Shown: one piece after another, positions 1 to 64,000 of the stretch
Numbering within the stretch: the first letter of the stretch is position 1
How the letters are laid out: every line of letters begins with the position of its first letter
Assembly (NCBI GenBank): GCA_014237715.1
Contig: JAAZZG010000001.1
Span: 121,080-185,079, forward strand
Direction: 5' to 3'
Origin: Acidimicrobiales bacterium
GTDB lineage: Bacteria; Actinomycetota; Acidimicrobiia; Acidimicrobiales; MedAcidi-G1
Length of the DNA: 64,000 nucleotides
The notes under the pieces: model-generated
Told to the model about the DNA's origin: nothing
Database searches by the model: none
The model's input: the letters and a program-made list of their open reading frames with translations, nothing else
Made by a program: the position numbers and the translations under genes

Positions 1-627
1 CGATGCCCGGTTCTGACATTCGGTGACCGTGGCGAGGTAAGGGCCCAAGATGTACGGCTCGACGACGTGCTCCGACCGACCTTCCGATTGGAATCTCCGT
101 GGGGACGGGTCGAGGTGAAACTCGATGCCCGGGGTGTCCACATGGTGGCCAACGCGTTGGCGGCTGCCGCGGTCGGCTTGGTGGAGGGAGTCGGGCTGGA
201 CGATGTGGCGACCGGTCTGGCCGAAGCTCGGCTCTCCCCGTGGCGAATGGAGGTGGTGACCGGCTCCTCGGGATGCACCGTGGTCAACGACGCCTACAAC
301 GCCAATCCGACCTCGACGATGGCTGCCCTCGATGCGCTTGCCGCTCTCCCGGAGGGCGGGCGGCGGATAGCGGTGCTAGGCGTGATGGCCGAACTGGGAG
401 ACCACGGACCGGCGGCACACGCGGCGGTGGCTGGACACGCTGCTGATCTCGGCGTGGAGGTCCTTGCCGCGGGTACCGATCTCTACGGGGTGGATGGGCT
501 GAAAGACACGGCCGCTGCGATCACCGTGCTGGGGGAGCGTGCCCTGGGTCAAGGCGACGCCGTTCTGGTCAAGGGGAGCCGTGTGGCCGGACTTGAAGCG
601 GTGGTCGAAGGCTTGGTGGGCGGATAG
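1..627 (+). CDS. murF: UDP-MurNAc-tripeptide--D-alanyl-D-alanine ligase, C-terminal part (5' end outside the window)
   Basis: Frame 1 is open from base 1 to the TAG at 625-627, giving 208 residues that lack the N-terminal substrate domain and the P-loop. MurF is cytoplasmic and adds D-Ala-D-Ala to the peptidoglycan precursor. The visible part holds the end of the central ATPase domain and the C-terminal Rossmann-like domain. The Mur-ligase signature VVNDAYNANPTSTMAALDAL is clear, followed by RRIAVLGVMAELG and a final VLVKGSRVAGLEAVVEGL. The expected dcw neighbour mraY does not follow; the next gene is on the opposite strand, so this murF is either detached from the dcw cluster or at its end. 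Confidence 0.93.
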   Translation, partial: RCPVLTFGDRGEVRAQDVRLDDVLRPTFRLESPWGRVEVKLDARGVHMVANALAAAAVGLVEGVGLDDVATGLAEARLSPWRMEVVTGSSGCTVVNDAYNANPTSTMAALDALAALPEGGRRIAVLGVMAELGDHGPAAHAAVAGHAADLGVEVLAAGTDLYGVDGLKDTAAAITVLGERALGQGDAVLVKGSRVAGLEAVVEGLVGG

Positions 628-666
628 TTGAAGGTCTGCTCGACGGGTAGCTGACGAGCAGACCGG

Positions 667-1038
667 TCAGTCGACGTCGTGGGGGAGCTCGGAGGGTCGC
701 AGCGGCGAGTTGGTCTTGTTCCAGTCGGCCAGGCGTTCGGGTTCGCACGTCGGGCATAGGTACACGACCCGCATCGACTGGATGGACAGCTGGGTTCCTC
801 GGGACTTGTCGACAATGGACTGCAACGCGGTCCGGACCTCGGTGCTGCCACACGTCGGGCAGGTGGGTTTCAGGTCTCGGACCCACGAGAGGGCACACGA
901 TCCGCAGGTCACGGTGATCGTCTGTTGGCCGGGTTCGCCGTCGCGACGCCCCGATAGGTCGTCGTCCTCGCTGCAGCCCGGGCAGATCAGGTCATCCACG
1001 CTGTTCACGTTAGGGCCGGCGTCGGGCGCCCCGGCCAT
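667..1038 (-). CDS. small zinc-ribbon protein of unknown function
   Basis: A 123-residue protein with two or more CxxC knuckles (CPGC near the N-terminus, CGSC in the middle, CPTCG and CPTC in the second half), which predicts structural zinc binding. I chose the ATG at 1038 because a longer reading would run across the start of the divergent J-domain gene at 1068. There are no membrane segments and no catalytic motif. The role could be nucleic-acid or protein binding. No family is recognised; coding status is supported by the ordered Cys pairs and by its fit between two neighbours. Confidence 0.62.
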   Translation of the reverse strand: MAGAPDAGPNVNSVDDLICPGCSEDDDLSGRRDGEPGQQTITVTCGSCALSWVRDLKPTCPTCGSTEVRTALQSIVDKSRGTQLSIQSMRVVYLCPTCEPERLADWNKTNSPLRPSELPHDVD

Positions 1039-1067
1039 GGTTACTGACTCGACCGTAGGGTGAGCCG

Positions 1068-1700
1068 GTGACCGGTCCCGTCGACCATTACCGCACACTC
1101 GGGGTGCCGATTGATGCCGCACCCGAAGTCGTGCGCGACGCCTATCGGGATCTGGCCCGGCGACTCCACCCCGATTGGGTGGTCGACCCGTCAAAGCGAG
1201 CCGGGTCAGCCGAACGGATGGCTGAGGTCAATGAGGCTTGGCGGGTGTTGGGCGATGAGGGTCGACGGGCGGTCTATGACCGGTCTCGCTCGCCGACCCC
1301 GGCCCCTCGGCGCCCTCCGATGGGATCTCCGGTAGATGACTGGCCTAACGGGAGACAGGGCGATTCGTTCGACGGGGTCAAAGTGTCGCCGGCAGCCGGG
1401 TGTGCACTACGGGTCGGCCCGGTGGTGCTGGCCCTCGCCGTGATGCTGGGAATCCTCATCGCCACCGCGGTCCTAGGACCCGAGGGAGAGGTGCCGTCGA
1501 GAATGGATGCGGGGCGCTGCGTCGAACTGGCCACGACGGTTCGGGTGGTGCCGTGCACGGTTGAGACCCCGATGATCGTGGCCCGGGGCGTGGCTGGGAC
1601 GACCTGTCCGATGGTTGGTGCATCGGCGGCGGTGGCTGTGATGCTCCCATCGAGGACCGAACAGATTTGCGTAGCACCGCCGGGGACCCCGGTGCCCTGA
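1068..1700 (+). CDS. membrane-anchored DnaJ (J-domain) protein
   Basis: A 210-residue protein with GTG start. Residues 6-70 form a J-domain: DHYRTLGV, then DAYRDLARRLHPD carrying the HPD tripeptide that stimulates DnaK ATPase, then helix IV ending AVYDRSR. A basic, Pro-rich linker follows. One hydrophobic segment (about residues 108-133, VGPVVLALAVMLGILIATAV) and a roughly 75-residue C-terminal part with several cysteines come next, probably outside the membrane. It lacks the Gly/Phe and zinc-finger regions of full DnaJ, so it is a specialised co-chaperone. The client is unknown. Confidence 0.85.
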   Translation: MTGPVDHYRTLGVPIDAAPEVVRDAYRDLARRLHPDWVVDPSKRAGSAERMAEVNEAWRVLGDEGRRAVYDRSRSPTPAPRRPPMGSPVDDWPNGRQGDSFDGVKVSPAAGCALRVGPVVLALAVMLGILIATAVLGPEGEVPSRMDAGRCVELATTVRVVPCTVETPMIVARGVAGTTCPMVGASAAVAVMLPSRTEQICVAPPGTPVP

Positions 1701-1738
1701 CCGGTCATCGGACGCCGCCGGTACCATCTTCGCCCAGC

Positions 1739-1812
1739 GGACCGTTAGCTCAGTTGGCTAGAGCGCTCGCCTCACACGCGAGAGGTCACTGGTTCGAGTC
1801 CAGTACGGTCCA
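1739..1812 (+). tRNA. tRNA-Val (anticodon CAC)
   Basis: A complete cloverleaf: acceptor stem GGACCGT (1739-1745) pairs with ACGGTCC (1805-1811); D-arm GCTC...GAGC; anticodon stem CTCGC/GCGAG around loop CTCACAC, giving anticodon CAC at 1773-1775; T-arm with GGTTCGAGTCC. CCA is not encoded. An A+T-rich imperfect inverted repeat just downstream (about 1815-1853) may be its terminator. The accessory-looking 1.8-7.5 kb stretch begins right after this tRNA, a common integration position, but I found no second copy of the tRNA 3' end. Confidence 0.96.
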
Positions 1813-1886
1813 CGAAAAGGCCTGTTGATCTGCACTGTTGGTGCGGCCCTTTAGTTTGGTGATGGCTTAGAGTCCCCAACCCACCA

Positions 1887-1971
1887 CCCACTTAGGGTGT
1901 CTGTGGTCTCTCGACTTCCATCTACCTAAAGCTCGCCTGCGCGTGTCCACACCCTGGGGCTCCGATACCCC
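1887..1971 (+). repeat. dispersed GC-rich repeat, copy 1
   Basis: First of seven related intergenic elements in 1.9-7.5 kb. It shares with copy 2 an upstream block (CTTAGGGTGTCTGTGGTCTC here, one or two changes there), a middle block CCTAAAGCTCGCCTG, and the core with CACCCTGGGG-CTCCGATACCCC. It lacks the GACAGACT end seen in copies that abut genes. It lies after the tRNA and before the 3' end of the next gene. Confidence 0.6.
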
Positions 1972-1986
1972 TTAGTCCGCTGGGAC

Positions 1987-2295
1987 TTAGCCCATAGCGT
2001 CCGTGAATACAGGCCAGAGTTCTTCCATCGTGCTGAACATCCCGCGTGAGACGACATCGAGAAGTTGCTTGGCATCTATTTGAATTGCCGCCCTGGCCGC
2101 CGATTCGGGGTCTGGGAATGTGGTGATCGCCACGTTGGCGGCCTGAGCGTGGTCGTAGCCGATCATCCCCATTTCACCACCGTTAGCAGCGACGATTCCT
2201 TGCACCTGAGCGAAGATCGCATTCGCCTCGTCCGCATTTGACGCAGTACGAAAGGCTGCACCCGGCCTGCTCACAGTGATCGTTGTGTAGGACAT
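1987..2295 (-). CDS. small hypothetical protein
   Basis: A 102-residue protein. I chose the start at 2295 because GGGGGA sits just upstream and the sequence MSYTTITVSRPGAAFR looks like a natural beta-strand N-terminus; an in-frame ATG at 2334 would add 13 residues with no ribosome site. The body (VQGIVAANGGEMGMIGYDHAQ, FPDPESAARA) has the alternation of short helices and strands seen in dimeric alpha+beta-barrel (ABM-like) proteins, which is only a weak structural guess. It is flanked on both sides by dispersed repeat copies 1 and 2. Confidence 0.55.
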   Translation of the reverse strand: MSYTTITVSRPGAAFRTASNADEANAIFAQVQGIVAANGGEMGMIGYDHAQAANVAITTFPDPESAARAAIQIDAKQLLDVVSRGMFSTMEELWPVFTDAMG

Positions 2296-2373
2296 CGTTC
2301 CCCCATTTGTTGTGAAGGGGCGATCTTTCCACACCGACCAACGACCTTCTCTAGGACCCCTTCTAGACGGTCA

Positions 2374-2502
2374 CCCGCTTAGGGCGTCCGTGGTCTCTTC
2401 CGTCGAACTAGACCTCATCCGCCTAAAGCTCGCCTGTACGTATTTGCACCGGTGGCGTCAGCGACGCCACCCCCCTCAGGGGAGGGGTGACAGACTCAAA
2501 CC
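2374..2502 (+). repeat. dispersed GC-rich repeat, copy 2, ending at a GTG start
   Basis: Matches copy 1 through the CTTAGGGCGTCCGTGGTCTC and CCTAAAGCTCGCCTG blocks, and continues with the core CGTATTTGCACC, a GC-rich hairpin (CCCCTCAGGGG) and GGGGTGACAGACT. It ends 10 bases before the GTG of the lipoprotein at 2503. This element must supply the leader, and perhaps the promoter, of that gene. Confidence 0.65.
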
Positions 2503-4341
2503 GTGAAGAAGGACGCGGTTGCTCTCGTGTTCCTGCTAGTGGCCTCGGGGTGCAGTAGCGGTGCAGAAACCGCCACACCACTCACCAGCACTACCACCAC
2601 CCCCGCGGCAACAACCACAGCGGATCCGACCACGACTACGGCTTCTACGACCACTACGGCTCCCACGACGAATACGGATCCGACCACGACTACGGGTTCT
2701 ACGACCACTACGGCTCCCACGACGACTACGGCACCTCAGGTGACCACGTCTCCCACCACTACTGGGGGAAACGGTGACCAATCGAGCGGAGGAGGTGCCG
2801 GAAGGGCCCGGCCGGCCGACAGATACGCCTGCAATGTCAATTCCTTGGGCTACTGCATTTTCACAGGGACTTCGCATCAAACCGGGCTCGATCCGGGGAC
2901 TGAAGACATCGTCGATCGTGACGGGAACTTCCTCTTTCCGGTAGACGAAGCAGTGGCGGTGAATGCCCAAGGTGAAGCACTCCCGGCGAGAGGAACGCCC
3001 GCTTTTGACGGAGATGACCTTCAGAGGTCCTCACAAGACGGACTGAGCGAAGACGAGAAAGCCTTCCAGAGGGTCATGTCAATCATGTTCCCAATCCGCA
3101 ATGTCCTCATGTACGACATCGCGATAGCCACCCAAACCGAATGGGATCTCCTCGTCGGCGAACTCGAACGGAGAGAGATCAAAGAAACAACCTTCACCTC
3201 AGGACTAACGCCCAAAGACAACTACTACGGGCGACAGGGCATCTTCGACCTCGCGAAAAATCCGGGAGGGAGGGACATCCATCACGACGTCATGAAGTTT
3301 CTGGAAGAAGCAGGCCTGTATTTGCTCTGCCACGTGACGACAAATGACTTCGGAGACATGCTGGAAGAAACCCATCCAGAAGGGCACGACCCCTGCGGAG
3401 AAGCGGGGATTTCGATGAAGATCCCCTTCTCCCACCTGGTGTCTACGACCACAACGACTGCTGCCGCGACAACTACAACGGCCCCGCCACCAACGACTGC
3501 TTCGACAACGACGACAACCACAACCGCGAACATCAACTGGATCCCAGAACTGCTTGCCCCTCTCGTGGTCAGTAGCGCCTTCGCACCTATCGACTACGAC
3601 CGCGACGATTGGGGCTCAGGGTGGTCAGACGACGACAGCGACTGCATCAACACTCGTCACGAGGTCCTCATTCTCGAATCACTAACTGGGACAGGCCTCA
3701 GTTCTTCCGGATGCTCAGTCGCCAGCGGGCAGTGGTACGCCGCCTTCACTGGTACCTACGTCACCAATCCCAGTTCGTTGGACGTCGACCACTTCGTGCC
3801 CCTCGCCAACGCCCATGATTCGGGCGGATGGGCCTGGTCGTCAACGACCAAGAGGTCTTATTACAACGACCTTGTCGACCCCCAGCACCTGATCGCAGTT
3901 ACTGCCTCGGCCAACCGGTCAAAGGGATCACGCGGCCCGGAGGAGTGGAAACCATCTGATTCCTCCTACTGGTGCCAATACGCCGACTCATGGGTGGACA
4001 TTAAAGTGCGCTGGGCTCTCACGGTCACTTCCGCAGAACTGTCGACGCTCCAATCGATGCTCGGTACCTGTGGCGGTCCGCCAACCGGTGTCTACGTCCC
4101 ACCTGCGGCCCCATCGACCACAACTAACACCACCACTAGCACCACAACAACTACCAGTACGACGACCACAACCTCCGGGGTACCTGGCAACCCGGGTAAC
4201 ACCAAGAACTGCTCAGACTTTTCTACCTATTCAGCCGCAAAGGATTGGTTTGACCTTTACTTCCCGTATTACGGCGACGTGGCCCGTCTAGACGGTGACA
4301 GTGACGGTGAGCCATGCGAGTCCCTCCCCGGAGGCCCATGA
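2503..4341 (+). CDS. secreted modular lipoprotein with HNH (DUF1524-like) nuclease domain and Excalibur domain
   Basis: A 612-residue protein with GTG start. Residues 1-18 form a lipoprotein signal with lipobox VASGC. A Thr/Pro-rich linker (about 25-90) leads to an unrecognised domain (about 100-300), then a second Thr linker. The domain near 345-520 carries DVDHFVPLANAHDSGGWAW and ANRSKGSRGPEEWKP, the signature of secreted HNH proteins of the DUF1524/GmrSD-C type: the DH pair is the catalytic histidine region, with Asn and His further on. A third Thr linker leads to a C-terminal Excalibur domain with the calcium-binding loop DGDSDGEPCE. It is probably an extracellular, membrane-anchored nuclease for DNA scavenging or defence (inference). 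Base composition is lower in G+C than downstream. Confidence 0.82.
   Translation: MKKDAVALVFLLVASGCSSGAETATPLTSTTTTPAATTTADPTTTTASTTTTAPTTNTDPTTTTGSTTTTAPTTTTAPQVTTSPTTTGGNGDQSSGGGAGRARPADRYACNVNSLGYCIFTGTSHQTGLDPGTEDIVDRDGNFLFPVDEAVAVNAQGEALPARGTPAFDGDDLQRSSQDGLSEDEKAFQRVMSIMFPIRNVLMYDIAIATQTEWDLLVGELERREIKETTFTSGLTPKDNYYGRQGIFDLAKNPGGRDIHHDVMKFLEEAGLYLLCHVTTNDFGDMLEETHPEGHDPCGEAGISMKIPFSHLVSTTTTTAAATTTTAPPPTTASTTTTTTTANINWIPELLAPLVVSSAFAPIDYDRDDWGSGWSDDDSDCINTRHEVLILESLTGTGLSSSGCSVASGQWYAAFTGTYVTNPSSLDVDHFVPLANAHDSGGWAWSSTTKRSYYNDLVDPQHLIAVTASANRSKGSRGPEEWKPSDSSYWCQYADSWVDIKVRWALTVTSAELSTLQSMLGTCGGPPTGVYVPPAAPSTTTNTTTSTTTTTSTTTTTSGVPGNPGNTKNCSDFSTYSAAKDWFDLYFPYYGDVARLDGDSDGEPCESLPGGP
2621..2728 (+). 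repeat. 54-bp tandem repeat in the Thr-rich linker
   Basis: Two near-identical 54-bp units (18 codons), each starting at CGGATCCGACCACG, lie side by side inside the first Thr linker of the lipoprotein at 2503. The unit length is a multiple of three, so copy-number change would lengthen or shorten the stalk without breaking the frame. Confidence 0.75.
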
Positions 4342-4344
4342 ACC

Positions 4345-4418
4345 GCCTGTACGTATCTACACCGAGGGCGTCAGAGACACCCACCGCCCCCTCAGGGGCG
4401 GGGTGACAGACTGAGACC
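4345..4418 (+). repeat. dispersed GC-rich repeat, copy 3, ending at a GTG start
   Basis: Core GCCTGTACGTATCTACACC, then GGGCGTCAGAGACACC, hairpin CCCCCTCAGGGGCGGGG and GTGACAGACTGAGACC, followed at once by the GTG at 4419. It is the cleanest copy and almost identical to copy 2 over its last 30 bases, although the genes behind them encode different proteins after their signal peptides. Confidence 0.7.
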
Positions 4419-5942
4419 GTGAGGAAGTACGCGGTTGTTCTGACGTTCTTGTTGGTTGCCTCGGGGTGTAGCGGTAGTTCAGACACTGCGACACCAGCAA
4501 CGACGGTTGCCCCTGCGGCAACTCAGGCACCGACCACGACCGCAGCACCGACGACGACCGTGGCACCGACCACGACGGTGGCACCGACAACGACGACGGC
4601 GCCTGCAACGACTGCGGCACCGACAACGACCGCGGCACCAACGACTACTGCAATCCCGTCTACCACGACGGTTCCACCTACCACCACAGTGGCGCCGGCA
4701 ACGACAACTGTTCCAGTCGCTACGACTGCCGCCCCAACCACGACCACCCAGTCAGGAGTTCAGTTCGGCGTTGGCGGCCTAGTTGCTGATCTTGAGTCGT
4801 GGGCAGTTCGGGATCTCCCTCAGTTCATTACTGCTTCCCACATCGATATTTCGGACGTAGAGCGCATTTCCCGATTTCGGTCCAATGCCGGACACGACTA
4901 CTCCGACTCGTTTGAGACGTGTTGCTCGATGAAGCACTACTTCCGACCGACCAACTACTACGAGGTGCGTTTCACGCAACCGATCTACTCACCTGTAGAC
5001 GGCGTAGTCCTATATGTGGCTGAAGGTGTTGGCTCAAGTAAAGATGCATGGCGAGTTGACTATGAGCAGGTGACCGGCAAGTCGCCACCTAGCGACTATC
5101 GAGATCTGAAGATGTACATCCGCCCAGATGACGCTCCAAACCTTTGGGTTCGCTTTCACCATGTGTATCCAGTTGAGGAAATACTCAACGTCGTTCCCCT
5201 GAGTTCGGAAGTCGACATGATGCGTGGTCTCGCCCGTCCCGCAGCACCGGGATTCAGGGTGAGTGCCGGCGAACTCGTCGCTTATGGAGTTGGTGAGATT
5301 TCTGTTGAAAGGCACCTTGATGGAAACGGGGTCCCATCGCCCTGTACCGCTGGGAACCAACGCTCAAGTTGGGGAGGGCTACCGGGTTGTGCCTCCAAGC
5401 GTCAGTTCCACTCGATCTTCGAGTTCATGACGGATGAGGTGTTTGATCAGTATCGGGCAGTAGCGGACGTCACCCGAGATGACTTCATGATCTCTACCGA
5501 AGAACGCTCCGCCAACCCACTCATGTGTGAGGGAGAAGACTTCGTCACCCGCGATGTTGGCGCCTATGTATTCCTTCAAGGGAGCCCAGAGATAGAACAA
5601 TCGATGCCGACGGAAGAGCCTGCTGCCGTAGAGGTCTCGCTTCCGTCGACCGAGTCTCTAGCCGATGGTCGCACTGTGCTGGCCTCTTTCGATGGGCCCG
5701 GGGCTCCGCAACTCGAGCCCTTTGATGCTGTCGATAACTACGCCCTAGTGATTGCGTCCGATGGTGGACCCTTAAAGGTCACGGTGGACGACGGAAGTGG
5801 TGAAAGAAGCATCTACCACCGACCTGAGAGCAGTGGGATTAGCACCTATGAAACCTCCGCCCTTGGTACTGGCAACATTTCTGTCACGGTGGAGGCGACC
5901 GAACAGGTGGGCTGGCGAATCGTGGTCATCGCTCTTCCCTAG
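4419..5942 (+). CDS. Thr-rich lipoprotein with a degenerate M23-like domain
   Basis: A 507-residue protein with GTG start. The lipoprotein signal is MRKYAVVLTFLLVASGC, nearly the same as that of the preceding gene. A long linker of repeated TTTAAP/TTTVAP units (about 25-107) follows. The globular part has features reminiscent of M23/LytM peptidases: GHDYSD (an HxxxD-like first metal motif), SPVDGVVLYVAEG (a typical M23 strand), GELVAYG, and FHSIFEF where the family has HxHFE. The last motif lacks the second histidine, so peptidase activity is doubtful and a binding role is more likely. The C-terminal 120 residues look like a beta-sandwich. The M23 relation is an inference from short motifs only. 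Confidence 0.62.
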   Translation: MRKYAVVLTFLLVASGCSGSSDTATPATTVAPAATQAPTTTAAPTTTVAPTTTVAPTTTTAPATTAAPTTTAAPTTTAIPSTTTVPPTTTVAPATTTVPVATTAAPTTTTQSGVQFGVGGLVADLESWAVRDLPQFITASHIDISDVERISRFRSNAGHDYSDSFETCCSMKHYFRPTNYYEVRFTQPIYSPVDGVVLYVAEGVGSSKDAWRVDYEQVTGKSPPSDYRDLKMYIRPDDAPNLWVRFHHVYPVEEILNVVPLSSEVDMMRGLARPAAPGFRVSAGELVAYGVGEISVERHLDGNGVPSPCTAGNQRSSWGGLPGCASKRQFHSIFEFMTDEVFDQYRAVADVTRDDFMISTEERSANPLMCEGEDFVTRDVGAYVFLQGSPEIEQSMPTEEPAAVEVSLPSTESLADGRTVLASFDGPGAPQLEPFDAVDNYALVIASDGGPLKVTVDDGSGERSIYHRPESSGISTYETSALGTGNISVTVEATEQVGWRIVVIALP

Positions 5943-5968
5943 ACGGTGAAACCGACCTGTGAGAAGCC

Positions 5969-6081
5969 CGTACGTATCTACACGTAGGGCGTCAGAGACA
6001 CCCCCCGACCCCTCAGAAGTCCAATTTCTGTGTGTTATCGAACTTCTCACCTCAGGGGAGAAGTGACAGACTCCACCTGCG
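5969..6081 (+). repeat. dispersed GC-rich repeat, copy 4, with an internal insertion
   Basis: Core CGTACGTATCTACACG and GGGCGTCAGAGACACC as in copy 3, then an extra stretch of about 40 bases (6017-6056), including a second CCTCAG/CTCAGGGG block, before the conserved GTGACAGACT. The insertion has AAGTC...GAACTT arms. The element ends right before the ATG at 6082. Confidence 0.6.
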
Positions 6082-6627
6082 ATGAGGGAGCATCCTGAAA
6101 GTCCGATCTTTGGTCCTGAGGACCCGCGCTTAGATCCCCCGAACCCTCCGGAGATCCAACCGGTTCGTTCGATCGTCAAGGCGATCTCTTGGCGGGTAGT
6201 GGGAACACTCGACACCCTGATCTTGTCCTTCGTCATCCTAAGTTTTCTAGGCCCTCTCTTGGGCCTTGAGGAGGCAAGCGGTGCTGACAAGATAAGAACC
6301 GCCGCCTTAATTGCTTTGACTGAAGTGGCAACCAAGATGACGCTCTACTACCTGCATGAGCGACTCTGGTCGCGGTTGCAATGGGACCGCACCGTGGACG
6401 AAGAGGGTCACTACCGGGAGGGGCGACGGCGCTCGGCTACCAAGACGGCGACATGGCGGGTGTTGGCGAGCGCCGACACGATGGTGCTCGGGTTCGTCTT
6501 CACCGGCAATCTGGCGACAGCCATATCGATCGGTGGATTCGAGGTCATTACGAAGTTGGTGCTCTATTTCTTCCACGAACGCTATTGGGCGCGGATCCGT
6601 TGGGGGATCATCGCGGGGAGTGCATGA
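6082..6627 (+). CDS. membrane protein with two DUF2061 domains
   Basis: A 181-residue protein made of two tandem DUF2061 units. The first (about 35-100) has SIVKAISWRVVGTLDTLILS and ends LYYLHERLWSRLQW. The second (about 117-178) has KTATWRVLASADTMVLGF and ends LYFFHERYWARIRWG. Each unit has two hydrophobic segments and a terminal HER motif. DUF2061 proteins are small inner-membrane proteins, often single-domain and of unknown role; some lie beside sulfate-assimilation genes. The N-terminal 30 residues are acidic and Pro-rich. The gene is a clear internal duplication. Confidence 0.85.
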   Translation: MREHPESPIFGPEDPRLDPPNPPEIQPVRSIVKAISWRVVGTLDTLILSFVILSFLGPLLGLEEASGADKIRTAALIALTEVATKMTLYYLHERLWSRLQWDRTVDEEGHYREGRRRSATKTATWRVLASADTMVLGFVFTGNLATAISIGGFEVITKLVLYFFHERYWARIRWGIIAGSA

Positions 6628-6661
6628 GATTCGAACCGGACCGCCGAAACAGGGCACCGTT

Positions 6662-6720
6662 TCGTGCATCTACACCTAGGACTCCTGGCGCCGCCGCCCC
6701 CTCTGGGCGGGGGGCTCGCG
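6662..6720 (+). repeat. dispersed GC-rich repeat, copy 5 (no gene behind it)
   Basis: CGTGCATCTACACCTAGG followed by a GC-rich hairpin (GCCCCCTCTGGGCGGGGG). It has lost the GACAGACT end. It lies in the 378-base interval 6628-7005, where I see no convincing gene besides copies 5 and 6; the reading frames there look like shadows. Confidence 0.5.
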
Positions 6721-6935
6721 CCGACCTGATCTAGCCGACCCACGGGCCTTGGCTGCGCCCCTTCACGGGTCGGTCACCCATTTTCCAGATGGTCCCTATC
6801 GCATCTAAGAGACGTCTTAGGAACCCGCCACTGTCAGTCGGGTCCAGATCGTCGTCCTCTGGCGTCTCGTCCATGTGGTGATCATGTCATCAAGTCGAGA
6901 AGCACCGCTATCGGAACCGGAAGAGAAGAGATGGC

Positions 6936-7005
6936 TGCACGTATCTACACCTGGGGCTCCGATGTCGCCCCCCACTCCCTTGCGGGTCGATGACAGACTG
7001 AGTCG
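6936..7005 (+). repeat. dispersed GC-rich repeat, copy 6, ending at a GTG start
   Basis: CTGCACGTATCTACACCTGG, GGCTCCGATGTCGCCCCC (like copy 1), a weaker hairpin, then GATGACAGACTGAGTCG running straight into the GTG at 7006. It combines the middle of copy 1 with the end of copies 2-4. Confidence 0.62.
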
Positions 7006-7374
7006 GTGTCGGTGCGAATCAATCGATGGGTCTTTTTGGCAGCGGTACTCACTGGCCTCTTCACGGGCTTGTTCGTTGCCTTGGCCGAGGAGTTCTTCTC
7101 GAGGGACGGAGTACTCGGCGGAACCGAGGCTTTAGCCACCTTCGTTCCGCTTCCCCTGCTTGCGGCACTTCTTGTTTCCATCGGGCTACGCCGACGTCGC
7201 TTTGCTACAAGGCTGACGGGCGTCGCCTATCTCACACTCGCCATTCCGCTATTGGGAATCGGCATGGGAGGGGCCAATGTCCTTCAGCAGATGCTTGGTG
7301 GTGCCATCGGTGGCGGCTTTTGGGGATTCCTCTTCGCTATCCGTTCATCTCGCGCAGGTGCTATTTCAAAATGA
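7006..7374 (+). CDS. small hydrophobic membrane protein of unknown function
   Basis: A 122-residue protein with GTG start placed directly after repeat copy 6. There are about four hydrophobic segments (WVFLAAVLTGLFTGLFVAL, TFVPLPLLAALLVSIGL, LTGVAYLTLAIPLLGIG, and a Gly-rich last one, MLGGAIGGGFWGFLFAI). The loop after helix 2 is Arg-rich (RRRRFATR), suggesting a cytoplasmic side. No family recognised and no charged catalytic residues. Confidence 0.6.
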   Translation: MSVRINRWVFLAAVLTGLFTGLFVALAEEFFSRDGVLGGTEALATFVPLPLLAALLVSIGLRRRRFATRLTGVAYLTLAIPLLGIGMGGANVLQQMLGGAIGGGFWGFLFAIRSSRAGAISK

Positions 7375-7401
7375 GATCGAGTGCAGGGCCTCAAGGTCTC
7401 C

Positions 7402-7467
7402 TGCCTGCGCGTATCTACACCTGAGGTTCGTTGTCGCCCACCCCTAGGGGAGGGCGACCGACGAGGG
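7402..7467 (+). repeat. dispersed GC-rich repeat, copy 7
   Basis: TGCCTGCGCGTATCTACACC, TGAGGTTCGTTGTCGCCC and hairpin CCCCTAGGGGAGGGCGACCG. The nearest downstream coding region is on the other strand, so this copy heads no gene. It is the last copy I see; none were noticed beyond 7.5 kb. Confidence 0.58.
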
Positions 7468-7524
7468 AGATGAAGAAGGGCCTGTCGGCGTCGGGCATTC
7501 AGTTGCCGGTCGTGGTGCTGGCGG

Positions 7525-7572
7525 CGGGTCGGATCAGTCGGTGCTCCCGCCCGGGGCGATGACGGCGACAGC
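7525..7572. repeat. left copy of a 48-bp direct repeat flanking the BMP transporter operon
   Basis: Matches 12480-12527 at 44 of 48 positions, with an uninterrupted 32-base identity at 7533-7564. The right copy is the 3' end of the thiamine pyrophosphokinase gene, including its stop. Read on the minus strand this left copy would encode the same last residues (VIAPGGSTD then TGA) but has no gene body. It lies just beyond the 3' end of the transporter ATPase gene. Confidence 0.85.
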
Positions 7573-7589
7573 CTCGGCAAGCCCCTCGG

Positions 7590-9140
7590 CTAGACGCTGG
7601 ACTGGTCTGGAGCCTCCACCACGCCGGCCATCAGGAGCCCGATCCTGTCCCTCGTGGCCTCCTCAGACGGGACTATGGCGACGATCTCTCCCTCGTACAT
7701 GACGGCGATCCTGTCTGCCAGACCCATGACCTCGTCCAGATCCTCAGATATCAGGATGGTGGCCGTTCCCAGGCTGCGCTGTTGGATGAGTCGCGTGTGG
7801 ATGTATTCGGCGGCACCGATGTCGACTCCACGCGTTGGCTGACACGCCAACAGGACCGTCGGTGAGGCTGAGAGCTCACGCGCCAGGATCACCTTCTGAA
7901 TGTTGCCTCCCGAGAGGCTGGAGGTGGGGGTATCGATGCCGGGAGTCTTTACAGCGAAGTCATCGACCAACTTCTGGCTGTGTTCCCGGATCGAACCAAA
8001 GTCGAGCATTCCACGGCTGGTGAACTCCGCTGCCCCGTGGTCCACGAGAACCAGATTCTCGCTCACGGTGAATTCTGCTATCGCTCCATCGCGCATCCGT
8101 TCCTCTGGAATGAAGCCGAGGCCCCTGTCGCGCCTTGAACGTGTGTCATCGCCTGTGACATCGACACCGGCGATCCTGATTGAGCCACCCGGTTCGACCG
8201 CCCTGAGGCCGGCGATCGCCTCAGCCAACTCGCGCTGGCCGTTGCCGGACACTCCAGCGACACCGAGGATTTCACCTGACCGCACCTCAAAGGAGATGTC
8301 GTCGACGGCGACGGTCTCACGGTCTCCGCGGATTGTCAGGCCCTCAACCTTCAGCTGGGCGGCACTGGCGTCCATCAGGGGCTTGTCCGGGGTGAGGCGA
8401 ACCGCCCGCCCGACCATCATTTGAGCCAACTCCTCCCTGCTCGTCTCAGCGGGTGCGGTGGTGCCGACAACCTTTCCGTTTCGCAGAACCGTGATCCGGT
8501 CGCTGAGGGTCAGTACCTCCCGAAGCTTGTGGGAAATGAAGATCAGCCCCCGACCATCGTTGGCCATGCGTCGCAGGATCACGAACAGGTCGTCGACCTC
8601 GCCTGGTGTCAACACGGCCGTCGGTTCATCAAGGACCAGCAGTTCAGCGTCCCTGTAGAGGGCCTTGATGATCTCGACCCTCTGGCGTTCACCGACGGCT
8701 AGTCGACGTACCTCTACCGATGGGTCGACCGCTAGACCGTGCTTCTCGGAGATCTCAGAAACACGTCTGGAGACCACGTCCAGGTCGGTGAACGGCCGCC
8801 TGGTCGACTGCGTACCGAGAGCGACGTTTTCGGCGACCGTCAGAGTCGGAACCAGCATGAAGTGCTGGTGGATCATTCCGATCCTGGAGGCGATGGCCTC
8901 GGCCGGCGACTCGACGGCGATGGGCTCGCCGCGCAGGTGGATGCTGCCCTCATCGGGCTGGCAGAGGCCGAAGAGGATCTTCACGAGGGTGCTCTTGCCG
9001 GCACCGTTCTCACCCAAGAGGGAGTGGACCTCTCCATAGCGGACGTCGAGGTCGACGTTGTCGTTGGCGACGACGCCGGGAAACACCTTGGTGATCCCCC
9101 TCATTTCCAGGATGTTCTCGTCAGATCCCATTGTGTCCAT
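7590..9140 (-). CDS. BMP-family ABC importer, duplicated ATP-binding subunit
   Basis: About 516 residues with two ABC cassettes, as in RbsA/YufO-type ATPases of nucleoside and sugar importers. Cassette 1 has Walker A GENGAGKST and Walker B LLVLDEPTA. Cassette 2 has a degenerate Walker A region (GVSGNGQREL, normal for these proteins), signature LSGGNIQKV, and LACQPTRGVD in place of the Walker B Asp-Glu, so only the first site is likely to hydrolyse ATP well. The start is uncertain: ATG at 9140 or 9131 lies after the intercistronic hairpin, while one at 9179 falls inside it and is disfavoured. It is the last gene of a four-gene operon with two permeases and a BMP lipoprotein. Confidence 0.9.
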   Translation of the reverse strand: MDTMGSDENILEMRGITKVFPGVVANDNVDLDVRYGEVHSLLGENGAGKSTLVKILFGLCQPDEGSIHLRGEPIAVESPAEAIASRIGMIHQHFMLVPTLTVAENVALGTQSTRRPFTDLDVVSRRVSEISEKHGLAVDPSVEVRRLAVGERQRVEIIKALYRDAELLVLDEPTAVLTPGEVDDLFVILRRMANDGRGLIFISHKLREVLTLSDRITVLRNGKVVGTTAPAETSREELAQMMVGRAVRLTPDKPLMDASAAQLKVEGLTIRGDRETVAVDDISFEVRSGEILGVAGVSGNGQRELAEAIAGLRAVEPGGSIRIAGVDVTGDDTRSRRDRGLGFIPEERMRDGAIAEFTVSENLVLVDHGAAEFTSRGMLDFGSIREHSQKLVDDFAVKTPGIDTPTSSLSGGNIQKVILARELSASPTVLLACQPTRGVDIGAAEYIHTRLIQQRSLGTATILISEDLDEVMGLADRIAVMYEGEIVAIVPSEEATRDRIGLLMAGVVEAPDQSSV

Positions 9141-9161
9141 CTGTTCTGTTCGTTTGAAGAG

Positions 9162-9207
9162 CCCGTTCCCTGCTGGCAACGCCGGTGGAGCACCGGCAGG
9201 GAACGGG
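9162..9207 (-). promoter_or_regulatory. intercistronic stem-loop between the BMP lipoprotein and ATPase genes
   Basis: CCCGTTCCCTGCTGG (9162-9176) pairs with CCGGCAGGGAACGGG (9193-9207) with one wobble. Inside it GCCGGTG-GAG-CACCGGC can form a second hairpin. No T-run follows, so it is more likely an mRNA-stabilising or attenuating structure that keeps the binding protein more abundant than the ATPase (inference by analogy with binding-protein operons). Confidence 0.7.
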
Positions 9208-9247
9208 AACCTTCATTGCTGGAGGTGGTCGCCTCCCGTGTGCACTG

Positions 9248-10240
9248 CTATCCAGTGCTCACCGTGCCGTTGGTGATGCCTTCGATCATCGCGTCGGCTG
9301 CGTCTCGCACACCTGCGGGCAGCTCGTAGGCGTCGTTGAACTCGATGACGAGGCCACCGTTGGCAAGGTTGACCTCAAAGGCCTGGCCTCCGAGTACGCC
9401 GCTGTCCCGAAGCGTCAACATCTCCTCGAGCACGACCTCCCAGTGGTACACCTGCGAAGCCACTACGAGGCTCGGAGCCAGCGACGTCTGGTTGGCCTGC
9501 GTGCCGAACCAGGGCACCCCGGCGTCCGCTGCCACACCGACAGCACCCACGACCATCTGGGCTGTTCCCGTCAACACGTCCACGTCGTTGGCCAGGTGCG
9601 CCTCAGCCGCCTCGGCAGCCAGAGCGACATCGCCGAACGAACCCGTGTAGGTGACGTTCACCTCTGAAGCACCACCAGCCAGGGCACCGGCCTTGAAGCC
9701 GTTGATGTAGGCGACGGCGTCGCCGGCCTCGATCGGACCGACCACACCTATCACACCGGTTTTGGTCAGGGCGGCGGCGATGGAACCGTTCACGTAACCG
9801 CCCTCGTCGGCAGCCGGAGAGTAGGCAAACACGTTGGCGAGACCCTGGGTGTCAGAAGCCGTTCCCCACATGAACGTCACGTCCGGGAAGGCGGGGGCGA
9901 TCTCAATGAGTGAGGCACCGAACTGGGTGCCGTGTGCGATGACCACGTCGTTGCCGTCCTCGGCGTAACCACGGATTGCCGCAGCGGCATCCTCGATGAT
10001 GAAAGTTCCATCGGTTACCGACAGTTCCACATCGCGCTCGATGGCGTGGACTGAATCAACCATGCTCTGGCTGAACGCAAGGTCATCAGACGCACTAGGC
10101 GCAACAATCGCAACCCTCAGGGCACCTCCTTCTCCACTACCTGACGCAGGCGCGTCATCGTCACCACAGGCGGTGCCGACGAGAGCGAGCGCTCCCAGGA
10201 TCACTAGCACGGCAGGACCGAGCCTCCATTGTCTTTTCAT
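9248..10240 (-). CDS. BMP-family basic membrane lipoprotein (substrate-binding protein)
   Basis: A 330-residue lipoprotein of the BMP/PnrA-like family, which binds purine nucleosides or related ligands outside the membrane for the ABC importer. The ATG at 10240 has a strong purine-rich ribosome site (GGAAGGAAAGGA). The signal MKRQWRLGPAVLVILGALAL ends at GTAC, the lipidated cysteine. Family motifs include RVAIVAPSASDDLAFSQSM (BMP N-terminus), VVIAHGTQFGASL, VTFMWGTASDTQG, GYVNGSIAAALTKTGVIGVVG and WFGTQANQTSL. A Gly/Ser/Asp linker follows the cysteine. It is expected to be the most abundant product of the operon. Confidence 0.93.
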   Translation of the reverse strand: MKRQWRLGPAVLVILGALALVGTACGDDDAPASGSGEGGALRVAIVAPSASDDLAFSQSMVDSVHAIERDVELSVTDGTFIIEDAAAAIRGYAEDGNDVVIAHGTQFGASLIEIAPAFPDVTFMWGTASDTQGLANVFAYSPAADEGGYVNGSIAAALTKTGVIGVVGPIEAGDAVAYINGFKAGALAGGASEVNVTYTGSFGDVALAAEAAEAHLANDVDVLTGTAQMVVGAVGVAADAGVPWFGTQANQTSLAPSLVVASQVYHWEVVLEEMLTLRDSGVLGGQAFEVNLANGGLVIEFNDAYELPAGVRDAADAMIEGITNGTVSTG

Positions 10241-10293
10241 CTCTGTTCCTTTCCTTCCTCGGGGGGGTGTCCCCACCATGGTGTTTTGTCGGA

Positions 10294-11223
10294 TCAGTGT
10301 CTCGTGAACGGTTTGGTCAGTGCTGACGGGGCATGCACCCGGCGGGCTACGACGATCAGCGCCAGGATCGTGAGCACGGCTGGAGCCATGTTGGCAAGGT
10401 CGGACCCGCTCACCGGGATGATGCCGAGAGCTTTCCACTGCAGGACCGTGGCGTTCACGAAGCCGTAGAGGAGTGCACCTCCCATGACGCCGATGGGTCG
10501 CCATGCGCCGAAGTAGACGAGGGCGACGGCGATGAACCCGAGCCCCTGTGTGAGGTTGGGCTGGAAGATCCCCAACTGGAGCACGAGGGCCGCTCCCGCC
10601 AGGCCCGCCATGGAGTTGCCGATGAGTATGGCCACGAACCTGGTCCGTTCGACCGACACACCGAGGCTGTCAGCCGCCTGGGGGTTGTCTCCAACGGAGC
10701 GGATGTTGAGGCCAAACGTGGTCCGAGTCAACAACAGCGCCGTTACCGGTACCAGTAGGAATGCTAGGTAGGTCAGGAGATTGCGCTGGAATAGTGCTTC
10801 GCCCAGGTGGGGAATGTCGGAGAGAAGGGGAATGTCCACGTTCGGGAGGCGCCTCACCGGCTTGGGTGTCCCTACTAGCTGGCGAAACAGCAGATCGCTT
10901 AGACCCAGGCCGAAGATGAAGATGCCTATGCCGCTGATTCCCTGGGTGGCGTTGAGGAACACCGTGATGACCCCGTAGAGGAGCCCCATCACGAGGCCCA
11001 CGACAAGGCCCACGAGCACGGCAAGCCACAGGTTTCCCGTCTCCAGGACTGTCCAGTAGGAAAAGAAGGCGCTCAGCAGCATCACCCCGTCGACACCCAG
11101 GTTGAGCACCCCGCTGCGCTGCCCGACCGTCTCGCCAAGCGAGGCCAGCAGGTACGGCGTGGCCAACCGGATGGCAGATGCGGCCGTCGCGACCAGCACG
11201 CTGAGGGTGAAGAACTCGCCCAT
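10294..11223 (-). CDS. BMP-family ABC importer permease 2 (YufQ/BPD_transp_2 type)
   Basis: A 309-residue integral membrane protein of the branched-chain/nucleoside permease family. The conserved LASLGETVGQRSGVLNLGVDG motif lies near the N-terminus, and the cytoplasmic loop SVGDNPQAADSLGVSVERTR, which contacts the ATPase, lies in the last third. It begins 2 bases after the stop of permease 1, showing translational coupling. Together the two permeases form the heterodimeric channel for the substrate delivered by the BMP lipoprotein. Confidence 0.92.
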   Translation of the reverse strand: MGEFFTLSVLVATAASAIRLATPYLLASLGETVGQRSGVLNLGVDGVMLLSAFFSYWTVLETGNLWLAVLVGLVVGLVMGLLYGVITVFLNATQGISGIGIFIFGLGLSDLLFRQLVGTPKPVRRLPNVDIPLLSDIPHLGEALFQRNLLTYLAFLLVPVTALLLTRTTFGLNIRSVGDNPQAADSLGVSVERTRFVAILIGNSMAGLAGAALVLQLGIFQPNLTQGLGFIAVALVYFGAWRPIGVMGGALLYGFVNATVLQWKALGIIPVSGSDLANMAPAVLTILALIVVARRVHAPSALTKPFTRH

Positions 11224-11225
11224 GC

Positions 11226-12332
11226 TCAGTCCATCCCGGCCGTGTCAGAGGATCGGTTGAACAGGCCCGAGTCGGCAAGGGAGCGTTGCAGCCAGCCCCG
11301 GACTGGTGTACTGCTTATTACGAAGATCACGATGATGCCGTTGAGCGCGACGGCCAGGGCGGCCGGAACCTGGAGCACTCGCTGGAGCTGTGTGGCACCG
11401 GTGAGAAGAGCCCCGAAGAGCATCGCCGATGGAATGGTCCATAGGGGGTGGAGCCCACCGAAGAGTGCAGCGACGATCCCGTTGAAGCCCGCACTGCCCG
11501 TGAAGCCCGCAGCCGAACCGTCAGTGACCATGCGCTGGCCTTCGCTACCGAAGACCAGTATTGCCCCGGCGATTCCGCCAAGGGAGCCGGACAGCGTCAT
11601 GGCCAGGGTGATGTTTCGCTTTACGCTGATGCCGGCGGCCCTGGCGGCCTCGGGGGAATACCCAACGGCCCGGAGGCGAAAGCCGGTGGGTGTGCGCCAG
11701 AGGATCAGGTAGGCGCCAACCGCCGCGCATATCGCGACGGGTACCCCTATGTGGAGCCTCGTTCCGTCCAGCAGGGTGGGCAGGGTGGCGTTGTCTGATA
11801 GCCGCTGGGTCTGTGGGATGCGGGTTCCTGCCTCCAGTTCGAAGGGGTCGATTAGAGGGCCCCTGAGGAGAAAGTTCATGAACTGGACCATCACCAGGTT
11901 GAGCATGATGGTTGAGAGGATCTCGTTGACCGAGGCGTAGGCCTTGAGCGCTCCGGGAACGGCGCCCAGGATGCCACCACCAACTGCTCCTGAGAGCAGG
12001 ACCAGGGGAACCAGAATGAAAGCTGGCAGGTTGGGGAAGCTGAGCGCTACCACGGTCGACAGGAGTGCTCCGGCGATGATCTGACCCTCTCCGCCGATGT
12101 TGATGACGCTGGTCCGGAAGGCAATGGTGATTCCAGCCCCGACCAGGATCAGGGGCGTCGCCTTGACAGCCGTCGCAGCGATGCGGGAGCCGCTTCCGAA
12201 CGCACCGTCCAGCATGGCGTCCAGGCCGGCGAGAGGGCTGGCCCCGAGGGTCACCAGCATCATCGCTCCAAAGGCGAAGGCGGCCAGGGCGGCGAGAAGT
12301 GGGACAAGTGCCCCCAGTACCCCCTTAATCAC
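11226..12332 (-). CDS. BMP-family ABC importer permease 1 (YufP type)
   Basis: A 368-residue membrane protein and first gene of the transporter operon. I chose the GTG at 12332 because GGGAGGGG lies eight bases upstream; a TTG further up would place that ribosome site inside the gene. Motifs: LVGAGITIAFRTSVINIGGEG (family N-terminal signature) and RAVGYSPEAARAAGISVKR (ATPase-contact loop). The gene order permease-permease-BMP-ATPase differs from the more usual BMP-ATPase-permease-permease. The 156-base gap upstream (12333-12488) should hold the promoter; I cannot pick one with confidence. Confidence 0.9.
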   Translation of the reverse strand: MIKGVLGALVPLLAALAAFAFGAMMLVTLGASPLAGLDAMLDGAFGSGSRIAATAVKATPLILVGAGITIAFRTSVINIGGEGQIIAGALLSTVVALSFPNLPAFILVPLVLLSGAVGGGILGAVPGALKAYASVNEILSTIMLNLVMVQFMNFLLRGPLIDPFELEAGTRIPQTQRLSDNATLPTLLDGTRLHIGVPVAICAAVGAYLILWRTPTGFRLRAVGYSPEAARAAGISVKRNITLAMTLSGSLGGIAGAILVFGSEGQRMVTDGSAAGFTGSAGFNGIVAALFGGLHPLWTIPSAMLFGALLTGATQLQRVLQVPAALAVALNGIIVIFVISSTPVRGWLQRSLADSGLFNRSSDTAGMD

Positions 12333-12479
12333 CGGTGGTTCCCCTCCCGTCCACGTCAACCTCGTGCATTTCTACAGCACCTTGTTGAAGGGTGCGGTTG
12401 CTTGGTTGGGTTTTGTACTCAATGTGGAAGGTCGTCGAATATTTGTCCGCACCGCGTACTGTCCGGCAGCCGCTGACGC

Positions 12480-12527
12480 CGGGTCAAATCAGTCGGTGCT
12501 CCCGCCCGGGGCGATGACGACGACGGC
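12480..12527. repeat. right copy of the 48-bp direct repeat (3' end of the thiN gene)
   Basis: Partner of 7525-7572. It includes the stop codon and the last 12 codons of thiamine pyrophosphokinase. Differences are GG/AA at the outer edge and two single-base changes inside the coding end. The enclosed segment is the whole BMP transporter operon. Confidence 0.85.
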
Positions 12528-13148
12528 ACCAGATCCGACGGTTACCTCGGCCGCTTCGCCGGTCATCCGATTCGAGAGACCCAGGCCAACGCCGGGTTCG
12601 AGCGTCGCTTCGTCCAGCGACCAGGCCAATCCGGTCGTCGTCACGCCGGTGGCCGCACTCCCGACGGCCACCAGGCTGACCAGGTCATCGGTGCTGCCGT
12701 CGATCCGGACCTGGTCCCAGACCACCCAGGCTCGCGCCTCGTCTATCCGGACGTCGACCCGGAGAGCCGACCACCGATCGCCAGCCAGGATCAGCAGATT
12801 TCCGAGGGCGTGATCGGCCCGGCCGCCAGCGGTGACCACCACCGTCACCGACGTCGCCCCAGCACGCAGCGCCGCTGCCAGGGCCAACTCGAGGTCGGTC
12901 TCGTCCTTGTCGACCGGGTGGCGTTGCACGACCCGGGCGCTCACTTCGGCGCCATCGCTGGCCGAATCCATGTCACCGACGAGCAGGTCGACGGTCAGGC
13001 CGAGTCGGCGAGCGTTATCGATGCCCTCGTCGGCGGCGATCACCAGATCGGCGTCCGGTAGCGGTCCCAGTCTCCGGGGGAGCGGACCGCCAGTCACGAT
13101 CAGTGCGTGCCCACCTGCGGACCGGGCATTAGATGGGTCGATGGTCAC
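12489..13148 (-). CDS. thiN: thiamine pyrophosphokinase
   Basis: A 219-residue enzyme that converts thiamine plus ATP to thiamine diphosphate. The GTG start at 13148 overlaps the stop of the upstream ABC ATPase in a GTGA overlap, which decides the start over longer readings. Family motifs: AADEGIDNARRLG (ATP/Mg site), LLVGDMDSAS, VDKDETDLELAL and the GGRADHALGN loop of the thiamine site. The last 12 codons are part of a direct repeat found again at 7.5 kb. It lies downstream of an orphan ABC ATPase and a TauE-type permease, but nothing seen here ties those to thiamine. Confidence 0.92.
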   Translation of the reverse strand: MTIDPSNARSAGGHALIVTGGPLPRRLGPLPDADLVIAADEGIDNARRLGLTVDLLVGDMDSASDGAEVSARVVQRHPVDKDETDLELALAAALRAGATSVTVVVTAGGRADHALGNLLILAGDRWSALRVDVRIDEARAWVVWDQVRIDGSTDDLVSLVAVGSAATGVTTTGLAWSLDEATLEPGVGLGLSNRMTGEAAEVTVGSGAVVVIAPGGSTD

Positions 13149-13954
13149 CGGCCCGACCCGTTGACCCGGACTGTCCAGCGGCCTTCCTGACACGTGAGCG
13201 ACAGGTTGAGCCCGTAGCAGTCCGAGAGGGCTCGGGCAGTCAGGGCGTCAGCCAGCGGTCCACCCGCCACGATCCGGCCGCCCTCCATGAGTAGTCCGTG
13301 GGTGAACCCGGGCGGGATCTCCTCAACGTGGTGGGTTACCTGGACCATGGGCGGCATCGCTGGGTCGGTCGCCAGGTCGGCCAGCGTCGACACCAGTTCC
13401 TCCCTGCCGCCGAGGTCCAGACCGGCTGTCGGCTCATCCAACAGCAGGAGGTCGGGGTCGACCATCAGGGTCCTGGCCAGGAGCACCCGCTGGCGCTCAC
13501 CGGACGACAATGTGCCGAACCGGTGGTCGGCCCGGTGGCCACAGCCGATCCTCTTCAAAAGGTCGCGGGCCCGGTCGCGGTCCTCGTCGTCGTAGTCGTG
13601 CCACCAGGGTTCCAGCGCACCGTGCCGGGCGGTCATCACCACGTCGGTGGCTGCCAGGTCGGGTCGGAAGGCGTCGGCCAGAGTCGCCGAGGCGTAACCG
13701 ATCTGGCGTCGCAGCAACCGCACATCGGTTCGTCCCAGCGTCCGGCCCAGCACGGAAACCGTCCCGGTGGTCGGATGTAGTTTGAGGGCGGCGATACGAA
13801 GCAGGGTGCTCTTGCCTGACCCGTTGGGCCCCAGGACCACCCAATGCTGGCCGGCCCTGACCTGCCAGTCGATGCTCTCCAGCAGTTGGGTTCCCTCGGT
13901 CCGGCGGCTCACATCGGCCAGTTCGAGTATGGGGTCCGTGGCTGGCTCCAACAC
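13145..13954 (-). CDS. ABC transporter ATP-binding protein (YlmA/ModF-like, no cognate permease nearby)
   Basis: A 269-residue single-cassette ATPase with GTG start. Walker A is GPNGSGKST, the Q-loop region is RRQIGYASATLADAF, the signature is LSSGERQRVLLAR, Walker B is DLLLLDEPTAGLD, and the switch histidine is in QVTHHVEE. The sequence AGQHWVVLGPNGSGKSTLLR and the WWHDYDDEDR insert resemble YlmA-type ATPases annotated as iron-complex or molybdate ATPases without a permease. It is translationally coupled to thiN downstream. Its partner and substrate cannot be told from the window. Confidence 0.88.
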   Translation of the reverse strand: MLEPATDPILELADVSRRTEGTQLLESIDWQVRAGQHWVVLGPNGSGKSTLLRIAALKLHPTTGTVSVLGRTLGRTDVRLLRRQIGYASATLADAFRPDLAATDVVMTARHGALEPWWHDYDDEDRDRARDLLKRIGCGHRADHRFGTLSSGERQRVLLARTLMVDPDLLLLDEPTAGLDLGGREELVSTLADLATDPAMPPMVQVTHHVEEIPPGFTHGLLMEGGRIVAGGPLADALTARALSDCYGLNLSLTCQEGRWTVRVNGSGR

Positions 13955-13993
13955 GCTGATGACCCTAGGTCTACCCGTTGCGACGGGCGTTGG

Positions 13994-14710
13994 TCAGGAC
14001 AGTGAACGGAGCAGGAGGAGCACGGCGAAGGAACCGGACAGGACGTACACCGCTGGGGCCAGCCACCCGTGATCGAGTAGGGGGCGGAGACGGCTACTGA
14101 GTGCCACGCCGATCAGCACCGAGGGGAGGAGGGAGAGTGCCAGGAGGAGGTCCGACGCACCGAACTCGCCGGCCAGGGTCAAAACGACCAACGAGATGGT
14201 CGTCCCCACGAAGAAGAAGGCGTTGAGGGTGGCCCGTAACTCCGGGCCCGAGGAACCGTCCAGCACCAGGGCGATCGGAGGGCCACCGACGGCCACCGAA
14301 GTGCCCATGAATCCGCTCAGGCCGCCGGCCCCCATGAGCGTCCACGGGGTCCTGGCGGCGTGCACTCCGGAGACCTTGAGACCCACGCCGATCAGCAACA
14401 GGGTGCCGAAAAGCAGGCCGAGCCCGTCCTCGGATACCGCGGTCAGCGCCCAGGCGCCGAACAGCACACCGGGGACCCGTCCGATGAGGGCCCACCGGAG
14501 GCCCGCCCGATCAATGGCGCCGTGCTCGCGCCAGGCGAAGAGGGCACAGAGCAACGGGTTGGCCATTAGTACCGGGCCGGGCACGAAGTCCGGGGCGATG
14601 AGGGCGAGGATGGGCACGGCGAACAGACCGGCGCCGAAGCCCAGCACACCCTGAATGGTGCAACCGACGGTGAACACGAGCAGACCGAGCACGAACTCGA
14701 GCGTGCTCAA
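13994..14710 (-). CDS. TauE/SafE-family sulfite/anion exporter
   Basis: A 238-residue membrane protein with about eight hydrophobic segments. TauE/SafE motifs: GCTIQGVLGFGAGLFAVPIL (first half) and GLSGFMGTSVAVGGPPIAL (second half), the two inverted-repeat signatures. I chose a TTG start at 14710 because it overlaps the upstream ABC exporter stop (TTGA) and is preceded by GGGAG; a longer frame reaching 14773 lies wholly within the exporter gene. The family moves sulfite, sulfoacetate or other organic anions across the membrane. It is the last gene of the marR-exporter operon by spacing. Confidence 0.87.
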   Translation of the reverse strand: MSTLEFVLGLLVFTVGCTIQGVLGFGAGLFAVPILALIAPDFVPGPVLMANPLLCALFAWREHGAIDRAGLRWALIGRVPGVLFGAWALTAVSEDGLGLLFGTLLLIGVGLKVSGVHAARTPWTLMGAGGLSGFMGTSVAVGGPPIALVLDGSSGPELRATLNAFFFVGTTISLVVLTLAGEFGASDLLLALSLLPSVLIGVALSSRLRPLLDHGWLAPAVYVLSGSFAVLLLLRSLS

Positions 14711-16650
14711 CGGAGGCTCCCTCCGTCGCTGTACCTGTCGCCGATCGGACTGCCTGAGGCATGCCTCTGCCATGTTTCGACCATGGCCGCATACTGCCCG
14801 CCGAGGGCTGTCAACTCGGCATGGGTTCCGTGCTCCACGATCCGTCCGTCATCGACGACAGCCACCCGGTCGGCTCGCATGGCGGTGGCTAGACGGTGGG
14901 CGATGAGGATGGCCGTGCGCCCCTCGAGCACCTGATCCAACGCCCGTTCGATGACCGACTCGGACTGCAGGTCGAGGTTGGAGGTGGCCTCGTCGAGTAC
15001 CAGCACTCGGGGGCGAGCCAGGAACGCCCGGGCCAGAGCGACCAACTGGCGCTCGCCGGCCGACAGCGAGGCCCCCCGCTCGTGGATGGGGGTGTGGATT
15101 CCGTCGGGCATCCGATCGAGCAGCGGCCCCAGACCGACTGCCCGACACGCCTCGACTACTTCGTCGTGGGGGGCATCGGGTCGGGCGAACGACACATTGT
15201 CGGCGATTGTTCCGTTGAACAGAAACGCTTCCTGGGGGACCACGCCCAGCTGACGCCGCAGTGAGGTGATACCGACGCTGCGGAGGTCGTGTCCGTCGAT
15301 GGTGATGTGGCCGAACGTCGGGTCGTGGAATCGGGTCACCAGCTTGGCGATGGTTGACTTGCCGGCCCCGGTCGGCCCGACCACGGCCAGGACCTCACCC
15401 GGTTCGAGGACCAGATTGACGTCGCGTAGCACCAAGTGGTCGGTGTCGTACCCGAAGGTCACCGCGTCGAAATGGATCCGCCCGTTGATGGGGGGAAGGT
15501 CGACGGCGTCAACCATTTCGACCACGGTCGGCTCGGTGCTGAGGAGGTCACGCAACTTGAGCACCGCGGCATTGCCCTGCTGGTACTGGTTGTAGAGCTG
15601 CACCAGAGTCTGGACCGGAGCAAAGAAGGAGGTGAGGAACAGGAGGAAGGCGGTCAGTTCGCCGATCGTCACCTCGCCCCGGAGCGCCATGCGTCCACCG
15701 ACGAGAAGGACCACGGCCTGGGCGATGATCCCGATGGACTCGGTGCCCGGTCCGAACAGGGCTTGGGCCCGGCCCATGTAGAGGTTGGCGTCCAGATGGG
15801 CGTCGATGATTCGCTGGTGGCGAGCCACGTCGTGGTCGCGGCGCCCGAAGGCCGTGATGACGCGGATGCCGGCCAGGCTTTCGGCCAGGTTGGACAAGAC
15901 GTCGGCGATGCGGTCCCTCACCCGGAGGTAACCGACGTGAGATACCCGTCGGAACCACAAGGTGAGCACCACGTTGATCGGAACGACGGTGAGCAGGCAG
16001 ACGAGGGCCAGGCCGGGGTGGAGCACCAACAGGTAGGCAGTGATGACGATCAACGTCATGCCCTGAACTACGAAGCTGACCAGGCCCTCCTGGAGCAGGG
16101 TGGTGAGGGCCTCGATGTCGCTGGTCATCCGGGTCATCAGCACGCCCGACTTCTCGCCTGTGAAGAAGTCCAGCGACTGGCGCTGGAAATGGCTGAACAC
16201 CCGGACGCGGAGGTCGTAGACGAGACGCTCGCCCAGTCGTCCGGTGAAGCGGGTCCGCAGGAACGATGCGCCGGTGGAAAGCACGACGGCACCTAGGTAG
16301 GCCGACGCAACAGCCACCAGAACGCCGATCTCGCCGGCAAGGACTCCCTGGTCGATACCGATCTGGGTGAGCAACGGACCTACGTGGAGAAGACCGGTCT
16401 CGGCGATGACCAGGAGAAGGGCCACCAACAGGCCGCCGGCGTGTGGGATCAGGAAGGTGCGAAGCCCGAAGGGTCGCCGATCCCATCGGGAATGTGAGAA
16501 CGACACGTCTGGCTCAGGATGGTCGGGTTCGTCGCGGAGGACGTCCTCGATGCGGGTTCGAAGCTCGTCGGGCACGTCGGCGTAGGGGAGACCGGCCTGG
16601 GCGTTGGCTTGGACTGACGAAGGTCCGGCGAAGAAACCGTGGCCGCCCAT
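14707..16650 (-). CDS. ABC exporter half-transporter B (ABCB/MDR type)
   Basis: A 647-residue protein with an N-terminal six-helix membrane domain (about 75-370) and a C-terminal ATPase domain. Walker A GPTGAGKST, Q-loop VVPQEAFLFN, signature SLSAGERQL, Walker B VLVLDEATSNLD, switch IAHRL. The ATG overlaps the stop of the partner half-transporter (TGATG). Two adjacent, different half-transporters suggest a heterodimeric multidrug or lipid exporter. It has a roughly 60-residue hydrophilic N-terminal extension. It is controlled with its partner by the upstream MarR gene (inference). Confidence 0.93.
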   Translation of the reverse strand: MGGHGFFAGPSSVQANAQAGLPYADVPDELRTRIEDVLRDEPDHPEPDVSFSHSRWDRRPFGLRTFLIPHAGGLLVALLLVIAETGLLHVGPLLTQIGIDQGVLAGEIGVLVAVASAYLGAVVLSTGASFLRTRFTGRLGERLVYDLRVRVFSHFQRQSLDFFTGEKSGVLMTRMTSDIEALTTLLQEGLVSFVVQGMTLIVITAYLLVLHPGLALVCLLTVVPINVVLTLWFRRVSHVGYLRVRDRIADVLSNLAESLAGIRVITAFGRRDHDVARHQRIIDAHLDANLYMGRAQALFGPGTESIGIIAQAVVLLVGGRMALRGEVTIGELTAFLLFLTSFFAPVQTLVQLYNQYQQGNAAVLKLRDLLSTEPTVVEMVDAVDLPPINGRIHFDAVTFGYDTDHLVLRDVNLVLEPGEVLAVVGPTGAGKSTIAKLVTRFHDPTFGHITIDGHDLRSVGITSLRRQLGVVPQEAFLFNGTIADNVSFARPDAPHDEVVEACRAVGLGPLLDRMPDGIHTPIHERGASLSAGERQLVALARAFLARPRVLVLDEATSNLDLQSESVIERALDQVLEGRTAILIAHRLATAMRADRVAVVDDGRIVEHGTHAELTALGGQYAAMVETWQRHASGSPIGDRYSDGGSLR

Positions 16651-18485
16651 CAGTCGGTGCTCCGTGTTGCATCGACGTCGACTCCGTCGCTCTGGGTGAG
16701 GATTGCCGCGTAGCGGGGATCGGTGGCCAGAAGGTCGGCGTGCGTACCGTCGGCCACCACCCTCCCACCCTCCATGAGGACCACCCGATCCGCCAGGCTG
16801 ATACTGGACAGGCGGTGGGCAATCACGATGGTCGTCCGGTCGGCCATGAGGTCGACCAGCCCCCGGTGGATGTCTTCCTCGGTCTGGACGTCGATGGCGC
16901 TCGTGGCGTCGTCAAGGATCAGCACGCGGGGGTCGGTCAGGATGGTGCGGGCAAGCGCGATCCGTTGGCGTTGCCCGCCCGACAGGGAGTAGCCCCGCTC
17001 GCCGACCACTTCGTCGTAGCCGTCGGCCAGACCGACGATGAACTCGTCGGCCCGGGCGATGCGAGCCGCCGCCTCAACGTCCGGGCGGGAGGCATCTGGT
17101 TGACCGAAGGCCACGTTGTCGTGGAGTCGCTCGGAGAACAGGAACGACTCGTCGGGCACCTGGCTCACTGTGCGTCGCAGCCCGTCCAGCCGGCGGTCAC
17201 GGACGTCTATGCCGTCGACGAGCACCGCACCGGAGGTCACGTCGTAGAAGCGGGGCAGGAGTCGGGCCACCGTTGACTTCCCGCAGCCTGTCCTACCGAC
17301 GATGGCCACCGTCTCGCCGGGCTCGATCACCAGGTCGAAGCCGTCTAGGACCGGGCGGGGGTCTCCCTCGTGTTCCGGGTCGGCCGTGGGATAGGAGAAC
17401 ACCACAGAGCGGAACTCCACTCGACCCAGTTCAGGGGAAACCGCTGCCGGCTCACGGGCGCCGGGTCGGTCGACGATGGCCGGTTCCTCGTCGAGGATCT
17501 CGTAGATCCGCATCGACGAGGCGGCCGCTCGTTGTGCCTGGATGAGGACGAAGCCGAACATCCGGAACGGCATGGCGATCATGGTCACGTAGCCGCTGAA
17601 GGCCAGGAGTGAGCCGACCCCCACCTGACCGTCGATGGCCAGGTGGCCGCCGTAGAGCAGCACGAGGGCCATGCCGAGGCGGGGGAGGGCCTCAATCATC
17701 GGATTGAACCGGGCGCGGGCCTCAATCAGGGCGGTGGCTGACCAGCGGAGGCGGTCGGCGGCCCGGGCCAATAGAGCGATCTGGTCGAATTCGGCGGCAA
17801 AGGACTTGACGACCCGGGTCCCGTTGACGTTCTCGTCGACCACCATGGCCACTTCGGCCATACGGCCCTGAGTGACCCACGACAGGGGAAAGACCTGGTC
17901 GCGGAGTTTCTGGCCGAGTACGAAGACGAACGGCATGGTGGAGACGGTGACCAACGTGAGTGGGACGTGGATGCTGAGCATGAAGCCGAAGGCCATGAAA
18001 AAGCTGACTGCTGAGAGGCCGGCCAGCGGACCGAAGGCCAGCAGGAGTTGGATGGAGCGGATGTCGGAGTTGGCTCGGGAGATCACCTCACCAGCCGCCA
18101 CCCGGTCGTAGAAGGAGAACGAGAGCCGGGTTAGGTGCTGGTAGACGGCGTCCCGCAGGTCGGTCTCGATCCGACACGCCGTGCCAAAGAGCAGGTACCG
18201 GTAGGTGAACCGGAGCCCAAACGACGCGGAGGCCATGACAACCAGAAGGATGGCGTGGCGCTCCAGGTCGGCGAAGGCCGCGGAACCGTCGAGGTCGCCC
18301 AATGACCGGTCGACGGCCTGCCGCAGGACCATGGGCACAGAGACCTGGAGCGCGAGACCCACCAGTCCGGTCACCAGGACAACGGTGAAGGCGGCCCGCC
18401 GAGCGACGATCATCGGGAGGAGCCGACGGAACCAGCCCTTGGAGGTGTCGGGATCGATCCGGGGCGTCGTCCTCTCTGCTCCCAT
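16650..18485 (-). CDS. ABC exporter half-transporter A (ABCB/MDR type)
   Basis: A 611-residue protein with membrane domain then ATPase domain. Walker A GRTGCGKST, Q-loop VPDESFLFSE, signature SLSGGQRQRIALAR, Walker B VLILDDATSAID (Asp replaces the catalytic Glu), switch IAHRL. The Asp at the Walker B catalytic position, beside a partner that has Glu, fits the one-degenerate-site pattern of heterodimeric exporters such as TM287/288 or BmrCD. I prefer the ATG at 18485, just after the MarR stop; a GTG at 18518 would overlap the MarR gene. Confidence 0.93.
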   Translation of the reverse strand: MGAERTTPRIDPDTSKGWFRRLLPMIVARRAAFTVVLVTGLVGLALQVSVPMVLRQAVDRSLGDLDGSAAFADLERHAILLVVMASASFGLRFTYRYLLFGTACRIETDLRDAVYQHLTRLSFSFYDRVAAGEVISRANSDIRSIQLLLAFGPLAGLSAVSFFMAFGFMLSIHVPLTLVTVSTMPFVFVLGQKLRDQVFPLSWVTQGRMAEVAMVVDENVNGTRVVKSFAAEFDQIALLARAADRLRWSATALIEARARFNPMIEALPRLGMALVLLYGGHLAIDGQVGVGSLLAFSGYVTMIAMPFRMFGFVLIQAQRAAASSMRIYEILDEEPAIVDRPGAREPAAVSPELGRVEFRSVVFSYPTADPEHEGDPRPVLDGFDLVIEPGETVAIVGRTGCGKSTVARLLPRFYDVTSGAVLVDGIDVRDRRLDGLRRTVSQVPDESFLFSERLHDNVAFGQPDASRPDVEAAARIARADEFIVGLADGYDEVVGERGYSLSGGQRQRIALARTILTDPRVLILDDATSAIDVQTEEDIHRGLVDLMADRTTIVIAHRLSSISLADRVVLMEGGRVVADGTHADLLATDPRYAAILTQSDGVDVDATRSTD

Positions 18486-18489
18486 CGGG

Positions 18490-18963
18490 TCAGGCGGTGC
18501 CGGCGGCACGGGCAGCACGGATGGCGTCGCCGAATTTGCTGAGGTTCTCGATGAGCGGTGTGGGGTCGCCGGCGTTCACGTGTGCTCCGAGCACCATTAG
18601 CCGGTCGGCCACCGCACGGTCGGCGATCTCGAGGATCCGTCGGCCGCCTTCGGTCAGGTGGTGAACAACCCGTCGTCCGTCGTCGGGATCGTTGTGGCGT
18701 TCGACGAGGTCCCGCTCTCCCAGCCCGTCCATCAGTGCGGTGATGGACGGGCGGCTGACCGAGAGCCGGTCGGCCAAGTCGGAGGGAGCGGCGCCGCCCT
18801 CGTCGAGGAAGACGAGGACCCGGTACTGGGAGAGGCTGAGCTGGTGTTCGGTCAGGGGAATGGTGATCTGGCGGGCCAGCTTGGCTGCGGCCCGGGCGGC
18901 GTCGACCTCCCTGGTGGGATACCCCTCCTTAGCGGGAGGCGAGTCGGCAGGAGGGTCGGTCAT
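18490..18963 (-). CDS. MarR-family transcriptional regulator
   Basis: A 157-residue winged-helix protein. The recognition helix region is LADRLSVSRPSITALMDGL and the wing NDPDDGRRVVHHLTEGGR carries the conserved DxR. It heads the operon with the two ABC exporter genes, a common arrangement in which the repressor senses a toxic substrate of the exporter. A TACGTT hexamer in rather A+T-rich DNA just upstream of the ATG (18964-18985) could be a -10 element giving a nearly leaderless message, and GTTAACG/TCGAAC there is a weak operator candidate. Both are low-confidence readings. Confidence 0.9.
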   Translation of the reverse strand: MTDPPADSPPAKEGYPTREVDAARAAAKLARQITIPLTEHQLSLSQYRVLVFLDEGGAAPSDLADRLSVSRPSITALMDGLGERDLVERHNDPDDGRRVVHHLTEGGRRILEIADRAVADRLMVLGAHVNAGDPTPLIENLSKFGDAIRAARAAGTA

Positions 18964-19042
18964 GATGGTTAACGTATCGAACTATTTCTGAGGGCTCGCA
19001 TCGGCCGTTACCGGTCGACGGGCATCGGTAGCCTTCGGGCAG

Positions 19043-20371
19043 ATGTCGACCTCCACTGGTTTGATGGCGATTGCCGCGCTGTTGATCGTCAACGCGTTCT
19101 TCGTGGCGGCCGAGTTCAGCCTGGTGGCCGTGGACCGGGCCCGAATCGAGGCGGCGGCCACTGACGGTGACCCGGCGGCCCGGCGGGTCCGTGCCCTCCT
19201 GCAACGCTTGACTTCGCATCTTTCCGGAGCCCAGTTTGGGATCACCCTGTCCGCGCTGCTGTTGGGGTTCGTGGCCGAGCCGACGGTGGCGCGCATCCTG
19301 ACCGGCGATGACCATCCCACCGGGGCGTCGGTGGTGGTGGCCATTCTCGTGGCCACTGGCCTACACCTCGTGGTGGGGGAACAGGTGCCCAAGTACCTGG
19401 CCCTGGCTGCGCCCGAGCCCCTCGCTCGCGGCCTGGCTCCCGCGGTGACGGTGATCGGTGTGATCGGTCGCCCGTTGGTGGCGGTACTCGACGGGGCGGC
19501 CAATGCCGTGGTACGTCGCCTGGGAGTGATGCCGCGGACCGACCTCGACCCGTCGCGGACGCTCGACGAAATCGGGGACCTGATCCGAACCTCGGCCGAC
19601 GAGACACTGGATCCCGACGACGTGGCCCTGTTGACGCGTTCGGTGCGTCTAGCGGACAAGGTGGCCGCCGAGGTGCTCGTGCCGCGACTCGACGTTCACT
19701 CGTTGGACGTCTCAGCGGTGGGCGCCGACCTGTTGGCCGAGGCGGAACGAACGGGTTGTTCCCGGTTCCCGGTGATCGACGGCGATCTCGACCATGTGGT
19801 GGGGATCGTCCACGTGAAGGCGCTGTTGACCGTTGCCCGCGACTCGCGAGATCGGGTGCCGGTCGCCGGATTGATGGCTCCGGCGCTGGCTGTCCCGGAG
19901 ACCCGGGCGCTCGATGGCCTCATGGAGGACCTCCGTGCAGCGCGCAGCGCCCTGGCCGTCGTGGTCGACGAGCATGGAGGTACCGCTGGTCTGGTGACCG
20001 AGGAGGATGTGGTCGAGGAACTCATCGGTGAGATCGACGATGATCTCCTGGACCTCACTGGAAAGTCGGCGCCACTTCCGCGGACCCAGGTAGACGGCCC
20101 CGGCAACATCGTGGTCTCGGGACGGCTCGGCCCGGACGACGTATACGAGGCCACAGGATTCGCCATCCCCGACGGTCCGTACGAAACCCTGGCCGGGTAC
20201 GTCCTCTATCGGTTGGGGCGGATCCCCGAGCCCACGGCGAGGATCGATCACGAGGGTTGGCGCATCGAGGTCCTGGCCGTCGACGGTCGCCGGATCGAAA
20301 CGCTCCGGATGGTGGCCCCCGCGCCGTCACCGCCCGAGACTGAGACCGAACCGGGGAGCGGCCGATGGTGA
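19043..20371 (+). CDS. CNNM/CBS-domain membrane protein with CorC_HlyC domain
   Basis: A 442-residue protein. An N-terminal CNNM transmembrane domain (about 1-190; LIVNAFFVAAEFSLVAVDRAR and HLVVGEQVPKYLALAAPE) is followed by a CBS pair (about 200-330; VLVPRLDVHSLD, EHGGTAGLVTEEDVVEELIGEI) and a C-terminal CorC_HlyC transporter-associated domain (about 345-425; GPYETLAGYVLYRLGRIP). These proteins act in Mg2+ or cation efflux and homeostasis at the cytoplasmic membrane. It is divergent from marR and overlaps the next gene, a shorter paralogue, by seven bases. Confidence 0.92.
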   Translation: MSTSTGLMAIAALLIVNAFFVAAEFSLVAVDRARIEAAATDGDPAARRVRALLQRLTSHLSGAQFGITLSALLLGFVAEPTVARILTGDDHPTGASVVVAILVATGLHLVVGEQVPKYLALAAPEPLARGLAPAVTVIGVIGRPLVAVLDGAANAVVRRLGVMPRTDLDPSRTLDEIGDLIRTSADETLDPDDVALLTRSVRLADKVAAEVLVPRLDVHSLDVSAVGADLLAEAERTGCSRFPVIDGDLDHVVGIVHVKALLTVARDSRDRVPVAGLMAPALAVPETRALDGLMEDLRAARSALAVVVDEHGGTAGLVTEEDVVEELIGEIDDDLLDLTGKSAPLPRTQVDGPGNIVVSGRLGPDDVYEATGFAIPDGPYETLAGYVLYRLGRIPEPTARIDHEGWRIEVLAVDGRRIETLRMVAPAPSPPETETEPGSGRW

Positions 20372-21438
20372 CCGCGCTGGCGTTGTGCAGTGTCCTGCTC
20401 CTCGTAGCGGTGAACGCTCTCTTCGTGGCGACCGAGTTCGCGCTGGTGGCTGCTCGCCCGACGGTGTTGGCCGACGCGGCTGAGAGGGGATCGCGAGCGG
20501 CGTCCCGGGCACTCCGGGCCCGTCGGGACCTTCGACTACAGATGTCGGGTGCCCAGTTGGGCATCACGGCCAGCAGCATCGCCCTCGGGGTGCTCGCCGA
20601 GCCGGCTATCGGCGGCCTGCTGGAGGACCGGTTCTCAGTGGTTGCGGTCCCCGAGGGAGCGGCCGACACGGCGTCGTGGGTGGCAGCGATCGGTCTGGCA
20701 GCCGTCATCCAGATGTTATTCGGCGAGTTGGTGCCCAAGAACCTGGCCATCGCGGCTCCCGAACGCACGCTCCGGTGGACGGTGACCCTGCATACAGCAT
20801 TTGTCTCCCTGACCAAACCTGCGGTAGTGGCCCTCGATCGGGTGTCGGCGCTACTCATCCGTCCATTCGGCCTGACGGCCGTCGACGAGATCCACCGTGC
20901 GGTAGGGGCCGCGGAGCTCACGTCGATGCTGGATGCGTCGCGGAAAGAGGGCCTGATCGACGGGTTCGAACACGACCTCCTGTCGGGAGCGTTGGACCTG
21001 GGGCGGCGGACAGTGGCATCGGTGATGGTGCCCCGGCCCGAGGTGGTGACGGTCGACCGTTGGGCCCCGGTCCACGAGGTGGAACGCGTGTTGGCCTCCT
21101 CGGGTCACAGTCGGCTGCCGTTGACCGGCCCCGATGGTGGTCTGGTGGGCCTGGTGCATGCCCGGTCGGTACTGCGCCTACCCGTCGGAGCGGCCGACGA
21201 CACCCTGACCACCGAGGAGGTCAGGACAATGGCCGTCCTGTCGCCCGACCAACCGCTGGACGAGGTACTCCATCTTCTACAGCGGGAACGGATCCGCCTT
21301 GCTGCCGTGATCGGTACGGAGGGCTGGATTGGGATCGTGTCCCTGGAGGACGTCTTGGAGGAACTCGTCGGAGACATCCGCGATGAGACCGACGGGTATT
21401 CGGCTGGTGAAATCGATCCCAGTACGACGAGTGCGTGA
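20365..21438 (+). CDS. CNNM/CBS-domain membrane protein lacking the CorC_HlyC domain
   Basis: A 357-residue paralogue of the preceding gene. The CNNM domain has VNALFVATEFALVAARPT and MLFGELVPKNLAIAAPE, and the CBS pair has VMVPRPEVVTVD and a final IGIVSLEDVLEELVGDI. The protein stops shortly after the second CBS motif, so the C-terminal domain of its neighbour is absent. The ATG lies inside the end of the upstream gene (7-base overlap), so the two are translated together and may form a hetero-oligomer. Tandem CNNM pairs are common in actinobacteria. Confidence 0.92.
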   Translation: MVTALALCSVLLLVAVNALFVATEFALVAARPTVLADAAERGSRAASRALRARRDLRLQMSGAQLGITASSIALGVLAEPAIGGLLEDRFSVVAVPEGAADTASWVAAIGLAAVIQMLFGELVPKNLAIAAPERTLRWTVTLHTAFVSLTKPAVVALDRVSALLIRPFGLTAVDEIHRAVGAAELTSMLDASRKEGLIDGFEHDLLSGALDLGRRTVASVMVPRPEVVTVDRWAPVHEVERVLASSGHSRLPLTGPDGGLVGLVHARSVLRLPVGAADDTLTTEEVRTMAVLSPDQPLDEVLHLLQRERIRLAAVIGTEGWIGIVSLEDVLEELVGDIRDETDGYSAGEIDPSTTSA

Positions 21439-21500
21439 GTAGCCACGGTCGATGGTCACGGGTCCATCAGGCATCGGAAGCCCACCGGTAGGATTTCGGA

Positions 21501-22409
21501 GTGCATCGCCGCCTCGGCATGACCGTCGTGCTCGCCGTGCTGGTCACCGCCCTCCTTTCGACCGCTGTTCAGGCCGCGCCCTCCGCTGGCCGATCGGATA
21601 CCGCCGGTTCCAGTAGCACATCGAATTCGGTGGTGTTCACCAGCGACCCATCCCAGGATCTGGTGATCGACCGAGCCACTGGCCTGCTACCGCTGATCTC
21701 GGCAGCGTCCGACGTGCTTCCCCTGGCGTTGGACGGCATCGCTGCCGCCGAACGACGACTCCGGACCATGATCGATCTGCTGGTCAGCGCTCGGCAACGC
21801 CATCGTTCGGCGGTCCGGGCGTTCGCGGCCGCCAACCGCCTGGTCGCCGACAACGTGCGAGATGCGGCTCAGTTGCAGTCGGGCTATAGCGACCTCCTCG
21901 CCGGTATCTCCGCCACCGAGCGTGCCCGTCTCGAACGCGACGCCAAAGGCCGACGCAACCGCTCTTCAGTGGTCCGTCAAATGACGTCGTCGGACTGGAT
22001 CTGCCCGGTCGACGGTCGTGTCAAGTTCGTTGATTCTTGGGGTGAGCGAAGGTCGGGAAACCGTCGTCATGAGGGCGTGGACCTGGTGGGCATGAGGAAC
22101 GCCCCGATCCTCGCGCCGGTGGACGGCGTGGTCACCCACCGTTGGGACACCATCGGCGGCTGGTCCTTTGACTTGGTGGCCGAGGATGGCGACTACTACT
22201 TCGGAACTCACATGTCGGGATTTGGAAAAGCTGGAGAGGTCCGGGCCGGCGAGGTGATCGGGTCGATGGGAGACACCGGCAACGCCCAGGGCGTGCACCT
22301 GCATCTTGAGTACCACCCGGGTGGCCGGAATAACGTCGTAAATCCCTATCCGATTGTCGATGCCCGCTGTAGCGATCGGACGCCCATGGGTACGTCTCTC
22401 TACGACTGA
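21501..22409 (+). CDS. secreted M23-family (LytM) peptidoglycan peptidase
   Basis: A 302-residue protein with GTG start and an N-terminal signal (MTVVLAVLVTALLSTAVQAA; cleavage likely after VQA or nearby). A helical region follows (about 60-160), possibly coiled coil. The C-terminal M23 domain has the zinc motif RRHEGVD (His and Asp ligands), the core strand ILAPVDGVVTH, GTHMSGF, the G-x-x-G strand GEVIGSMGDTGNAQG, and the catalytic HLHLEYHP. All metal and catalytic residues are present, so it should be an active endopeptidase in cell-wall turnover or division. Confidence 0.9.
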   Translation: MHRRLGMTVVLAVLVTALLSTAVQAAPSAGRSDTAGSSSTSNSVVFTSDPSQDLVIDRATGLLPLISAASDVLPLALDGIAAAERRLRTMIDLLVSARQRHRSAVRAFAAANRLVADNVRDAAQLQSGYSDLLAGISATERARLERDAKGRRNRSSVVRQMTSSDWICPVDGRVKFVDSWGERRSGNRRHEGVDLVGMRNAPILAPVDGVVTHRWDTIGGWSFDLVAEDGDYYFGTHMSGFGKAGEVRAGEVIGSMGDTGNAQGVHLHLEYHPGGRNNVVNPYPIVDARCSDRTPMGTSLYD

Positions 22410-22425
22410 GGCCCTACGACCTCAG
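22406..22425. terminator. possible short bidirectional terminator between convergent genes
   Basis: CTGAGG (22406-22411) and CCTCAG (22420-22425) with an 8-base loop, spanning the stop codons of the convergent M23 and fabI genes. It is only six pairs long and has no T-run, so it is weak. Confidence 0.3.
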
Positions 22426-23189
22426 GCGCCGATGGCGTGGTAGCCGCCATCCACGTGGACCATCGACCCGGTAGTCGCCGGGAACCAGTCCGACAGGAGC
22501 GCCACGCACGCCCGGGCGACGGGTTCGGTGTCGTTCACGTCCCAACCCAGCGGCGCCCGCTTCTTCCAGGCCTCCTCGAACTCGGAGAAACCCGGAATGC
22601 TCTTGGCGGCGATGGTGCGGATGGGGCCGGCGGCCACCATGTTCACCCGGACACCATCGGGCCCGAGACTCCGCGCCAGGTAGCGCGACGCCGACTCGAG
22701 CGCCGCCTTAGCCACGCCCATCCAGTTGTAGGCAGGCCACGCAAACCGGGCATCGAAGTCCAGCCCGACGATGGAGCCCCCGTTGGTCATTAGCGGTGCG
22801 ACCACCTCAGCCACCGTCTTGAGCGAGTACGCAGAGATCTCCATGGCGACCGCCACGTCCGACCACTGGGCGGCCATGAAGTCCTCCCCAAGGCACACCT
22901 CGGGGGCGAATCCGATGGCGTGCAGGGCGCCGTCCACCCGGCCCCACCGATCAGCCAGATGCCGCCGGAGGGACTCGGCCTGTTCGGCTGATGTCACGTC
23001 GAACTCCAGGACCTCGGCCTCTAAGGGCAACTTGCGTGCCGTGCGTTCAGTCAGGCGAAGGCCCCGTCCGGCGCCGGTCAGGATCACCTCGGCGCCCTGC
23101 TCCTGGGCCAGGCGGGCCACGGAGAAGGCCAGCGAGGCGTCGGTGAGCACGCCGGTGATCAGCAACTTCTTGTCATCCAGGATGCCCAC
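22422..23189 (-). CDS. fabI: enoyl-[acyl-carrier-protein] reductase (NADH), InhA/FabI type
   Basis: A 255-residue short-chain reductase with GTG start. The N-terminus LLITGVLTDASLAFSVARLA has the altered dinucleotide motif typical of InhA/FabI. The substrate-side features are HAIGFAPEVCLG and the catalytic YNWMGVAKAAL (Tyr-x6-Lys), then GPDGVRVNMVAAGPIRTIAAKSI covering the substrate loop. It catalyses the last step of fatty-acid elongation. Resemblance to mycobacterial InhA (GVLTDASLAF) is closer than to Escherichia coli FabI, which supports an actinobacterial host. Confidence 0.93.
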   Translation of the reverse strand: MGILDDKKLLITGVLTDASLAFSVARLAQEQGAEVILTGAGRGLRLTERTARKLPLEAEVLEFDVTSAEQAESLRRHLADRWGRVDGALHAIGFAPEVCLGEDFMAAQWSDVAVAMEISAYSLKTVAEVVAPLMTNGGSIVGLDFDARFAWPAYNWMGVAKAALESASRYLARSLGPDGVRVNMVAAGPIRTIAAKSIPGFSEFEEAWKKRAPLGWDVNDTEPVARACVALLSDWFPATTGSMVHVDGGYHAIGA

Positions 23190-23278
23190 GGGGAATCCGT
23201 CCTTCTCTGTTGGGGAACCGATGCACTCGTCGGGGAACCGATTCGGAGGCTACCGGACGGCCCCGGTAGCCTCGCCGG

Positions 23279-23935
23279 ATGGAGATCGGACTGCTCGGGG
23301 CAACAGGCCCCGCCGGACATGCCCTCGCTACACGGCTCGCCGGAGTAGGACACGACGTGGTGATCGGGTCACGCTCGAAGTACCGGGCCATGGAGGTACG
23401 GGACACCATCCTCGACAAGTGGCCCGACCGGTCGCTCTCGATCCGATCGGCCGACAACGCAGGCGCCGCGGACGCCGGGGTCGTGGTGATCGCCACCCCA
23501 TGGGACGCCGCTGCTGCCACCGCCCGATCGGTGGCCGATCACCTGCACCGCAAGGTGGTGATCTGCATGTCCAACGCCATTGCCCAGGTGGCTGGAGAGT
23601 TTCAGCCGTTAGTGCCGCCGCGCGGGTCGGTGTCGGCCAGCGTCCAGGCCGAGGTGCCCGATGCCTACGTGGCGGCTGCCCTGCACCATGTGGCGGCGAC
23701 CGAGCTGGGCAACCTGGACACCGAGCTGGCCAGCGACGTACTGGTCTGTTCCGACCACCAGCGGGCCACCGAAACGGTCTCAGAGATCATCGCCGAGATC
23801 CCGGGAGCCCGGCCGTTGGACGCCGGCGGCCTATCCAACGCCATGGCCATCGAGGCCTTCACCGCCGTGCTGTTGCAACTCAACAGCCGGTACCGCACCC
23901 GGGTGGCCCTTCGGCTGACCGGCATCGACGACTGA
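23279..23935 (+). CDS. npdG: NADPH-dependent F420 reductase
   Basis: A 218-residue Rossmann protein of the F420-dependent NADP reductase family, which moves hydride between NADPH and coenzyme F420. The N-terminus EIGLLGATGPAGHALATRLA is the dinucleotide site and GSRSKYRA is the phosphate-binding segment that selects NADP. VVIATPWDAAAATA and the C-terminal GGLSNAMAIEAFTAVLLQLN are family-typical. It stands just upstream of thrS on the same strand. Its presence fits the F420-type enzymes elsewhere in the window. Confidence 0.88.
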   Translation: MEIGLLGATGPAGHALATRLAGVGHDVVIGSRSKYRAMEVRDTILDKWPDRSLSIRSADNAGAADAGVVVIATPWDAAAATARSVADHLHRKVVICMSNAIAQVAGEFQPLVPPRGSVSASVQAEVPDAYVAAALHHVAATELGNLDTELASDVLVCSDHQRATETVSEIIAEIPGARPLDAGGLSNAMAIEAFTAVLLQLNSRYRTRVALRLTGIDD

Positions 23936-23944
23936 GACCTTTTC

Positions 23945-25948
23945 GTGCCCGATCTCACCATCACCCTTCCCGACGGTTCGCCGCGAACTCTGCCCGAAGG
24001 CGCCACGGGTGCCGATCTGGCGGCAGACATCGGCCCCGGCCTAGCCAAAGCGGCGGTCATCGTCAGCGTCGACGGCGAGGGCCGCGACCTGGGTCGACCG
24101 TTGGCTGATGGTGACGCCGTCTCGGTGGTGACCGCCGACAGTGATGAGGGCCTCCACACGCTCCGTCATTCCACCGCCCACGTGCTGGCCCAGGCCGTCC
24201 TGGATCTCTGGCCGGGCGCTACCCACGCCATCGGCCCGCCCATCGAGGATGGCTTCTACTACGACTTCGAACTTCCGGATGGTGCTTCCTTCACCGCTGA
24301 TGATCTGGGGGCAATCGACACCCGGATGCGGGAGATCATCGACGCCGACCAACTCTTCGAGCGATTCGAGGCGGGAGCCACCGAGGCTCTCGAACTCTTT
24401 GCCGATCACCGCTACAAGAGGGAGATCATCGAGAAGGTTACGACCGGTGGGGCGGACCCAGAGATGGCCGGTGAGGCCTCGACCGACGGATCGGTCACCT
24501 GGTATCGCAACGGAGAGGGTTTCGTTGACCTCTGCACCGGGCCCCACGTGGCGTCCACCGGACGACTGGGCCACTTCGCTTTGCAGAAGGTGGCCGGCGC
24601 CTACTGGCGGGGTGACGAGAAGCAGCCCATGTTGCAGCGGATCTACGGCACTGCTTGGGCTGACAAGAAGGCACTCAAGGGGTACCTGCACCGTCTCGCC
24701 GAGGCGGAAAAGCGCGATCACCGCCGGCTGGCTGCCGAGCTGGACCTGGTGTCATGGCCGGACTCGCTCGGACCCGGACTGGCTGTGTGGCACCCCAAAG
24801 GCGCTCTGGTGCGAAAGATCATCGAGGATTACAGCCGGGCCCGTCACGAGACGGGCGGCTACGACTTCGTCTTCAGTCCCCACATCGCCAAGTCAGTGCT
24901 GTGGGAGACCAGTGGGCACCTCGACTTCTACGCCGACGGCATGTACCCGCCCATGGAACTGGATGGTGCGAGCTACTACCCGAAGCCCATGAACTGTCCG
25001 TTCCACGTGGCCGTCTACCAGAGTTCCCAACGCAGCTACCGGGACCTTCCCCGCCGTTTTTTCGAGTTGGGGGCCGTGTACCGCTACGAACTCTCGGGGG
25101 CCATCCACGGTCTGCTCCGGAGCCGCGGATTCACCCAGGACGACAGCCACATCTTCTGCACGCCCGACCAGATTCCCGACGAGCTGGCCTCGCTGTTGGA
25201 GTTCACCCTGAGTGTGCTGCGGGCCTTCGGCTTCGAGGACTTCCAGGCCAAGTTGTCGACCCGCCCCGATGAGAAGTCGGTGGGTGACGACGCCCTGTGG
25301 GATATGGCCACCGACGGGCTCCGACAGGCGTTGGAGTCGGCAGGCCTCGACTACGTGGTCGAAGAGGGTGGCGGTGCGTTCTACGGGCCGAAGATCGACG
25401 TAGACGTCACCGACGCCATTGGGCGACCCTGGCAACTATCGACCATCCAGCTGGACTTCAACCTCCCGGAACGTTTCGACCTGGAATACGTGGGCGACGA
25501 TGGTGGTCGGCACCGTCCGGTGATGATCCACCGTGCGTTGATGGGGTCGATCGAACGGTTCTTCGGCGTACTGCTGGAGCACTACGCGGGAGCGTTCCCG
25601 CTGTGGCTGGCTCCCGAGCAGGTGCGGGTGCTGCCGGTGGCCGATGAGCATCAGGCCTACGCCGAGTCGGTACGCGACCGTCTGGTGGCTGCTGGACGAC
25701 GGGCCACCGTGGACCCGGCGGATGAGCCGCTGGGCAAGCGAGTACGGGCCGGCAAGGTCGGGAAGATCCCCCACGTGCTCGTGGTGGGTGACGACGACGC
25801 GGCCCACGGCACGGTGGGCGACAACGCCCGGGGGGCTGCTGCTCCCGAGCGCGACCTTTCGCTGGACGTTTTCCTGGTTCGGCTGGCCGATGCAGTGGAG
25901 TCCGGTGCGCTGGTGGCTTCGGGACCAGCGGGGGAGACCACGTCCTGA
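23945..25948 (+). CDS. thrS: threonyl-tRNA synthetase
   Basis: A 667-residue class II synthetase with GTG start. Domains: TGS (1-65), editing domain with HSTAHVLAQAV (HxxxH) and CTGPHV, catalytic core (about 255-545) and C-terminal anticodon-binding domain. Zinc/active-site landmarks are PMNCPFHVAVY (Cys), HGLLRSRGFTQDDSHIF (His; motif 2) and PVMIHRALMGSIERF (His; motif 3). All elements are present and the length is normal. It is followed by a HIT gene, as in many actinobacteria. Confidence 0.97.
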   Translation: MPDLTITLPDGSPRTLPEGATGADLAADIGPGLAKAAVIVSVDGEGRDLGRPLADGDAVSVVTADSDEGLHTLRHSTAHVLAQAVLDLWPGATHAIGPPIEDGFYYDFELPDGASFTADDLGAIDTRMREIIDADQLFERFEAGATEALELFADHRYKREIIEKVTTGGADPEMAGEASTDGSVTWYRNGEGFVDLCTGPHVASTGRLGHFALQKVAGAYWRGDEKQPMLQRIYGTAWADKKALKGYLHRLAEAEKRDHRRLAAELDLVSWPDSLGPGLAVWHPKGALVRKIIEDYSRARHETGGYDFVFSPHIAKSVLWETSGHLDFYADGMYPPMELDGASYYPKPMNCPFHVAVYQSSQRSYRDLPRRFFELGAVYRYELSGAIHGLLRSRGFTQDDSHIFCTPDQIPDELASLLEFTLSVLRAFGFEDFQAKLSTRPDEKSVGDDALWDMATDGLRQALESAGLDYVVEEGGGAFYGPKIDVDVTDAIGRPWQLSTIQLDFNLPERFDLEYVGDDGGRHRPVMIHRALMGSIERFFGVLLEHYAGAFPLWLAPEQVRVLPVADEHQAYAESVRDRLVAAGRRATVDPADEPLGKRVRAGKVGKIPHVLVVGDDDAAHGTVGDNARGAAAPERDLSLDVFLVRLADAVESGALVASGPAGETTS

Positions 25949-26466
25949 CCGGTCTGGATCGCCTGTGGGCCGGCTGGCGACACGCCTATGTGTCGGGACT
26001 GAACGAGGAGTCCGACGCGCCCTTTGATGACGGGGAGGGCCGCACACTGTTCGAGGTGCTGGCTGATGGTGGCCATCCCGACGACGAGACGCTGGTGCTG
26101 CAACGGGGGCCGACGTGCTTCGCGGTGATGAACGCCTATCCGTACACCAGCGGACACCTGATGGTGCTGCCCCGGCGGGCCGTGGGCGAGTTGGCCGAAC
26201 TGACCGACGACGAGCACGCCGAACTGTGGGCGACGGTCCGGGATGCGGTGGCGGCCGTGAACTCGGCCCTGGAGCCCGGTGGGGTCAACGTGGGCGTGAA
26301 CCTCGGCCGGGCGGCTGGTGCCGGGATCCCGGGACACCTGCACGTTCACGTGGTGCCCCGCTGGTCGGGCGACACCAACTTCACCACCACGGTGGCCAAC
26401 GTCCGGGTACTGCCCGAGGCGCTGGGCGAGTCGTGGCGACGCCTCCGGGAGGCCTGGCCGGCGTGA
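25945..26466 (+). CDS. HIT-family nucleotide phosphorylase/hydrolase, apparent CTG start
   Basis: The HIT domain (HLHVHVVPRW catalytic triad, NAYPYTSGHLMVLPRR, GVNVGVNLGRAAGAGIPG) marks an actinobacterial AP4A-phosphorylase-like protein. The first ATG/GTG/TTG in frame is a GTG at 25990, but the codons before it read LDRLWAGWRHAYVSG, matching the conserved LxRLWAxWR opening of this family. No ATG, GTG or TTG exists upstream in frame; a CTG at 25945 overlaps the thrS stop (CTGA) and has GGGGGAG about nine bases upstream. I therefore extend the gene to 25945 (173 residues); GTG at 25990 is the conservative alternative. Confidence 0.8.
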   Translation: MTGLDRLWAGWRHAYVSGLNEESDAPFDDGEGRTLFEVLADGGHPDDETLVLQRGPTCFAVMNAYPYTSGHLMVLPRRAVGELAELTDDEHAELWATVRDAVAAVNSALEPGGVNVGVNLGRAAGAGIPGHLHVHVVPRWSGDTNFTTTVANVRVLPEALGESWRRLREAWPA

Positions 26467-26509
26467 CCGGAGCCGGACGGGTTCCCGATTACGCAGGGGA
26501 TCCGACCCG

Positions 26510-27967
26510 ATGATTCGTTCGGTACCGCTCGGATCAGTCGTGGTCTTCATGGTCCTGATGGCTACGGCTACAGCCTGCGGCGAAACGGCCGAGTCGGGGG
26601 TCAATGGATTTGACCCCGAGCCGCTGATCTGGGAGGCGTGTGGAGACACCGAATGCGCCACTCTCATCGTTCCGATGGATCACGCGGTTCCGGGAGGACC
26701 GGTCATTGAGGTGGCCGTGGCCCTGATGCGGGCCGTCGCCGAGCCTCGGATCGGGGTGCTGGTGATGAATCCCGGCGGTCCGGGTGGGTCGGGTATCGAG
26801 ATGCTTAAGTGGATGGGTCCAGCGATGGCCGATCCGGATTTTCTGGGACGTTTCGACCTGGTGGGATTCGATCCTCGGGGATCGGGGGCCAGCACGACCG
26901 TCTCGTGCGTCGACGACTTCGACGACGAAATCATGGTGCTGGGACCCGAAACTGGCCTTCAGGAGGTAGTGGCCGATGCCGAGGATCTGGTCGCTGACTG
27001 CCTAGAACGCAGCGGAGACCTGGCCCATCATGTAGGGACCAATGCCGTGGCCCGAGACATCGACGTGCTACGCCGGGCCATGGGTGAGGAACAGATCTCG
27101 TACCTGGGATATTCCTATGGGACCCGTCTGGGTGCCGTGTACGCCGCCCTGTTCGGAGACCGGGTCCGGGCCATGGTTCTGGATGGGCCGGTGGATCCGG
27201 CTGAACGGGTGAGTCGTCCCAGCCGAATCCAGGCCGACGGGTTCGAGGCTTCCTGGTCGGCCTTTGCCGCGGCGTGCGACGCTGAGCCGGATTGCCCACT
27301 GGGAGTCGTGGGGGGCGCTGAGCAGGCGTTCGCCGACGCGGTGGCCGCAGTGACGGCGTCTCCGGTTCCGGCGGGGGATCGACAGGTCACCCATGGCGAG
27401 TTCTACCTGGGAGTGGCCGCCGCACTGTATTCGCCCGAGACCTGGCCGATACTAAGAGAGGGCCTAGCCGAGGTCGTGGTGTCCGGTTCAGCCGTGATCC
27501 TTCAGGATCTGGGCGACATGCTCCTGGGGCGCCGGGACGATGGCTCGTACGACGGTTCGATGGACGCGATGTTTCTGGTGGACTGTGCGGACGACCCCGA
27601 ACGGCCTCCGCCCAGCGAGATCTTCGGCGCCTCGGTGGCGATTGCCGACTCGTTGACCCACTTCGGTCCGGCGTTCGCCGGTTCGACCGGGTGTCACCCG
27701 TTGCCGGCGGCAGTGGATCCGCTCTACGTGGGGCCTGCAGACCTCGTGGTGCCAGCGTTGGTGGTGTACCTCGAAGGGGATCCGGCGACTCCGCCAATAT
27801 GGGCGGGTGCGCTGGTCGCTGCTCTGGGCGACGCCGTGGTGATCTCGTCGAATGCCGAGGGACATGGCGCCTACCTGGCGAACTCGTGGTGTCTGACCGA
27901 ACCGGTCACCCGATACCTGGTGGATCTCCAGGTACCCGCCGATGGGTGGTCATGTCGTGAACCATGA
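26510..27967 (+). CDS. secreted alpha/beta hydrolase, tripeptidyl-aminopeptidase-like (TAP family)
   Basis: A 485-residue protein with AGGGGAT ahead of the ATG. It has an N-terminal signal with a possible lipobox (ATAC at residues 21-24). The fold begins with VLVMNPGGPGGSG, the oxyanion-hole region, then FDLVGFDPRGSGAS. The nucleophile elbow is YLGYSYGTRLGAVYA (GxSxG). The C-terminal TAP-like domain includes VVYLEGDPATPP (acid residue region) and NAEGHGAYLANSWC with the catalytic histidine. Proteins of this type cleave N-terminal peptides or ester substrates outside the cell. Confidence 0.88.
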   Translation: MIRSVPLGSVVVFMVLMATATACGETAESGVNGFDPEPLIWEACGDTECATLIVPMDHAVPGGPVIEVAVALMRAVAEPRIGVLVMNPGGPGGSGIEMLKWMGPAMADPDFLGRFDLVGFDPRGSGASTTVSCVDDFDDEIMVLGPETGLQEVVADAEDLVADCLERSGDLAHHVGTNAVARDIDVLRRAMGEEQISYLGYSYGTRLGAVYAALFGDRVRAMVLDGPVDPAERVSRPSRIQADGFEASWSAFAAACDAEPDCPLGVVGGAEQAFADAVAAVTASPVPAGDRQVTHGEFYLGVAAALYSPETWPILREGLAEVVVSGSAVILQDLGDMLLGRRDDGSYDGSMDAMFLVDCADDPERPPPSEIFGASVAIADSLTHFGPAFAGSTGCHPLPAAVDPLYVGPADLVVPALVVYLEGDPATPPIWAGALVAALGDAVVISSNAEGHGAYLANSWCLTEPVTRYLVDLQVPADGWSCREP

Positions 27968-28038
27968 CGAGAGCGTTGACGGCCCGGGTCGCTGGATTCT
28001 GATCGGGTAGTTCGTGGGCCAACCAGTCAACCAACTGT

Positions 28039-29085
28039 TTAGCTAGCCAGATCGCCGGCCTGGTCGGGCGTCAGGTGGCCGGCGGTAGACATCCAGCGGA
28101 TGGTGTCGGTCAGCGTCTCGGTGATCGTCCGGGCGGGGAAACCGAAGGCTTCGGTCGCACTGGTCTGGTCCACGTTCTGAAGGCCGCCGGCCCTGGCGTT
28201 GCCTACCGTGATCCGAGCCGTTTCGCCGGTCAGGGGCATCTGATTGCCGGTAGTTCGACTGACCAGATCACAGACGATTCCGCCCAGAGTGATGGTCCAT
28301 AAGGGGCTGCCCATGACCCGGACCTTCCGTCCCGTGAGTTCGGCGGCCATGCCCAACATGTCGACCATGGCGTTGATGTGTCCGGCCAGCAAGTGGCGAG
28401 CAGGTGCCTCGCCACCGGTGAGTGAACCGACACAGACCGCTGCCACGTCACGGACGTCGACGAAACCGAAGCGGATGGTCCGGGGAATCGCCGTGGTCCG
28501 CATCCGAATCCAGTCGCGCATGGTGGCCATTGAGTCGCTCAGCTCCGGGCTGGGATCCAGCGGTCCGAGGATGCCGCCCGGGCAGACGACGACCACTGGG
28601 TGGCCGGCGTCCTGATGGGCCACGGCCACGGCGTCGGCGGCGATCTTGGAGGCGGTGTAGGCGCCGGACTCGGGCCCTACCGGGCTGTCGGGGTTGATGT
28701 CGATCAGGGACGCGGCATAGACGCCCATGGACGAGACGTGAACGATCCGTTGGAGGCCCCGGGCGACAGCCTCGTCGAGGATGGCGGCTGTCGAGGCGGG
28801 GTTGACCGCCCGCATGACGCAGGCCTGACGGGGGTCGAGGCTGAACACCGCTCCAGCGTGAATCAGACCGTCAACGTCAACCAGGGAGGCGCGTAGACGA
28901 TCGTGGTCGGTCAGGTCGGCCTCGAAGACCTCGGCCACATCGTGGGCCAGACCGTGAATGGCAAGTGCCGACCGGGCCTTGTCGGGATTGCGGACGACCA
29001 TCCGGACGTCATGCCCGGCGGCCAATGCCGCGGCCGTGCAGTGCGAACCGACCAGACCCGTCGCTCCCGTGATGGCCACCTTCAT
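28039..29085 (-). CDS. NAD-dependent epimerase/dehydratase (extended SDR)
   Basis: A 348-residue extended short-chain dehydrogenase. GATGLVGSHCTAAALAAGHD is the NAD(P) site, followed by VVRNPDKAR and EADLTDHD. The catalytic region is VHVSSMGVYA and YTASK (YxxxK). The substrate part CPGGILGPLDPSPE resembles dihydroflavonol-reductase-like and cholesterol-dehydrogenase-like SDRs. The substrate is unknown. The 70-base gap before it separates it from the convergent hydrolase. Confidence 0.85.
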   Translation of the reverse strand: MKVAITGATGLVGSHCTAAALAAGHDVRMVVRNPDKARSALAIHGLAHDVAEVFEADLTDHDRLRASLVDVDGLIHAGAVFSLDPRQACVMRAVNPASTAAILDEAVARGLQRIVHVSSMGVYAASLIDINPDSPVGPESGAYTASKIAADAVAVAHQDAGHPVVVVCPGGILGPLDPSPELSDSMATMRDWIRMRTTAIPRTIRFGFVDVRDVAAVCVGSLTGGEAPARHLLAGHINAMVDMLGMAAELTGRKVRVMGSPLWTITLGGIVCDLVSRTTGNQMPLTGETARITVGNARAGGLQNVDQTSATEAFGFPARTITETLTDTIRWMSTAGHLTPDQAGDLAS

Positions 29086-29179
29086 GGCATTCCCTCCGAC
29101 CCGCTCGCCGATACTGATCCGTCCCCGATGTCGATCCTAGGTTCGGTCGAACCTCCGGATGGTCTGCCAACATGTTGTG

Positions 29180-29338
29180 ATGAACCGCCCTCCGTGGCTT
29201 CCCCTCATTGCTGCCCTGAGCCTGCTGATCGCTGCGGCGACCGGCGCGATAGCAGTCAGTGCCGTGGTGTTCCTTCTGGTTCTGGCGGGCTTCACCGGAG
29301 CCATGGCGCTGTTGGCCGACCGCCACCAGAAGCGCTGA
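29180..29338 (+). CDS. small two-helix membrane protein
   Basis: A 52-residue reading frame that begins MNRPPWLPLIAALSLLIAAA, has a second hydrophobic segment VSAVVFLLVLAGFTGAMALL and ends DRHQKR with a basic tail on the inside. It lies between the divergent SDR gene and the mscR-like gene. No family recognised. Support is the amphipathic layout and codon choice typical of its neighbours; there is no strong ribosome site. Confidence 0.5.
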   Translation: MNRPPWLPLIAALSLLIAAATGAIAVSAVVFLLVLAGFTGAMALLADRHQKR

Positions 29339-29439
29339 CCGCTGGGCACGGGGGGTGAATCGGCCCGCCCTGTTACTGTCCTGCGGTCGTCCAGACCTTG
29401 ACGTCCGATGGGCGTCATACCGATCGCAGGGAGCATTCG

Positions 29440-30522
29440 ATGCCGCACAGCGTCAGGGCCGTGGTGGCCCGAGCCAAGGGACAGCCGGTCACCATCGAGA
29501 CCATCGAGGTGCCCGATCCGGGGCCCGGCGAAGTCCTCGTGGCCGTGAAGGCCTGTGGGGTTTGCCACACCGATCTCCATTACCGAGAGGGTGCCATTAA
29601 CGACGAGTTCCCGTTCCTACTCGGCCACGAGGCGGCGGGCATCGTCGAGGAGGTCGGCCCCGACGTGACCGAGGTGGCCGTTGGCGACTTCGTGGTTCTG
29701 AACTGGCGGGCCGTCTGCGGTCAGTGTCGATCCTGTCGCCGGGGGCGTCCCTGGTACTGCTTCGCCACCCACAACGCCTCGCAGAAGATGACGTTGGACG
29801 GCCAGGAACTCTCGCCGGCCCTGGGCATCGGGGCGTTCGCTGAGAAAACACTTGTCGCTGCTGGTCAGGCCACCAAGGTCGATTCGGCGGCTCCCGCCGA
29901 GGTGGCGGGACTGATTGGCTGCGGGGTCATGGCGGGCCTTGGAGCTGCCATGAATACCGGCGACGTGGGTCGGGGCGATTCGGTCGCCGTCTTCGGCTGC
30001 GGCGGCGTCGGCGACGCGGCGATCGCCGGGGCCCGACTGGCCGGTGCACACACCATCGTGGCCGTCGACCTCGACGACCGGAAGCTCGAGATGGCGAGGG
30101 AGTTCGGGGCCACCCACACGGTCAACTCTTCCAACGAGGATCCGGTGGAGGCCATCCGTGCCGTCACCGGCGGCAACGGCGTTGACGTGGCGATCGATGC
30201 GGTCGGCCTCCCGGTCACCTACCAGCAGGCGTTCAACGCCCGGGATCTGGCCGGCACGGTGGTCCTCGTCGGGGTGCCCAATCCGGAAGCAACCCTGGAG
30301 TTACAGATGATCGAGGTCTTCGGTCGAGGCGGGACGCTGAAGTCCTCGTGGTACGGCGACTGCCTGCCCAGCCGGGACTTCCCGATGCTCATCGACCTCT
30401 ACCTGCAGGGGCGACTCGACCTGGACCGGTTCGTGTCCGAGACGATCGCCCTGGACGAGGTCGAGGAGGCCTTCCACAAGATGGAACGTGGCGAGGTACT
30501 GCGCTCGGTCGTGGTGCTCTGA
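29440..30522 (+). CDS. mscR: S-nitrosomycothiol reductase / mycothiol-dependent formaldehyde dehydrogenase
   Basis: A 360-residue zinc-dependent medium-chain alcohol dehydrogenase. The start at 29440 has CAGGGAG upstream. The catalytic zinc region is [15 protein letters not shown] and [12 protein letters not shown]; the structural zinc lobe is [21 protein letters not shown] site: [20 protein letters not shown]. The sequence and the following metallo-beta-lactamase gene match the mscR neighbourhood of mycobacteria, where the enzyme oxidises S-hydroxymethyl-mycothiol and reduces S-nitrosomycothiol. It implies that the host makes mycothiol. The symbol is by family and context. Confidence 0.87.
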
Positions 30523-30529
30523 GCCGACG

Positions 30530-31150
30530 ATGGGCCTGCATATCGATCACGTGGTGACGAGCGGAATCTTCTCGCTGGACGGCGAGGACTTCGAGGTCGA
30601 CAACAACATCTGGCTGATCGGTGACGACCATGAGGTGGTGGTGGTCGATGCCGCCCACGACTATCGACCCATCGCCGAGGCGGTCGGAGGTCGGCGGGTC
30701 CGGGGCGTGCTGTGCACCCATGGCCACAATGACCACATCAACGCGGCCGTGGAGTTGGCCGAAGCGACCGATGCCCCGATCTGGCTGCACCCCGACGACG
30801 GAATGCTGTGGGACGTCGTCCACCCCGATCGACGCATCGACGACCCGTTGCGGGACGGCCTGACCATCGGAGTGGCCGGCCACGAGTTGACGATCCTGCA
30901 CACGCCCGGTCACTCGCCTGGCGGTTGCTGCATCCATGTGCCCACCCTCGGCGTGGTGTTCTCGGGGGACACGCTCTTCAACGGTGGCCCAGGGGCCACC
31001 GGCCGGTCGTTTTCGGATCTGGGCGTCCTCATTGAGAGCATCCGCTCGAGGTTGTTTGTGCTGGACCGGGTGACTGCCGTCCACACCGGGCACGGTGACT
31101 CGACGTCGATCGGGGCCGAAGTCGACCGGTTGGATGCTTCCGACGACTGA
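30530..31150 (+). CDS. metallo-beta-lactamase-fold hydrolase linked to mscR
   Basis: A 206-residue MBL protein seven bases after mscR. The metal motif is CTHGHNDHINAA (HxHxDH), followed by HTPGHSPGGCC, VVFSGDTLF and the final His in HTGHGDSTSIG. The set is complete for a dinuclear hydrolase of the glyoxalase II type. In the mycothiol pathway this partner probably hydrolyses the S-formyl- or S-acyl-mycothiol made by MscR (inference from the conserved pairing). Confidence 0.88.
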   Translation: MGLHIDHVVTSGIFSLDGEDFEVDNNIWLIGDDHEVVVVDAAHDYRPIAEAVGGRRVRGVLCTHGHNDHINAAVELAEATDAPIWLHPDDGMLWDVVHPDRRIDDPLRDGLTIGVAGHELTILHTPGHSPGGCCIHVPTLGVVFSGDTLFNGGPGATGRSFSDLGVLIESIRSRLFVLDRVTAVHTGHGDSTSIGAEVDRLDASDD

Positions 31151-31177
31151 CCCGTCGAGGATCGCGCCCGGTGAGGG

Positions 31178-32542
31178 TCAGTTGATGACGGGGACGTTTG
31201 CCATTGCCTCGGCAATGGCTGCCTCCGGAAACTCGTAGTCGACGAGTTCGCCAGCGAGGTACTTCTCGTACGCGGCCATGTCCATATGGCCGTGCCCACA
31301 CAGGGCGGTGAGAATGACCTTCTCTTCGCCGGTTTCCTTGCAGCGAAGAGCTTCTCGGATGGCGGCGGCAATGGCATGGGTGGGCTCGGGCGCAGGAACG
31401 ATGCCCTCGCTCCGGGCGAACTGCAGCGCTGCTGCGAAGCACTCTGTCTGGTGGATTGCTTCCGCCTCGACGAGGCCGAGGTTGTAGATGTGGGACACCA
31501 GAGGCGCCATGCCGTGGTAGCGGAGCCCTCCCGCGTGGATCGGGTCCGGGATGAACGTGTGGCCGAGCGTGTGCATCTTGACCAGTGGGGTCAGCTGGCC
31601 GGTATCACCGAAGTCATACCGGTACTCGCCGCGGCTGAGAGACGGGCATGCTGCCGGCTCCACGCATCGGATCACTGGGTCCATTCGGCCCGCGAGCTTC
31701 TCGCGGAGGAACGGAAATGAGAGGCCGCCGAAATTGGAGCCACCGCCGGTACACCCGACCAGGAGATCGGGAGTCTCGCCGACCTTGGCCAACTGGAGAA
31801 GCGCCTCTTCTCCAATAATGGTCTGGTGGAGCAGCACGTGGTTGAGGACGCTCCCAAGGGCGTAACGGGTCTCCTCGCTCTGTGCTGCCTGCTCGACGGC
31901 TTCGGAAATGGCGATACCGAGGCTCCCCGGACTGTCGGGGTCGGTTGCCAAAATGGCGCGACCTGCCTCGGTCAGGTTCGAAGGACTGGCGTGGAGTGTC
32001 GCGCCCCACAGTTCCATCATCGTCTTGCGATACGGCTTCTGGTCGTAGGACGCCCGAACTTGCCAGACTTCACAGTCCAGCCCGAACTGGGCCGTAGCGA
32101 AGGCGAGAGCGGAGCCCCACTGGCCCGCTCCAGTCTCGGTCGTCAGTCGCTTTACGCCTTCCTGGGCGTTGTAGAACGCCTGGGGGACAGCGGTGTTGGG
32201 CTTGTGGGAGCCAGCAGGGCTGACGCCTTCGTACTTGAGGAAGATCTTTGCCGGTGTGTCCAGGGCCTTCTCGAGGCGGCGAGCCCGCAGGAGTGGACTC
32301 GGACGCCAGAGTCGGTAGACGTCAAGTACCTCGCCGGGAATGTCAATGTACGAGTCCGTGGAAACCTCCTGCATGATGAGGGCCATCGGGAAGAGCGGTG
32401 CCAGATCATCGGGGCCAATCGGCTCGAGGGTGCCGGGGTGTAGCGGCGGAGGTGGCGGCGTCGGTAGGTCCGGAATGACGTTGTACCACTGTGTCGGCAT
32501 CTCGGATTCTTCGAGCAGCACCTTGGAGTAGTTGTCGGACAT
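31178..32542 (-). CDS. TrpB2-type tryptophan synthase beta-like PLP enzyme
   Basis: A 454-residue fold-type II PLP enzyme. The PLP lysine is in [13 protein letters not shown], and [15 protein letters not shown] and [13 protein letters not shown] form the phosphate and ring contacts. The Pro-rich N-terminus ([19 protein letters not shown]) and the extra length mark the TrpB2 branch, which makes tryptophan from indole and serine but does not need TrpA. No trp genes are nearby. I chose the ATG at 32542; an upstream one would add 16 residues overlapping nothing useful. Confidence 0.9.
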
Positions 32543-32666
32543 GGTCTCGTCTCTGGATTGGAGGAAATGGGTCTGCCGAGAGGCCGGCACAAGGCGACAA
32601 TGGTTTCGTCTGAATGTCTTGTCAACCCGTGTCGTCGCAGATCTCGGAACCGACGAGACTGCCGGG

Positions 32667-34100
32667 ATGACCAGGGGCGGGCCGGAGAGCGGACTGGAGA
32701 CCCGCGCTGTCGAAGCCAGCCTCTCGCCCTGGCGGACGTATGCCCTGCTAGCCGGCTCGGTGGTGGCCGCGTCGATGAACTACTCGGTGACCTTCGTTTC
32801 GTTTGGCGAGATCGAGCGAACTTTCGATTCCGGTCCGGCGGCCACCTCGTGGGTGCTCAACGCTTTTGCCATCACCCTCTGTGCTCTCCTGATTCCGTGC
32901 GGCTGGCTCTCGGACCGGTTCGGGCGGCGCCGGATGTTCCTGTCGGGAGTGACCCTTCTGGCCGTGGGATCAGTATTGGTTGCCGTGTCGCCCACGCTTC
33001 CATTCCTGGTGGCGGCCAGGGTGGTCCAGGCAGCAGGGTTGGCCCTTGAGGGGCCGGCGGCCATGGCCATCCTGCTGAACGCCTTCCCCGCCGATCGCCG
33101 GAGTACCGCGGTGGGAGCCTTCGGTGGACTCGGCGGGATCTCCCTCGTGCTTGGTCCGGTGGTCGGGGGCCTGGTCATCGGTGCCGTGGGGTGGCGATGG
33201 ACGTTCGGGTTCAACACGCCAATCGCCCTGGTCACCGTGCTTCTCGGACTCCGGTTTTTGCCCGTGGATCGACCGGCGGCCGCAGAGTCGAGCCGGATCA
33301 AACCTGATCTGGGGGGCGTCCTACTTCTGGTGGTCGGATCGGCCGCGTTGGCCACCGGGATCGTGCAGGCCGAGTCGTGGGGCTGGACTGGAGTGGGGAC
33401 GATGGTCGCCCTCGTGGCTGCGCCGGTGACCATGGTGGGGGTGGTGGTGCGATCCTCGAAGCGGGACGACGCAATCCTCGACCTGTCGCTGTACCGGATC
33501 CGGTACTACCCGCGTGGTAACGCACTTGCTTTCCTCATCGCCGGGAACTTCGCCGGAACGTACTTGGCGTTCATCACCCTGCTGGTCGGGCCGTGGGGGA
33601 TGGCACCGTCGGCCGCCGGAGCGACGCTGGCCATCGTGCCCCTGATCGGCGGGCCGATGAGCTTTCTGAGCGGACGCATGGCCGACCGGTTTGGTCACCG
33701 ACGTCTCATCGTGCCCGGAGGCCTGTGCATGGTGGCCGGCGCCCTGTGGTTTCGATCCGGGGTTGGGGAGACCACCGACCTCTCGTTGTGGTTTCCGGCG
33801 GTGGGGGTCTACGCGCTGGGCATCGGACTGGCCCATGCCAACAGTGCGTCGCTGGCTATGCGGTACGTACCGGCCAAGTCATTGGGCCAGGCCGGGGCCA
33901 CCAATCGGATCATGTCCGAATTTGGCAGTGTGGCCAGCGTGGCCGTCACCGTGGCCCTGCTGATCGGCACCGACGACCCCGTCCAGGGAGCCCGCCGGGT
34001 GATGCTGATGTTGGCCATTGTCGGGGTGGCCGGCGTGCTTGTGGCCCTCGGCGTCGACACACGTCCAGGCCGGGAGACCGCCACCTCAGGCATCAGCTGA
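32667..34100 (+). CDS. MFS transporter, DHA2-like (14 predicted helices)
   Basis: A 477-residue major-facilitator protein. Motif A is [15 protein letters not shown], motif C-like sequence [18 protein letters not shown] lies in helix 5, and a second-half motif A is [16 protein letters not shown]. Length and layout fit the 14-helix DHA2 drug:proton antiporters. I start at the ATG 32667 because earlier in-frame starts overlap the divergent TrpB2 gene. Its 3' end overlaps the convergent LLM gene by eight bases. The substrate is unknown. Confidence 0.87.
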
Positions 34101-34962
34101 ACTTCAACCGGCCGGGTGTCTCGGCGATGAAGTTCAGAACGGAGTCCGCCCGTTCAGAATCAGGGCCGCGGCCCACGTCTCGAAAGTCGCGGACGAGGAT
34201 CATCCGATCCACGCCGAGCTCCTCGTAACGGGAAACCAGGTCACGGTCGACGGGTTCGGACGGCGAGACCGATACGGCGACCTCGCCGAGGCCCTCCGGT
34301 CGATCGAACTCGCGCTGGAGGTTCTGGATGTTGGCCACGGCTTTGGCTGTGAAGTCCAGCGTGGTTAGGAAGCCGTACCAGCCGTGGGCCTTGTGCACTG
34401 CCCGGCGAAAGGTGGCCGGTGAGCCACCGCCCACGTGGATGGGTGGGCCGCCGGGCTGGATAGGCCGGGGTGAGGCCTCCACGCCGGACCACGACGTGAA
34501 TCGGCCATCGAACTTCGGGTCACCGCGCCAGAGGGCAGCCATGGCATCGAGGTGGTCGTCGGTCCGAGCCCCCCGCTCGGTGAACGGCACGCCGATGGCC
34601 TCGAACTCCGCAGGCACGTAGCCCACGCCAAACCCGGCTTCTAGACGGCCGCCGGAGAGCACGTCGAGCGAGGCCAGTTCCTTGGCCAGGACTACCGGGT
34701 TGCGTTGGGGGAGGATCACGATGCCGGTGCCGAGACGGATGGTCGACGTGTGGGCGGCCAGGAAGGACAACGAGGCGATCTGGTCGACGAAGTGGGTTCC
34801 GGGAGCGACGGGAGACGGGGGCCGCTGGGGGTCGGCCACCACCACGTGCTCGCCGGTCCAGATGGATTCCCAGCCGGCGTCCTCGGCGGTTTGGGCCACC
34901 CGGGCCATGGTTTCCGGGTCGGCCAGTACCCCGCTGTTGACACCGAAGAATCCGAACTTCAC
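34093..34962 (-). CDS. luciferase-like F420-dependent oxidoreductase (LLM class)
   Basis: A 289-residue TIM-barrel protein of the F420-dependent LLM family. It has WESIWTGEHVVVA near the N-terminus, RLGTGIVILPQRNPVVLAKE, the SGGRLEAGFGVGYVPAEFEA hallmark and IQPGGPPIHVGGG. These enzymes transfer hydride from reduced F420 to diverse substrates. It is followed upstream in transcription by another LLM gene with an ATGA overlap, so the pair is co-translated. The substrate is unknown. Confidence 0.9.
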   Translation of the reverse strand: MKFGFFGVNSGVLADPETMARVAQTAEDAGWESIWTGEHVVVADPQRPPSPVAPGTHFVDQIASLSFLAAHTSTIRLGTGIVILPQRNPVVLAKELASLDVLSGGRLEAGFGVGYVPAEFEAIGVPFTERGARTDDHLDAMAALWRGDPKFDGRFTSWSGVEASPRPIQPGGPPIHVGGGSPATFRRAVHKAHGWYGFLTTLDFTAKAVANIQNLQREFDRPEGLGEVAVSVSPSEPVDRDLVSRYEELGVDRMILVRDFRDVGRGPDSERADSVLNFIAETPGRLKFS

Positions 34963-35924
34963 GAGGCTCTCCCTTCAGTGGGTCGACCGACGGTAGTGCG
35001 GAAGGCACGGACCAGGTCGGCGAGCATGTACTCAGCGGCCGAGCAGTCCCCGGGAAGGGGGAGGGCTATTCGGCAGTCGGTCACGCCGGCTTCAACCAGT
35101 GGGGCAACGCCCTCCATCGTGCGGTCGAGGTCCACCACGCCATCGTCGCTGCGAACCACTGGAAGTGATCCCTGGACCTCGAAGACAGATGCGTCCAGTC
35201 CGAGCTCCTCCTGAAGGTTCCGCATCCGCGCGATCCCGCCAACCACGTCGGCCCGGTCTGCGCCCCACGGAATCCATCCGTCACCAAAGGTGGCGAGGCG
35301 TCGTGCGGTCCGGCGGTTCACGGTTCCGCTGATCCAGATTGGCACGGCGTTTCCATTTACGGGCGACGGCATGGACTGGACGTTGCCAAAGCCCAGTTCG
35401 TCGCTGGCATAGGAGGCTGGCTCCCCGGCCCACAAAAGTCTGCACACCTCCAGGCTGTGGTCCAGGAGACGGCCCCGGTCGGCAAAATCCAGACCAGCGG
35501 CCTCGTACTCGGCAGCCTGCCAGCCCACTCCGACACCGAGGTCGAGGCGGCCGTTGGACAGCACATCAAGCGTGGCTGCGGTCTTTGCCAGCACGACTGG
35601 GCGTCGCAACGCGGCCAGGAGGATTCCGGTCTGGAGACGGATTCGATCGGTTCGGGCTGCCAGCCACGTAAGAGTGGTGAGGGGCTCCAACCACGCTCCG
35701 CCCGGACCGGTCGGTTGGCGACCACCCACCGTCCCCCCCTTGGACGGATCGCCGTAGTCGTCAAGGTTGTCGCCGAACACCACGTGATCGGCCACCGCCA
35801 GTCGGTCCACGCCGGCCCGGTCTGCGGCCACCGCATGATCTGACAACCGCGCCCAGTCACCAGGTGGTTCGGCGGCGAAGTTCACCACCTGGATCGAAAG
35901 TTGGGGGCGTGCCATGGCGGTCAT
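34959..35924 (-). CDS. second luciferase-like F420-dependent oxidoreductase
   Basis: A 321-residue LLM enzyme: DRLAVADHVVFGDNLDDYGD, IRLQTGILLAALRRPVVLAK, SNGRLDLGVGVGWQAAEYEA and FGDGWIPWG. It is distinct from its downstream neighbour and is not a recent duplicate. Its ATG overlaps the stop of the DUF1214-type gene (ATGA), so three genes (35921-37126, this one, 34093-34962) form a tight operon. Confidence 0.9.
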   Translation of the reverse strand: MTAMARPQLSIQVVNFAAEPPGDWARLSDHAVAADRAGVDRLAVADHVVFGDNLDDYGDPSKGGTVGGRQPTGPGGAWLEPLTTLTWLAARTDRIRLQTGILLAALRRPVVLAKTAATLDVLSNGRLDLGVGVGWQAAEYEAAGLDFADRGRLLDHSLEVCRLLWAGEPASYASDELGFGNVQSMPSPVNGNAVPIWISGTVNRRTARRLATFGDGWIPWGADRADVVGGIARMRNLQEELGLDASVFEVQGSLPVVRSDDGVVDLDRTMEGVAPLVEAGVTDCRIALPLPGDCSAAEYMLADLVRAFRTTVGRPTEGRAS

Positions 35925-37126
35925 CGTCGGAACCTCCGGAGGGCGGCACGGCGCCGATCGCGGAGCACCACGGAACGTTGTTCACGGTTGATGGGAGCCC
36001 AGCGGTCGTCGAAGTGCTCGGCGATCGAGGCGACGGGCATCAGGGTGCAGGTCGGAACGGGTTGGCGGTCGGCCTGATTCCATCGGTAGGTAATACAGCC
36101 CTGGGTGGAGCCGGTGGTGTCCAGCCAATTGGCGGTGCCAGGGTCCTGATGGGCGACGACGGCCCGAAACACCCCATCGGCGGACACCACGGCCTGGTGT
36201 CCGTTGAGACTGGACTGGTGGTCCCACCAGTCCAGCGATTGGTACCAGACGTCTCCCAACTGGATCCCCCAGTAGACGCAGTCGGGAATCTCGACCTCCA
36301 GAAGGAGGGCCTCGTCGTCGGCGATCCGGTACCAGGTCTGGCCGTAGCCCTGGTCGACACTTCCGCCGAGGTTCGAGGTGGAGCCCTGGGCGGCTTGGAC
36401 GTGGTCGAAGGAGTTGACCTCGGCACGGGCCACGTGTGCGTTACCGAAGTCGGCCCAGAAGGCCGTCATGTCGAGCACCTGGTCGGCCGCTGTGGCCAGG
36501 TGTCGGATCATCGACTCGCCAGTCATGCGACTGGTGCCCGGTTCCGGGTTGACACATTCCAGATGCAGGTCGGCGGGGATCTCCGAAGCCCAGTCGGAGA
36601 AGAACTGGCGAATGATGAGAGTGCAGTGCTCCGGTGGAAGTTCGAACCAGCTGGCGTCGGCCACTCCAGCGGGAGATGGACCGGCACCAAAGACCACCTC
36701 GAATCGACCATCGGCATCGGTAGGCAGATCGCTGCCATTCAGCGTCAGGAACTGTTCGATGCCCCGCTCGGCGAAGTTGGTGGTCATCGCTGTGATGCCG
36801 AGGTAGCAGACCGTCCCGACCGTCCCTGAGAGTCGATAGGTGCGGGACAGATCGATCTCAGCCGCCTGGTAGAGGCCATCGGGATTGTCCTGCCCGTTCT
36901 TGAACGGATGGAACCACGCGAGTTGTGGATGCTCGTGGTCGCCGCCCTCCAGAACCCGGCTGGTATCGCTGGCCAGTCGACGAAGAAGTGCCCGAATGCC
37001 CTCGGCGCGATCCACGTCGTCCATCGGGCGATCGGGGTCGAGGACGATTGCTGCGCCGTCCTTCAGGCGGTCACAGAAGTCGTACCAGGCGCTTCGTAAG
37101 TCGTTCTGACTTGTTGACTCCTGCAT
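35921..37126 (-). CDS. DUF1214-type protein
   Basis: A 401-residue protein, first of a three-gene operon with two LLM enzymes. The C-terminal part carries features of DUF1214: YWGIQLGDVWYQSLDWWDHQ, GHQAVVSADGVFRAVVAHQ and NWLDTTGSTQG. Such proteins are of unknown function and often accompany catabolic genes; a jelly-roll-like fold is expected. There is no signal peptide. The N-terminal 150 residues are helix-rich. Coupling to two F420-type enzymes suggests a shared degradative or detoxifying pathway (inference). Confidence 0.78.
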   Translation of the reverse strand: MQESTSQNDLRSAWYDFCDRLKDGAAIVLDPDRPMDDVDRAEGIRALLRRLASDTSRVLEGGDHEHPQLAWFHPFKNGQDNPDGLYQAAEIDLSRTYRLSGTVGTVCYLGITAMTTNFAERGIEQFLTLNGSDLPTDADGRFEVVFGAGPSPAGVADASWFELPPEHCTLIIRQFFSDWASEIPADLHLECVNPEPGTSRMTGESMIRHLATAADQVLDMTAFWADFGNAHVARAEVNSFDHVQAAQGSTSNLGGSVDQGYGQTWYRIADDEALLLEVEIPDCVYWGIQLGDVWYQSLDWWDHQSSLNGHQAVVSADGVFRAVVAHQDPGTANWLDTTGSTQGCITYRWNQADRQPVPTCTLMPVASIAEHFDDRWAPINREQRSVVLRDRRRAALRRFRR

Positions 37127-37239
37127 GGACCGACCCTAACGAGGATCGTCTTTGGGAGCCGGATCAGACCGTTGGGCCTCTGGTCAGCAGCCAGGGCACG
37201 TAGGCGGTTGATGTGCGGCCGGGCCGCTACCGTCTGGCC

Positions 37240-38112
37240 ATGGCACGATTTCGGTTCCTGGAGCGGTGGCGGCGCCCCGTGGAGCCCGCTGACGAGCGGG
37301 ACCACACCGTGTTTGTTCTGTCCGGCGGGTCGGTCCGTGGCGCCGCTCAGGCGGGGATGATCCGGGTACTTCTCGAGCATGGGATCGTTCCCGACGAGGT
37401 GGTCGGGGTGTCAGCGGGGGCACTCAACGGCACCTTTCTGGCGGCGAACCCGACGGTTGAACAGGCCCGGCTTCTTGAAGGCGTGTGGCGTGACGTGGCT
37501 GACCGGAAGCCCATCCGGGGCAGCTTTATCCGCAACGTGGCGGCCATCGTGCGCGGGCGACCGAGTTTCGACAACGGCGACCGGCTGCGGGCCCTTATTG
37601 CCGATCACGCACCGATGGAGGATCTAGCCCAGGCTGCAGTGCCGTGCCATGTCGGCACCACGGATGCCTCGACCGGCCAGTTGAGCTGGTGGACGAGCGG
37701 GCCGTTGGTCGACCTGTTGTGCGCGACCACCGCGGTGCCCGGCGTGTTGCCTGCCGTGGATTTGGGCGACGGGACACTCCACATCGACGGTGGGGTGGTG
37801 TCCAACATCCCGTTGCGTCGTGCGCTGTCGCTCGCGCCGACGCGACTCGTGGTGTTGGACGTGGCGGCCAAGTTCACGCCGGCCACCAAGCAGACGGCGT
37901 TGTCGTTGATGCTGGTGGGCTTCCGGGCGGCGGCCGCCGAGCTCACCCGACAGCAGTGGTTGGACGTGCCGACCGATCTAGACGTCCTGCACATTGAGCT
38001 ACCGACCGTGGACGATGCCCCGGACTTCGAGTTCGAACTGGTGCCCGACCTGTTGGTGCAGGGCGCACAGGTTGCCGAGGAGGTGCTGGCCACAGTGGCC
38101 ACGGCTGGCTGA
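37240..38112 (+). CDS. patatin-like phospholipase
   Basis: A 290-residue protein. The oxyanion motif is LSGGSVRGAAQAGMIR, the nucleophile elbow VVGVSAGALNG (GxSxG) and the catalytic Asp lies in HIDGGVVSNIPL (DGG). The Ser-Asp dyad is complete, so it should be an active lipid acyl hydrolase. The basic N-terminus (MARFRFLERWRRPVEP) has no signal peptide. It stands alone between divergent or convergent neighbours. Confidence 0.88.
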   Translation: MARFRFLERWRRPVEPADERDHTVFVLSGGSVRGAAQAGMIRVLLEHGIVPDEVVGVSAGALNGTFLAANPTVEQARLLEGVWRDVADRKPIRGSFIRNVAAIVRGRPSFDNGDRLRALIADHAPMEDLAQAAVPCHVGTTDASTGQLSWWTSGPLVDLLCATTAVPGVLPAVDLGDGTLHIDGGVVSNIPLRRALSLAPTRLVVLDVAAKFTPATKQTALSLMLVGFRAAAAELTRQQWLDVPTDLDVLHIELPTVDDAPDFEFELVPDLLVQGAQVAEEVLATVATAG

Positions 38113-38123
38113 CTGCAGAAGGG

Positions 38124-39140
38124 TCAGCTTCGCCGGCGGCGTCGGCCGACACGTTCGGCCCGCTCGGCGGCTCCGACGGTGGCGGTGGGTGTGGGAGGTG
38201 CGATGTCGGGCACCGGAAGGGTTCCGTCGAGAACACCGCGGATGAAGGCGATGTGTTCCGGGTCGCTGCCGCAGCAGCCTCCAATCACCGAGATTCCCGC
38301 CTCCCGTAGGCGATAGGCGTGGGCCGCCAGGACCTCGGGACCAGCGTCGTACTCGAGCTCGTTGCCCTTCCAAACCGGGATCCCGGCATTGGCCTTGGAG
38401 ATCACCGGAATATCGCCGCAGACGGAGCGAATGGCGACCACCGCTGCTTCGGTGTCGGCCAGGTTGGCGCCGCAGTTGGCGCCGATGCCGGCCACGCCGA
38501 GTTCGGTCAGGCGGGTTCCGGCTTCTTCCCCGGTGATGCCCATCATGGTTCGGCCCGCCGTGTCAAAGCTGAGGGTGGCGACGATGGGAAGGTCGGACGC
38601 CGAACGGGCGCCCCGAATCCCTGCCTCGATCTCCGGAAGGGCGCTCATGGTCTCAAGCCACAACACGTCGGCGCCACCGTCGGTCAGGCTGGCCGCCTGT
38701 TCGGCGAAAGCCTCGGCCACTTCATCCTCGGTTAGTTCACCCAGCGGTTTGATGAGTTCGCCGGTGGGGCCCATAGAACCGGCGACGATAATGGGTCGCC
38801 CCGCCTCGTCTGCCACGGCACGGGCCGCAGCGGCCGCAGCGGCATTGAGTTCATGGGCCCGACCCTCGAGGGAGTGCAATTTCAACCGGTGACGACCGCC
38901 TCCGAACGAGTTGGTGAGCACCACGTCGCAACCGGCCTCGACGTATTCCCGGTGTATGGCCTGGATGCGATCAGGGTGATCGACGTTCCAGAGCTCCGGC
39001 GGATCGCCAGCCGTCAGCCCGGCGGCGAAGAGCTGGGTGCCCATGGCCCCGTCGAGGACGAGACACCCATTCGCTGCGATTAGATCCCGTAGGTCGGTCA
39101 CGTCGCTGACCGTACCGGCCTCTGTCTGGGCTGGATGCAT
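38124..39140 (-). CDS. homocysteine S-methyltransferase-family protein
   Basis: A roughly 338-residue barrel protein of the Hcy-binding family (as in the N-terminal part of MetH and in BHMT). VLDGAMGTQLFAAGL opens the domain; the zinc thiolates are GIGANCGAN and the pair in VIGGCCGSDP. It transfers a methyl group to homocysteine from an unknown donor; no B12 domains are fused. The start is uncertain: ATG at 39140 or GTG at 39101, neither with a good ribosome site. The C-terminal tail is Arg-rich. A second member lies at 52 kb. Confidence 0.85.
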   Translation of the reverse strand: MHPAQTEAGTVSDVTDLRDLIAANGCLVLDGAMGTQLFAAGLTAGDPPELWNVDHPDRIQAIHREYVEAGCDVVLTNSFGGGRHRLKLHSLEGRAHELNAAAAAAARAVADEAGRPIIVAGSMGPTGELIKPLGELTEDEVAEAFAEQAASLTDGGADVLWLETMSALPEIEAGIRGARSASDLPIVATLSFDTAGRTMMGITGEEAGTRLTELGVAGIGANCGANLADTEAAVVAIRSVCGDIPVISKANAGIPVWKGNELEYDAGPEVLAAHAYRLREAGISVIGGCCGSDPEHIAFIRGVLDGTLPVPDIAPPTPTATVGAAERAERVGRRRRRS

Positions 39141-39327
39141 GGGTTGTAGGCGTGGGGGTGTCGAGACGGGCATCTGGATGACAAGCACCTGTCTTGAAAT
39201 GGGACGACTCTTGCCGTGGAGGAGATCTGGTGCGAACATTGGAGGGACGGAGCGACTGGGTGCAGGTGTTCGACGGAAACTCGGACAGCACCGTAGGGAG
39301 TGGTTCCGTTCGGGACATCCCGGGATG

Positions 39328-39353
39328 CACCCGCCTCGAGTTGGAGGCGGGTG
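39328..39353. other. perfect 10-bp inverted repeat
   Basis: CACCCGCCTC and GAGGCGGGTG around a GAGTTG loop, in the 271-base gap between two divergent genes (39141-39411). It has no T-run. It could be a 5' leader structure of the methyltransferase gene or an operator. I see no known riboswitch pattern here. Confidence 0.55.
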
Positions 39354-39411
39354 TTCCGCGTGGCAGGCCCGAGTCGAGACCTTGCCCCTTGAGAGGACAT
39401 ACGCTGCCGCC

Positions 39412-41130
39412 GTGTCGTTGATTCCCCCGACGAGTGCCGATGCGTTGCAGGCCGAGTTGGCGGCCCGCTCCGGGCGTATTCGACCAGCGGCCTACGCGAT
39501 GCGACCTGAAGTACTGGGTGCCGCGCGTCTGAGCCGGTACAGCTTCAGCCGGACCATGCTCCGCCGGGCGGTGGCTGATGGTTGGACGGCAGGCCGGGTT
39601 CATCAGGACCTTGACGCTGAGGGTCGTGGGGAAACGATTTACGTCGTGGATGCAGGTACGCAGCGGTTCAGTTTCGTGGTGTTCACGACAACGATCGACG
39701 AGTCCGCCCATACCGACCGGGTGATTGCCGATCGGTGGGAGGTGGCAGGGGCCCTCGTGGATGGAGACGTCGACGACGATCTCCTGGCCCGACTTCGGAT
39801 CGAGGTTCCCGAACAGGAATCGGGTCGCATGGACCCGCGGATCCTGAGTCTGACTAGGGGCAATCGCAGCGTCCGGTTCTTCGGGTACCTGGTCGACGAG
39901 TTGGCCGCCGGCCGTCAGCCCGACCCCGACCAGGTGGGTGATGCCGGCTACATCCTCCGGAGCACCGCCTTCTACGCCAACGGCAAATTCGGGATGCGCT
40001 CGTTCGCTGGCTACCCGGGCGACCACCCGTTCCGGGTCCCATATCGGGCCCAGTTCGTGGCGGCCTGGATGTTCCGGGAACTCGGCTACGACATGGTGGA
40101 GCACTGCGCCCGCGCCAAGGGTGGCGACAACGCGGTCGGGTTCGATGGCGAATGGTGCCGCTACTTTGGGCTGGGAAATGCCACGGGTCTCGGCCTCGTG
40201 CCGTATGCCTTCAAGCACCCGCGGGTGCTTGATGCCTGGGTGGGGGTACGGGAGATGGCCCTGGCTGACGTGCGGGAGCGGGTGGTCGCACCGACAGACG
40301 GGGCGGTGCTCCGGGGATGGATCGCCAAGGCCCGGGAACACTTCGCTTCGGGATCCAATGACGACTGCACGCCATTCCTGAACTCACAGGCCCTGGTCCC
40401 GCTTCTGGATGACGTCGCCGAGGCGTGGGGCCGTGTGGCCGATGGAGCCGACCCCTATGACGCTCTCTACCTTTGGGCTGAGAACCAGGGCCCGGAAACG
40501 TCGGAGATGGTGGTATCGCTTCTTCTGGAACTTCATGACGGCGACGACGACCTGTTCGACCTGCTCTTCCTCGTCGACGAGCACTCCTCAGCTGATCCGA
40601 CGGCCACGGTGGCAGAGGTGCGGGCGAAGCTTGATGAACGGTTTGGATGGTTGGGTGAACTCAACCTCGACGAGCCGCCGGCTGACGCCTTCTGGTGGGT
40701 GGTCAGCGACAACACCGAGGAGCCCCGACGAGCCCGACGTGATCGACTGGCCCCCGAGGGTCGGGACGTAGCCGTCGACGTGGCGCTACGTCTCTGGAGG
40801 TTCGGGAGAACGCTGGAGGACCGACATGCCGACGAGCCGGTGGCCGCTGTTCTGGCCGACCACCCGGAACACCGGATGGCGCTGGAACGCCTGGTGGCGA
40901 GTGACCGCCGTTACGGCGAGCCTCGGGACAACACGTGTGCGACCAGCTACCTGCCGTTGCAGATCCAACGCTTCCAGTTGGCGCAGTACGGGATGGATGA
41001 GTTCAAGCCGAAGGACACCGACTGGCTCCGAGTGACCCTGTTCCAGGGGGCGCCGCGGCTGGCTGAGCTGGGACCTGACACGACCGACGACTGGGTGCTG
41101 CCGGCCCGGCCCACCTCACGAAAGGAATGA
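39412..41130 (+). CDS. 572-residue protein of unknown function, first gene of a dipeptidase/oxygenase cluster
   Basis: GTG start (SLIPPTSADALQAELAARSG). It is soluble, acidic and without signal peptide. Distinct blocks include RPAAYAMRPEVLGAARLSRY, DAGYILRSTAFYANGKFGMR, HCARAKGGDNAVGFDGEWCR, and a C-terminal DNTCATSYLPLQIQRFQLAQ then YGMDEFKPKDTDWLRVTLFQ. I recognise no named domain. The next gene, a membrane dipeptidase, overlaps it by ATGA, so the two act together. The conserved-looking Cys/His-containing blocks suggest an enzyme. The start could lie slightly upstream. Confidence 0.7.
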   Translation: MSLIPPTSADALQAELAARSGRIRPAAYAMRPEVLGAARLSRYSFSRTMLRRAVADGWTAGRVHQDLDAEGRGETIYVVDAGTQRFSFVVFTTTIDESAHTDRVIADRWEVAGALVDGDVDDDLLARLRIEVPEQESGRMDPRILSLTRGNRSVRFFGYLVDELAAGRQPDPDQVGDAGYILRSTAFYANGKFGMRSFAGYPGDHPFRVPYRAQFVAAWMFRELGYDMVEHCARAKGGDNAVGFDGEWCRYFGLGNATGLGLVPYAFKHPRVLDAWVGVREMALADVRERVVAPTDGAVLRGWIAKAREHFASGSNDDCTPFLNSQALVPLLDDVAEAWGRVADGADPYDALYLWAENQGPETSEMVVSLLLELHDGDDDLFDLLFLVDEHSSADPTATVAEVRAKLDERFGWLGELNLDEPPADAFWWVVSDNTEEPRRARRDRLAPEGRDVAVDVALRLWRFGRTLEDRHADEPVAAVLADHPEHRMALERLVASDRRYGEPRDNTCATSYLPLQIQRFQLAQYGMDEFKPKDTDWLRVTLFQGAPRLAELGPDTTDDWVLPARPTSRKE

Positions 41131-42086
41131 CGATGATCATCGACGGACTACAGATCAACGACTGGTCACGCGAGGTGATCGCCGAGGTGCGGTCCGGTGG
41201 GGTCGACGTGGTGCACGCCACGGTCGGGGTATGGGAGGACCTCGCCGGAGCCATGACCCGGATCGGCGCCTTCCGGCACCTCTGTCGGCACAACGCCGAC
41301 GTGATCCGAATCGTCCGGACCGTTGATGAGATCCATTTGGCGGTGGCCGACGACGTACTGGCGGTTGTCCTGGGCTTCCAGAACAGCTCCATGCTGGGTG
41401 ATGACCCGGAGATGGCGGGGATCTTCGCCGACGTCGGCATCCGGGTCGTCCAGGTGACCTACAACATCGCCAACCATCTCGGGTCCAGCTGTTGGGAGCC
41501 CCGAGACGGCGGCCTGACCCGTGCCGGCTACCGGATGGTCGCCGCGCTCAACGACGCCGGCGTGCTGGTCGACATCTCCCACGTCGGCAACGCCACAGGC
41601 CGTGACACCGTGGATGCCTCGGCCCAGCCCATCGCCATCACCCACGGCAACCCGGCGGCGTTCTGTGATTCGCCACGCAACAAACCCGACGACCTGGTCG
41701 CAGCGGTGGCCGCACGGGGAGGCGTCATCGGCTGCACGCTCTATCCGCTCTTCATGGGCGGGGCCGACGTGACCCGAACGGAGTACTGCTCGATGGTGGC
41801 TTCGTTGGCGGAGTCGGTCGGCGTGGAGCACGTGGCCATCGGGTCCGATGCTGTCCTTGGCTGGAACCCCGATTCGCTCGGCTGGATGCGAAACGGACGT
41901 TGGGATCGGGCGACCGCTCCGTCCCAGGCGCCGTCGTTTCCCCCGTGGCCGACATGGTTCGACGGCCCGAAGGACTTCGGGAGCCTGTCTGACGGCCTCG
42001 ATGAGGCCGGTTTCACACCCGATGAGCGCGATCTGGTCCTGGGAGGAAACTGGTTGCGCCTGTTCGGTGAGGTGTTCCCCTCGTGA
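41127..42086 (+). CDS. membrane dipeptidase-family (M19) hydrolase
   Basis: A 319-residue member of the renal dipeptidase family. Metal-site features seen are IIDGLQIND at the start (a variant of the usual DGHND, missing the canonical histidine), VLGFQNSSML (the usual Glu position has Gln), LVDISHVGN and IAITHGNPAAF, and HVAIGSDAVLGW with the terminal Asp. Replacement of the first His-x-Asp and of the bridging Glu means the metal centre is altered and the substrate may not be a dipeptide. It overlaps both neighbours (ATGA and GTGA). Confidence 0.82.
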   Translation: MTMIIDGLQINDWSREVIAEVRSGGVDVVHATVGVWEDLAGAMTRIGAFRHLCRHNADVIRIVRTVDEIHLAVADDVLAVVLGFQNSSMLGDDPEMAGIFADVGIRVVQVTYNIANHLGSSCWEPRDGGLTRAGYRMVAALNDAGVLVDISHVGNATGRDTVDASAQPIAITHGNPAAFCDSPRNKPDDLVAAVAARGGVIGCTLYPLFMGGADVTRTEYCSMVASLAESVGVEHVAIGSDAVLGWNPDSLGWMRNGRWDRATAPSQAPSFPPWPTWFDGPKDFGSLSDGLDEAGFTPDERDLVLGGNWLRLFGEVFPS

Positions 42087-42631
42087 CCGACGGTCGCCTT
42101 CAGGTGCTGGTTGCTCCCCGGGAGATCCACGACCTGGTGTTCCGTTGTGCCCGGGTGGCAGGCCTGGATGCCGGAGCCGCGGATCGAGCCGGTCGAAACG
42201 TCACCGCGGCCGAGGTGCATCTGGGTGGAGCGGTGGAGACCTTCGCCTCGGTTCTCGGCGATCCGCAGCGGCTAGCCACCGAGTTTGGCGCCGGACCAGA
42301 CGTCCTGGTGGGGGCTGAGGTCGAGGCGAGGGCGACAGGTTCCGGGGTGGCGAGGTTCGGCGTACCGACGCCGTTGGCTGCATTGGCCTCCGCGGTCGCC
42401 GATATTGGTGGCCGTGGACTCGGCGTGGACGGCATACAGGCTGGGGCCACGGCGGCTACGACCGTCGATGGACTACAGGTCACCGGGTCTCCGTCGCCAT
42501 CTGACGGTACGGCGGCCGCCCGGGCGGCCCGAGACGGTCTGGCCGTGGACCGGGTTGCCTTCGATGCGTTGATCGCGGCAGCCAGGCCGTTCCTGGTGGC
42601 CGAGTCGATCCTGGACGAAATCGAGGACTGA
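42083..42631 (+). CDS. small protein of the dipeptidase/dehydrogenase cluster (possibly DUF3726-like)
   Basis: A 182-residue protein with GTG start overlapping the dipeptidase stop. The N-terminal REIHDLVFRCARVAGLDAGA resembles the opening helices of Ldh_2/malate dehydrogenases, the family of the adjacent convergent gene, and small proteins such as DUF3726 accompany those enzymes; the family assignment is tentative. The rest is Ala/Gly-rich with no catalytic motif. It is likely a partner or regulator of the dehydrogenase. Confidence 0.6.
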   Translation: MTDGRLQVLVAPREIHDLVFRCARVAGLDAGAADRAGRNVTAAEVHLGGAVETFASVLGDPQRLATEFGAGPDVLVGAEVEARATGSGVARFGVPTPLAALASAVADIGGRGLGVDGIQAGATAATTVDGLQVTGSPSPSDGTAAARAARDGLAVDRVAFDALIAAARPFLVAESILDEIED

Positions 42632-42640
42632 CGGGTCGGG

Positions 42641-43648
42641 TCAGTCGCCGGCCAGCTCGAGGACCCGCGCCCAGACCGGCCCTTCGACCGTCACGGGATC
42701 GGAGGGCACCCGACCGGCGCCGGGAAGACGTGCACCGGGCTGGGACGTGATGCTCTCGCCCAGTGCCTTCAGGCGGTCGTGGAACCCCCGGCCGCTGTAA
42801 GAGGTCGGATCGATCACGATGTAGAACTGGCCCAGGTCGTGGGGTTGGCCATCGGTGGTCTTGAGCGGGGGAACGTCGGCGCTCAGACGGCAGCCGGTCA
42901 TCGCCCCGGCCAGCAGTTCGACCATGAGGCTGATCCCGTAGCCCTTGTAGCCGCCGGCTGAGACCAGCGACCCGGCGAGCGCGGCCTCCGGGTCGCTGGT
43001 TGGGATTCCCTCGGCGTCCACCGCCCAGCCCAGCGGGATCTCCTCACCGGCCGCCGCGGCCATGGTGATCTTGCCGAGGGCCACCGCGCTCGTGGAGAAG
43101 TCGAACTGTAAGGCGATGCCACCGTCACCGTCGGGAACGGCCATGGCAATGGGATTGGTACCCAGCACCGGCACCGACCCGCCGGGCGGCGAAACTCGGG
43201 GGGAGGCGTTGGTGGCTCCGATGGCCAGCAGGCCCTCCCGTGCAAACTGCTCGGTGAAGTACCCGAGCGACGTACAGGTGTGGGTGTGCTCTACAGACAT
43301 GCCACAGATCCCGTTGGTTCTGGCGGCGTCCACGGCGGCCGGGAATCCGGCTGCGAACGCGGATTGGGCAAAACCGAGCCGTCCGTCCACGCGGACGGCA
43401 CCGGGCCGGTCGTTAGTCACCACCGGTTCAGCGACACCGTCAATTCGTCCCGACTCGAGCTGCAGGCAGTAGCTCTCCAGGTAGTAAAGGCCGCAGATGC
43501 GATTGCCGTTGCCTTCGGCCACACGAACGGCTCGTGCGACGAGAGCAGATACGTCGTGTCCGGCCCCGTGGCGTATCAGGCTCCTTCGGGTGGTTTCCTC
43601 GACTTCGTCCAAGGTGAGTTCGAGAAGGGTAGGAGTGGTGTCGGACAT
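42641..43648 (-). CDS. malate/L-lactate/ureidoglycolate-type dehydrogenase (Ldh_2 family)
   Basis: A 335-residue NAD(P)-dependent oxidoreductase of the YbiC/ComC fold. Features: the histidine-bearing VEHTHTCTSLGYFTEQFARE, then TNASPRVSPPGGSVPVLGTN and IAMAVPD typical of the family, FDFSTSAVALGKI, and GYKGYGISLMVELLAGAMTG. The substrate would be a 2-hydroxy acid. ATG at 43648 is chosen; earlier starts run into the divergent oxygenase gene. Confidence 0.88.
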   Translation of the reverse strand: MSDTTPTLLELTLDEVEETTRRSLIRHGAGHDVSALVARAVRVAEGNGNRICGLYYLESYCLQLESGRIDGVAEPVVTNDRPGAVRVDGRLGFAQSAFAAGFPAAVDAARTNGICGMSVEHTHTCTSLGYFTEQFAREGLLAIGATNASPRVSPPGGSVPVLGTNPIAMAVPDGDGGIALQFDFSTSAVALGKITMAAAAGEEIPLGWAVDAEGIPTSDPEAALAGSLVSAGGYKGYGISLMVELLAGAMTGCRLSADVPPLKTTDGQPHDLGQFYIVIDPTSYSGRGFHDRLKALGESITSQPGARLPGAGRVPSDPVTVEGPVWARVLELAGD

Positions 43649-43695
43649 CCCCGAACCGTAGGTGACCGGGGGTCCGCTGCTCCTACAATCCGCGT

Positions 43696-44850
43696 ATGGG
43701 TTCGGGGGGACGACTTTCCGGCGATCTGGCCGAGGCGCTGAGCCGCTGTACCGGAACGTCGGCGACCGGCCATTCTCTACCGGCCGCTTGCTACGTGGAT
43801 CCAGATGTCGCCGCCCTTGAGGCGGAAGTGATCTTCCGACAGGGATGGGTGGGGGTCGGTCGGAGCGATCGTTGGCCAGGAACCGGTGACTATGCGGCAA
43901 TCGACCTCGGTGGAGTCCCGGTGGTGGTGGTCCGAGATGACGAAGGGGCCCTCAGCGCCTACGCAAACACGTGCCGTCATCGATCGACGCAGGTAATGGA
44001 CGGGGAGGGACACTGCACCCGGATGCGTTGTCCGTTTCATTTTTGGACCTACGGGCTAGACGGTCGTCTCCTCGGCGCACCCAATATGCATCAGACCGAA
44101 GACTTCGACCGGGACGAACACGGACTTCACGAGTTTGCGGTGACCGAGCGTCACGGGTTCGCCTTCGTGAGTCTCGAGGCCTCACCGCCGTCGATCGACC
44201 ACTGGTTGGGTGACTTCGGCGTCATTCACGCTCGTTGGGATCTGGCTTCACTGGTGACGACCCGTCGACGCGAGTTCACTGTGGACTGCAACTGGAAGGA
44301 ATTCGCCGAGGTCTTCAACGAGTACTACCACCTGCCGTACGTCCATCCGGGCAGCATCAGCGACACCTACGACGACCCCGACGAGCCCGAGGATGTGGTC
44401 GGGGCATGGGCCACGCACTCCAGCACCACGCAGGGCACCGGTGGTCTCCTGGAGGCGGATCAGGCCAAGGCTCTACCGAGGATCGGTGCACTGACCGACC
44501 GTGAGGCTGGCGGCGTCCGGTACTCGTGGTTGCATCCGACGCTGGTTATCGCCACGGGAGCCGAGGGGATGTGGATGTACGAGGTGTACCCCGACGGTCC
44601 GAACCGGTGCCGATGTGCACAGGTCGTGTGCTTTCCGGCGGAGACGGTCGCTCTGGATCGGTTCGCGGCGGTAGCGGAGGCCTACTACGAACGCTTTGAC
44701 GTAGCGATTGCAGAGGACATTCCGATGCTCGAGCGGCAACATCGGGGAATGCAGTCGCCCTTCGCGGAGCAGGGGCGATTTTCGTATCTGGAGCCCAATG
44801 TGGCCCGCTTCGCCAGTTGGTATGCCGATCGGTTGTTGTCCGTGGCCTGA
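43696..44850 (+). CDS. Rieske non-haem iron oxygenase, alpha subunit
   Basis: A 384-residue ring-hydroxylating or demethylating type oxygenase. The Rieske [2Fe-2S] ligands are CRHRSTQVM and CPFHFWTYGLDG. The mononuclear iron motif is NWKEFAEVFNEYYHLPYVHP (two His) with the third ligand Asp in VAIAEDIPMLERQHRGMQ. This layout is that of the choline/carnitine/betaine-monooxygenase branch. No reductase gene is adjacent. It is divergent from the Ldh_2 gene over a 47-base gap that must hold both promoters. Confidence 0.9.
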   Translation: MGSGGRLSGDLAEALSRCTGTSATGHSLPAACYVDPDVAALEAEVIFRQGWVGVGRSDRWPGTGDYAAIDLGGVPVVVVRDDEGALSAYANTCRHRSTQVMDGEGHCTRMRCPFHFWTYGLDGRLLGAPNMHQTEDFDRDEHGLHEFAVTERHGFAFVSLEASPPSIDHWLGDFGVIHARWDLASLVTTRRREFTVDCNWKEFAEVFNEYYHLPYVHPGSISDTYDDPDEPEDVVGAWATHSSTTQGTGGLLEADQAKALPRIGALTDREAGGVRYSWLHPTLVIATGAEGMWMYEVYPDGPNRCRCAQVVCFPAETVALDRFAAVAEAYYERFDVAIAEDIPMLERQHRGMQSPFAEQGRFSYLEPNVARFASWYADRLLSVA

Positions 44851-44879
44851 GGGCCCAACGGAGGTCCGTCGCCTGACGA

Positions 44880-45461
44880 TTAGTCGTTCTGCTGGCGACG
44901 GAGCCGCATTTCACCTATGCAGTCCTGTGCCTGCTGGCTTTCGCGTGGGTCGACATCAGAGGAGCGGAGGGAGGATCGCAGATCTAGGGCACCAGTTTCG
45001 TCCTGAACCGGATTATCGAGGTCCATGCCCTTCCTGCGAAGGCAGGCCACCACGTCAAGGATGACCTCGTTGTCGGCCCGAATCTGATCCGGAGTGCGGT
45101 TGCCCCGGGATTCAGCGAACCCGCTGCGGAGGTCGGCGATGCCCGACTCGGCGGAGCAACGGCTCAGCGCCTCCTGATATCCGGGGTCCTCGATGACCAC
45201 TGCGTCGCCCTCGTCTCCGGCAAAGCCACGGAATTCGTAGCCGGACTCATCCAGACAGGAGTTGAACCGCTCCTGGGTCGATTCCCGCACCTCTCGCCGG
45301 TCAGTCTCGGATTCGGCGAGTGGGATCGTCTCTTTGGGCGCCTCAGATCCAGCCCCTGCCGAACCACAGGCCCCGACCACCAGGCCGAGGAGCAGAAGCC
45401 CGACAGGCTGCCCAATGGATCGCCGGGTCGACAGAGGAGTCGACTGGTAGGAGAGTCGCAT
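44880..45461 (-). CDS. lipoprotein of unknown function
   Basis: A 193-residue protein. The start at 45461 has GTGGAGA upstream and gives a lipoprotein signal (GLLLLGLVVGAC, lipidated Cys). The mature part is acidic and helical with four or more cysteines (ERFNSCLDESGYEF, EALSRCSAESG, LDVVACLRRKGMD, QAQDCIGEM), a spacing seen in many actinobacterial lipoproteins of unknown role; disulfides are likely. It resembles small anchored proteins but no domain name can be given. Confidence 0.72.
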   Translation of the reverse strand: MRLSYQSTPLSTRRSIGQPVGLLLLGLVVGACGSAGAGSEAPKETIPLAESETDRREVRESTQERFNSCLDESGYEFRGFAGDEGDAVVIEDPGYQEALSRCSAESGIADLRSGFAESRGNRTPDQIRADNEVILDVVACLRRKGMDLDNPVQDETGALDLRSSLRSSDVDPRESQQAQDCIGEMRLRRQQND

Positions 45462-45525
45462 GGCGAGAGTCTCCACTCGATGCCGTATGTGGCCGGTGTT
45501 GGCCAGATGAGGGTCCGGTGAGCGA

Positions 45526-47097
45526 TCAGGCAGCGCTGCGACGCTGACCGCCGCTGGAGTTTCCGCTTCGACGCTGGCCGGGCTTACCGCCGTTGCGAGT
45601 CGGTCCACCGGAACGCTGGCCTCCGGGCTTGTGACCCTCCGACTGGCCATGGCTGCGGTTCTGGCCGCCGTGTTTGTGGCCGCCCTGCTTGCCGGAACCT
45701 GTCTTGGGCCCGCCGTTTCGTTGGCCAGGCTTGCCGTTTCGCTTTGGACCACCCTGGCGGTTGCCGCCGTCACCCCGGTTGCCGCCGTCGGCCCGGTTGT
45801 CGTTCCGGTTGCGGTTGCGGTTGCCGTTGCCGGAGCCGTGCCTGGGCCCGCCGCGGTGCTTACCGTTCGAGCGGTTTCGGCGGGGTTGGTAGTCGGGCGA
45901 CCGGTCGTCGCCACGGTTGGCACGTCGCTCTTCGCGCTCGGCGGGGGCGAGCTGTCGAACGGCCGGCGGAGTCAACTCCCGGACGGTGGCCAGGTCGGGG
46001 CTCGTTACCGGCTCGTCGAGGCCGACGTCGCGCTGCAGGCGACGGGTGTCCCGTTTCTGGTCGGGCTGGATGAGGGAGATCACCACACCGTCCTGACCAG
46101 CACGGGCGGTTCGACCGGAACGGTGGACGTAGGCCTTGTGATCCTCGGGCGGGTCGTAGTGGACGACCGAGGCCACGCCATCGACGTGGATGCCGCGGGC
46201 CGCCACGTCGGTGGCCACCAGTGCGTGCACGCGGCCACCGGTGAAGTCGGCGAGTGCTCGGGTGCGTTGGCTCTGGCTGCGTCCACCGTGGATGGCGGCG
46301 GCTTTGATCTCGGAGCGGGCCAACTGCTTGGCGAGACGGTCGGCGCCGTGCCGGGTCCGGCAGAAGATGATGGCCGGCCAGGCGGCAGCCACGGCTTCGG
46401 CGGTCAGGTCCACCCGGGCGGTCTTGTCGACCGTCCAGAAGAAATGGGTGGCCGCAGTGATGTCGGGCGTTTCGTCGCCGACCTCGTGACGCACCGGATC
46501 GTTCTGGTAGTCGCGGGTCAACTTGGCGATGTCGCCGTCCAGCGTCGCCGAGAACAACACGGTCTGGCGGTCGTCGGACGTTTGGTTGAGCAGGCGTCGG
46601 ACGGCGGGCATGAAGCCCATGTCGGCCATCCGGTCGGCCTCGTCGAGGACGACCCGGTCGACGTCGCTGAGATTCACGGCGCCCTGGTCGATGAGGTCCT
46701 CGAGGCGACCTGGACAGGCGACGAGAATGTCGACGCCGTCACGTAGGGCCTTGAGTTGGGGGCCGTAACCGACGCCTCCATAGACGACGCCGACCCGGAC
46801 CTTGCCGGCGAAGGTTCGCAGGTCGGTGCGGATTTGCTCGGCGAGCTCCCGGGTGGGGGCGAGCACGAGTGCGCGGGGACGACGGGGCTCGGCGCGGCCC
46901 ACGGACGCTACGAGGGGAATCCCGAAGGCGAGGGTCTTGCCGGAGCCGGTAGGGGCTCGGCCGCAGACGTCGCGACCGGCGAGGGCGTCGGCGATGGTGA
47001 CAGCCTGGATGGCGAACGGCGAGGTAATTCCTTGTGCGCTGAGCGCATCGCAGATCGCAGAGGGCACGCCGAGATCGGCGAAGGTTGGGGATGACAT
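45526..47097 (-). CDS. DEAD-box RNA helicase with long Gly/Asn/Arg-rich tail
   Basis: A 523-residue helicase. The Q motif region is FADLGVPSAICDALSAQGIT, motif I APTGSGKT, II VLDEADRM, III FSATLDGD, and VI VHRSGRTARAG. After about residue 390 comes a roughly 130-residue low-complexity basic tail rich in GN, RN, GG, GQ and HK units, likely an RNA-binding, possibly condensate-forming region. The type is RhlE/CshA/DeaD-like, usually acting in ribosome assembly, mRNA decay and cold adaptation. A strong hairpin lies in its 5' region and cspA is nearby. Confidence 0.93.
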   Translation of the reverse strand: MSSPTFADLGVPSAICDALSAQGITSPFAIQAVTIADALAGRDVCGRAPTGSGKTLAFGIPLVASVGRAEPRRPRALVLAPTRELAEQIRTDLRTFAGKVRVGVVYGGVGYGPQLKALRDGVDILVACPGRLEDLIDQGAVNLSDVDRVVLDEADRMADMGFMPAVRRLLNQTSDDRQTVLFSATLDGDIAKLTRDYQNDPVRHEVGDETPDITAATHFFWTVDKTARVDLTAEAVAAAWPAIIFCRTRHGADRLAKQLARSEIKAAAIHGGRSQSQRTRALADFTGGRVHALVATDVAARGIHVDGVASVVHYDPPEDHKAYVHRSGRTARAGQDGVVISLIQPDQKRDTRRLQRDVGLDEPVTSPDLATVRELTPPAVRQLAPAEREERRANRGDDRSPDYQPRRNRSNGKHRGGPRHGSGNGNRNRNRNDNRADGGNRGDGGNRQGGPKRNGKPGQRNGGPKTGSGKQGGHKHGGQNRSHGQSEGHKPGGQRSGGPTRNGGKPGQRRSGNSSGGQRRSAA

Positions 47098-47293
47098 GTG
47101 TTCTCCGGCCCGCGGTTCGTGGGGCCTGCCTCAGAAAGGCTTCTGATGGGATCGCCCGGCACTGATCGGCGGGGCGGGTGGTTCACCTCGACCGGGGAAC
47201 CATCTCCCGTCAGCGAACCCACCGAGGTTTATCCATCGGCGTACCAACAGACTACCGGGCCAGCGGCCGGTTCCCCGGGTGGGTGACTAGAGA

Positions 47294-47323
47294 CACCTCC
47301 GACACCCCAGTTGGTCGGAGGTG
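47294..47323. other. perfect 10-bp inverted repeat between divergent genes
   Basis: CACCTCCGAC and GTCGGAGGTG around a 10-base loop, in the 296-base gap (47098-47393) between the helicase and the EamA gene. It could fold in the long 5' leader of the helicase message or act as an operator. Apart from it and a GGTTC/GAACC pair near 47180-47205, I see nothing else in the gap. Confidence 0.55.
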
Positions 47324-47393
47324 CTGGATCCGGTCATCTAGAGTCCGGCGGCCGCTGGAGCCCCAGTGGATCCCCCTCAGGAGCAGTAGGCCG

Positions 47394-48362
47394 ATGGCGC
47401 CCACACTCAATCGGTTCCAGGGTTCGGTCGCCGTGCTGCTCTGTGGAGTGGCATTCAGCTTTGGACCGCTCACCCTCCGGGCGCTCCATGAGGCCGACGA
47501 GTGGCAGTACCTCACCTACCGCAGCTTCTTCGCAGCGGCGGTGTCGCTCGTGATCATCTTGGCGGCAGGTCGTAGTCCGGTCCGTGCGGTCATGGATGCC
47601 GGCGTTCGACAGGTACTCGCCGGGTTCCTGTTGGCTGCGATGTTCACCCTCTTCGTTGTGGCGCTCAGCCGGATCTCAGCGGCTTTCGTGTTACTGATGC
47701 AGTCGACGAGCCCCTTCTATGCGGCGATTCTCGGTCGGGTGTTCCTCGGTGAGCCGGTCAGCCGGGACACGTTGTGGGCCATCGTGGCTGCCGGAATCGG
47801 CGTCGTGGTGATGGTGGGCGGAAACGTGGGTGTAGGCGACCCGGTGGGGATCCTCCTTTCGGTTCTTCTGGCTGTGGCTCTCGGCGGCTACGCGGTTCTG
47901 ATTCGGAGTGCCCCGGCGCGTGATCCCGGGGTGCCGATCCTCATCGGCGGCTCAACAGCTGCTGTGGTGGCCGGGCTGGTGGCGGCCTCGGGCCCCGGTG
48001 TGGGTGTTCCGGCATTCGACCTCTGGATGGCCTTCATCGCCGGGGGCCTGATGATCGGGATCTTCGCCCCGATCTGGAACTACGTCCACCGGTTCGTGCC
48101 GCCTGCCGACGTCAGCCTGCTCCTCATCTCCGAGGTCGTGATGGCCCCGTTGTGGGTCTGGATCTGGCAGGAGGAAGAGCCGACGGCTGAGACGTTGGTC
48201 GGTGGGGGGATCGCCCTGGGGGCCGTTCTGTGGTTGACCATCCGGGCGGCACGGTCTGGTCGGCATGATTTGCCGGACCGTATGGGTCGGGTGCGGGGAT
48301 TGCATGTCGGCGCCGTACCGGGGTTTCGGCGCTATCGGGGGCTCGACGACGAGAGCGTCTGA
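47394..48362 (+). CDS. EamA/DMT-superfamily transporter
   Basis: A 322-residue membrane protein with AGGAG before the ATG. There are ten hydrophobic segments in two EamA repeats: GVAFSFGPLTLRALHEADEW opens the first and SVLLAVALGGYAVLIRSA the second, with TSPFYAAILGRVFLGEPVS, the typical end of repeat one. It is predicted to export or import a metabolite; the substrate is unknown. A terminator follows. Confidence 0.85.
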   Translation: MAPTLNRFQGSVAVLLCGVAFSFGPLTLRALHEADEWQYLTYRSFFAAAVSLVIILAAGRSPVRAVMDAGVRQVLAGFLLAAMFTLFVVALSRISAAFVLLMQSTSPFYAAILGRVFLGEPVSRDTLWAIVAAGIGVVVMVGGNVGVGDPVGILLSVLLAVALGGYAVLIRSAPARDPGVPILIGGSTAAVVAGLVAASGPGVGVPAFDLWMAFIAGGLMIGIFAPIWNYVHRFVPPADVSLLLISEVVMAPLWVWIWQEEEPTAETLVGGGIALGAVLWLTIRAARSGRHDLPDRMGRVRGLHVGAVPGFRRYRGLDDESV

Positions 48363-48380
48363 TCCGAGCCCGGACGCGAA

Positions 48381-48406
48381 AGAACCCGTCCCGTGGGACG
48401 GGTTCT
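48381..48406. terminator. strong hairpin between convergent EamA and cspA genes
   Basis: AGAACCCGTCCC (48381-48392) and GGGACGGGTTCT (48395-48406) form a 12-pair perfect stem; the two-base gap will open to a four-base loop. There is no clear T-run, but its place between convergent genes makes a bidirectional terminator the best reading. Confidence 0.75.
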
Positions 48407-48491
48407 CTGCCACCTCACCCCGAAGGGGAAGCGTGCAGCGGGTTGGGCTGTGGCCTCAGGCTAACGCCAGGGCCAGCCCACCAGTTCGGAT

Positions 48492-48692
48492 TCAGACCTT
48501 GCGGACGTTCAGAGCCTCAGGGCCCTTGCGGCCGGGGCCGACCTCGAACTCGACGGCCTGACCCTCGTCGAGGCTGCGGTAGCCCTCGCCCTCGATGTTG
48601 GAGTAGTGAACGAAGACATCTTCTTCACCGGACACGGAGAGGAACCCGTAGCCCTTTTCTGCATTGAAAAACTTCACGGTGCCATTCGGCAT
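48492..48692 (-). CDS. cold-shock protein (CspA family)
   Basis: A 66-residue single cold-shock domain. RNP1 is EKGYGFLSV and RNP2 is DVFVHYSNI; the start [14 protein letters not shown] is canonical. It binds single-stranded RNA/DNA and melts mRNA structure. The upstream DNA to 48824 (about 130 bases) is relatively A+T-rich and probably contains the promoter and an untranslated leader, but I cannot define a cold box. Confidence 0.96.
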
Positions 48693-48824
48693 ATTCAGGT
48701 ATCGCTTTCTTTTGAACTAGACCGGGTCGGTTGTCGAACCGGCAGGGGTAAGCGTACGAGTTTCGATATCTAACCGGGCGTTTAGTGGTCGTAGGAAATT
48801 TCGGTGGAGTTTTCCGTGTTTGGC

Positions 48825-49178
48825 TCAGGCCTCGCCGACGCCCCGCTGCCCCACGAAGTAGCCCACGCCGTAGTCCTCGGTAGAGAACGTGATGGTGCTG
48901 CCTGGAGGGAAGTAGAAGAGGTCACCCTTGGTGGCCGTGATCGACTGGCCGGTGTCGTCGGCGATGGTGATCTCACCATCGACGATCAACTTCATCTCGT
49001 GGTACGTGTACGTGTAGGTCATCGACTGGCCTGCCTCGAGGCGGTAGCACCCGGCGGTGATCGGCTTGTCGGGGTCCTCGGAGACGGCGAAGTCGTCGAG
49101 GAATGCGTTGGCGTCGAACTCATCCATCGCCGGGAGTTCGCGTCCCTTGATGGATCCCTTGAACTGCATCGCTGCCAT
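48825..49178 (-). CDS. cupin-domain protein (EutQ-like)
   Basis: A 117-residue single cupin. AGCYRLEAGQSMTYTYTYHE leads into LIVDGEITIADDTGQ, and KGDLFYFPPGSTITFST is the second cupin motif. Only one clear metal-type His (in YTYHE) is seen, so metal binding is uncertain. It resembles EutQ-like cupins of ethanolamine use, but no eut genes are near. It stands alone upstream in transcription from cspA. Confidence 0.8.
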   Translation of the reverse strand: MAAMQFKGSIKGRELPAMDEFDANAFLDDFAVSEDPDKPITAGCYRLEAGQSMTYTYTYHEMKLIVDGEITIADDTGQSITATKGDLFYFPPGSTITFSTEDYGVGYFVGQRGVGEA

Positions 49179-49261
49179 GGATCGTTGCTCGTTTCATTTG
49201 ATGAGGAAAGACGAACGGAGATTCTGTCACGTATCGGGGGACGGTCTGCCAGACGAGTTAC

Positions 49262-50134
49262 TCAACCCCAGGCCGGTACTGCGTGGTCCGCCAGGGGGAA
49301 GATGAAGGCCTCATCGGTCGACAGCAGGGCCGTCCATTCGGTGGCGTCGATGGGCTCGAGCTGTTCTGCGGCAGCGATCGCCAGTCGGGCGATGGCCTTG
49401 TCACTGGGCGTGCAGAAAGCATCGATGCTCGGGGTCGACAGCGCGAAGCGGACCCCATCCTCAATCCCCTTGGGGGTTCGTTGCGGTTCGTACCAGGTGC
49501 GCAAATCCGGCGTTCGGTCTCCCCAAGGTCGCCAGGCCACGGCTTTGATGGCCATGACGCCCACGTCGCGGTTAATGCACTCAGCCAGCAGCGCCTCGAC
49601 GTCGGCCCGGTAGTCGGCGTCAGCCATGACCCGCGGGTAGACGGGGAACATCACCGTGTCGAGGTCGTAGCGGCGGACCGCCTCGAGGTGGGCCCGCGGG
49701 GCGCTGAGATCGTGGCCGGTGACGCCGACGAAACGGGTCAGGCCCTGATCTCGGGCTTCGAGAATGACCTCGAACGCCTCGGCCCGCTGGTCGAGGACCT
49801 CCAGGGAGGTGACGCCGTGGGCCTGGTAGAGGTCGAGATAGTCGACCTGCAGTCGGTCGAGCGTGCGTCGCAGACGGGTGCGGGCCCAGTCGCGCTCGGT
49901 CTCGGCAGTCTTGCCGGCCACGAACAGGCGGTCCCGGAGCGCCGGGATATGAGGGCCGACAGCCCGTTCAGCGAGGCCGTATCCGGGGGCGATGTCGAGG
50001 TGGTTGATCCCGGCGTCGATCGCCTCGTGGAGGAACACGGCTGACTCATCGGAAGTGTCGGCGGCGAAGGCCGCACCGCCCAGGATGGCGATGCTGCTTT
50101 GATGGTCGGTCCGACCGAGGCGACGGGTCTGCAT
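49262..50134 (-). CDS. aldo/keto reductase
   Basis: A 290-residue TIM-barrel NADPH oxidoreductase. The catalytic tetrad is visible: Asp and Tyr in HLDIAPGYGLAERAVG, Lys in LFVAGKT, His in LYQAHGV. The C-terminus is shorter than in large AKRs and has FALSTPSIDAFCTPSDKAIA in place of the usual cofactor loop, similar to many YhdN-like proteins. The gene is divergent from the VOC gene across 58 bases. Confidence 0.88.
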   Translation of the reverse strand: MQTRRLGRTDHQSSIAILGGAAFAADTSDESAVFLHEAIDAGINHLDIAPGYGLAERAVGPHIPALRDRLFVAGKTAETERDWARTRLRRTLDRLQVDYLDLYQAHGVTSLEVLDQRAEAFEVILEARDQGLTRFVGVTGHDLSAPRAHLEAVRRYDLDTVMFPVYPRVMADADYRADVEALLAECINRDVGVMAIKAVAWRPWGDRTPDLRTWYEPQRTPKGIEDGVRFALSTPSIDAFCTPSDKAIARLAIAAAEQLEPIDATEWTALLSTDEAFIFPLADHAVPAWG

Positions 50135-50192
50135 CCGGCCGACCGTAGCAACGACGATGAGGCCGGCCGGTCGTTGGGTTACCTTCGTAGCC

Positions 50193-50888
50193 GTGACTCT
50201 TCGACTGCGGCAGGTGGCACTGGTGGCCCACGACCTCGATCTCGTGGAGCGTGATCTGATCGCCCATCTGGGCCTGGAACCGTGCGTCCATGATCTCGGG
50301 GTATCGCAGTTCGGCCTCCGAAACGTGCTGTTCCCGGTGGGGGAGTGCCTCCTGGAGGTCGTCTCCCCGACGGCGACCGGAACGACCGCCGGTCGACAGT
50401 TGGAACGCCGTGATGGGGATGGCGGCTACATGGTCCTCGTCCAGACCGATGACCTGGCCGGAGATCGTCGTCGACTCGCTGATCTCGGTATTCGTATCGT
50501 TCTGGAGGCGAAGATGCCGGGCATCGAAGGTGTGCATATCCATCCCAAAGACGTCGGTGGTGCCATCCTCTCGATCGACGAGACCGAGAACTGGGCAGAC
50601 TGGCCGTGGGCCGGACCGGTTTGGAGCGACCACGTACGGACTGGCGTGGTCTCAGATCTCGTCGCCGTCGAGGTCCAAGCTGACGCACCGGCGGCCATGG
50701 CTGATCGTTGGGCAGGCGCCTTGGGAGTGTCTCGCTCGGGCAACGCGGTGTCGCTTGACGAGGGCGAGATCCGTTTCGTGGAGCCGACGGATGGTCGTGG
50801 GGAGGGCGTCTCCGGTCTCGAGTTTCGTTCCAAGCGATCTGCCGATCTGATGATCGGCGGAGTCCGGATAGCACTTCGACCTGCCTGA
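50193..50888 (+). CDS. VOC-superfamily (glyoxalase-like) protein
   Basis: A 231-residue protein with GTG start. It has two VOC-like halves: RLRQVALVAHDLDLVERDLI, then LLEVVSPTATGTTAGRQLER with YMVLVQTDDLAGDRRRLADL, and a second half beginning VSDLVAVEVQADAPAAMADR. Metal ligands are not obvious beyond a few His/Glu. The family holds lyases, dioxygenases and binding proteins. It lies 48 bases upstream of the AhpD-like selenoprotein gene and is probably transcribed with it. Confidence 0.8.
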   Translation: MTLRLRQVALVAHDLDLVERDLIAHLGLEPCVHDLGVSQFGLRNVLFPVGECLLEVVSPTATGTTAGRQLERRDGDGGYMVLVQTDDLAGDRRRLADLGIRIVLEAKMPGIEGVHIHPKDVGGAILSIDETENWADWPWAGPVWSDHVRTGVVSDLVAVEVQADAPAAMADRWAGALGVSRSGNAVSLDEGEIRFVEPTDGRGEGVSGLEFRSKRSADLMIGGVRIALRPA

Positions 50889-50936
50889 ATCCTGTCGGGT
50901 GCCCACTCGCAGGCTCCGGGCTGGAAGAATCAGGCC

Positions 50937-51995
50937 GTGCCGACCTACACGACCGAGTTGCCAATTCGTGATGAATTGGATGCTGCGCATGGGGAGGCCA
51001 TGGCCGAATGGTCCAGTGCGGGAACATGGTGGACCGGAACGCAACGACTTGCCATGGTTACCGAAGTACGCCGGGCCCGCGACGCCGACACGCTCGCCCC
51101 GTGGGAGTCACCGTCCGCGGTGGATGGGCTGATTCCGGATGACCATCCGCTGCCCGACCCTGTGGTCGACGTGGTCTGGCGGCTCACCAACCACCCAGGA
51201 ACCCTGACCTCCGAGTGGCATGCCTCGATTCTCGGCCGAGGCGTGGAGGCGCTGGCCTACGTCGAGGTGGTGTCGATCGTGGCCCAGGTGAACTGCATCG
51301 ACCGGTTTGCCGACGCCCTGGAACTGGATCGCGTGCCGATGCCGGAGGCGCAGCCCGGAGAACCCGACGGGCAGGCGCCCGCCGGCGCCGAGGTACGCCT
51401 GCACTGGGTACCGACAGTCGACATAGGAGGACCGAACGTCTGGCGAGCGCTCAGCGGCGTGCCTTCGGAACTGAAGGCAAGGTCACGGCTCTCGACGCCT
51501 CACTACCTGGAGGGTCGGGCGGTATTCGGCGATGTGGTCTCGGACCGGTTCTCGCTGCAGCGGGTCCAGATGGAATTGATCGCCGCCCGCACGTCGAAGC
51601 TGAACGAATGCTTCTACTGAACGACCAGTCACGCGTTGCTGCTCGGTCTGAGCGGTCTCCATCAGGACAATGAGGTGACCCTTGAAGCCATCGCCGGCTC
51701 CGGGAACGGTGATGGCGGAGTTCGACACGGTGATCTGCTCGTCCGATTGACCGAAGCCATGTGGGAAGGAGAGCCGGGGCCCCTGGCCGCGGTACGTGAC
51801 GAACTCTTGGCGGTCGCTGGAGCCGACGTTCTGGTCGATGCCGTGGCGGTGAGTGCCAACTTCCACATGATGACGCGGGTCGCTGACGGCACAGGTACGC
51901 CGTTGGACCCCGACACCGACGCTGCCTCTGTGGATTTCCGCAACGAGATCGAGGTGAACGACCTCGTGTCGCGACGCCATGTCCTGGCGTCCTGA
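50937..51995 (+). CDS. AhpD-like (carboxymuconolactone decarboxylase/peroxidase-related) selenoprotein, Sec at residue 228
   Basis: GTG start with GGAAG upstream; reading continues through one in-frame TGA (51618-51620) to a TGA at 51993-51995, giving 352 residues. Around the TGA the protein reads NECFY-U-TTSHALLLGL, the AhpD redox motif E-C-x-x-C-x-x-x-H with the second cysteine replaced by selenocysteine (C225, U228, H232). The 124 codons after it read as ordinary coding sequence in the same frame (DNEVTLEAIAGSGNGDGGVR, ANFHMMTRVADGTGTPL), so this is not a chance extension. A SECIS-type hairpin follows (51639-51655). Likely role: thiol/selenol peroxidase or reductase. A nonsense mutation of a Cys gene is the alternative. 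Confidence 0.87.
51639..51655 (+). promoter_or_regulatory. bacterial SECIS-like hairpin for the AhpD-like selenoprotein
   Basis: Stem CUGCUC/GAGCGG (one G-U pair) closes the loop GGUCU; the stem begins 18 bases after the TGA. The loop contains the GGUCU seen in the Escherichia coli fdhF SECIS, where the loop G and U contact SelB (established). The spacing is about two codons longer than in fdhF but within the range accepted for bacterial SECIS elements. Confidence 0.8.
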
Positions 51996-52015
51996 TCGGT
52001 TGAGGTAGCCGTAGA

Positions 52016-52882
52016 TCAGGCGTCTAGTGCCTGTCGGATCCGAGCGATGTGGTTGGGTCCGATCTCACAACATCCGCCAACCACATCGACGCCCATCTCC
52101 ACCCACGAGAGCACCATCGCGGTGTAAGGATCGGCACCCATGTCGGTCCGGGCGGAGGGAAGGGGGCTTCCATCACGGCCCCGCCAGCCCAGCGGCATGT
52201 CGCAAAACGCGTTGGCGTAGACGCCCAACGGCCGATCGGTGGCGTCACGAAGTACCGGAAGGGCCTCGGTTATCTGTTCAGGTGGACAACAGTTCAGAAG
52301 GTAGAGGTCAGCCTGGGTCTCGCTACAGGCCCGGTCGAAGGATGTGCCATCCAGTAGGTGGGGGCCGGTCCCGCCCTGAAGGGTGAACGAGGTCCACACC
52401 TCTTTCCCACTGATTCGTGCGGCATCAGTGGCGGCCCGAGCCTCGTGGAGGGCACCCATGGTCTCACAGAGGAAGACGTCGACGTGTTCGTTGAGCTGGT
52501 CGACCATGACGGTGTACTCGTCCAGCAGTTCCTCGTAGGTGGCCTCCGGTGTGGGGTTGTAGCTGTGGCGGAGTGGCGGCAGTGAACCGGCGACCCGGAC
52601 GGAACGCTCCGATGTATCGGCGGCTTCCCGGGCAAGGCGGCCGGCGGCCCGGCACAGCTCATCAGACCGTCCACCCAGACCATGAGGCTCCAGCCTGTTG
52701 GCGAACGTCGAGTAACTGTTGGTAGTCAGTACGTCACAGCCGGCAGCTACATAATCGGCGTGTACGCCTCGAACAAGATCCGGATCCTCGATCAGTGCCC
52801 AGGCTGACCAGAACTCGGCTGAGCGGGGTGACCCACGCCGAATCAACTCCTGGCCCATACCCCCGTCCAACAGCGTCGTCAT
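52016..52882 (-). CDS. homocysteine S-methyltransferase-family protein (second copy)
   Basis: A 288-residue Hcy-binding barrel. The ATG at 52882 has GGAGGA upstream. TTLLDGGMGQELIRRG opens the domain; zinc ligands are in LLNCCPPEQ and VVGGCCEIGPNH. It is only distantly like the protein at 38-39 kb (which has GANCG and GGCCGSD), so they are separate branches, possibly with different methyl donors such as S-methylmethionine or dimethylsulfoniopropionate (inference). Its 3' end faces the AhpD-like gene. Confidence 0.87.
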   Translation of the reverse strand: MTTLLDGGMGQELIRRGSPRSAEFWSAWALIEDPDLVRGVHADYVAAGCDVLTTNSYSTFANRLEPHGLGGRSDELCRAAGRLAREAADTSERSVRVAGSLPPLRHSYNPTPEATYEELLDEYTVMVDQLNEHVDVFLCETMGALHEARAATDAARISGKEVWTSFTLQGGTGPHLLDGTSFDRACSETQADLYLLNCCPPEQITEALPVLRDATDRPLGVYANAFCDMPLGWRGRDGSPLPSARTDMGADPYTAMVLSWVEMGVDVVGGCCEIGPNHIARIRQALDA

Positions 52883-52997
52883 CGGGTCCTCCGGGAGGCG
52901 GTGCATCTGATCGAGAAACACTAGGTGTCTGTGGACAAGGGGCCTATTGTCCAGCGATGTTCAGCCCGGTGATGTCGAGCATGGAGAGAGTCTTCTG

Positions 52998-53822
52998 ATG
53001 GGCGCTCTGCTCGGTGCTCTCAGCGCTATGTCGGTCGGGTGCTCTGAGATGTTCGGTCGGAAGGGCTCGCTCGCTGCAGGGGTGCTGGCCGTTGGCGTGG
53101 TCTCCCAGGGCGTGGCGGCGGCGACAGCGCTGGTGTTCGCGCTGGCCCTCTCCGGCGAGTTCCTGTGGCCCGACCTCGCCCGCGGCGCACTGTCGGGGGT
53201 GGGGTTCGGCGTGGGGATGGTGACCTACCTCGGGGGGGTGATTCGTAGCTCCTCTACGGTGGTCTCTCCGTTGGTGGCCACCATGACCGTGGTGCTGCCG
53301 TTCAGCGTCGCGGTATCCGGCGGCGAGGAGGCGTCGATTCTGGCCTTCACCGGCGTCGGGGTGGCAATACTCGGTCTGGTGTTCGTCACCGTGGGCGGCC
53401 GTGCAACGGTAGGGGTTCGACAGGGGTTTCTGTGGGGGATGACGTCGGGCCTCGGCTACGGGCTTGGACTCTCCGTGCTGATCGACACGTCATCAGCCAG
53501 TGGCCCGTGGCCGGCCGCCGCCCAGCGACTGGTGGCCTGCATCCTGACAGTCCTGCTGGCCGTCGCACTCCGCCAATCGGTGCTGCCATCGAAAGGGGTC
53601 CGCTGGCCTCCGCTGGCCTCAGGAACGTTCGGAGGCATTGCTTCTGCGTTGTACGTCCTAGGTGTCCAGGCTGACGCCCTTCCCGCGGCGGTGACCGGCG
53701 CGATGTTCCCGGCGGTGAGCGTGGCCGTTGGCCGTGTGGTGTTCGGCGATGTCGTCAGGCCACCACAACTACTGGGCCTGGGTCTGGTCTTGGCCGGGGT
53801 GTCAGGCGTAGTGGTCGGATGA
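52998..53822 (+). CDS. EamA/DMT-like transporter
   Basis: A 274-residue protein with about ten hydrophobic segments. The start MGALLGALSAMSVGCSEMFG is chosen at 52998 with GGAGAG upstream. Landmarks are GVIRSSSTVVSPLVATMTVV (end of repeat one) and AAVTGAMFPAVSVAVGRVVF (end of repeat two), the usual positions of the DMT signature. The substrate is unknown. It is followed 28 bases later by the crotonase gene. Confidence 0.82.
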   Translation: MGALLGALSAMSVGCSEMFGRKGSLAAGVLAVGVVSQGVAAATALVFALALSGEFLWPDLARGALSGVGFGVGMVTYLGGVIRSSSTVVSPLVATMTVVLPFSVAVSGGEEASILAFTGVGVAILGLVFVTVGGRATVGVRQGFLWGMTSGLGYGLGLSVLIDTSSASGPWPAAAQRLVACILTVLLAVALRQSVLPSKGVRWPPLASGTFGGIASALYVLGVQADALPAAVTGAMFPAVSVAVGRVVFGDVVRPPQLLGLGLVLAGVSGVVVG

Positions 53823-53850
53823 TTCAGCGGGCTGCGCGAGGCTGTCCGGC

Positions 53851-54783
53851 ATGAGTGACTTTGAGACTGACGGAGACACCGGTGGCCCAGAAACCGGCGG
53901 AGCGCCGGTCCTGTACGAAGAACGTGATGACCTGGCGATCATCACGTTGAACCGTCCGGATAAGAAAAACGCGTTGACCGATGCGGTCATCCAGGGCATC
54001 GCCGACGGAATTGATGCGGCGACGAAATCTCCTGACGTGGTAGCCGTGGTGCTTCGGGGCTCGGGCGGCACTCTTACCGCTGGCTACGACCTGACGGCCG
54101 GGACGGGAGTGGGTGCGTCGTCGGGAGACGAGGAGGGATGGTTCACGCCTTACGGGGCGAAGGGCCCCGAACCACGGGAAGGCGCCTGGGATCCGGTCCG
54201 CGACTACCAGTTCATGAATAACAACGTCCGGCGGTTCATGAAGGTGTGGGAGTGCCCGAAGCCGGTAATCGGAGAGATCCGGGGTTGGGCGATCGGTGGT
54301 GCCACTGACCTGATCCTGTGCGCGGATCTGTTGTACATGGCATCCGACGCCCATATCGGGTACGCCCCCAGCCGGATTTTCGGCACTCCGACCACCATGC
54401 TCTGGGTGTACCGACTTGGCCTCGAACATGCCAAGCAGTTCCTTCTGACCGGTCGGGCCATCGACGCCGAGACGGCCCATCGAATCGGTCTGGTGTCTCA
54501 GGTCTACGGGCCCGACGAACTCTCGGCGGAGGCCGAAGCCGAGGCCCGGCGGTTCCGTCACATTCCGGCCAATCAGTTGGCGCTGAACAAGCTGCTCGTC
54601 AATCAGGCCTACGAGAACATGGGGCTTCGCACCTCCCAGATGCTGGGCACGTTCTTCGACGGGGTGACCCGTCACACCGAGGAGGCCTACCGGTGGGCCG
54701 AATCATTCGACGACAAGGGCTTCCGCGAGGTCATCAGGGAACGCGACGCACCGTGGAAGGACTACGGCGAGAGCCCCCAATGA
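53851..54783 (+). CDS. enoyl-CoA hydratase/isomerase (crotonase family)
   Basis: A 310-residue protein. The core has AIITLNRPDKKNALTDAVIQ, an oxyanion segment GSGGTLTAGYDLTAG, and GEIRGWAIGGATDLILCADL, the second oxyanion region. APSRIFGTPTTMLWVYRLGL follows where hydratases keep the catalytic Glu; that Glu is not evident, so isomerase or another crotonase activity is possible. There is an acidic N-terminal extension of about 20 residues and a long C-terminus. It is probably part of fatty-acid or steroid-type catabolism. Confidence 0.86.
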   Translation: MSDFETDGDTGGPETGGAPVLYEERDDLAIITLNRPDKKNALTDAVIQGIADGIDAATKSPDVVAVVLRGSGGTLTAGYDLTAGTGVGASSGDEEGWFTPYGAKGPEPREGAWDPVRDYQFMNNNVRRFMKVWECPKPVIGEIRGWAIGGATDLILCADLLYMASDAHIGYAPSRIFGTPTTMLWVYRLGLEHAKQFLLTGRAIDAETAHRIGLVSQVYGPDELSAEAEAEARRFRHIPANQLALNKLLVNQAYENMGLRTSQMLGTFFDGVTRHTEEAYRWAESFDDKGFREVIRERDAPWKDYGESPQ

Positions 54784-54904
54784 GCGGAGTCAGATTGATC
54801 CGAAATGGGCCGCCAACACGGCCGGGTGCAACGATTCCCTAGGCTGGAGTCACTGGCGGATGGCTGAGGAGCCGCCGCTGGACACGGTCTTCCCACCGTG
54901 CGAT

Positions 54905-54928
54905 CGGCCCCCACTTCGGTGGGGGCCG
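54905..54928. terminator. strong TTCG-loop terminator
   Basis: CGGCCCCCAC and GTGGGGGCCG form a perfect 10-pair stem with a TTCG tetraloop, between the crotonase gene and the convergent membrane-protein gene. The rest of the 250-base gap (54784-55033) shows no gene. Confidence 0.85.
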
Positions 54929-55033
54929 TCTCGCGTCCCGGATAAGCCAAGTAGGGCTCCGTGTGCCAAGTCCATCAGCTGTGTGGCTACCACGCTCATT
55001 TCGAAAGCTGTCGTGTGAGGCGTGTTGTAATCG

Positions 55034-55843
55034 TCAGCGAGTGGCAAACGCCTCGGTCAGGCCTGCGCCCTGGAAGCCGTCCGGAATCGAACCGGTCGTG
55101 GCGTAGAGGTAGAGCGCGGTCTGGAAAACAGCTCCGAGAGCGGTCAGCACTACGACGACCAACGCCACCCAGGGCACGGCGATTACCAGACCGACGGGGC
55201 CGGCCAGGAACACCACGAGGATCGCCGGGAGCATGGCAGCCAGTCCCAGGAGGCCGAACCCGATCTGGGAAGCGAGATTCTCTCCCCACGTGCGCTTGAG
55301 TAGCGACGCTGAGGCCTTAAGGCCACTGACCGCACGGTGGTCATCGACCACGATGGCTGGGATGACGAGGAACGAAGCTGCCTCCCAGGCCATACCGATC
55401 ATGCTGACGGCGAACTGACCGAGTCGGCCCGAGCGTTCCCTGAGTGCCGAGAGGACGAGGCCCACAGTGGCCGTGAGGAGCGCCCACGGCAGCAGGCCGC
55501 CGAGATGGGAGAAGGCCCGGCTCAGCGCCGACTTCACGGTGGGGTCGCCACCCGAGAGCCGTTCGTGGGCTCCGGCCACCAGGGCGCCCTTGAAGAACAC
55601 CCCGATCACGCTGAGGATCAGGGCGCTAGCGATACCGGCGAACACCAGCACCGGGTCGACCTGCCCTTCCTCTGACGAGAGGCCGGAGAGATCAGTCGCT
55701 GCGAGGGTCGGAAGCCAGAGCACGAGGAGCGCCCCGACGGATACCAGGAAGGAGAGCACCGGGAGTACGAGCAGCTCCCGGTCTTTCCGTAATACCTGCC
55801 ACGACACCTTGGCCAACGTGACCGTTCTCGAGATTCGTCCCAT
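55034..55843 (-). CDS. multi-pass membrane protein (DUF6159-like)
   Basis: A 269-residue protein with six or so hydrophobic segments: LLVLPVLSFLVSVGALLVLW, IASALILSVIGVFFKGALVA, LLPWALLTATVGLVLSALRE, WEAASFLVIPAIVVDDHRAV and two in the last third. The pattern ALVAGAHERLSGGDPTVKSA with FLVIPAIVVD is typical of the membrane family DUF6159, whose function is unknown. The start MGRISRTVTLAKVSWQVLRK at 55843 is chosen; a longer frame would be Pro/Arg-rich and unconvincing. Confidence 0.78.
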   Translation of the reverse strand: MGRISRTVTLAKVSWQVLRKDRELLVLPVLSFLVSVGALLVLWLPTLAATDLSGLSSEEGQVDPVLVFAGIASALILSVIGVFFKGALVAGAHERLSGGDPTVKSALSRAFSHLGGLLPWALLTATVGLVLSALRERSGRLGQFAVSMIGMAWEAASFLVIPAIVVDDHRAVSGLKASASLLKRTWGENLASQIGFGLLGLAAMLPAILVVFLAGPVGLVIAVPWVALVVVVLTALGAVFQTALYLYATTGSIPDGFQGAGLTEAFATR

Positions 55844-55955
55844 ACGGCGACCGTAGCGTCGATCGGTGGCAGCACGGAAAGCCTGTCGGTTGGATCTAGG
55901 GACGGCGCGGTAGCCCTGTCTCGTGATGAGATCTGAACGCAGCGGGCTTGGAGAA

Positions 55956-57326
55956 TCAGGCGCCTGGGGCAAGGGTGGCGAGGATCTCGGCGAGGTCGTC
56001 GATGGTCGTCCGGGGGTTGACGATGCACACGCGCATGGCCGGCTCGCCGTCGAACGTGGTCGTGGTGAGCATGGCGGTCCCATCGGCCATCAGTCGGTCG
56101 CACCACGCCTGGTAGTCGTCCGCACCCCATCCATGGCGGCGGAAGGCCACGACCGACAGCTCGGGTTCGACGATCAGTTCCAGGTGGTCGGCAGCCACCA
56201 CGAGATCACGGGTGGCTCGGGCGACCGTCAGCGTCTCTTCGATGGCGTCCCGGTAGGCATCGGTCCCGTAGGTGGCGAGCGAAAACCAGAATGGCACTCC
56301 GCGGGCGCGGCGGGTCAATACGTGGGCGTGGTCGCACGGGTTGAACACCGTGTCGTCCATGAGTGGTTCGAGGTAGCCGGCGTGCTGGGTATGGGCCCGG
56401 CGGGCGGCCGCTGGCTCCCGGTAGACGAGAGCCGCACAATCGAAGGGGGAGAAGAGCCACTTGTGGGGATCCACGACAAGCGAATCGCAACGCTCCACCC
56501 CGTTGTAGAGGTTTCGGACCGAGGGTGCAGCCAAAGCCGCACCCCCGTAGGCGCCGTCGACATGGAACCAGGCGCCGGAAGCGGCACAGGCGTCGGCCAC
56601 CGAGTCGAGGGCGTCGACGATTCCCACGTTGGTGGTTCCGGCGGTGGCCACCACGGCGAACACTTCGGTCCCGGCGGGACGACCGTTGATGGTCGCGGTG
56701 ACGGCATCACCGGTGAGGCGCAGTTCGCCGTCAAGGTCGGCGAGGAGTACATCGACGTCCATGACACGCGCTGCCGAGTCGATCGAGGCGTGGGTGCTGG
56801 CCGATGCCACGACCGCCCAACGGATCGGCCGGTCCTGTCCGCCGGTCATTCGGGCCCGGTTGGCGACATCGCGGGCAGTGACCAGCGCGGACAGGTTCCC
56901 CATTGTCCCGCCGGTGACGAAGCAACCTCCGGCCGTCTCGGGCAGGCCGGCCAGGTCAGCGATCCAATCCAATGCCTGGTTCTCGGCGTAGACCATTCCG
57001 GCGCCGTCCAGCCAACTCGAACCCGCTACTGAAGAGGTGCCGACCACGAAGTCAAAGGCGCTGGCCGCCGGGGTGGGTGCACCGGCTACGAAGGCCAGAT
57101 AGCGGGGGTTGTCCGCCGCGATGTTGCTCGGGGCGAGGTGTTCGACATAGCGGCGGAGCGCCTCGGTGCCACCCAGTCCCTCCGCGGTGACGGTCTGGCC
57201 GACGAGGTCACGGAGTTCGTCGGCGCTCTTCGCCGATTGCATGGGAGGCTCGTCGGTCATCCGCTCGAGAGCGTGGTTGATGACAGCCCTGACGAGGGCC
57301 TCGTTGTCGGCGTCGAAGTCGTGCAC
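55956..57326 (-). CDS. PLP-dependent group II decarboxylase (aromatic-amino-acid/tyrosine/glutamate type)
   Basis: A 456-residue decarboxylase. GGCFVTGGTMGNLSALVTAR binds the PLP phosphate, SASTHASIDSAARVM contains the ring-stacking His, HVDGAYGGAAL the Asp, and DSLVVDPHKWLFSPFDCAAL the Schiff-base Lys (DPHKW). All catalytic residues are present. The family forms amines such as tryptamine, tyramine or phenethylamine; the substrate cannot be set from motifs. There is no amine transporter next to it. Confidence 0.9.
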   Translation of the reverse strand: MHDFDADNEALVRAVINHALERMTDEPPMQSAKSADELRDLVGQTVTAEGLGGTEALRRYVEHLAPSNIAADNPRYLAFVAGAPTPAASAFDFVVGTSSVAGSSWLDGAGMVYAENQALDWIADLAGLPETAGGCFVTGGTMGNLSALVTARDVANRARMTGGQDRPIRWAVVASASTHASIDSAARVMDVDVLLADLDGELRLTGDAVTATINGRPAGTEVFAVVATAGTTNVGIVDALDSVADACAASGAWFHVDGAYGGAALAAPSVRNLYNGVERCDSLVVDPHKWLFSPFDCAALVYREPAAARRAHTQHAGYLEPLMDDTVFNPCDHAHVLTRRARGVPFWFSLATYGTDAYRDAIEETLTVARATRDLVVAADHLELIVEPELSVVAFRRHGWGADDYQAWCDRLMADGTAMLTTTTFDGEPAMRVCIVNPRTTIDDLAEILATLAPGA

Positions 57327-57521
57327 GCCGGGAGGCTACGGGCCGCCCTCCGTTCGGGGAGTGTCCGGTCAGGCGAGGTCGAATATTGGCTCGTACCTAC
57401 TCCAGTAGGTGCAGCGGTTACTGGTCGAGGTCAGTGACGATTCCCCGTGGGATCAGATGTTGACAGCGGTCGCGGTTTGTCCTCGGTGCTACGTCGATCC
57501 CGGCCTACGGGCCGGAGGGGA

Positions 57522-57818
57522 TCAGACGTCGGGGTGGGCGGCGAGGTAGGTGACCTCGAGGCCGCCGGTCAGGTACGGGCCGAGTGCCTCGGGGAGGCCG
57601 GTCTCAATTCGCCATGCCAGATAGGCCTCATGGTCGGAGCGTTGGGCGAAGGTCTCCCAGAGGATCACGAAATCCGGGTCGTCGGCGTTGGAGAACACTT
57701 CGACGGCTTCACAGCCGTCCCAGGCCCGGGTCTCAACGAGGGCGCCCTTAAGTAATTCGAGGAGTTCCGGGCCCTTGCCCTCTTGGCAGGGAAATCCCAC
57801 GTGGATCGTCTGAGACAC
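57522..57818 (-). CDS. antibiotic-biosynthesis-monooxygenase (ABM) domain protein
   Basis: A 98-residue dimeric alpha+beta-barrel protein. IHVGFPCQEGKGPELLELLK begins it, then CEAVEVFSNADDPDFVILWE with FAQRSDHEAYLAWR is the usual ABM core. It may act as a small cofactor-free monooxygenase or a heme/quinone-binding protein. The gaps around it (57327-57521 and 57819-57932) show no further gene. Confidence 0.82.
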   Translation of the reverse strand: MSQTIHVGFPCQEGKGPELLELLKGALVETRAWDGCEAVEVFSNADDPDFVILWETFAQRSDHEAYLAWRIETGLPEALGPYLTGGLEVTYLAAHPDV

Positions 57819-57932
57819 CTGATTGCACCTTCCGCCTGTGTGGAATCAGGTTGATTCCGCTGGAGATCTGATCTCATCAGAGTCATGACGGGGTTGACAA
57901 ATCGTCAGCCGTTTACAGCGTTCGGAGGCTGG

Positions 57933-59426
57933 TCAGATCCGGCTCAGCGTGTGCCGGCTGCCGTCGACGATGAGGTCGAGATCGACGGCCCCGCCTAAGA
58001 CGTCGAGGGACGTGGCGGAACCGTCGGAGCACATCAGGGCCCATGAACCGTCGGTGGGTAGACCGGAGACCCGAACAGACGTACATGTTCCAGAGAGCGA
58101 GGCGTTTCGAGGTTGAGCGGCGAGATGGAGGACCGCTCCGTCCCACCAGGCCTCGCTGAGCGCGACGTCGGGGAAGTTCACTCCGGTGATCGTCGGTTCG
58201 GTGAACCGGTCGACGGGATTCTCGGCGAATATCCGACTCCAGGCACCCGGTTGGCATACCCAGCCGGCCATGACCCTGGCGTTCAACTGACCCCGCGGGT
58301 GTGGCTCGCCGAGTCCGAATCCGAACGTGAACTCGCCGAGGTCGTGGTCCCAGGTCGGTTCGTGGATGTCGTCGAGGACCGCCCACATCCGCTCGCGGAT
58401 CCTTCCGTTGTCAAACTCGCTGGTCTGCATGGCCAACAACGAGGCGAAGTTGGGATCCTCGAGTCCGACCGGAGTGGCGTCGCCGTCCAGCCCGGTGAGA
58501 GCCACGGCCATTTCCCAGACGGAACGCGCAACGTCGGGTCGTTGTGGTGCTAGATACCAGACTGGTGCCAGGAGCCCCATGGGGCTGGGCACATGCTCGT
58601 CGACCACCGGGTCGTAGTAGAGGTCCATGGCTACGGGTCGGCCGTCCTGCCATGTCACATAGTTGGCCGTGGCGTGCTCCCACCACGGGTCGAACACCCG
58701 GTGGTGGTCGGTGCCCATGAGCGTGTCGTGCAGCCTCAGACCGAGGCCGGCGCCGCTTAGTCAATAGGGCCAAATCTTGGTGTTCTCACAGTGCACGCCG
58801 ATCGGTTGATTCCTCCATTGGTCAGCTAGATGGGAGGAGATGGCGGAGTGGGTCCAAGTGAACGTGTGCTCGCCGTCACGGATCATGTCGAATGGCTGGT
58901 TCCAGCGGTCATCGCCGGTGACGTGGCGGTGGAGCCCGAGCAGTAGGCCGAAGAAGCCCTTGAAGAACAACATGCCGTCCGCCGCTATGGGATCCATTTG
59001 GATGCCGTACGGCTCGATGCCGTTGGCCGTCCAACCGGGCACGTCGTAGTCGCCCCACAGGGGCTCGGGCACGAGCGGGCGCCAACCCTCTGGGTAGCGG
59101 GAGCGGTCGGGGTCTGGGCCGAACTGGGTTAACCAGTCCGAGGCAGCCCACCACGATGTGTGGCGCTCGACCAACTCGTCGAGGATTTCAGCGTAGGGCT
59201 CCCGCCATGCCGGGGTGCGGTCGGCCATGAGGGCCACGGCGTAACTGGAATCGACGAGGTCGAACCGGTGCCACGACAGCATCGGTTCGCCGGTGCGGTC
59301 GTCCCAGTGGGGGTGAGGTTGACCGTTGCGACTCCAGTCGTCAGGGGCGGTGGCCTTGCGATGCAGGTATCGCAGCCAACCCAGTGACCGGTCGTCGAGC
59401 GGGGTGGGTGTCGAAGTCTCGCTCAT
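57933..59426 (-). CDS. linalool dehydratase-isomerase-like selenoprotein, Sec at residue 222
   Basis: Two frame-matched halves separated by one TGA (58761-58763) read as one 497-residue protein of the Ldi type. Before the TGA: DGEHTFTWTHSAISSHLADQ, then GVHC-ENTKIWPY; after it: LSGAGLGLRLHDTLMGTDHH, then RVFDPWWEHATANYV. In LDI the active-site cysteines (C171 and C180 in the Castellaniella enzyme, from memory) are nine apart in a CE-N-type motif; here C213 and U222 have the same spacing, so Sec replaces the second. A SECIS hairpin lies at exactly the fdhF spacing. ATG overlaps the DDAH-like stop (ATGA). Probable role: (de)hydration of a terpenoid or other alcohol. No signal peptide. Confidence 0.87.
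58731..58749 (-). promoter_or_regulatory. bacterial SECIS-like hairpin for the LDI-like selenoprotein
   Basis: Stem CGGCCUC/GAGGCUG (one G-U pair) closes loop GGUCU. The stem begins 11 bases after the TGA and the loop G and U fall at bases 20 and 21 after it, the same spacing as in the Escherichia coli fdhF SECIS (recalled from the literature). The 11-mer CTCGGTCTGAG is shared with the hairpin of the AhpD-like gene at a different codon offset from its TGA. Confidence 0.85.
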
Positions 59427-60196
59427 GTGGCGCTCACCTCGAAGAGCAGACTGCAGCAGGTCAGGGCACCCTCGGCCTTGGCCAGTTCGGACACCTCGAC
59501 GGTGCGCACGGTGAATCCGGCGGCAGAGATGCGTTCCGCTGTGTGGGGGAAGGCGGCGGCGACCAGCACGGTGCCACCAACCCTAACGACGTTGGCCGCG
59601 TCGGGTTCTGACGGATCGACCGAGATGCAGCGCCGGTCGCCCAGGTCGCCAACGTCGACCCGGTCGGGATTGAGGACCAGGGTGTCGTCGTCCAGGGCGG
59701 TAACCGCCGACTTGAGGTGCAGGCAGCCGCGGACGGCGGTTCCGTGGACGCGGTAGCCGTGGTCGCCGACGATGGTCCGGAACTGGTCTATGGCTGCCAG
59801 GTCGCTCCGACTGGTGATGCCGATGTGGACGTCGCGACCGGCAACCAGCACGTCGCCACCGTCGAGGATTCCCGGCGAGGTGATGCGAGCCAGGAGTCGG
59901 TACGGCGCGAGCGTCCGTTCGATGCTGGAGCGTTCGTCACGCCGGGATTCGGCGCCGGGCCGGGTGATGACGGCCACCTCATCAAGCACGACGGCCACGT
60001 CCTCGACGAACACCGAGTCGGGCAGGCCGGGTTCGACCGGTAGGCGCTCAATGCGGCAACCCAGATCGGCCAAGGCCGCCTCGTAGGCGGTGTGCTGTTC
60101 CCGGGCGGTGTCGACGTCGATCGGGGTGCGTTCGAGGTGGGTCAGCTCACAGTCGGCAATGGCCGGGCTGACCCCCCGGGTGACGGCGATGAGCAT
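59423..60196 (-). CDS. dimethylargininase-like (DDAH) amidinotransferase-superfamily enzyme
   Basis: A 257-residue guanidino-modifying enzyme. LPDSVFVEDVAVVLDEVAVI (substrate Asp/Glu), SPGILDGGDVLVAGRDVHIG, the catalytic His in GCLHLKSAVTALDDDTLVL, and the C-terminal nucleophile Cys in GALTCCSLLFE match the DDAH branch, which hydrolyses methylated arginines to citrulline plus methylamines. Start MLIAVTRGVSPAIADCELTH. It is the middle gene of an operon with an amidohydrolase and the LDI-like selenoprotein. Confidence 0.88.
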   Translation of the reverse strand: MLIAVTRGVSPAIADCELTHLERTPIDVDTAREQHTAYEAALADLGCRIERLPVEPGLPDSVFVEDVAVVLDEVAVITRPGAESRRDERSSIERTLAPYRLLARITSPGILDGGDVLVAGRDVHIGITSRSDLAAIDQFRTIVGDHGYRVHGTAVRGCLHLKSAVTALDDDTLVLNPDRVDVGDLGDRRCISVDPSEPDAANVVRVGGTVLVAAAFPHTAERISAAGFTVRTVEVSELAKAEGALTCCSLLFEVSAT

Positions 60197-60221
60197 GTGG
60201 GTCGGCGTCCTGCTTGCGTGG

Positions 60222-61235
60222 TCAGAGTGCGTAGACGCGGGAGGCGGTGCCGGAGAACATCGCGGAACGTTCGTTATCGGTGAAGTCGCCGACCATCTTC
60301 TTGAAGGCGTTGTAGAGCACGTGGTACGAGACCGACACCCTGTCGACCGGGAAGTTGCTTTCAAACATGCACCGCTCGGGCCCAAAGCAGTCGATGGTGT
60401 GCAGGTAGTGGTCGCGGTGGGCGGCCACCACCTCGTCAGACGTCGGCGGACAGTCGGCAAGGTGCCAGTCAAAGCCGTTGTCGGGCATGGCCAGGCCGCC
60501 CAGCTTGGCCACCACGTTGGGGCAGCGGGCTGCCTCGGCAATGTCGATCTTCCACTGCTCGAAGATCTCGTCGCGCTGAGTCGCCCAGGGTCCGACGCCC
60601 AACGGGGTGCCGAAGTGGTCGAGGATGATCGTGGTGTCGGGGGCTGAACGGGCCAGATCGACGAAGTCCGGGAGTTGGTAGTGGTAGTGCCAGCTCTCAT
60701 AGGTGTACCCGTGGCGGCCCAGCAGGCGAACTCCGCTCCGGAACCCCTCGTCTGCGGCCAGCCCCGACGGTGCTCGCCCGGGAATAGTTAGCACCTCGGG
60801 GTGGGTGGGGTGCGAGATGGCGTGACGGATTCCCCGGAATAGACCGTTGCCGGCTGTCACGTGGGCATCGAGCACTTCGGACAGTAGATCCCCTAGCCGT
60901 AGGTCGGCGTAGGCCACGATGCCGGCGATGCGTGCACCTGGTCCCGCTTCGCTCTCGGCGGCCAGACCGGCCACGAATTCAGTCTCGCCGACCGGACGGA
61001 GGTGGTCCGGCCCGTCGTCGCGGTACTCGGCGTGGCATTCGATGAAGACGGTCCTGGTGACCCGATGGCCCGATCCGGTGTCGGCCCAGAGGTTTTCCAG
61101 CACGTAGTCGGCGCCGGGGATCTGCCACAGGTGGTGGTGGGGGTCGACGATCTCCAGTTCAGGATCAACGATCTCCTCATCGACCTGGGCATGCCATTCG
61201 GGCCGGTCGAAGGCGAGGGGCTCGCGGTCTGCCAT
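60222..61235 (-). CDS. amidohydrolase-2-family (TIM-barrel) hydrolase
   Basis: A 337-residue metal-dependent hydrolase. The HxH metal motif is EIVDPHHHLWQI, with IILDHFGTPLG (His) and MFESNFPVDRVSVSYHV (Asp) completing the site. The layout matches fuconolactonase/pyrone-dicarboxylate-lactonase-type enzymes, so a lactone is a likely substrate. It is the first gene of the three-gene operon with the DDAH-like and LDI-like genes; the gap to the next gene is 25 bases. Confidence 0.87.
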   Translation of the reverse strand: MADREPLAFDRPEWHAQVDEEIVDPELEIVDPHHHLWQIPGADYVLENLWADTGSGHRVTRTVFIECHAEYRDDGPDHLRPVGETEFVAGLAAESEAGPGARIAGIVAYADLRLGDLLSEVLDAHVTAGNGLFRGIRHAISHPTHPEVLTIPGRAPSGLAADEGFRSGVRLLGRHGYTYESWHYHYQLPDFVDLARSAPDTTIILDHFGTPLGVGPWATQRDEIFEQWKIDIAEAARCPNVVAKLGGLAMPDNGFDWHLADCPPTSDEVVAAHRDHYLHTIDCFGPERCMFESNFPVDRVSVSYHVLYNAFKKMVGDFTDNERSAMFSGTASRVYAL

Positions 61236-61584
61236 GGTTACCGAATCTAGCCTCGGACGGTAAGGCTGAATCCTGAAGCAACTAGCAGGGAGGAGCCACC
61301 TGGCGACCGGATCACACGGTCATCACCATGCCCGTAGGGCCTCGGCCGGAGTGCTGCGCTTCTCGTTGGTAGCCGCTGCGGTGGAACGGTTGCTTGCCGA
61401 TCACGGCGTGGCTCACACCACTCTGGCCGTTGCGTGTCGCCCCTGTGAGGATGATCGCCCCGAAGGAGGTTGGGGGATTTCAGATACTCCCCCTGGAGCT
61501 GGCAGCGGCGACGGATCGGGAAAAGGAGCCGAAAAGCCGGACGGCTCGGAACCGGTCGGCCCTAAACGCATCTAGGTTCCTGAC
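61236..61584. other. 349-base divergent intergenic region
   Basis: It must hold the promoter of the amidohydrolase operon (minus strand) and that of the acyltransferase gene (plus strand). A 74-codon GTG frame at 61351-61575 ends in a Gly/Asp/Pro-rich tail and has no recognisable features, so I do not call it a gene. No repeat or hairpin stands out. Confidence 0.5.
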
Positions 61585-62235
61585 ATGCTGGGACTCAGGG
61601 CAGCTGCTTGGTCAGTGGCGGGAGCAGCGGTTCGGTGGGCGGCGGCCATTGCCAGCCGGGCCGCCGCAGTGGGTCCCAACCACCGGCCGGCCCGAAACTT
61701 TGGCGGGTTCGGCGACGGCAGCATCCTTGGGTGGCCGACCGGACCGGTGTTCGGCGAGCGGTGGATCTGGATTGGGAGTGACACTCTGATCGCCCCGCAC
61801 GTGACGCTGTCGGCCGGAATGGCTACCTGGGAGGCCACCTCAATCGAGCCAGTGGTTCGCATTGGCGATCGTTGTCTCATCGGACGGGGCACGGCGATCG
61901 TCGGGCACTTGGCCATCGACATCGGCGACGACGTGTACACGGGGATGAATGTCTACATCACCGACCAGAACCACGGTTACGAAGATCTAAACCTTCCGAT
62001 CGGGGTGCAAGCGCCTTTCGAGAAGCCGGTAACCATTGGTCCGGGAAGTTGGATCGGGTCCGGCGCAGTGATCCTCCCAGGGGCGCGGATCGGTGCTCAC
62101 GTCGTCGTCGGGGCCAACTCGGTGGTCCGCGGTGAAATACCAGACCACTCAGTGGTGGTCGGTGTCCCCGGTCGAGTGGTTCGACGCCATGACGGCACTG
62201 GGTGGCGGCGCGTTGGTGAAGTCCTCGACCTCTAA
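61585..62235 (+). CDS. hexapeptide-repeat acyltransferase
   Basis: A 216-residue left-handed beta-helix transferase. Hexapeptide-type repeats run from RWIWIGSDTLIAPHVTLSAG through RIGDRCLIGRGTAIVGH to VTIGPGSWIGSGAVILPGAR and HVVVGANSVVRGEIPDHSVV. The catalytic His is probably that in YITDQNHGYED, as in sugar and maltose acetyltransferases. It modifies a sugar or lipid with an acyl group. The Ala-rich first 35 residues may be a membrane-associated helix. Its stop lies 14 bases before a frameshifted gene on the other strand. Confidence 0.85.
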   Translation: MLGLRAAAWSVAGAAVRWAAAIASRAAAVGPNHRPARNFGGFGDGSILGWPTGPVFGERWIWIGSDTLIAPHVTLSAGMATWEATSIEPVVRIGDRCLIGRGTAIVGHLAIDIGDDVYTGMNVYITDQNHGYEDLNLPIGVQAPFEKPVTIGPGSWIGSGAVILPGARIGAHVVVGANSVVRGEIPDHSVVVGVPGRVVRRHDGTGWRRVGEVLDL

Positions 62236-62518
62236 GAGAACTGTCGTTCGGGGTCGAGTCCCACGCCATGAAAGTCGATATCGAACCGCAGTGCCCTTGT
62301 CTCGTTCATTTGGTCCTCCAGCTGCAGATCAGACTGGCCGAGTTCAGGCCCGATCTCAGGCGAGGTGTGCGCGATGCCTCGTAGGAAGGCGGTGTTGTCG
62401 ATGTCTGCACCGCGACGCTGGCGCTGAGTTCGGCAACCTGGCAGAAGTATTCGTGCATCGGGGTACCCGTGAACATTGGGAGGCCGACGGGTGACTCGTT
62501 GTCGTCGCTGATGGACAA
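62232..62518 (-). pseudogene. frameshifted small gene
   Basis: Reading the minus strand, one frame gives MSISDDNESPVGLPMFTGTP and MHEYFCQVAELSASVAVQ, then loses sense; the next frame resumes with DIDNTAFLRGIAHTSPEIGP and LGQSDLQLEDQMNETRALRF to a stop at 62232. Together they make a plausible protein of just under 100 residues, so a one- or two-base indel near 62400-62410 is likely. It could also be a sequencing error. No family recognised. The rest of the 369-base gap 62236-62604 holds only the leader of the next gene. Confidence 0.45.
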
Positions 62519-62604
62519 ATTTCAGTGGGTTGAAGCTTCCGGTGACGCTATGAGAAGGGCTGGGGTGCCACCTGATGGTTAACTTATTGAGCAGGAGGTG
62601 AGCT

Positions 62605-63138
62605 ATGGGTGCAGTAAGCGAGTTAGGTCTCGAAGTGAAATCGGCCAACGTTTTTCAACGGCTTGTCCAGGCGGTGGGATCGAGTCGGCCAGGGGCGTGG
62701 TTGTTTTCCAGAACCCTCTACCAGCCGGACAAAGTGTTGTTCAAGGCCACTGGAGGCCGCTTGACCATCCCGACCCTGGTCGCTGGACTCCCGGTGATAA
62801 TGGTGACTACAACTGGGGCAAAGACCGGGAACCGCCGAACCATGCCACTTCTCGGCATTCCGGTGGGAGAAGACCTGGCGGTGATCGGATCCAACTACGG
62901 CCAGAAGAACACGCCGAGCTGGGTGTACAACCTTGAAGCCGATCCATCAGCAACTATCGGATACCGAGACTGCACCGTGGAAGTGGTGGCCCGTCGGGCA
63001 GACGAAACCGAAACGGATCAGATCTTTGATCTAGCCAGCACCGTCTACTCGGGGTACGCGAAGTACCGCAAGAGGGCCGAACATCGCGTTATCCAGGTGT
63101 TCGTCCTCAAGACGGACACTCAGGGGGCGGCTCTCTAG
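62605..63138 (+). CDS. deazaflavin (F420)-dependent nitroreductase-fold protein (DUF385/Ddn family)
   Basis: A 177-residue protein with a textbook ribosome site (AGGAGGTGAG) before the ATG. The core KATGGRLTIPTLVAGLPVIM, TTTGAKTGNRRTMPLLGIPV and NTPSWVYNLEADPSATIGYR is that of the split-barrel F420-binding family of Mycobacterium Ddn. These enzymes reduce quinones, nitro compounds or lipids with F420H2 or bind F420. With npdG and the LLM genes it confirms an F420 economy. Confidence 0.9.
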   Translation: MGAVSELGLEVKSANVFQRLVQAVGSSRPGAWLFSRTLYQPDKVLFKATGGRLTIPTLVAGLPVIMVTTTGAKTGNRRTMPLLGIPVGEDLAVIGSNYGQKNTPSWVYNLEADPSATIGYRDCTVEVVARRADETETDQIFDLASTVYSGYAKYRKRAEHRVIQVFVLKTDTQGAAL

Positions 63139-63294
63139 CCGCCCTGGCCAACCCGTCTTACGGACAATCCGTGCCTCTTTGATTGGCCGTTGCCTTGCCT
63201 GGTCAAGGTTCGCGAACGGGTAGCGGGTTTCCTCGGCGTCGATAGGTGGTTGAAGTTCGATCTTGACGCCGGCTCCGCGCGGTGACCGCTGTGC

Positions 63295-63579
63295 TCAGCT
63301 GTCGGCAGTCTCCGGCCCGATGATCCCTCCGACCTCAGAGATGACGTCGGCCGGAAAGCCGCTCCGTTCGGAATGTTCTTGCACGAGGCCCTCGTCGGCC
63401 GCCTCGTAGATGCAAAAGGACTTGTCTGCCGTCCCGTAGGAATGCCTCCAGGTGATGTCCTTACCCTCAGCCCGCATTGCCTCCAGGGTCTCGTTCGAGT
63501 GTGCCGCAGCGCCCTGCAACTCCTCAGGGCCCATTGCTCCTAGGCCCGGCATCGATCGTTCGATTACGTATAGGGCCAT
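63295..63579 (-). CDS. DUF4242 small protein
   Basis: A 94-residue protein with GGAAGGTGG before the ATG at 63579. ALYVIERSMPGLGAMGPEEL begins it, and ITWRHSYGTADKSFCIYEAA is the DUF4242 core, where a strand holds the conserved Lys, Cys and Tyr/Glu. DUF4242 proteins are ferredoxin-like in fold; some are called nickel-binding, but the function is unknown. The flanking gaps (63139-63294 and 63580-63838) show no gene. Confidence 0.82.
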   Translation of the reverse strand: MALYVIERSMPGLGAMGPEELQGAAAHSNETLEAMRAEGKDITWRHSYGTADKSFCIYEAADEGLVQEHSERSGFPADVISEVGGIIGPETADS

Positions 63580-63838
63580 GGTTGCCACCTTCCGATCCGG
63601 CGACGGCCCGCGCCGCCGCTCGCCGATGAGGGTCTCACTCCCAGAGGGGGTCGTCAACCGATCTTTGAGGGGTGGGCCGACACCGGGGCCTCTATGAGTG
63701 TCGCCGAATGATGAGCTTCACCCCCCCCGAGGGAAACGATCCTGTTGTAGTGCATCCGGACTCGGCGATCGGGACTTGTCTGCCCTTCTGGAGACTTGAT
63801 TTGGTCCCGTGCGAAGCGAAGAGAGAAAGTAACTGGCT

Positions 63839-64000
63839 ATGACCGGTAACAAGATTCTGGCAAGCGTGGTTGTTCTGGCGTTCTTTGCCGCCGGATGCGG
63901 CGGGAGTGCGACGACTGTGGCGCCTGCGACTACCGCTGCGTCTACGACGACTGTGGCGCCTGCGACTACCGCTGCGTCTACGACGACTGTGGCGCCTGCG
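63839..64000 (+). CDS. Thr/Ala/Pro-rich lipoprotein, N-terminal part (3' end outside the window)
   Basis: 54 codons are visible. MTGNKILASVVVLAFFAAGC is a lipoprotein signal with lipobox FAAGC. A linker of TTVAPATTAAST units follows and runs off the window. GAGAGAAAG lies about ten bases upstream. It resembles the Thr-rich lipoproteins at 2.5-6 kb in design only; the leader here is not the dispersed repeat. Confidence 0.75.
   Translation, partial: MTGNKILASVVVLAFFAAGCGGSATTVAPATTAASTTTVAPATTAASTTTVAPA
63909..64000 (+). repeat. 36-bp tandem repeat in a lipoprotein linker
   Basis: Exact units starting ACGACTGTGGCGCC at 63911, 63947 and 63983; period 36 bases (12 codons) with no change between copies in view. 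The array continues past the window edge. The near-identity suggests recent expansion and possible length variation. Confidence 0.85.

What the first reader, a model, noticed from the sequence alone, without database searches (positions are those of the whole stretch)
57933..59426. Candidate new selenoprotein family: linalool dehydratase-isomerase-like enzyme with Sec in place of an active-site cysteine
Sequence: one in-frame TGA (58761-58763) splits an otherwise continuous 497-residue coding region; the 14 codons between the TGA and the next ATG, and everything after, continue the same protein (LSGAGLGLRLHDTL into MGTDHH). Knowledge: linalool dehydratase-isomerase uses two active-site cysteines nine residues apart (C171/C180 from memory). 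Here C213 and U222 keep that spacing. A hairpin with loop GGUCU lies at the same distance as in Escherichia coli fdhF. Inference: UGA is decoded as selenocysteine, and a selenol would be a strong acid/base or nucleophile in the (de)hydration step. I know of no described LDI selenoprotein.
Basis: partly seen in the sequence, partly recalled or inferred. Interest (0 to 1): 0.97.

Follow-up and report, generated by a model that had tools for sequence, protein, structure and literature searches.

The report
Selenium version of linalool-dehydratase-like enzyme
A bacterial gene interrupted by one in-frame UGA codon encodes a relative of the enzyme linalool dehydratase-isomerase that very likely carries selenocysteine where its relatives have a conserved cysteine, so it would be a selenoprotein family that the 2026 inventory of prokaryotic selenoproteins does not list.

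Summary
The finding holds. The gene lies on the minus strand (59426-57933); its one internal stop is TGA at 58763-58761, and the frame goes on as the same protein. Column 222 is Cys in 120 of 120 listed full-length homologues and aligns with Cys180 of linalool dehydratase-isomerase (LDI), Cys213 with Cys171. Of 34 distinct genes whose DNA covers the site, 30 have TGA there, 2 Cys, 2 His; none TAA or TAG. A hairpin with loop GGUCU starts 18 nt downstream, as in E. coli fdhF; its four codons are the most constrained of 122 columns. The genome has tRNA-Sec, SelA, SelB and SelD; all Sec-gene genomes tested have SelA, two Cys/Cys genomes do not. New here: ten distinct relatives have TGA at both catalytic positions, with a second candidate hairpin. 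The protein is LDI-like in fold, not LDI proper (LDI His129 is Phe); substrate unknown. Selenocysteine insertion is near certain from sequence; the chemistry (selenolate nucleophile/base, or redox) is inference. No described LDI-type selenoprotein turned up in the searches listed.

The parts
57933..59426 (-). Sec-type Ldi-like gene, 497 codons plus stop TGA (57935-57933); ATG at 59426-59424
   Evidence: PF18566 60.1 bits over cut-off 26.1
58761..58763 (-). in-frame TGA, predicted selenocysteine codon (U222), at the position of LDI Cys180
58788..58790 (-). TGT codon of Cys213, at the position of LDI Cys171; TGA in the double-TGA relatives
58732..58748 (-). candidate bacterial SECIS apical hairpin: arms 58748-58743 and 58737-58732, loop GGUCU 58742-58738
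   Evidence: (162 of 162 cells paired in 27 distinct rows)
59423..60220 (-). upstream gene (PF02274, arginine-deiminase-like); its stop overlaps the ATG of the Sec gene (ATGA)
60222..61235 (-). upstream gene, Amidohydro_2 (PF04909)
57522..57818 (-). downstream gene, ABM domain (PF03992)
55956..57326 (-). downstream gene, pyridoxal-dependent decarboxylase (PF00282)

Best explanation
The gene at 59426-57933 (minus strand) encodes one 497-residue relative of linalool dehydratase-isomerase whose single in-frame UGA is predicted to be read as selenocysteine at a position that is cysteine in all 120 full-length homologues listed, and this residue would likely serve as an active-site selenolate. Shown: the frame, the conserved Sec/Cys column, its match to LDI Cys180, the UGA and hairpin shared by 30 distinct genes, the Sec machinery in the genome. 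Inferred: SelB with Sec-tRNA is recruited by the GGUCU hairpin 18 nt after the UGA and inserts Sec222; the protein folds as an (alpha/alpha)6 barrel with Cys213 and Sec222 facing the substrate; the enzyme adds, removes or moves a hydroxyl group on an unsaturated, perhaps terpenoid-like substrate, Sec222 acting as nucleophile or base with Cys213 as partner, and selenium lets an oxygen-sensitive site be re-reduced after oxidation. Decoding as Sec: about 0.97. Hydro-lyase/isomerase-type chemistry: about 0.5.
Against: No selenium was measured. The single-sequence fold of the window's hairpin is not unusual (z -1.20, 26 of 200 shuffles as good); in 4 of 27 rows (L026, L028, L029, L043) the 45-nt minimum-energy fold is another one, and in three (L026, L028, L043) the 27-nt core is at -7.1, above the printed limit of -7.5 kcal/mol. 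Three of the six stem pairs never vary. LDI His129 is Phe/Trp in the family (Phe158 in the window; 107 F, 13 W of 120), so the LDI chemistry cannot simply be carried over. Gene neighbourhoods differ between clades and name no substrate. Two relatives in selA-bearing genomes have Ser and His at the two sites. The Cys/Cys genome G194 has two 71-nt tRNA-Sec profile hits at 47.5 bits, just over the cut-off of 47, not resolved.
Confidence: 0.85

Rival explanations
1. It is a selenoprotein, but a redox one: Cys213 and Sec222 (two Sec in some relatives) form a reversible selenylsulfide or diselenide and the barrel reduces a peroxide, disulfide or other electrophile.
For: The majority of characterised selenoproteins are thioredoxin-like with a redox motif (PMC13188914, section 7 part 1). 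The pair is close in sequence, many homologues add a third Cys (C211, 107 of 120), and LDI His129 is missing.
Against: The fold is LDI-like, a cofactor-free hydro-lyase/isomerase barrel. C211 is Val in the window and in 12 of 20 Cys/Sec rows. Of 20 neighbouring proteins scanned, none hit a thioredoxin family; two (L034, L032) hit pyridine-nucleotide-disulphide-oxidoreductase models, but next to flavin monooxygenase (FMO-like) and DAO hits respectively.
Confidence: 0.3
2. The chemistry is the same as that of the Cys homologues and Sec is only an oxidation-proof stand-in for Cys, with no new catalytic role.
For: Sec and Cys forms share the motif CENTK[IV]WP around the site and mostly 50-55% identity. 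LDI is reported to be oxygen-sensitive and to need reducing agent (PMC6013536, passages).
Against: Some lineages have Sec in place of the second catalytic Cys too; Sec use is thought costly (recalled).
Confidence: 0.35
3. The UGA is a true stop: a split gene, a pseudogene or a sequencing error.
For: Standard ORF calls and public protein sets hold pieces that stop at it.
Against: TGA in 30 of 34 distinct genes and never TAA/TAG, purifying selection downstream; 109 of 120 listed N-terminal pieces end at the same residue.
Confidence: 0.01
4. UGA is read as another amino acid by a reassigned code or a near-cognate tRNA.
For: None beyond the open frame.
Against: The gene itself and its upstream neighbour end in TGA; tRNA-Sec and SelA/B/D are present; homologues have Cys, not Trp or Gly.
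Confidence: 0.01

Closest known systems
Linalool dehydratase-isomerase (LDI/LinD) of Castellaniella defragrans, PF18566
   Different: Sec in place of Cys180; 16% identity; His129 is Phe158; 497 residues with a C-terminal strand-rich part beyond the aligned range (model 5-410); substrate unknown
Cys-type Ldi-domain proteins, some from Acidimicrobiia by their source names (P0086, P0101)
   Same: mostly 50-55% identity, motif CENTK[IV]WP.C
   Different: Cys at both sites; no such hairpin in the two Cys/Cys genes whose DNA was read, L045 and L048; residue 231 mostly Gln (84 of 120)
Bacterial selenoproteins with SelB/SECIS decoding, E. coli FdhF as yardstick
   Same: UGA, 18-nt spacing, loop GGUCU, SelA, SelB, SelD and tRNA-Sec in the genome
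   Different: Not an oxidoreductase family by homology; family absent from the 119-family table of PMC13188914
Two-Sec selenoproteins in that table (for example UxxU and UxxxxU types)
   Same: Two Sec in one chain, as predicted for the double-TGA relatives here
   Different: No motif printed there has Sec residues nine apart, and none belongs to the Ldi family

Membership tests
Bacterial selenoprotein (SelB/SECIS-decoded) | in-frame UGA with conserved protein on both sides | tested here: met
Bacterial selenoprotein (SelB/SECIS-decoded) | Sec/Cys pairing: homologues have Cys at that column | tested here: met
   120 of 120 listed
Bacterial selenoprotein (SelB/SECIS-decoded) | UGA homologues in other genomes | tested here: met
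   30 distinct genes, the window's included
Bacterial selenoprotein (SelB/SECIS-decoded) | tRNA-Sec, SelA, SelB, SelD in the genome | tested here: met
Bacterial selenoprotein (SelB/SECIS-decoded) | bSECIS limits: loop 3-9 nt, stem 4-16 bp, G in first two loop positions, spacing 16-37 nt, MFE <= -7.5 (PMC13188914) | tested here: met
   window: loop 5, stem 6, G first, spacing 18, -11.6 kcal/mol for the 27-nt core (L038) and -17.8 for 45 nt; three relatives' 27-nt cores are at -7.1
Bacterial selenoprotein (SelB/SECIS-decoded) | selenium present in the protein | not testable with these tools
   needs 75Se labelling or mass spectrometry
Ldi family PF18566 | profile score over the curated cut-off | tested here: met
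   60.1 against 26.1 bits
Ldi family PF18566 | (alpha/alpha)6 barrel like LDI | tested here: met
   predicted model against solved LDI
Linalool dehydratase-isomerase proper | catalytic Cys171 and Cys180 positions | tested here: met
   aligned to Cys213 and U222; the second is predicted Sec here
Linalool dehydratase-isomerase proper | active-site His129 | tested here: not met
   Phe158 in the window; 107 Phe, 13 Trp of 120
Linalool dehydratase-isomerase proper | Asp39 and Tyr45 | tested here: inconclusive
   outside the sequence alignment; D56 and Y62, invariant in 55 sequences, have the same spacing of six; no residue-level fold alignment was available
Linalool dehydratase-isomerase proper | linalool/myrcene/geraniol turnover | not testable with these tools
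   needs an assay

The most novel reading that the evidence does not exclude
A selenoenzyme family in which both members of a non-redox catalytic cysteine pair have become selenocysteine: single-Sec forms (C213/U222) and double-Sec forms (U213/U222) of an LDI-like C-O lyase/isomerase, the double form decoded by two hairpins in tandem, the first carrying the second UGA in its loop so that translation of one Sec codon opens the way to the element of the next.
Probability: 0.4. Interest if true: 0.92.

Novelty: new variant of a known kind. Interest (0 to 1): 0.82.

Why it matters
It would bring selenocysteine into a cofactor-free hydro-lyase/isomerase barrel, outside the thioredoxin-like and metal-redox proteins that hold most characterised Sec. 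The natural series Cys/Cys, Cys/Sec, Sec/Sec (and Ser/His) at the same two positions makes the question 'why selenium?' directly testable in one family. The public proteins listed hold only the piece before the UGA, most of them unnamed, which may be why the family was overlooked. A Sec residue could also help to settle whether LDI-type enzymes work by covalent or acid/base catalysis.

Tried and rejected
Rfam: nothing at the site reaches a gathering score, and the only hit at E <= 10 is an unrelated 10.7-bit one. NCBIfam has no match for the window protein or P0002. Folding energy alone does not single out the hairpin (z -1.20); codon constraint does. Single origin of Sec in the family: holding all 32 Sec-type and Ser/His rows together costs 31.5 log units but p-AU is 0.118, so separate gains are suggested by the tree and not shown. 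L051 (Cys213/Sec222) sits among the double-TGA rows, but a Sec-to-Cys reversal is not shown either (p-AU 0.286 for the double-TGA rows as one clade). The second hairpin in double-TGA genes: 7 of 7 pairs in 9 of 9 distinct rows against 1 of 17 Cys/Sec rows (L051), 0 of 2 Cys/Cys and 1 of 2 Ser/His rows; but 5 of its 7 pairs never vary, 68 of 500 shuffles reach the score of the two helices together, two rows (L050, L055) lack the G at the loop start, and L055 folds at -7.0, above the -7.5 limit; kept as a hypothesis. tRNA-Sec profile hits near 47 bits also fall on ordinary tRNAs (48 bits on a tRNA-Ser), so selA was used for co-occurrence; the hits of 47.5 bits in G194 and 45 bits in G526 were not resolved. 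Neighbouring genes gave no consistent substrate (20 chosen proteins scanned, 3 without a Pfam hit). Rows dropped: identical sequences before the counts; L067 (same gene as L064); five of the 25 order genomes and the distant matches of G322 and G412, whose matches do not cover the site or lack the motif; of 120 homologues, 112 of 480 aa or more were thinned to 44 for the tree.

Full report
What is there. The reported interval is a gene on the minus strand: ATG at 59426, one in-frame TGA at 58763-58761, terminal TGA at 57935-57933; read through it is 497 residues. The start overlaps the stop of an arginine-deiminase-like gene by ATGA, so it probably sits in an operon with that gene and an amidohydrolase (inference).

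Is the TGA meaningful? In a search of 5.77 billion proteins, 1000 homologues passed (only the 7996 candidates sharing most words were scored); all 120 listed have Cys at both column 213 and column 222. That database shows no U, so TGA forms can appear there only as pieces. A search with the N-terminal piece found 433 proteins; of the 120 listed, 109 end exactly one residue before column 222, 3 end one residue before column 213, 7 run through with Cys/Cys and 1 is something else (103 by the script's pattern and 6 more by reading the printed tails). With the N-terminal piece of a double-TGA relative (L029), 297 were found; of 120 listed, 83 end before 222, 33 before 213, 2 run through, 2 are other. 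The 155 proteins first seen in these two searches divide into 113, 33, 6 and 3. What codon stands at those ends is not seen there.

At DNA level, a scan of the genome-contig collection (84,980 species) gave 20 loci; 19 cover the site and all 19 have TGA at 222, five of them also at 213. The scan patterns came from the window protein, so near relatives are favoured. A search of 298 genomes of the same order found matches in 25; in 20 the match covers the site: 16 with TGA, 2 Cys/Cys, 2 Ser/His. One of 396 genomes of the phylum found 4, of which one new genome (G526) has the motif, with TGA. Of the 41 locus rows with the motif (repeats included), the codon pairs at 213/222 are TGC/TGA 16, TGT/TGA 8, TGA/TGA 13, TGC/TGC 2, AGC/CAC 2. 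Distinct genes: 20 Cys/Sec, 10 Sec/Sec, 2 Cys/Cys, 2 Ser/His. The terminal stop in the 41 rows varies (TGA 29, TAG 7, TAA 5); the internal site is never TAA or TAG. dN is below dS after the site in five of six pairs, the sixth not computable.

The hairpin. After the TGA come 18 nt and then GGUCU in a 6-bp stem; E. coli fdhF has the same spacing and loop. All 162 cells of the six pairs are standard pairs in 27 distinct rows; three pairs never vary and one varies on both sides (C-G 18, U-A 6, U-G 2, G-C 1). The strongest evidence is codon use: among 122 columns with an invariant amino acid (at most one exception) in 30 Sec-type genes, the four most constrained codons are Leu228 CTC, Gly229 GGT, Leu230 CTG (each 30 of 30) and Arg231 AGG/AGA (29 of 29, against 7% and 3% of Arg codons in the same genes). 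Arg231 itself is a footprint of the RNA: 29 of 30 Sec genes, 11 of 120 Cys homologues. In the two Cys/Cys genes whose DNA was read this hairpin does not form. Against: the window hairpin's energy is ordinary (z -1.20), in 4 of 27 rows the 45-nt minimum-energy fold is another structure, and three 27-nt cores are at -7.1 kcal/mol. The window's element meets the bacterial SECIS limits printed in PMC13188914 (passages read).

Machinery. The genome has tRNA-Sec (67.5 bits; ARAGORN tRNA-SeC with anticodon tca), selA, selB and a selD that itself has one in-frame TGA. selA is present in all 16 genomes of the order that hold a Sec-type gene, read off the list (185 of 298 genomes match at E <= 0.001, 175 over the cut-off), in G526, and in 19 of 19 genomes of the genome-contig loci (partly the same species). 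The two Cys/Cys genomes lack it (89% and 77% complete, so absence is not certain). The two Ser/His genomes have it.

How it may work. In LDI the cysteines take part in acid/base or covalent thioterpene catalysis and the enzyme is oxygen-sensitive (PMC6013536 and PMC12455561, passages read). A selenol has a lower pKa than a thiol (recalled), so I favour a selenolate nucleophile or base at 222 with Cys213 as partner, with better recovery from oxidation as the likely gain. This is inference. A redox role for the Cys/Sec pair is the main rival.

The double-TGA relatives. Ten distinct genes have TGA at both catalytic positions. After the first TGA lie two hairpins that do not overlap: a 7-bp hairpin 14-36 nt after it, whose loop holds the second TGA, and the GGUCU hairpin. 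All 9 rows distinct over this stretch make all seven pairs; 1 of 17 Cys/Sec rows does, L051, which sits within the double-TGA group. Codon 225 is GGA in 10 of 10 double-TGA genes and GGC in 16 of 20 single-TGA genes. Variation is too low for covariation support, so tandem decoding is a hypothesis.

Is it new? 'linalool dehydratase' with 'selenocysteine' finds no paper in the open-access library. The 119-family table of PMC13188914 (section 7, parts 1 and 2 of 3 read; term finds over the main text) does not list it, nor do term finds in PMC12013277, PMC9312934 and PMC5029168 show it (passages). Further searches, listings only. Subscription papers, preprints and supplementary files were not searched. 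NCBIfam has no match.

Noticed in passing
L029, L030, L031, L033, L036, L046, L047, L049, L050, L052-L055 (site 213 and 222 codons): TGA at both catalytic positions, i.e. predicted double-Sec enzymes, with a second candidate hairpin after the first TGA.
   Followed up: yes
L056, L057 (genomes G152, G040): Relatives with Ser and His in place of the two catalytic residues, in genomes that have selA; on a long branch that falls among the double-TGA rows; perhaps a changed or lost activity.
   Followed up: partly
L016 (G000:C11:80011-80934): selD of this genome has an in-frame TGA near its N-terminus, so SelD is itself a predicted selenoprotein, a known type.
   Followed up: no
L026-L028: In this clade the Sec gene lies between a 3-hydroxyisobutyrate-dehydrogenase-like gene plus an acyl-CoA-dehydrogenase gene and genes for a phosphotriesterase-family protein and a FlK-type thioesterase (Pfam from L027, same clusters in L026 and L028): a cluster unlike the window's.
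   Followed up: partly
P0190: A protein cut off before site 222 carries the source name Flavobacterium sp.; if right, the Sec form has reached Bacteroidota. L032, L034 and L035 come from bins named Myxococcales, Alphaproteobacteria and UBP10.
   Followed up: no
window 1739-1813: tRNA-Val (cac), the only tRNA found in the window.
   Followed up: no
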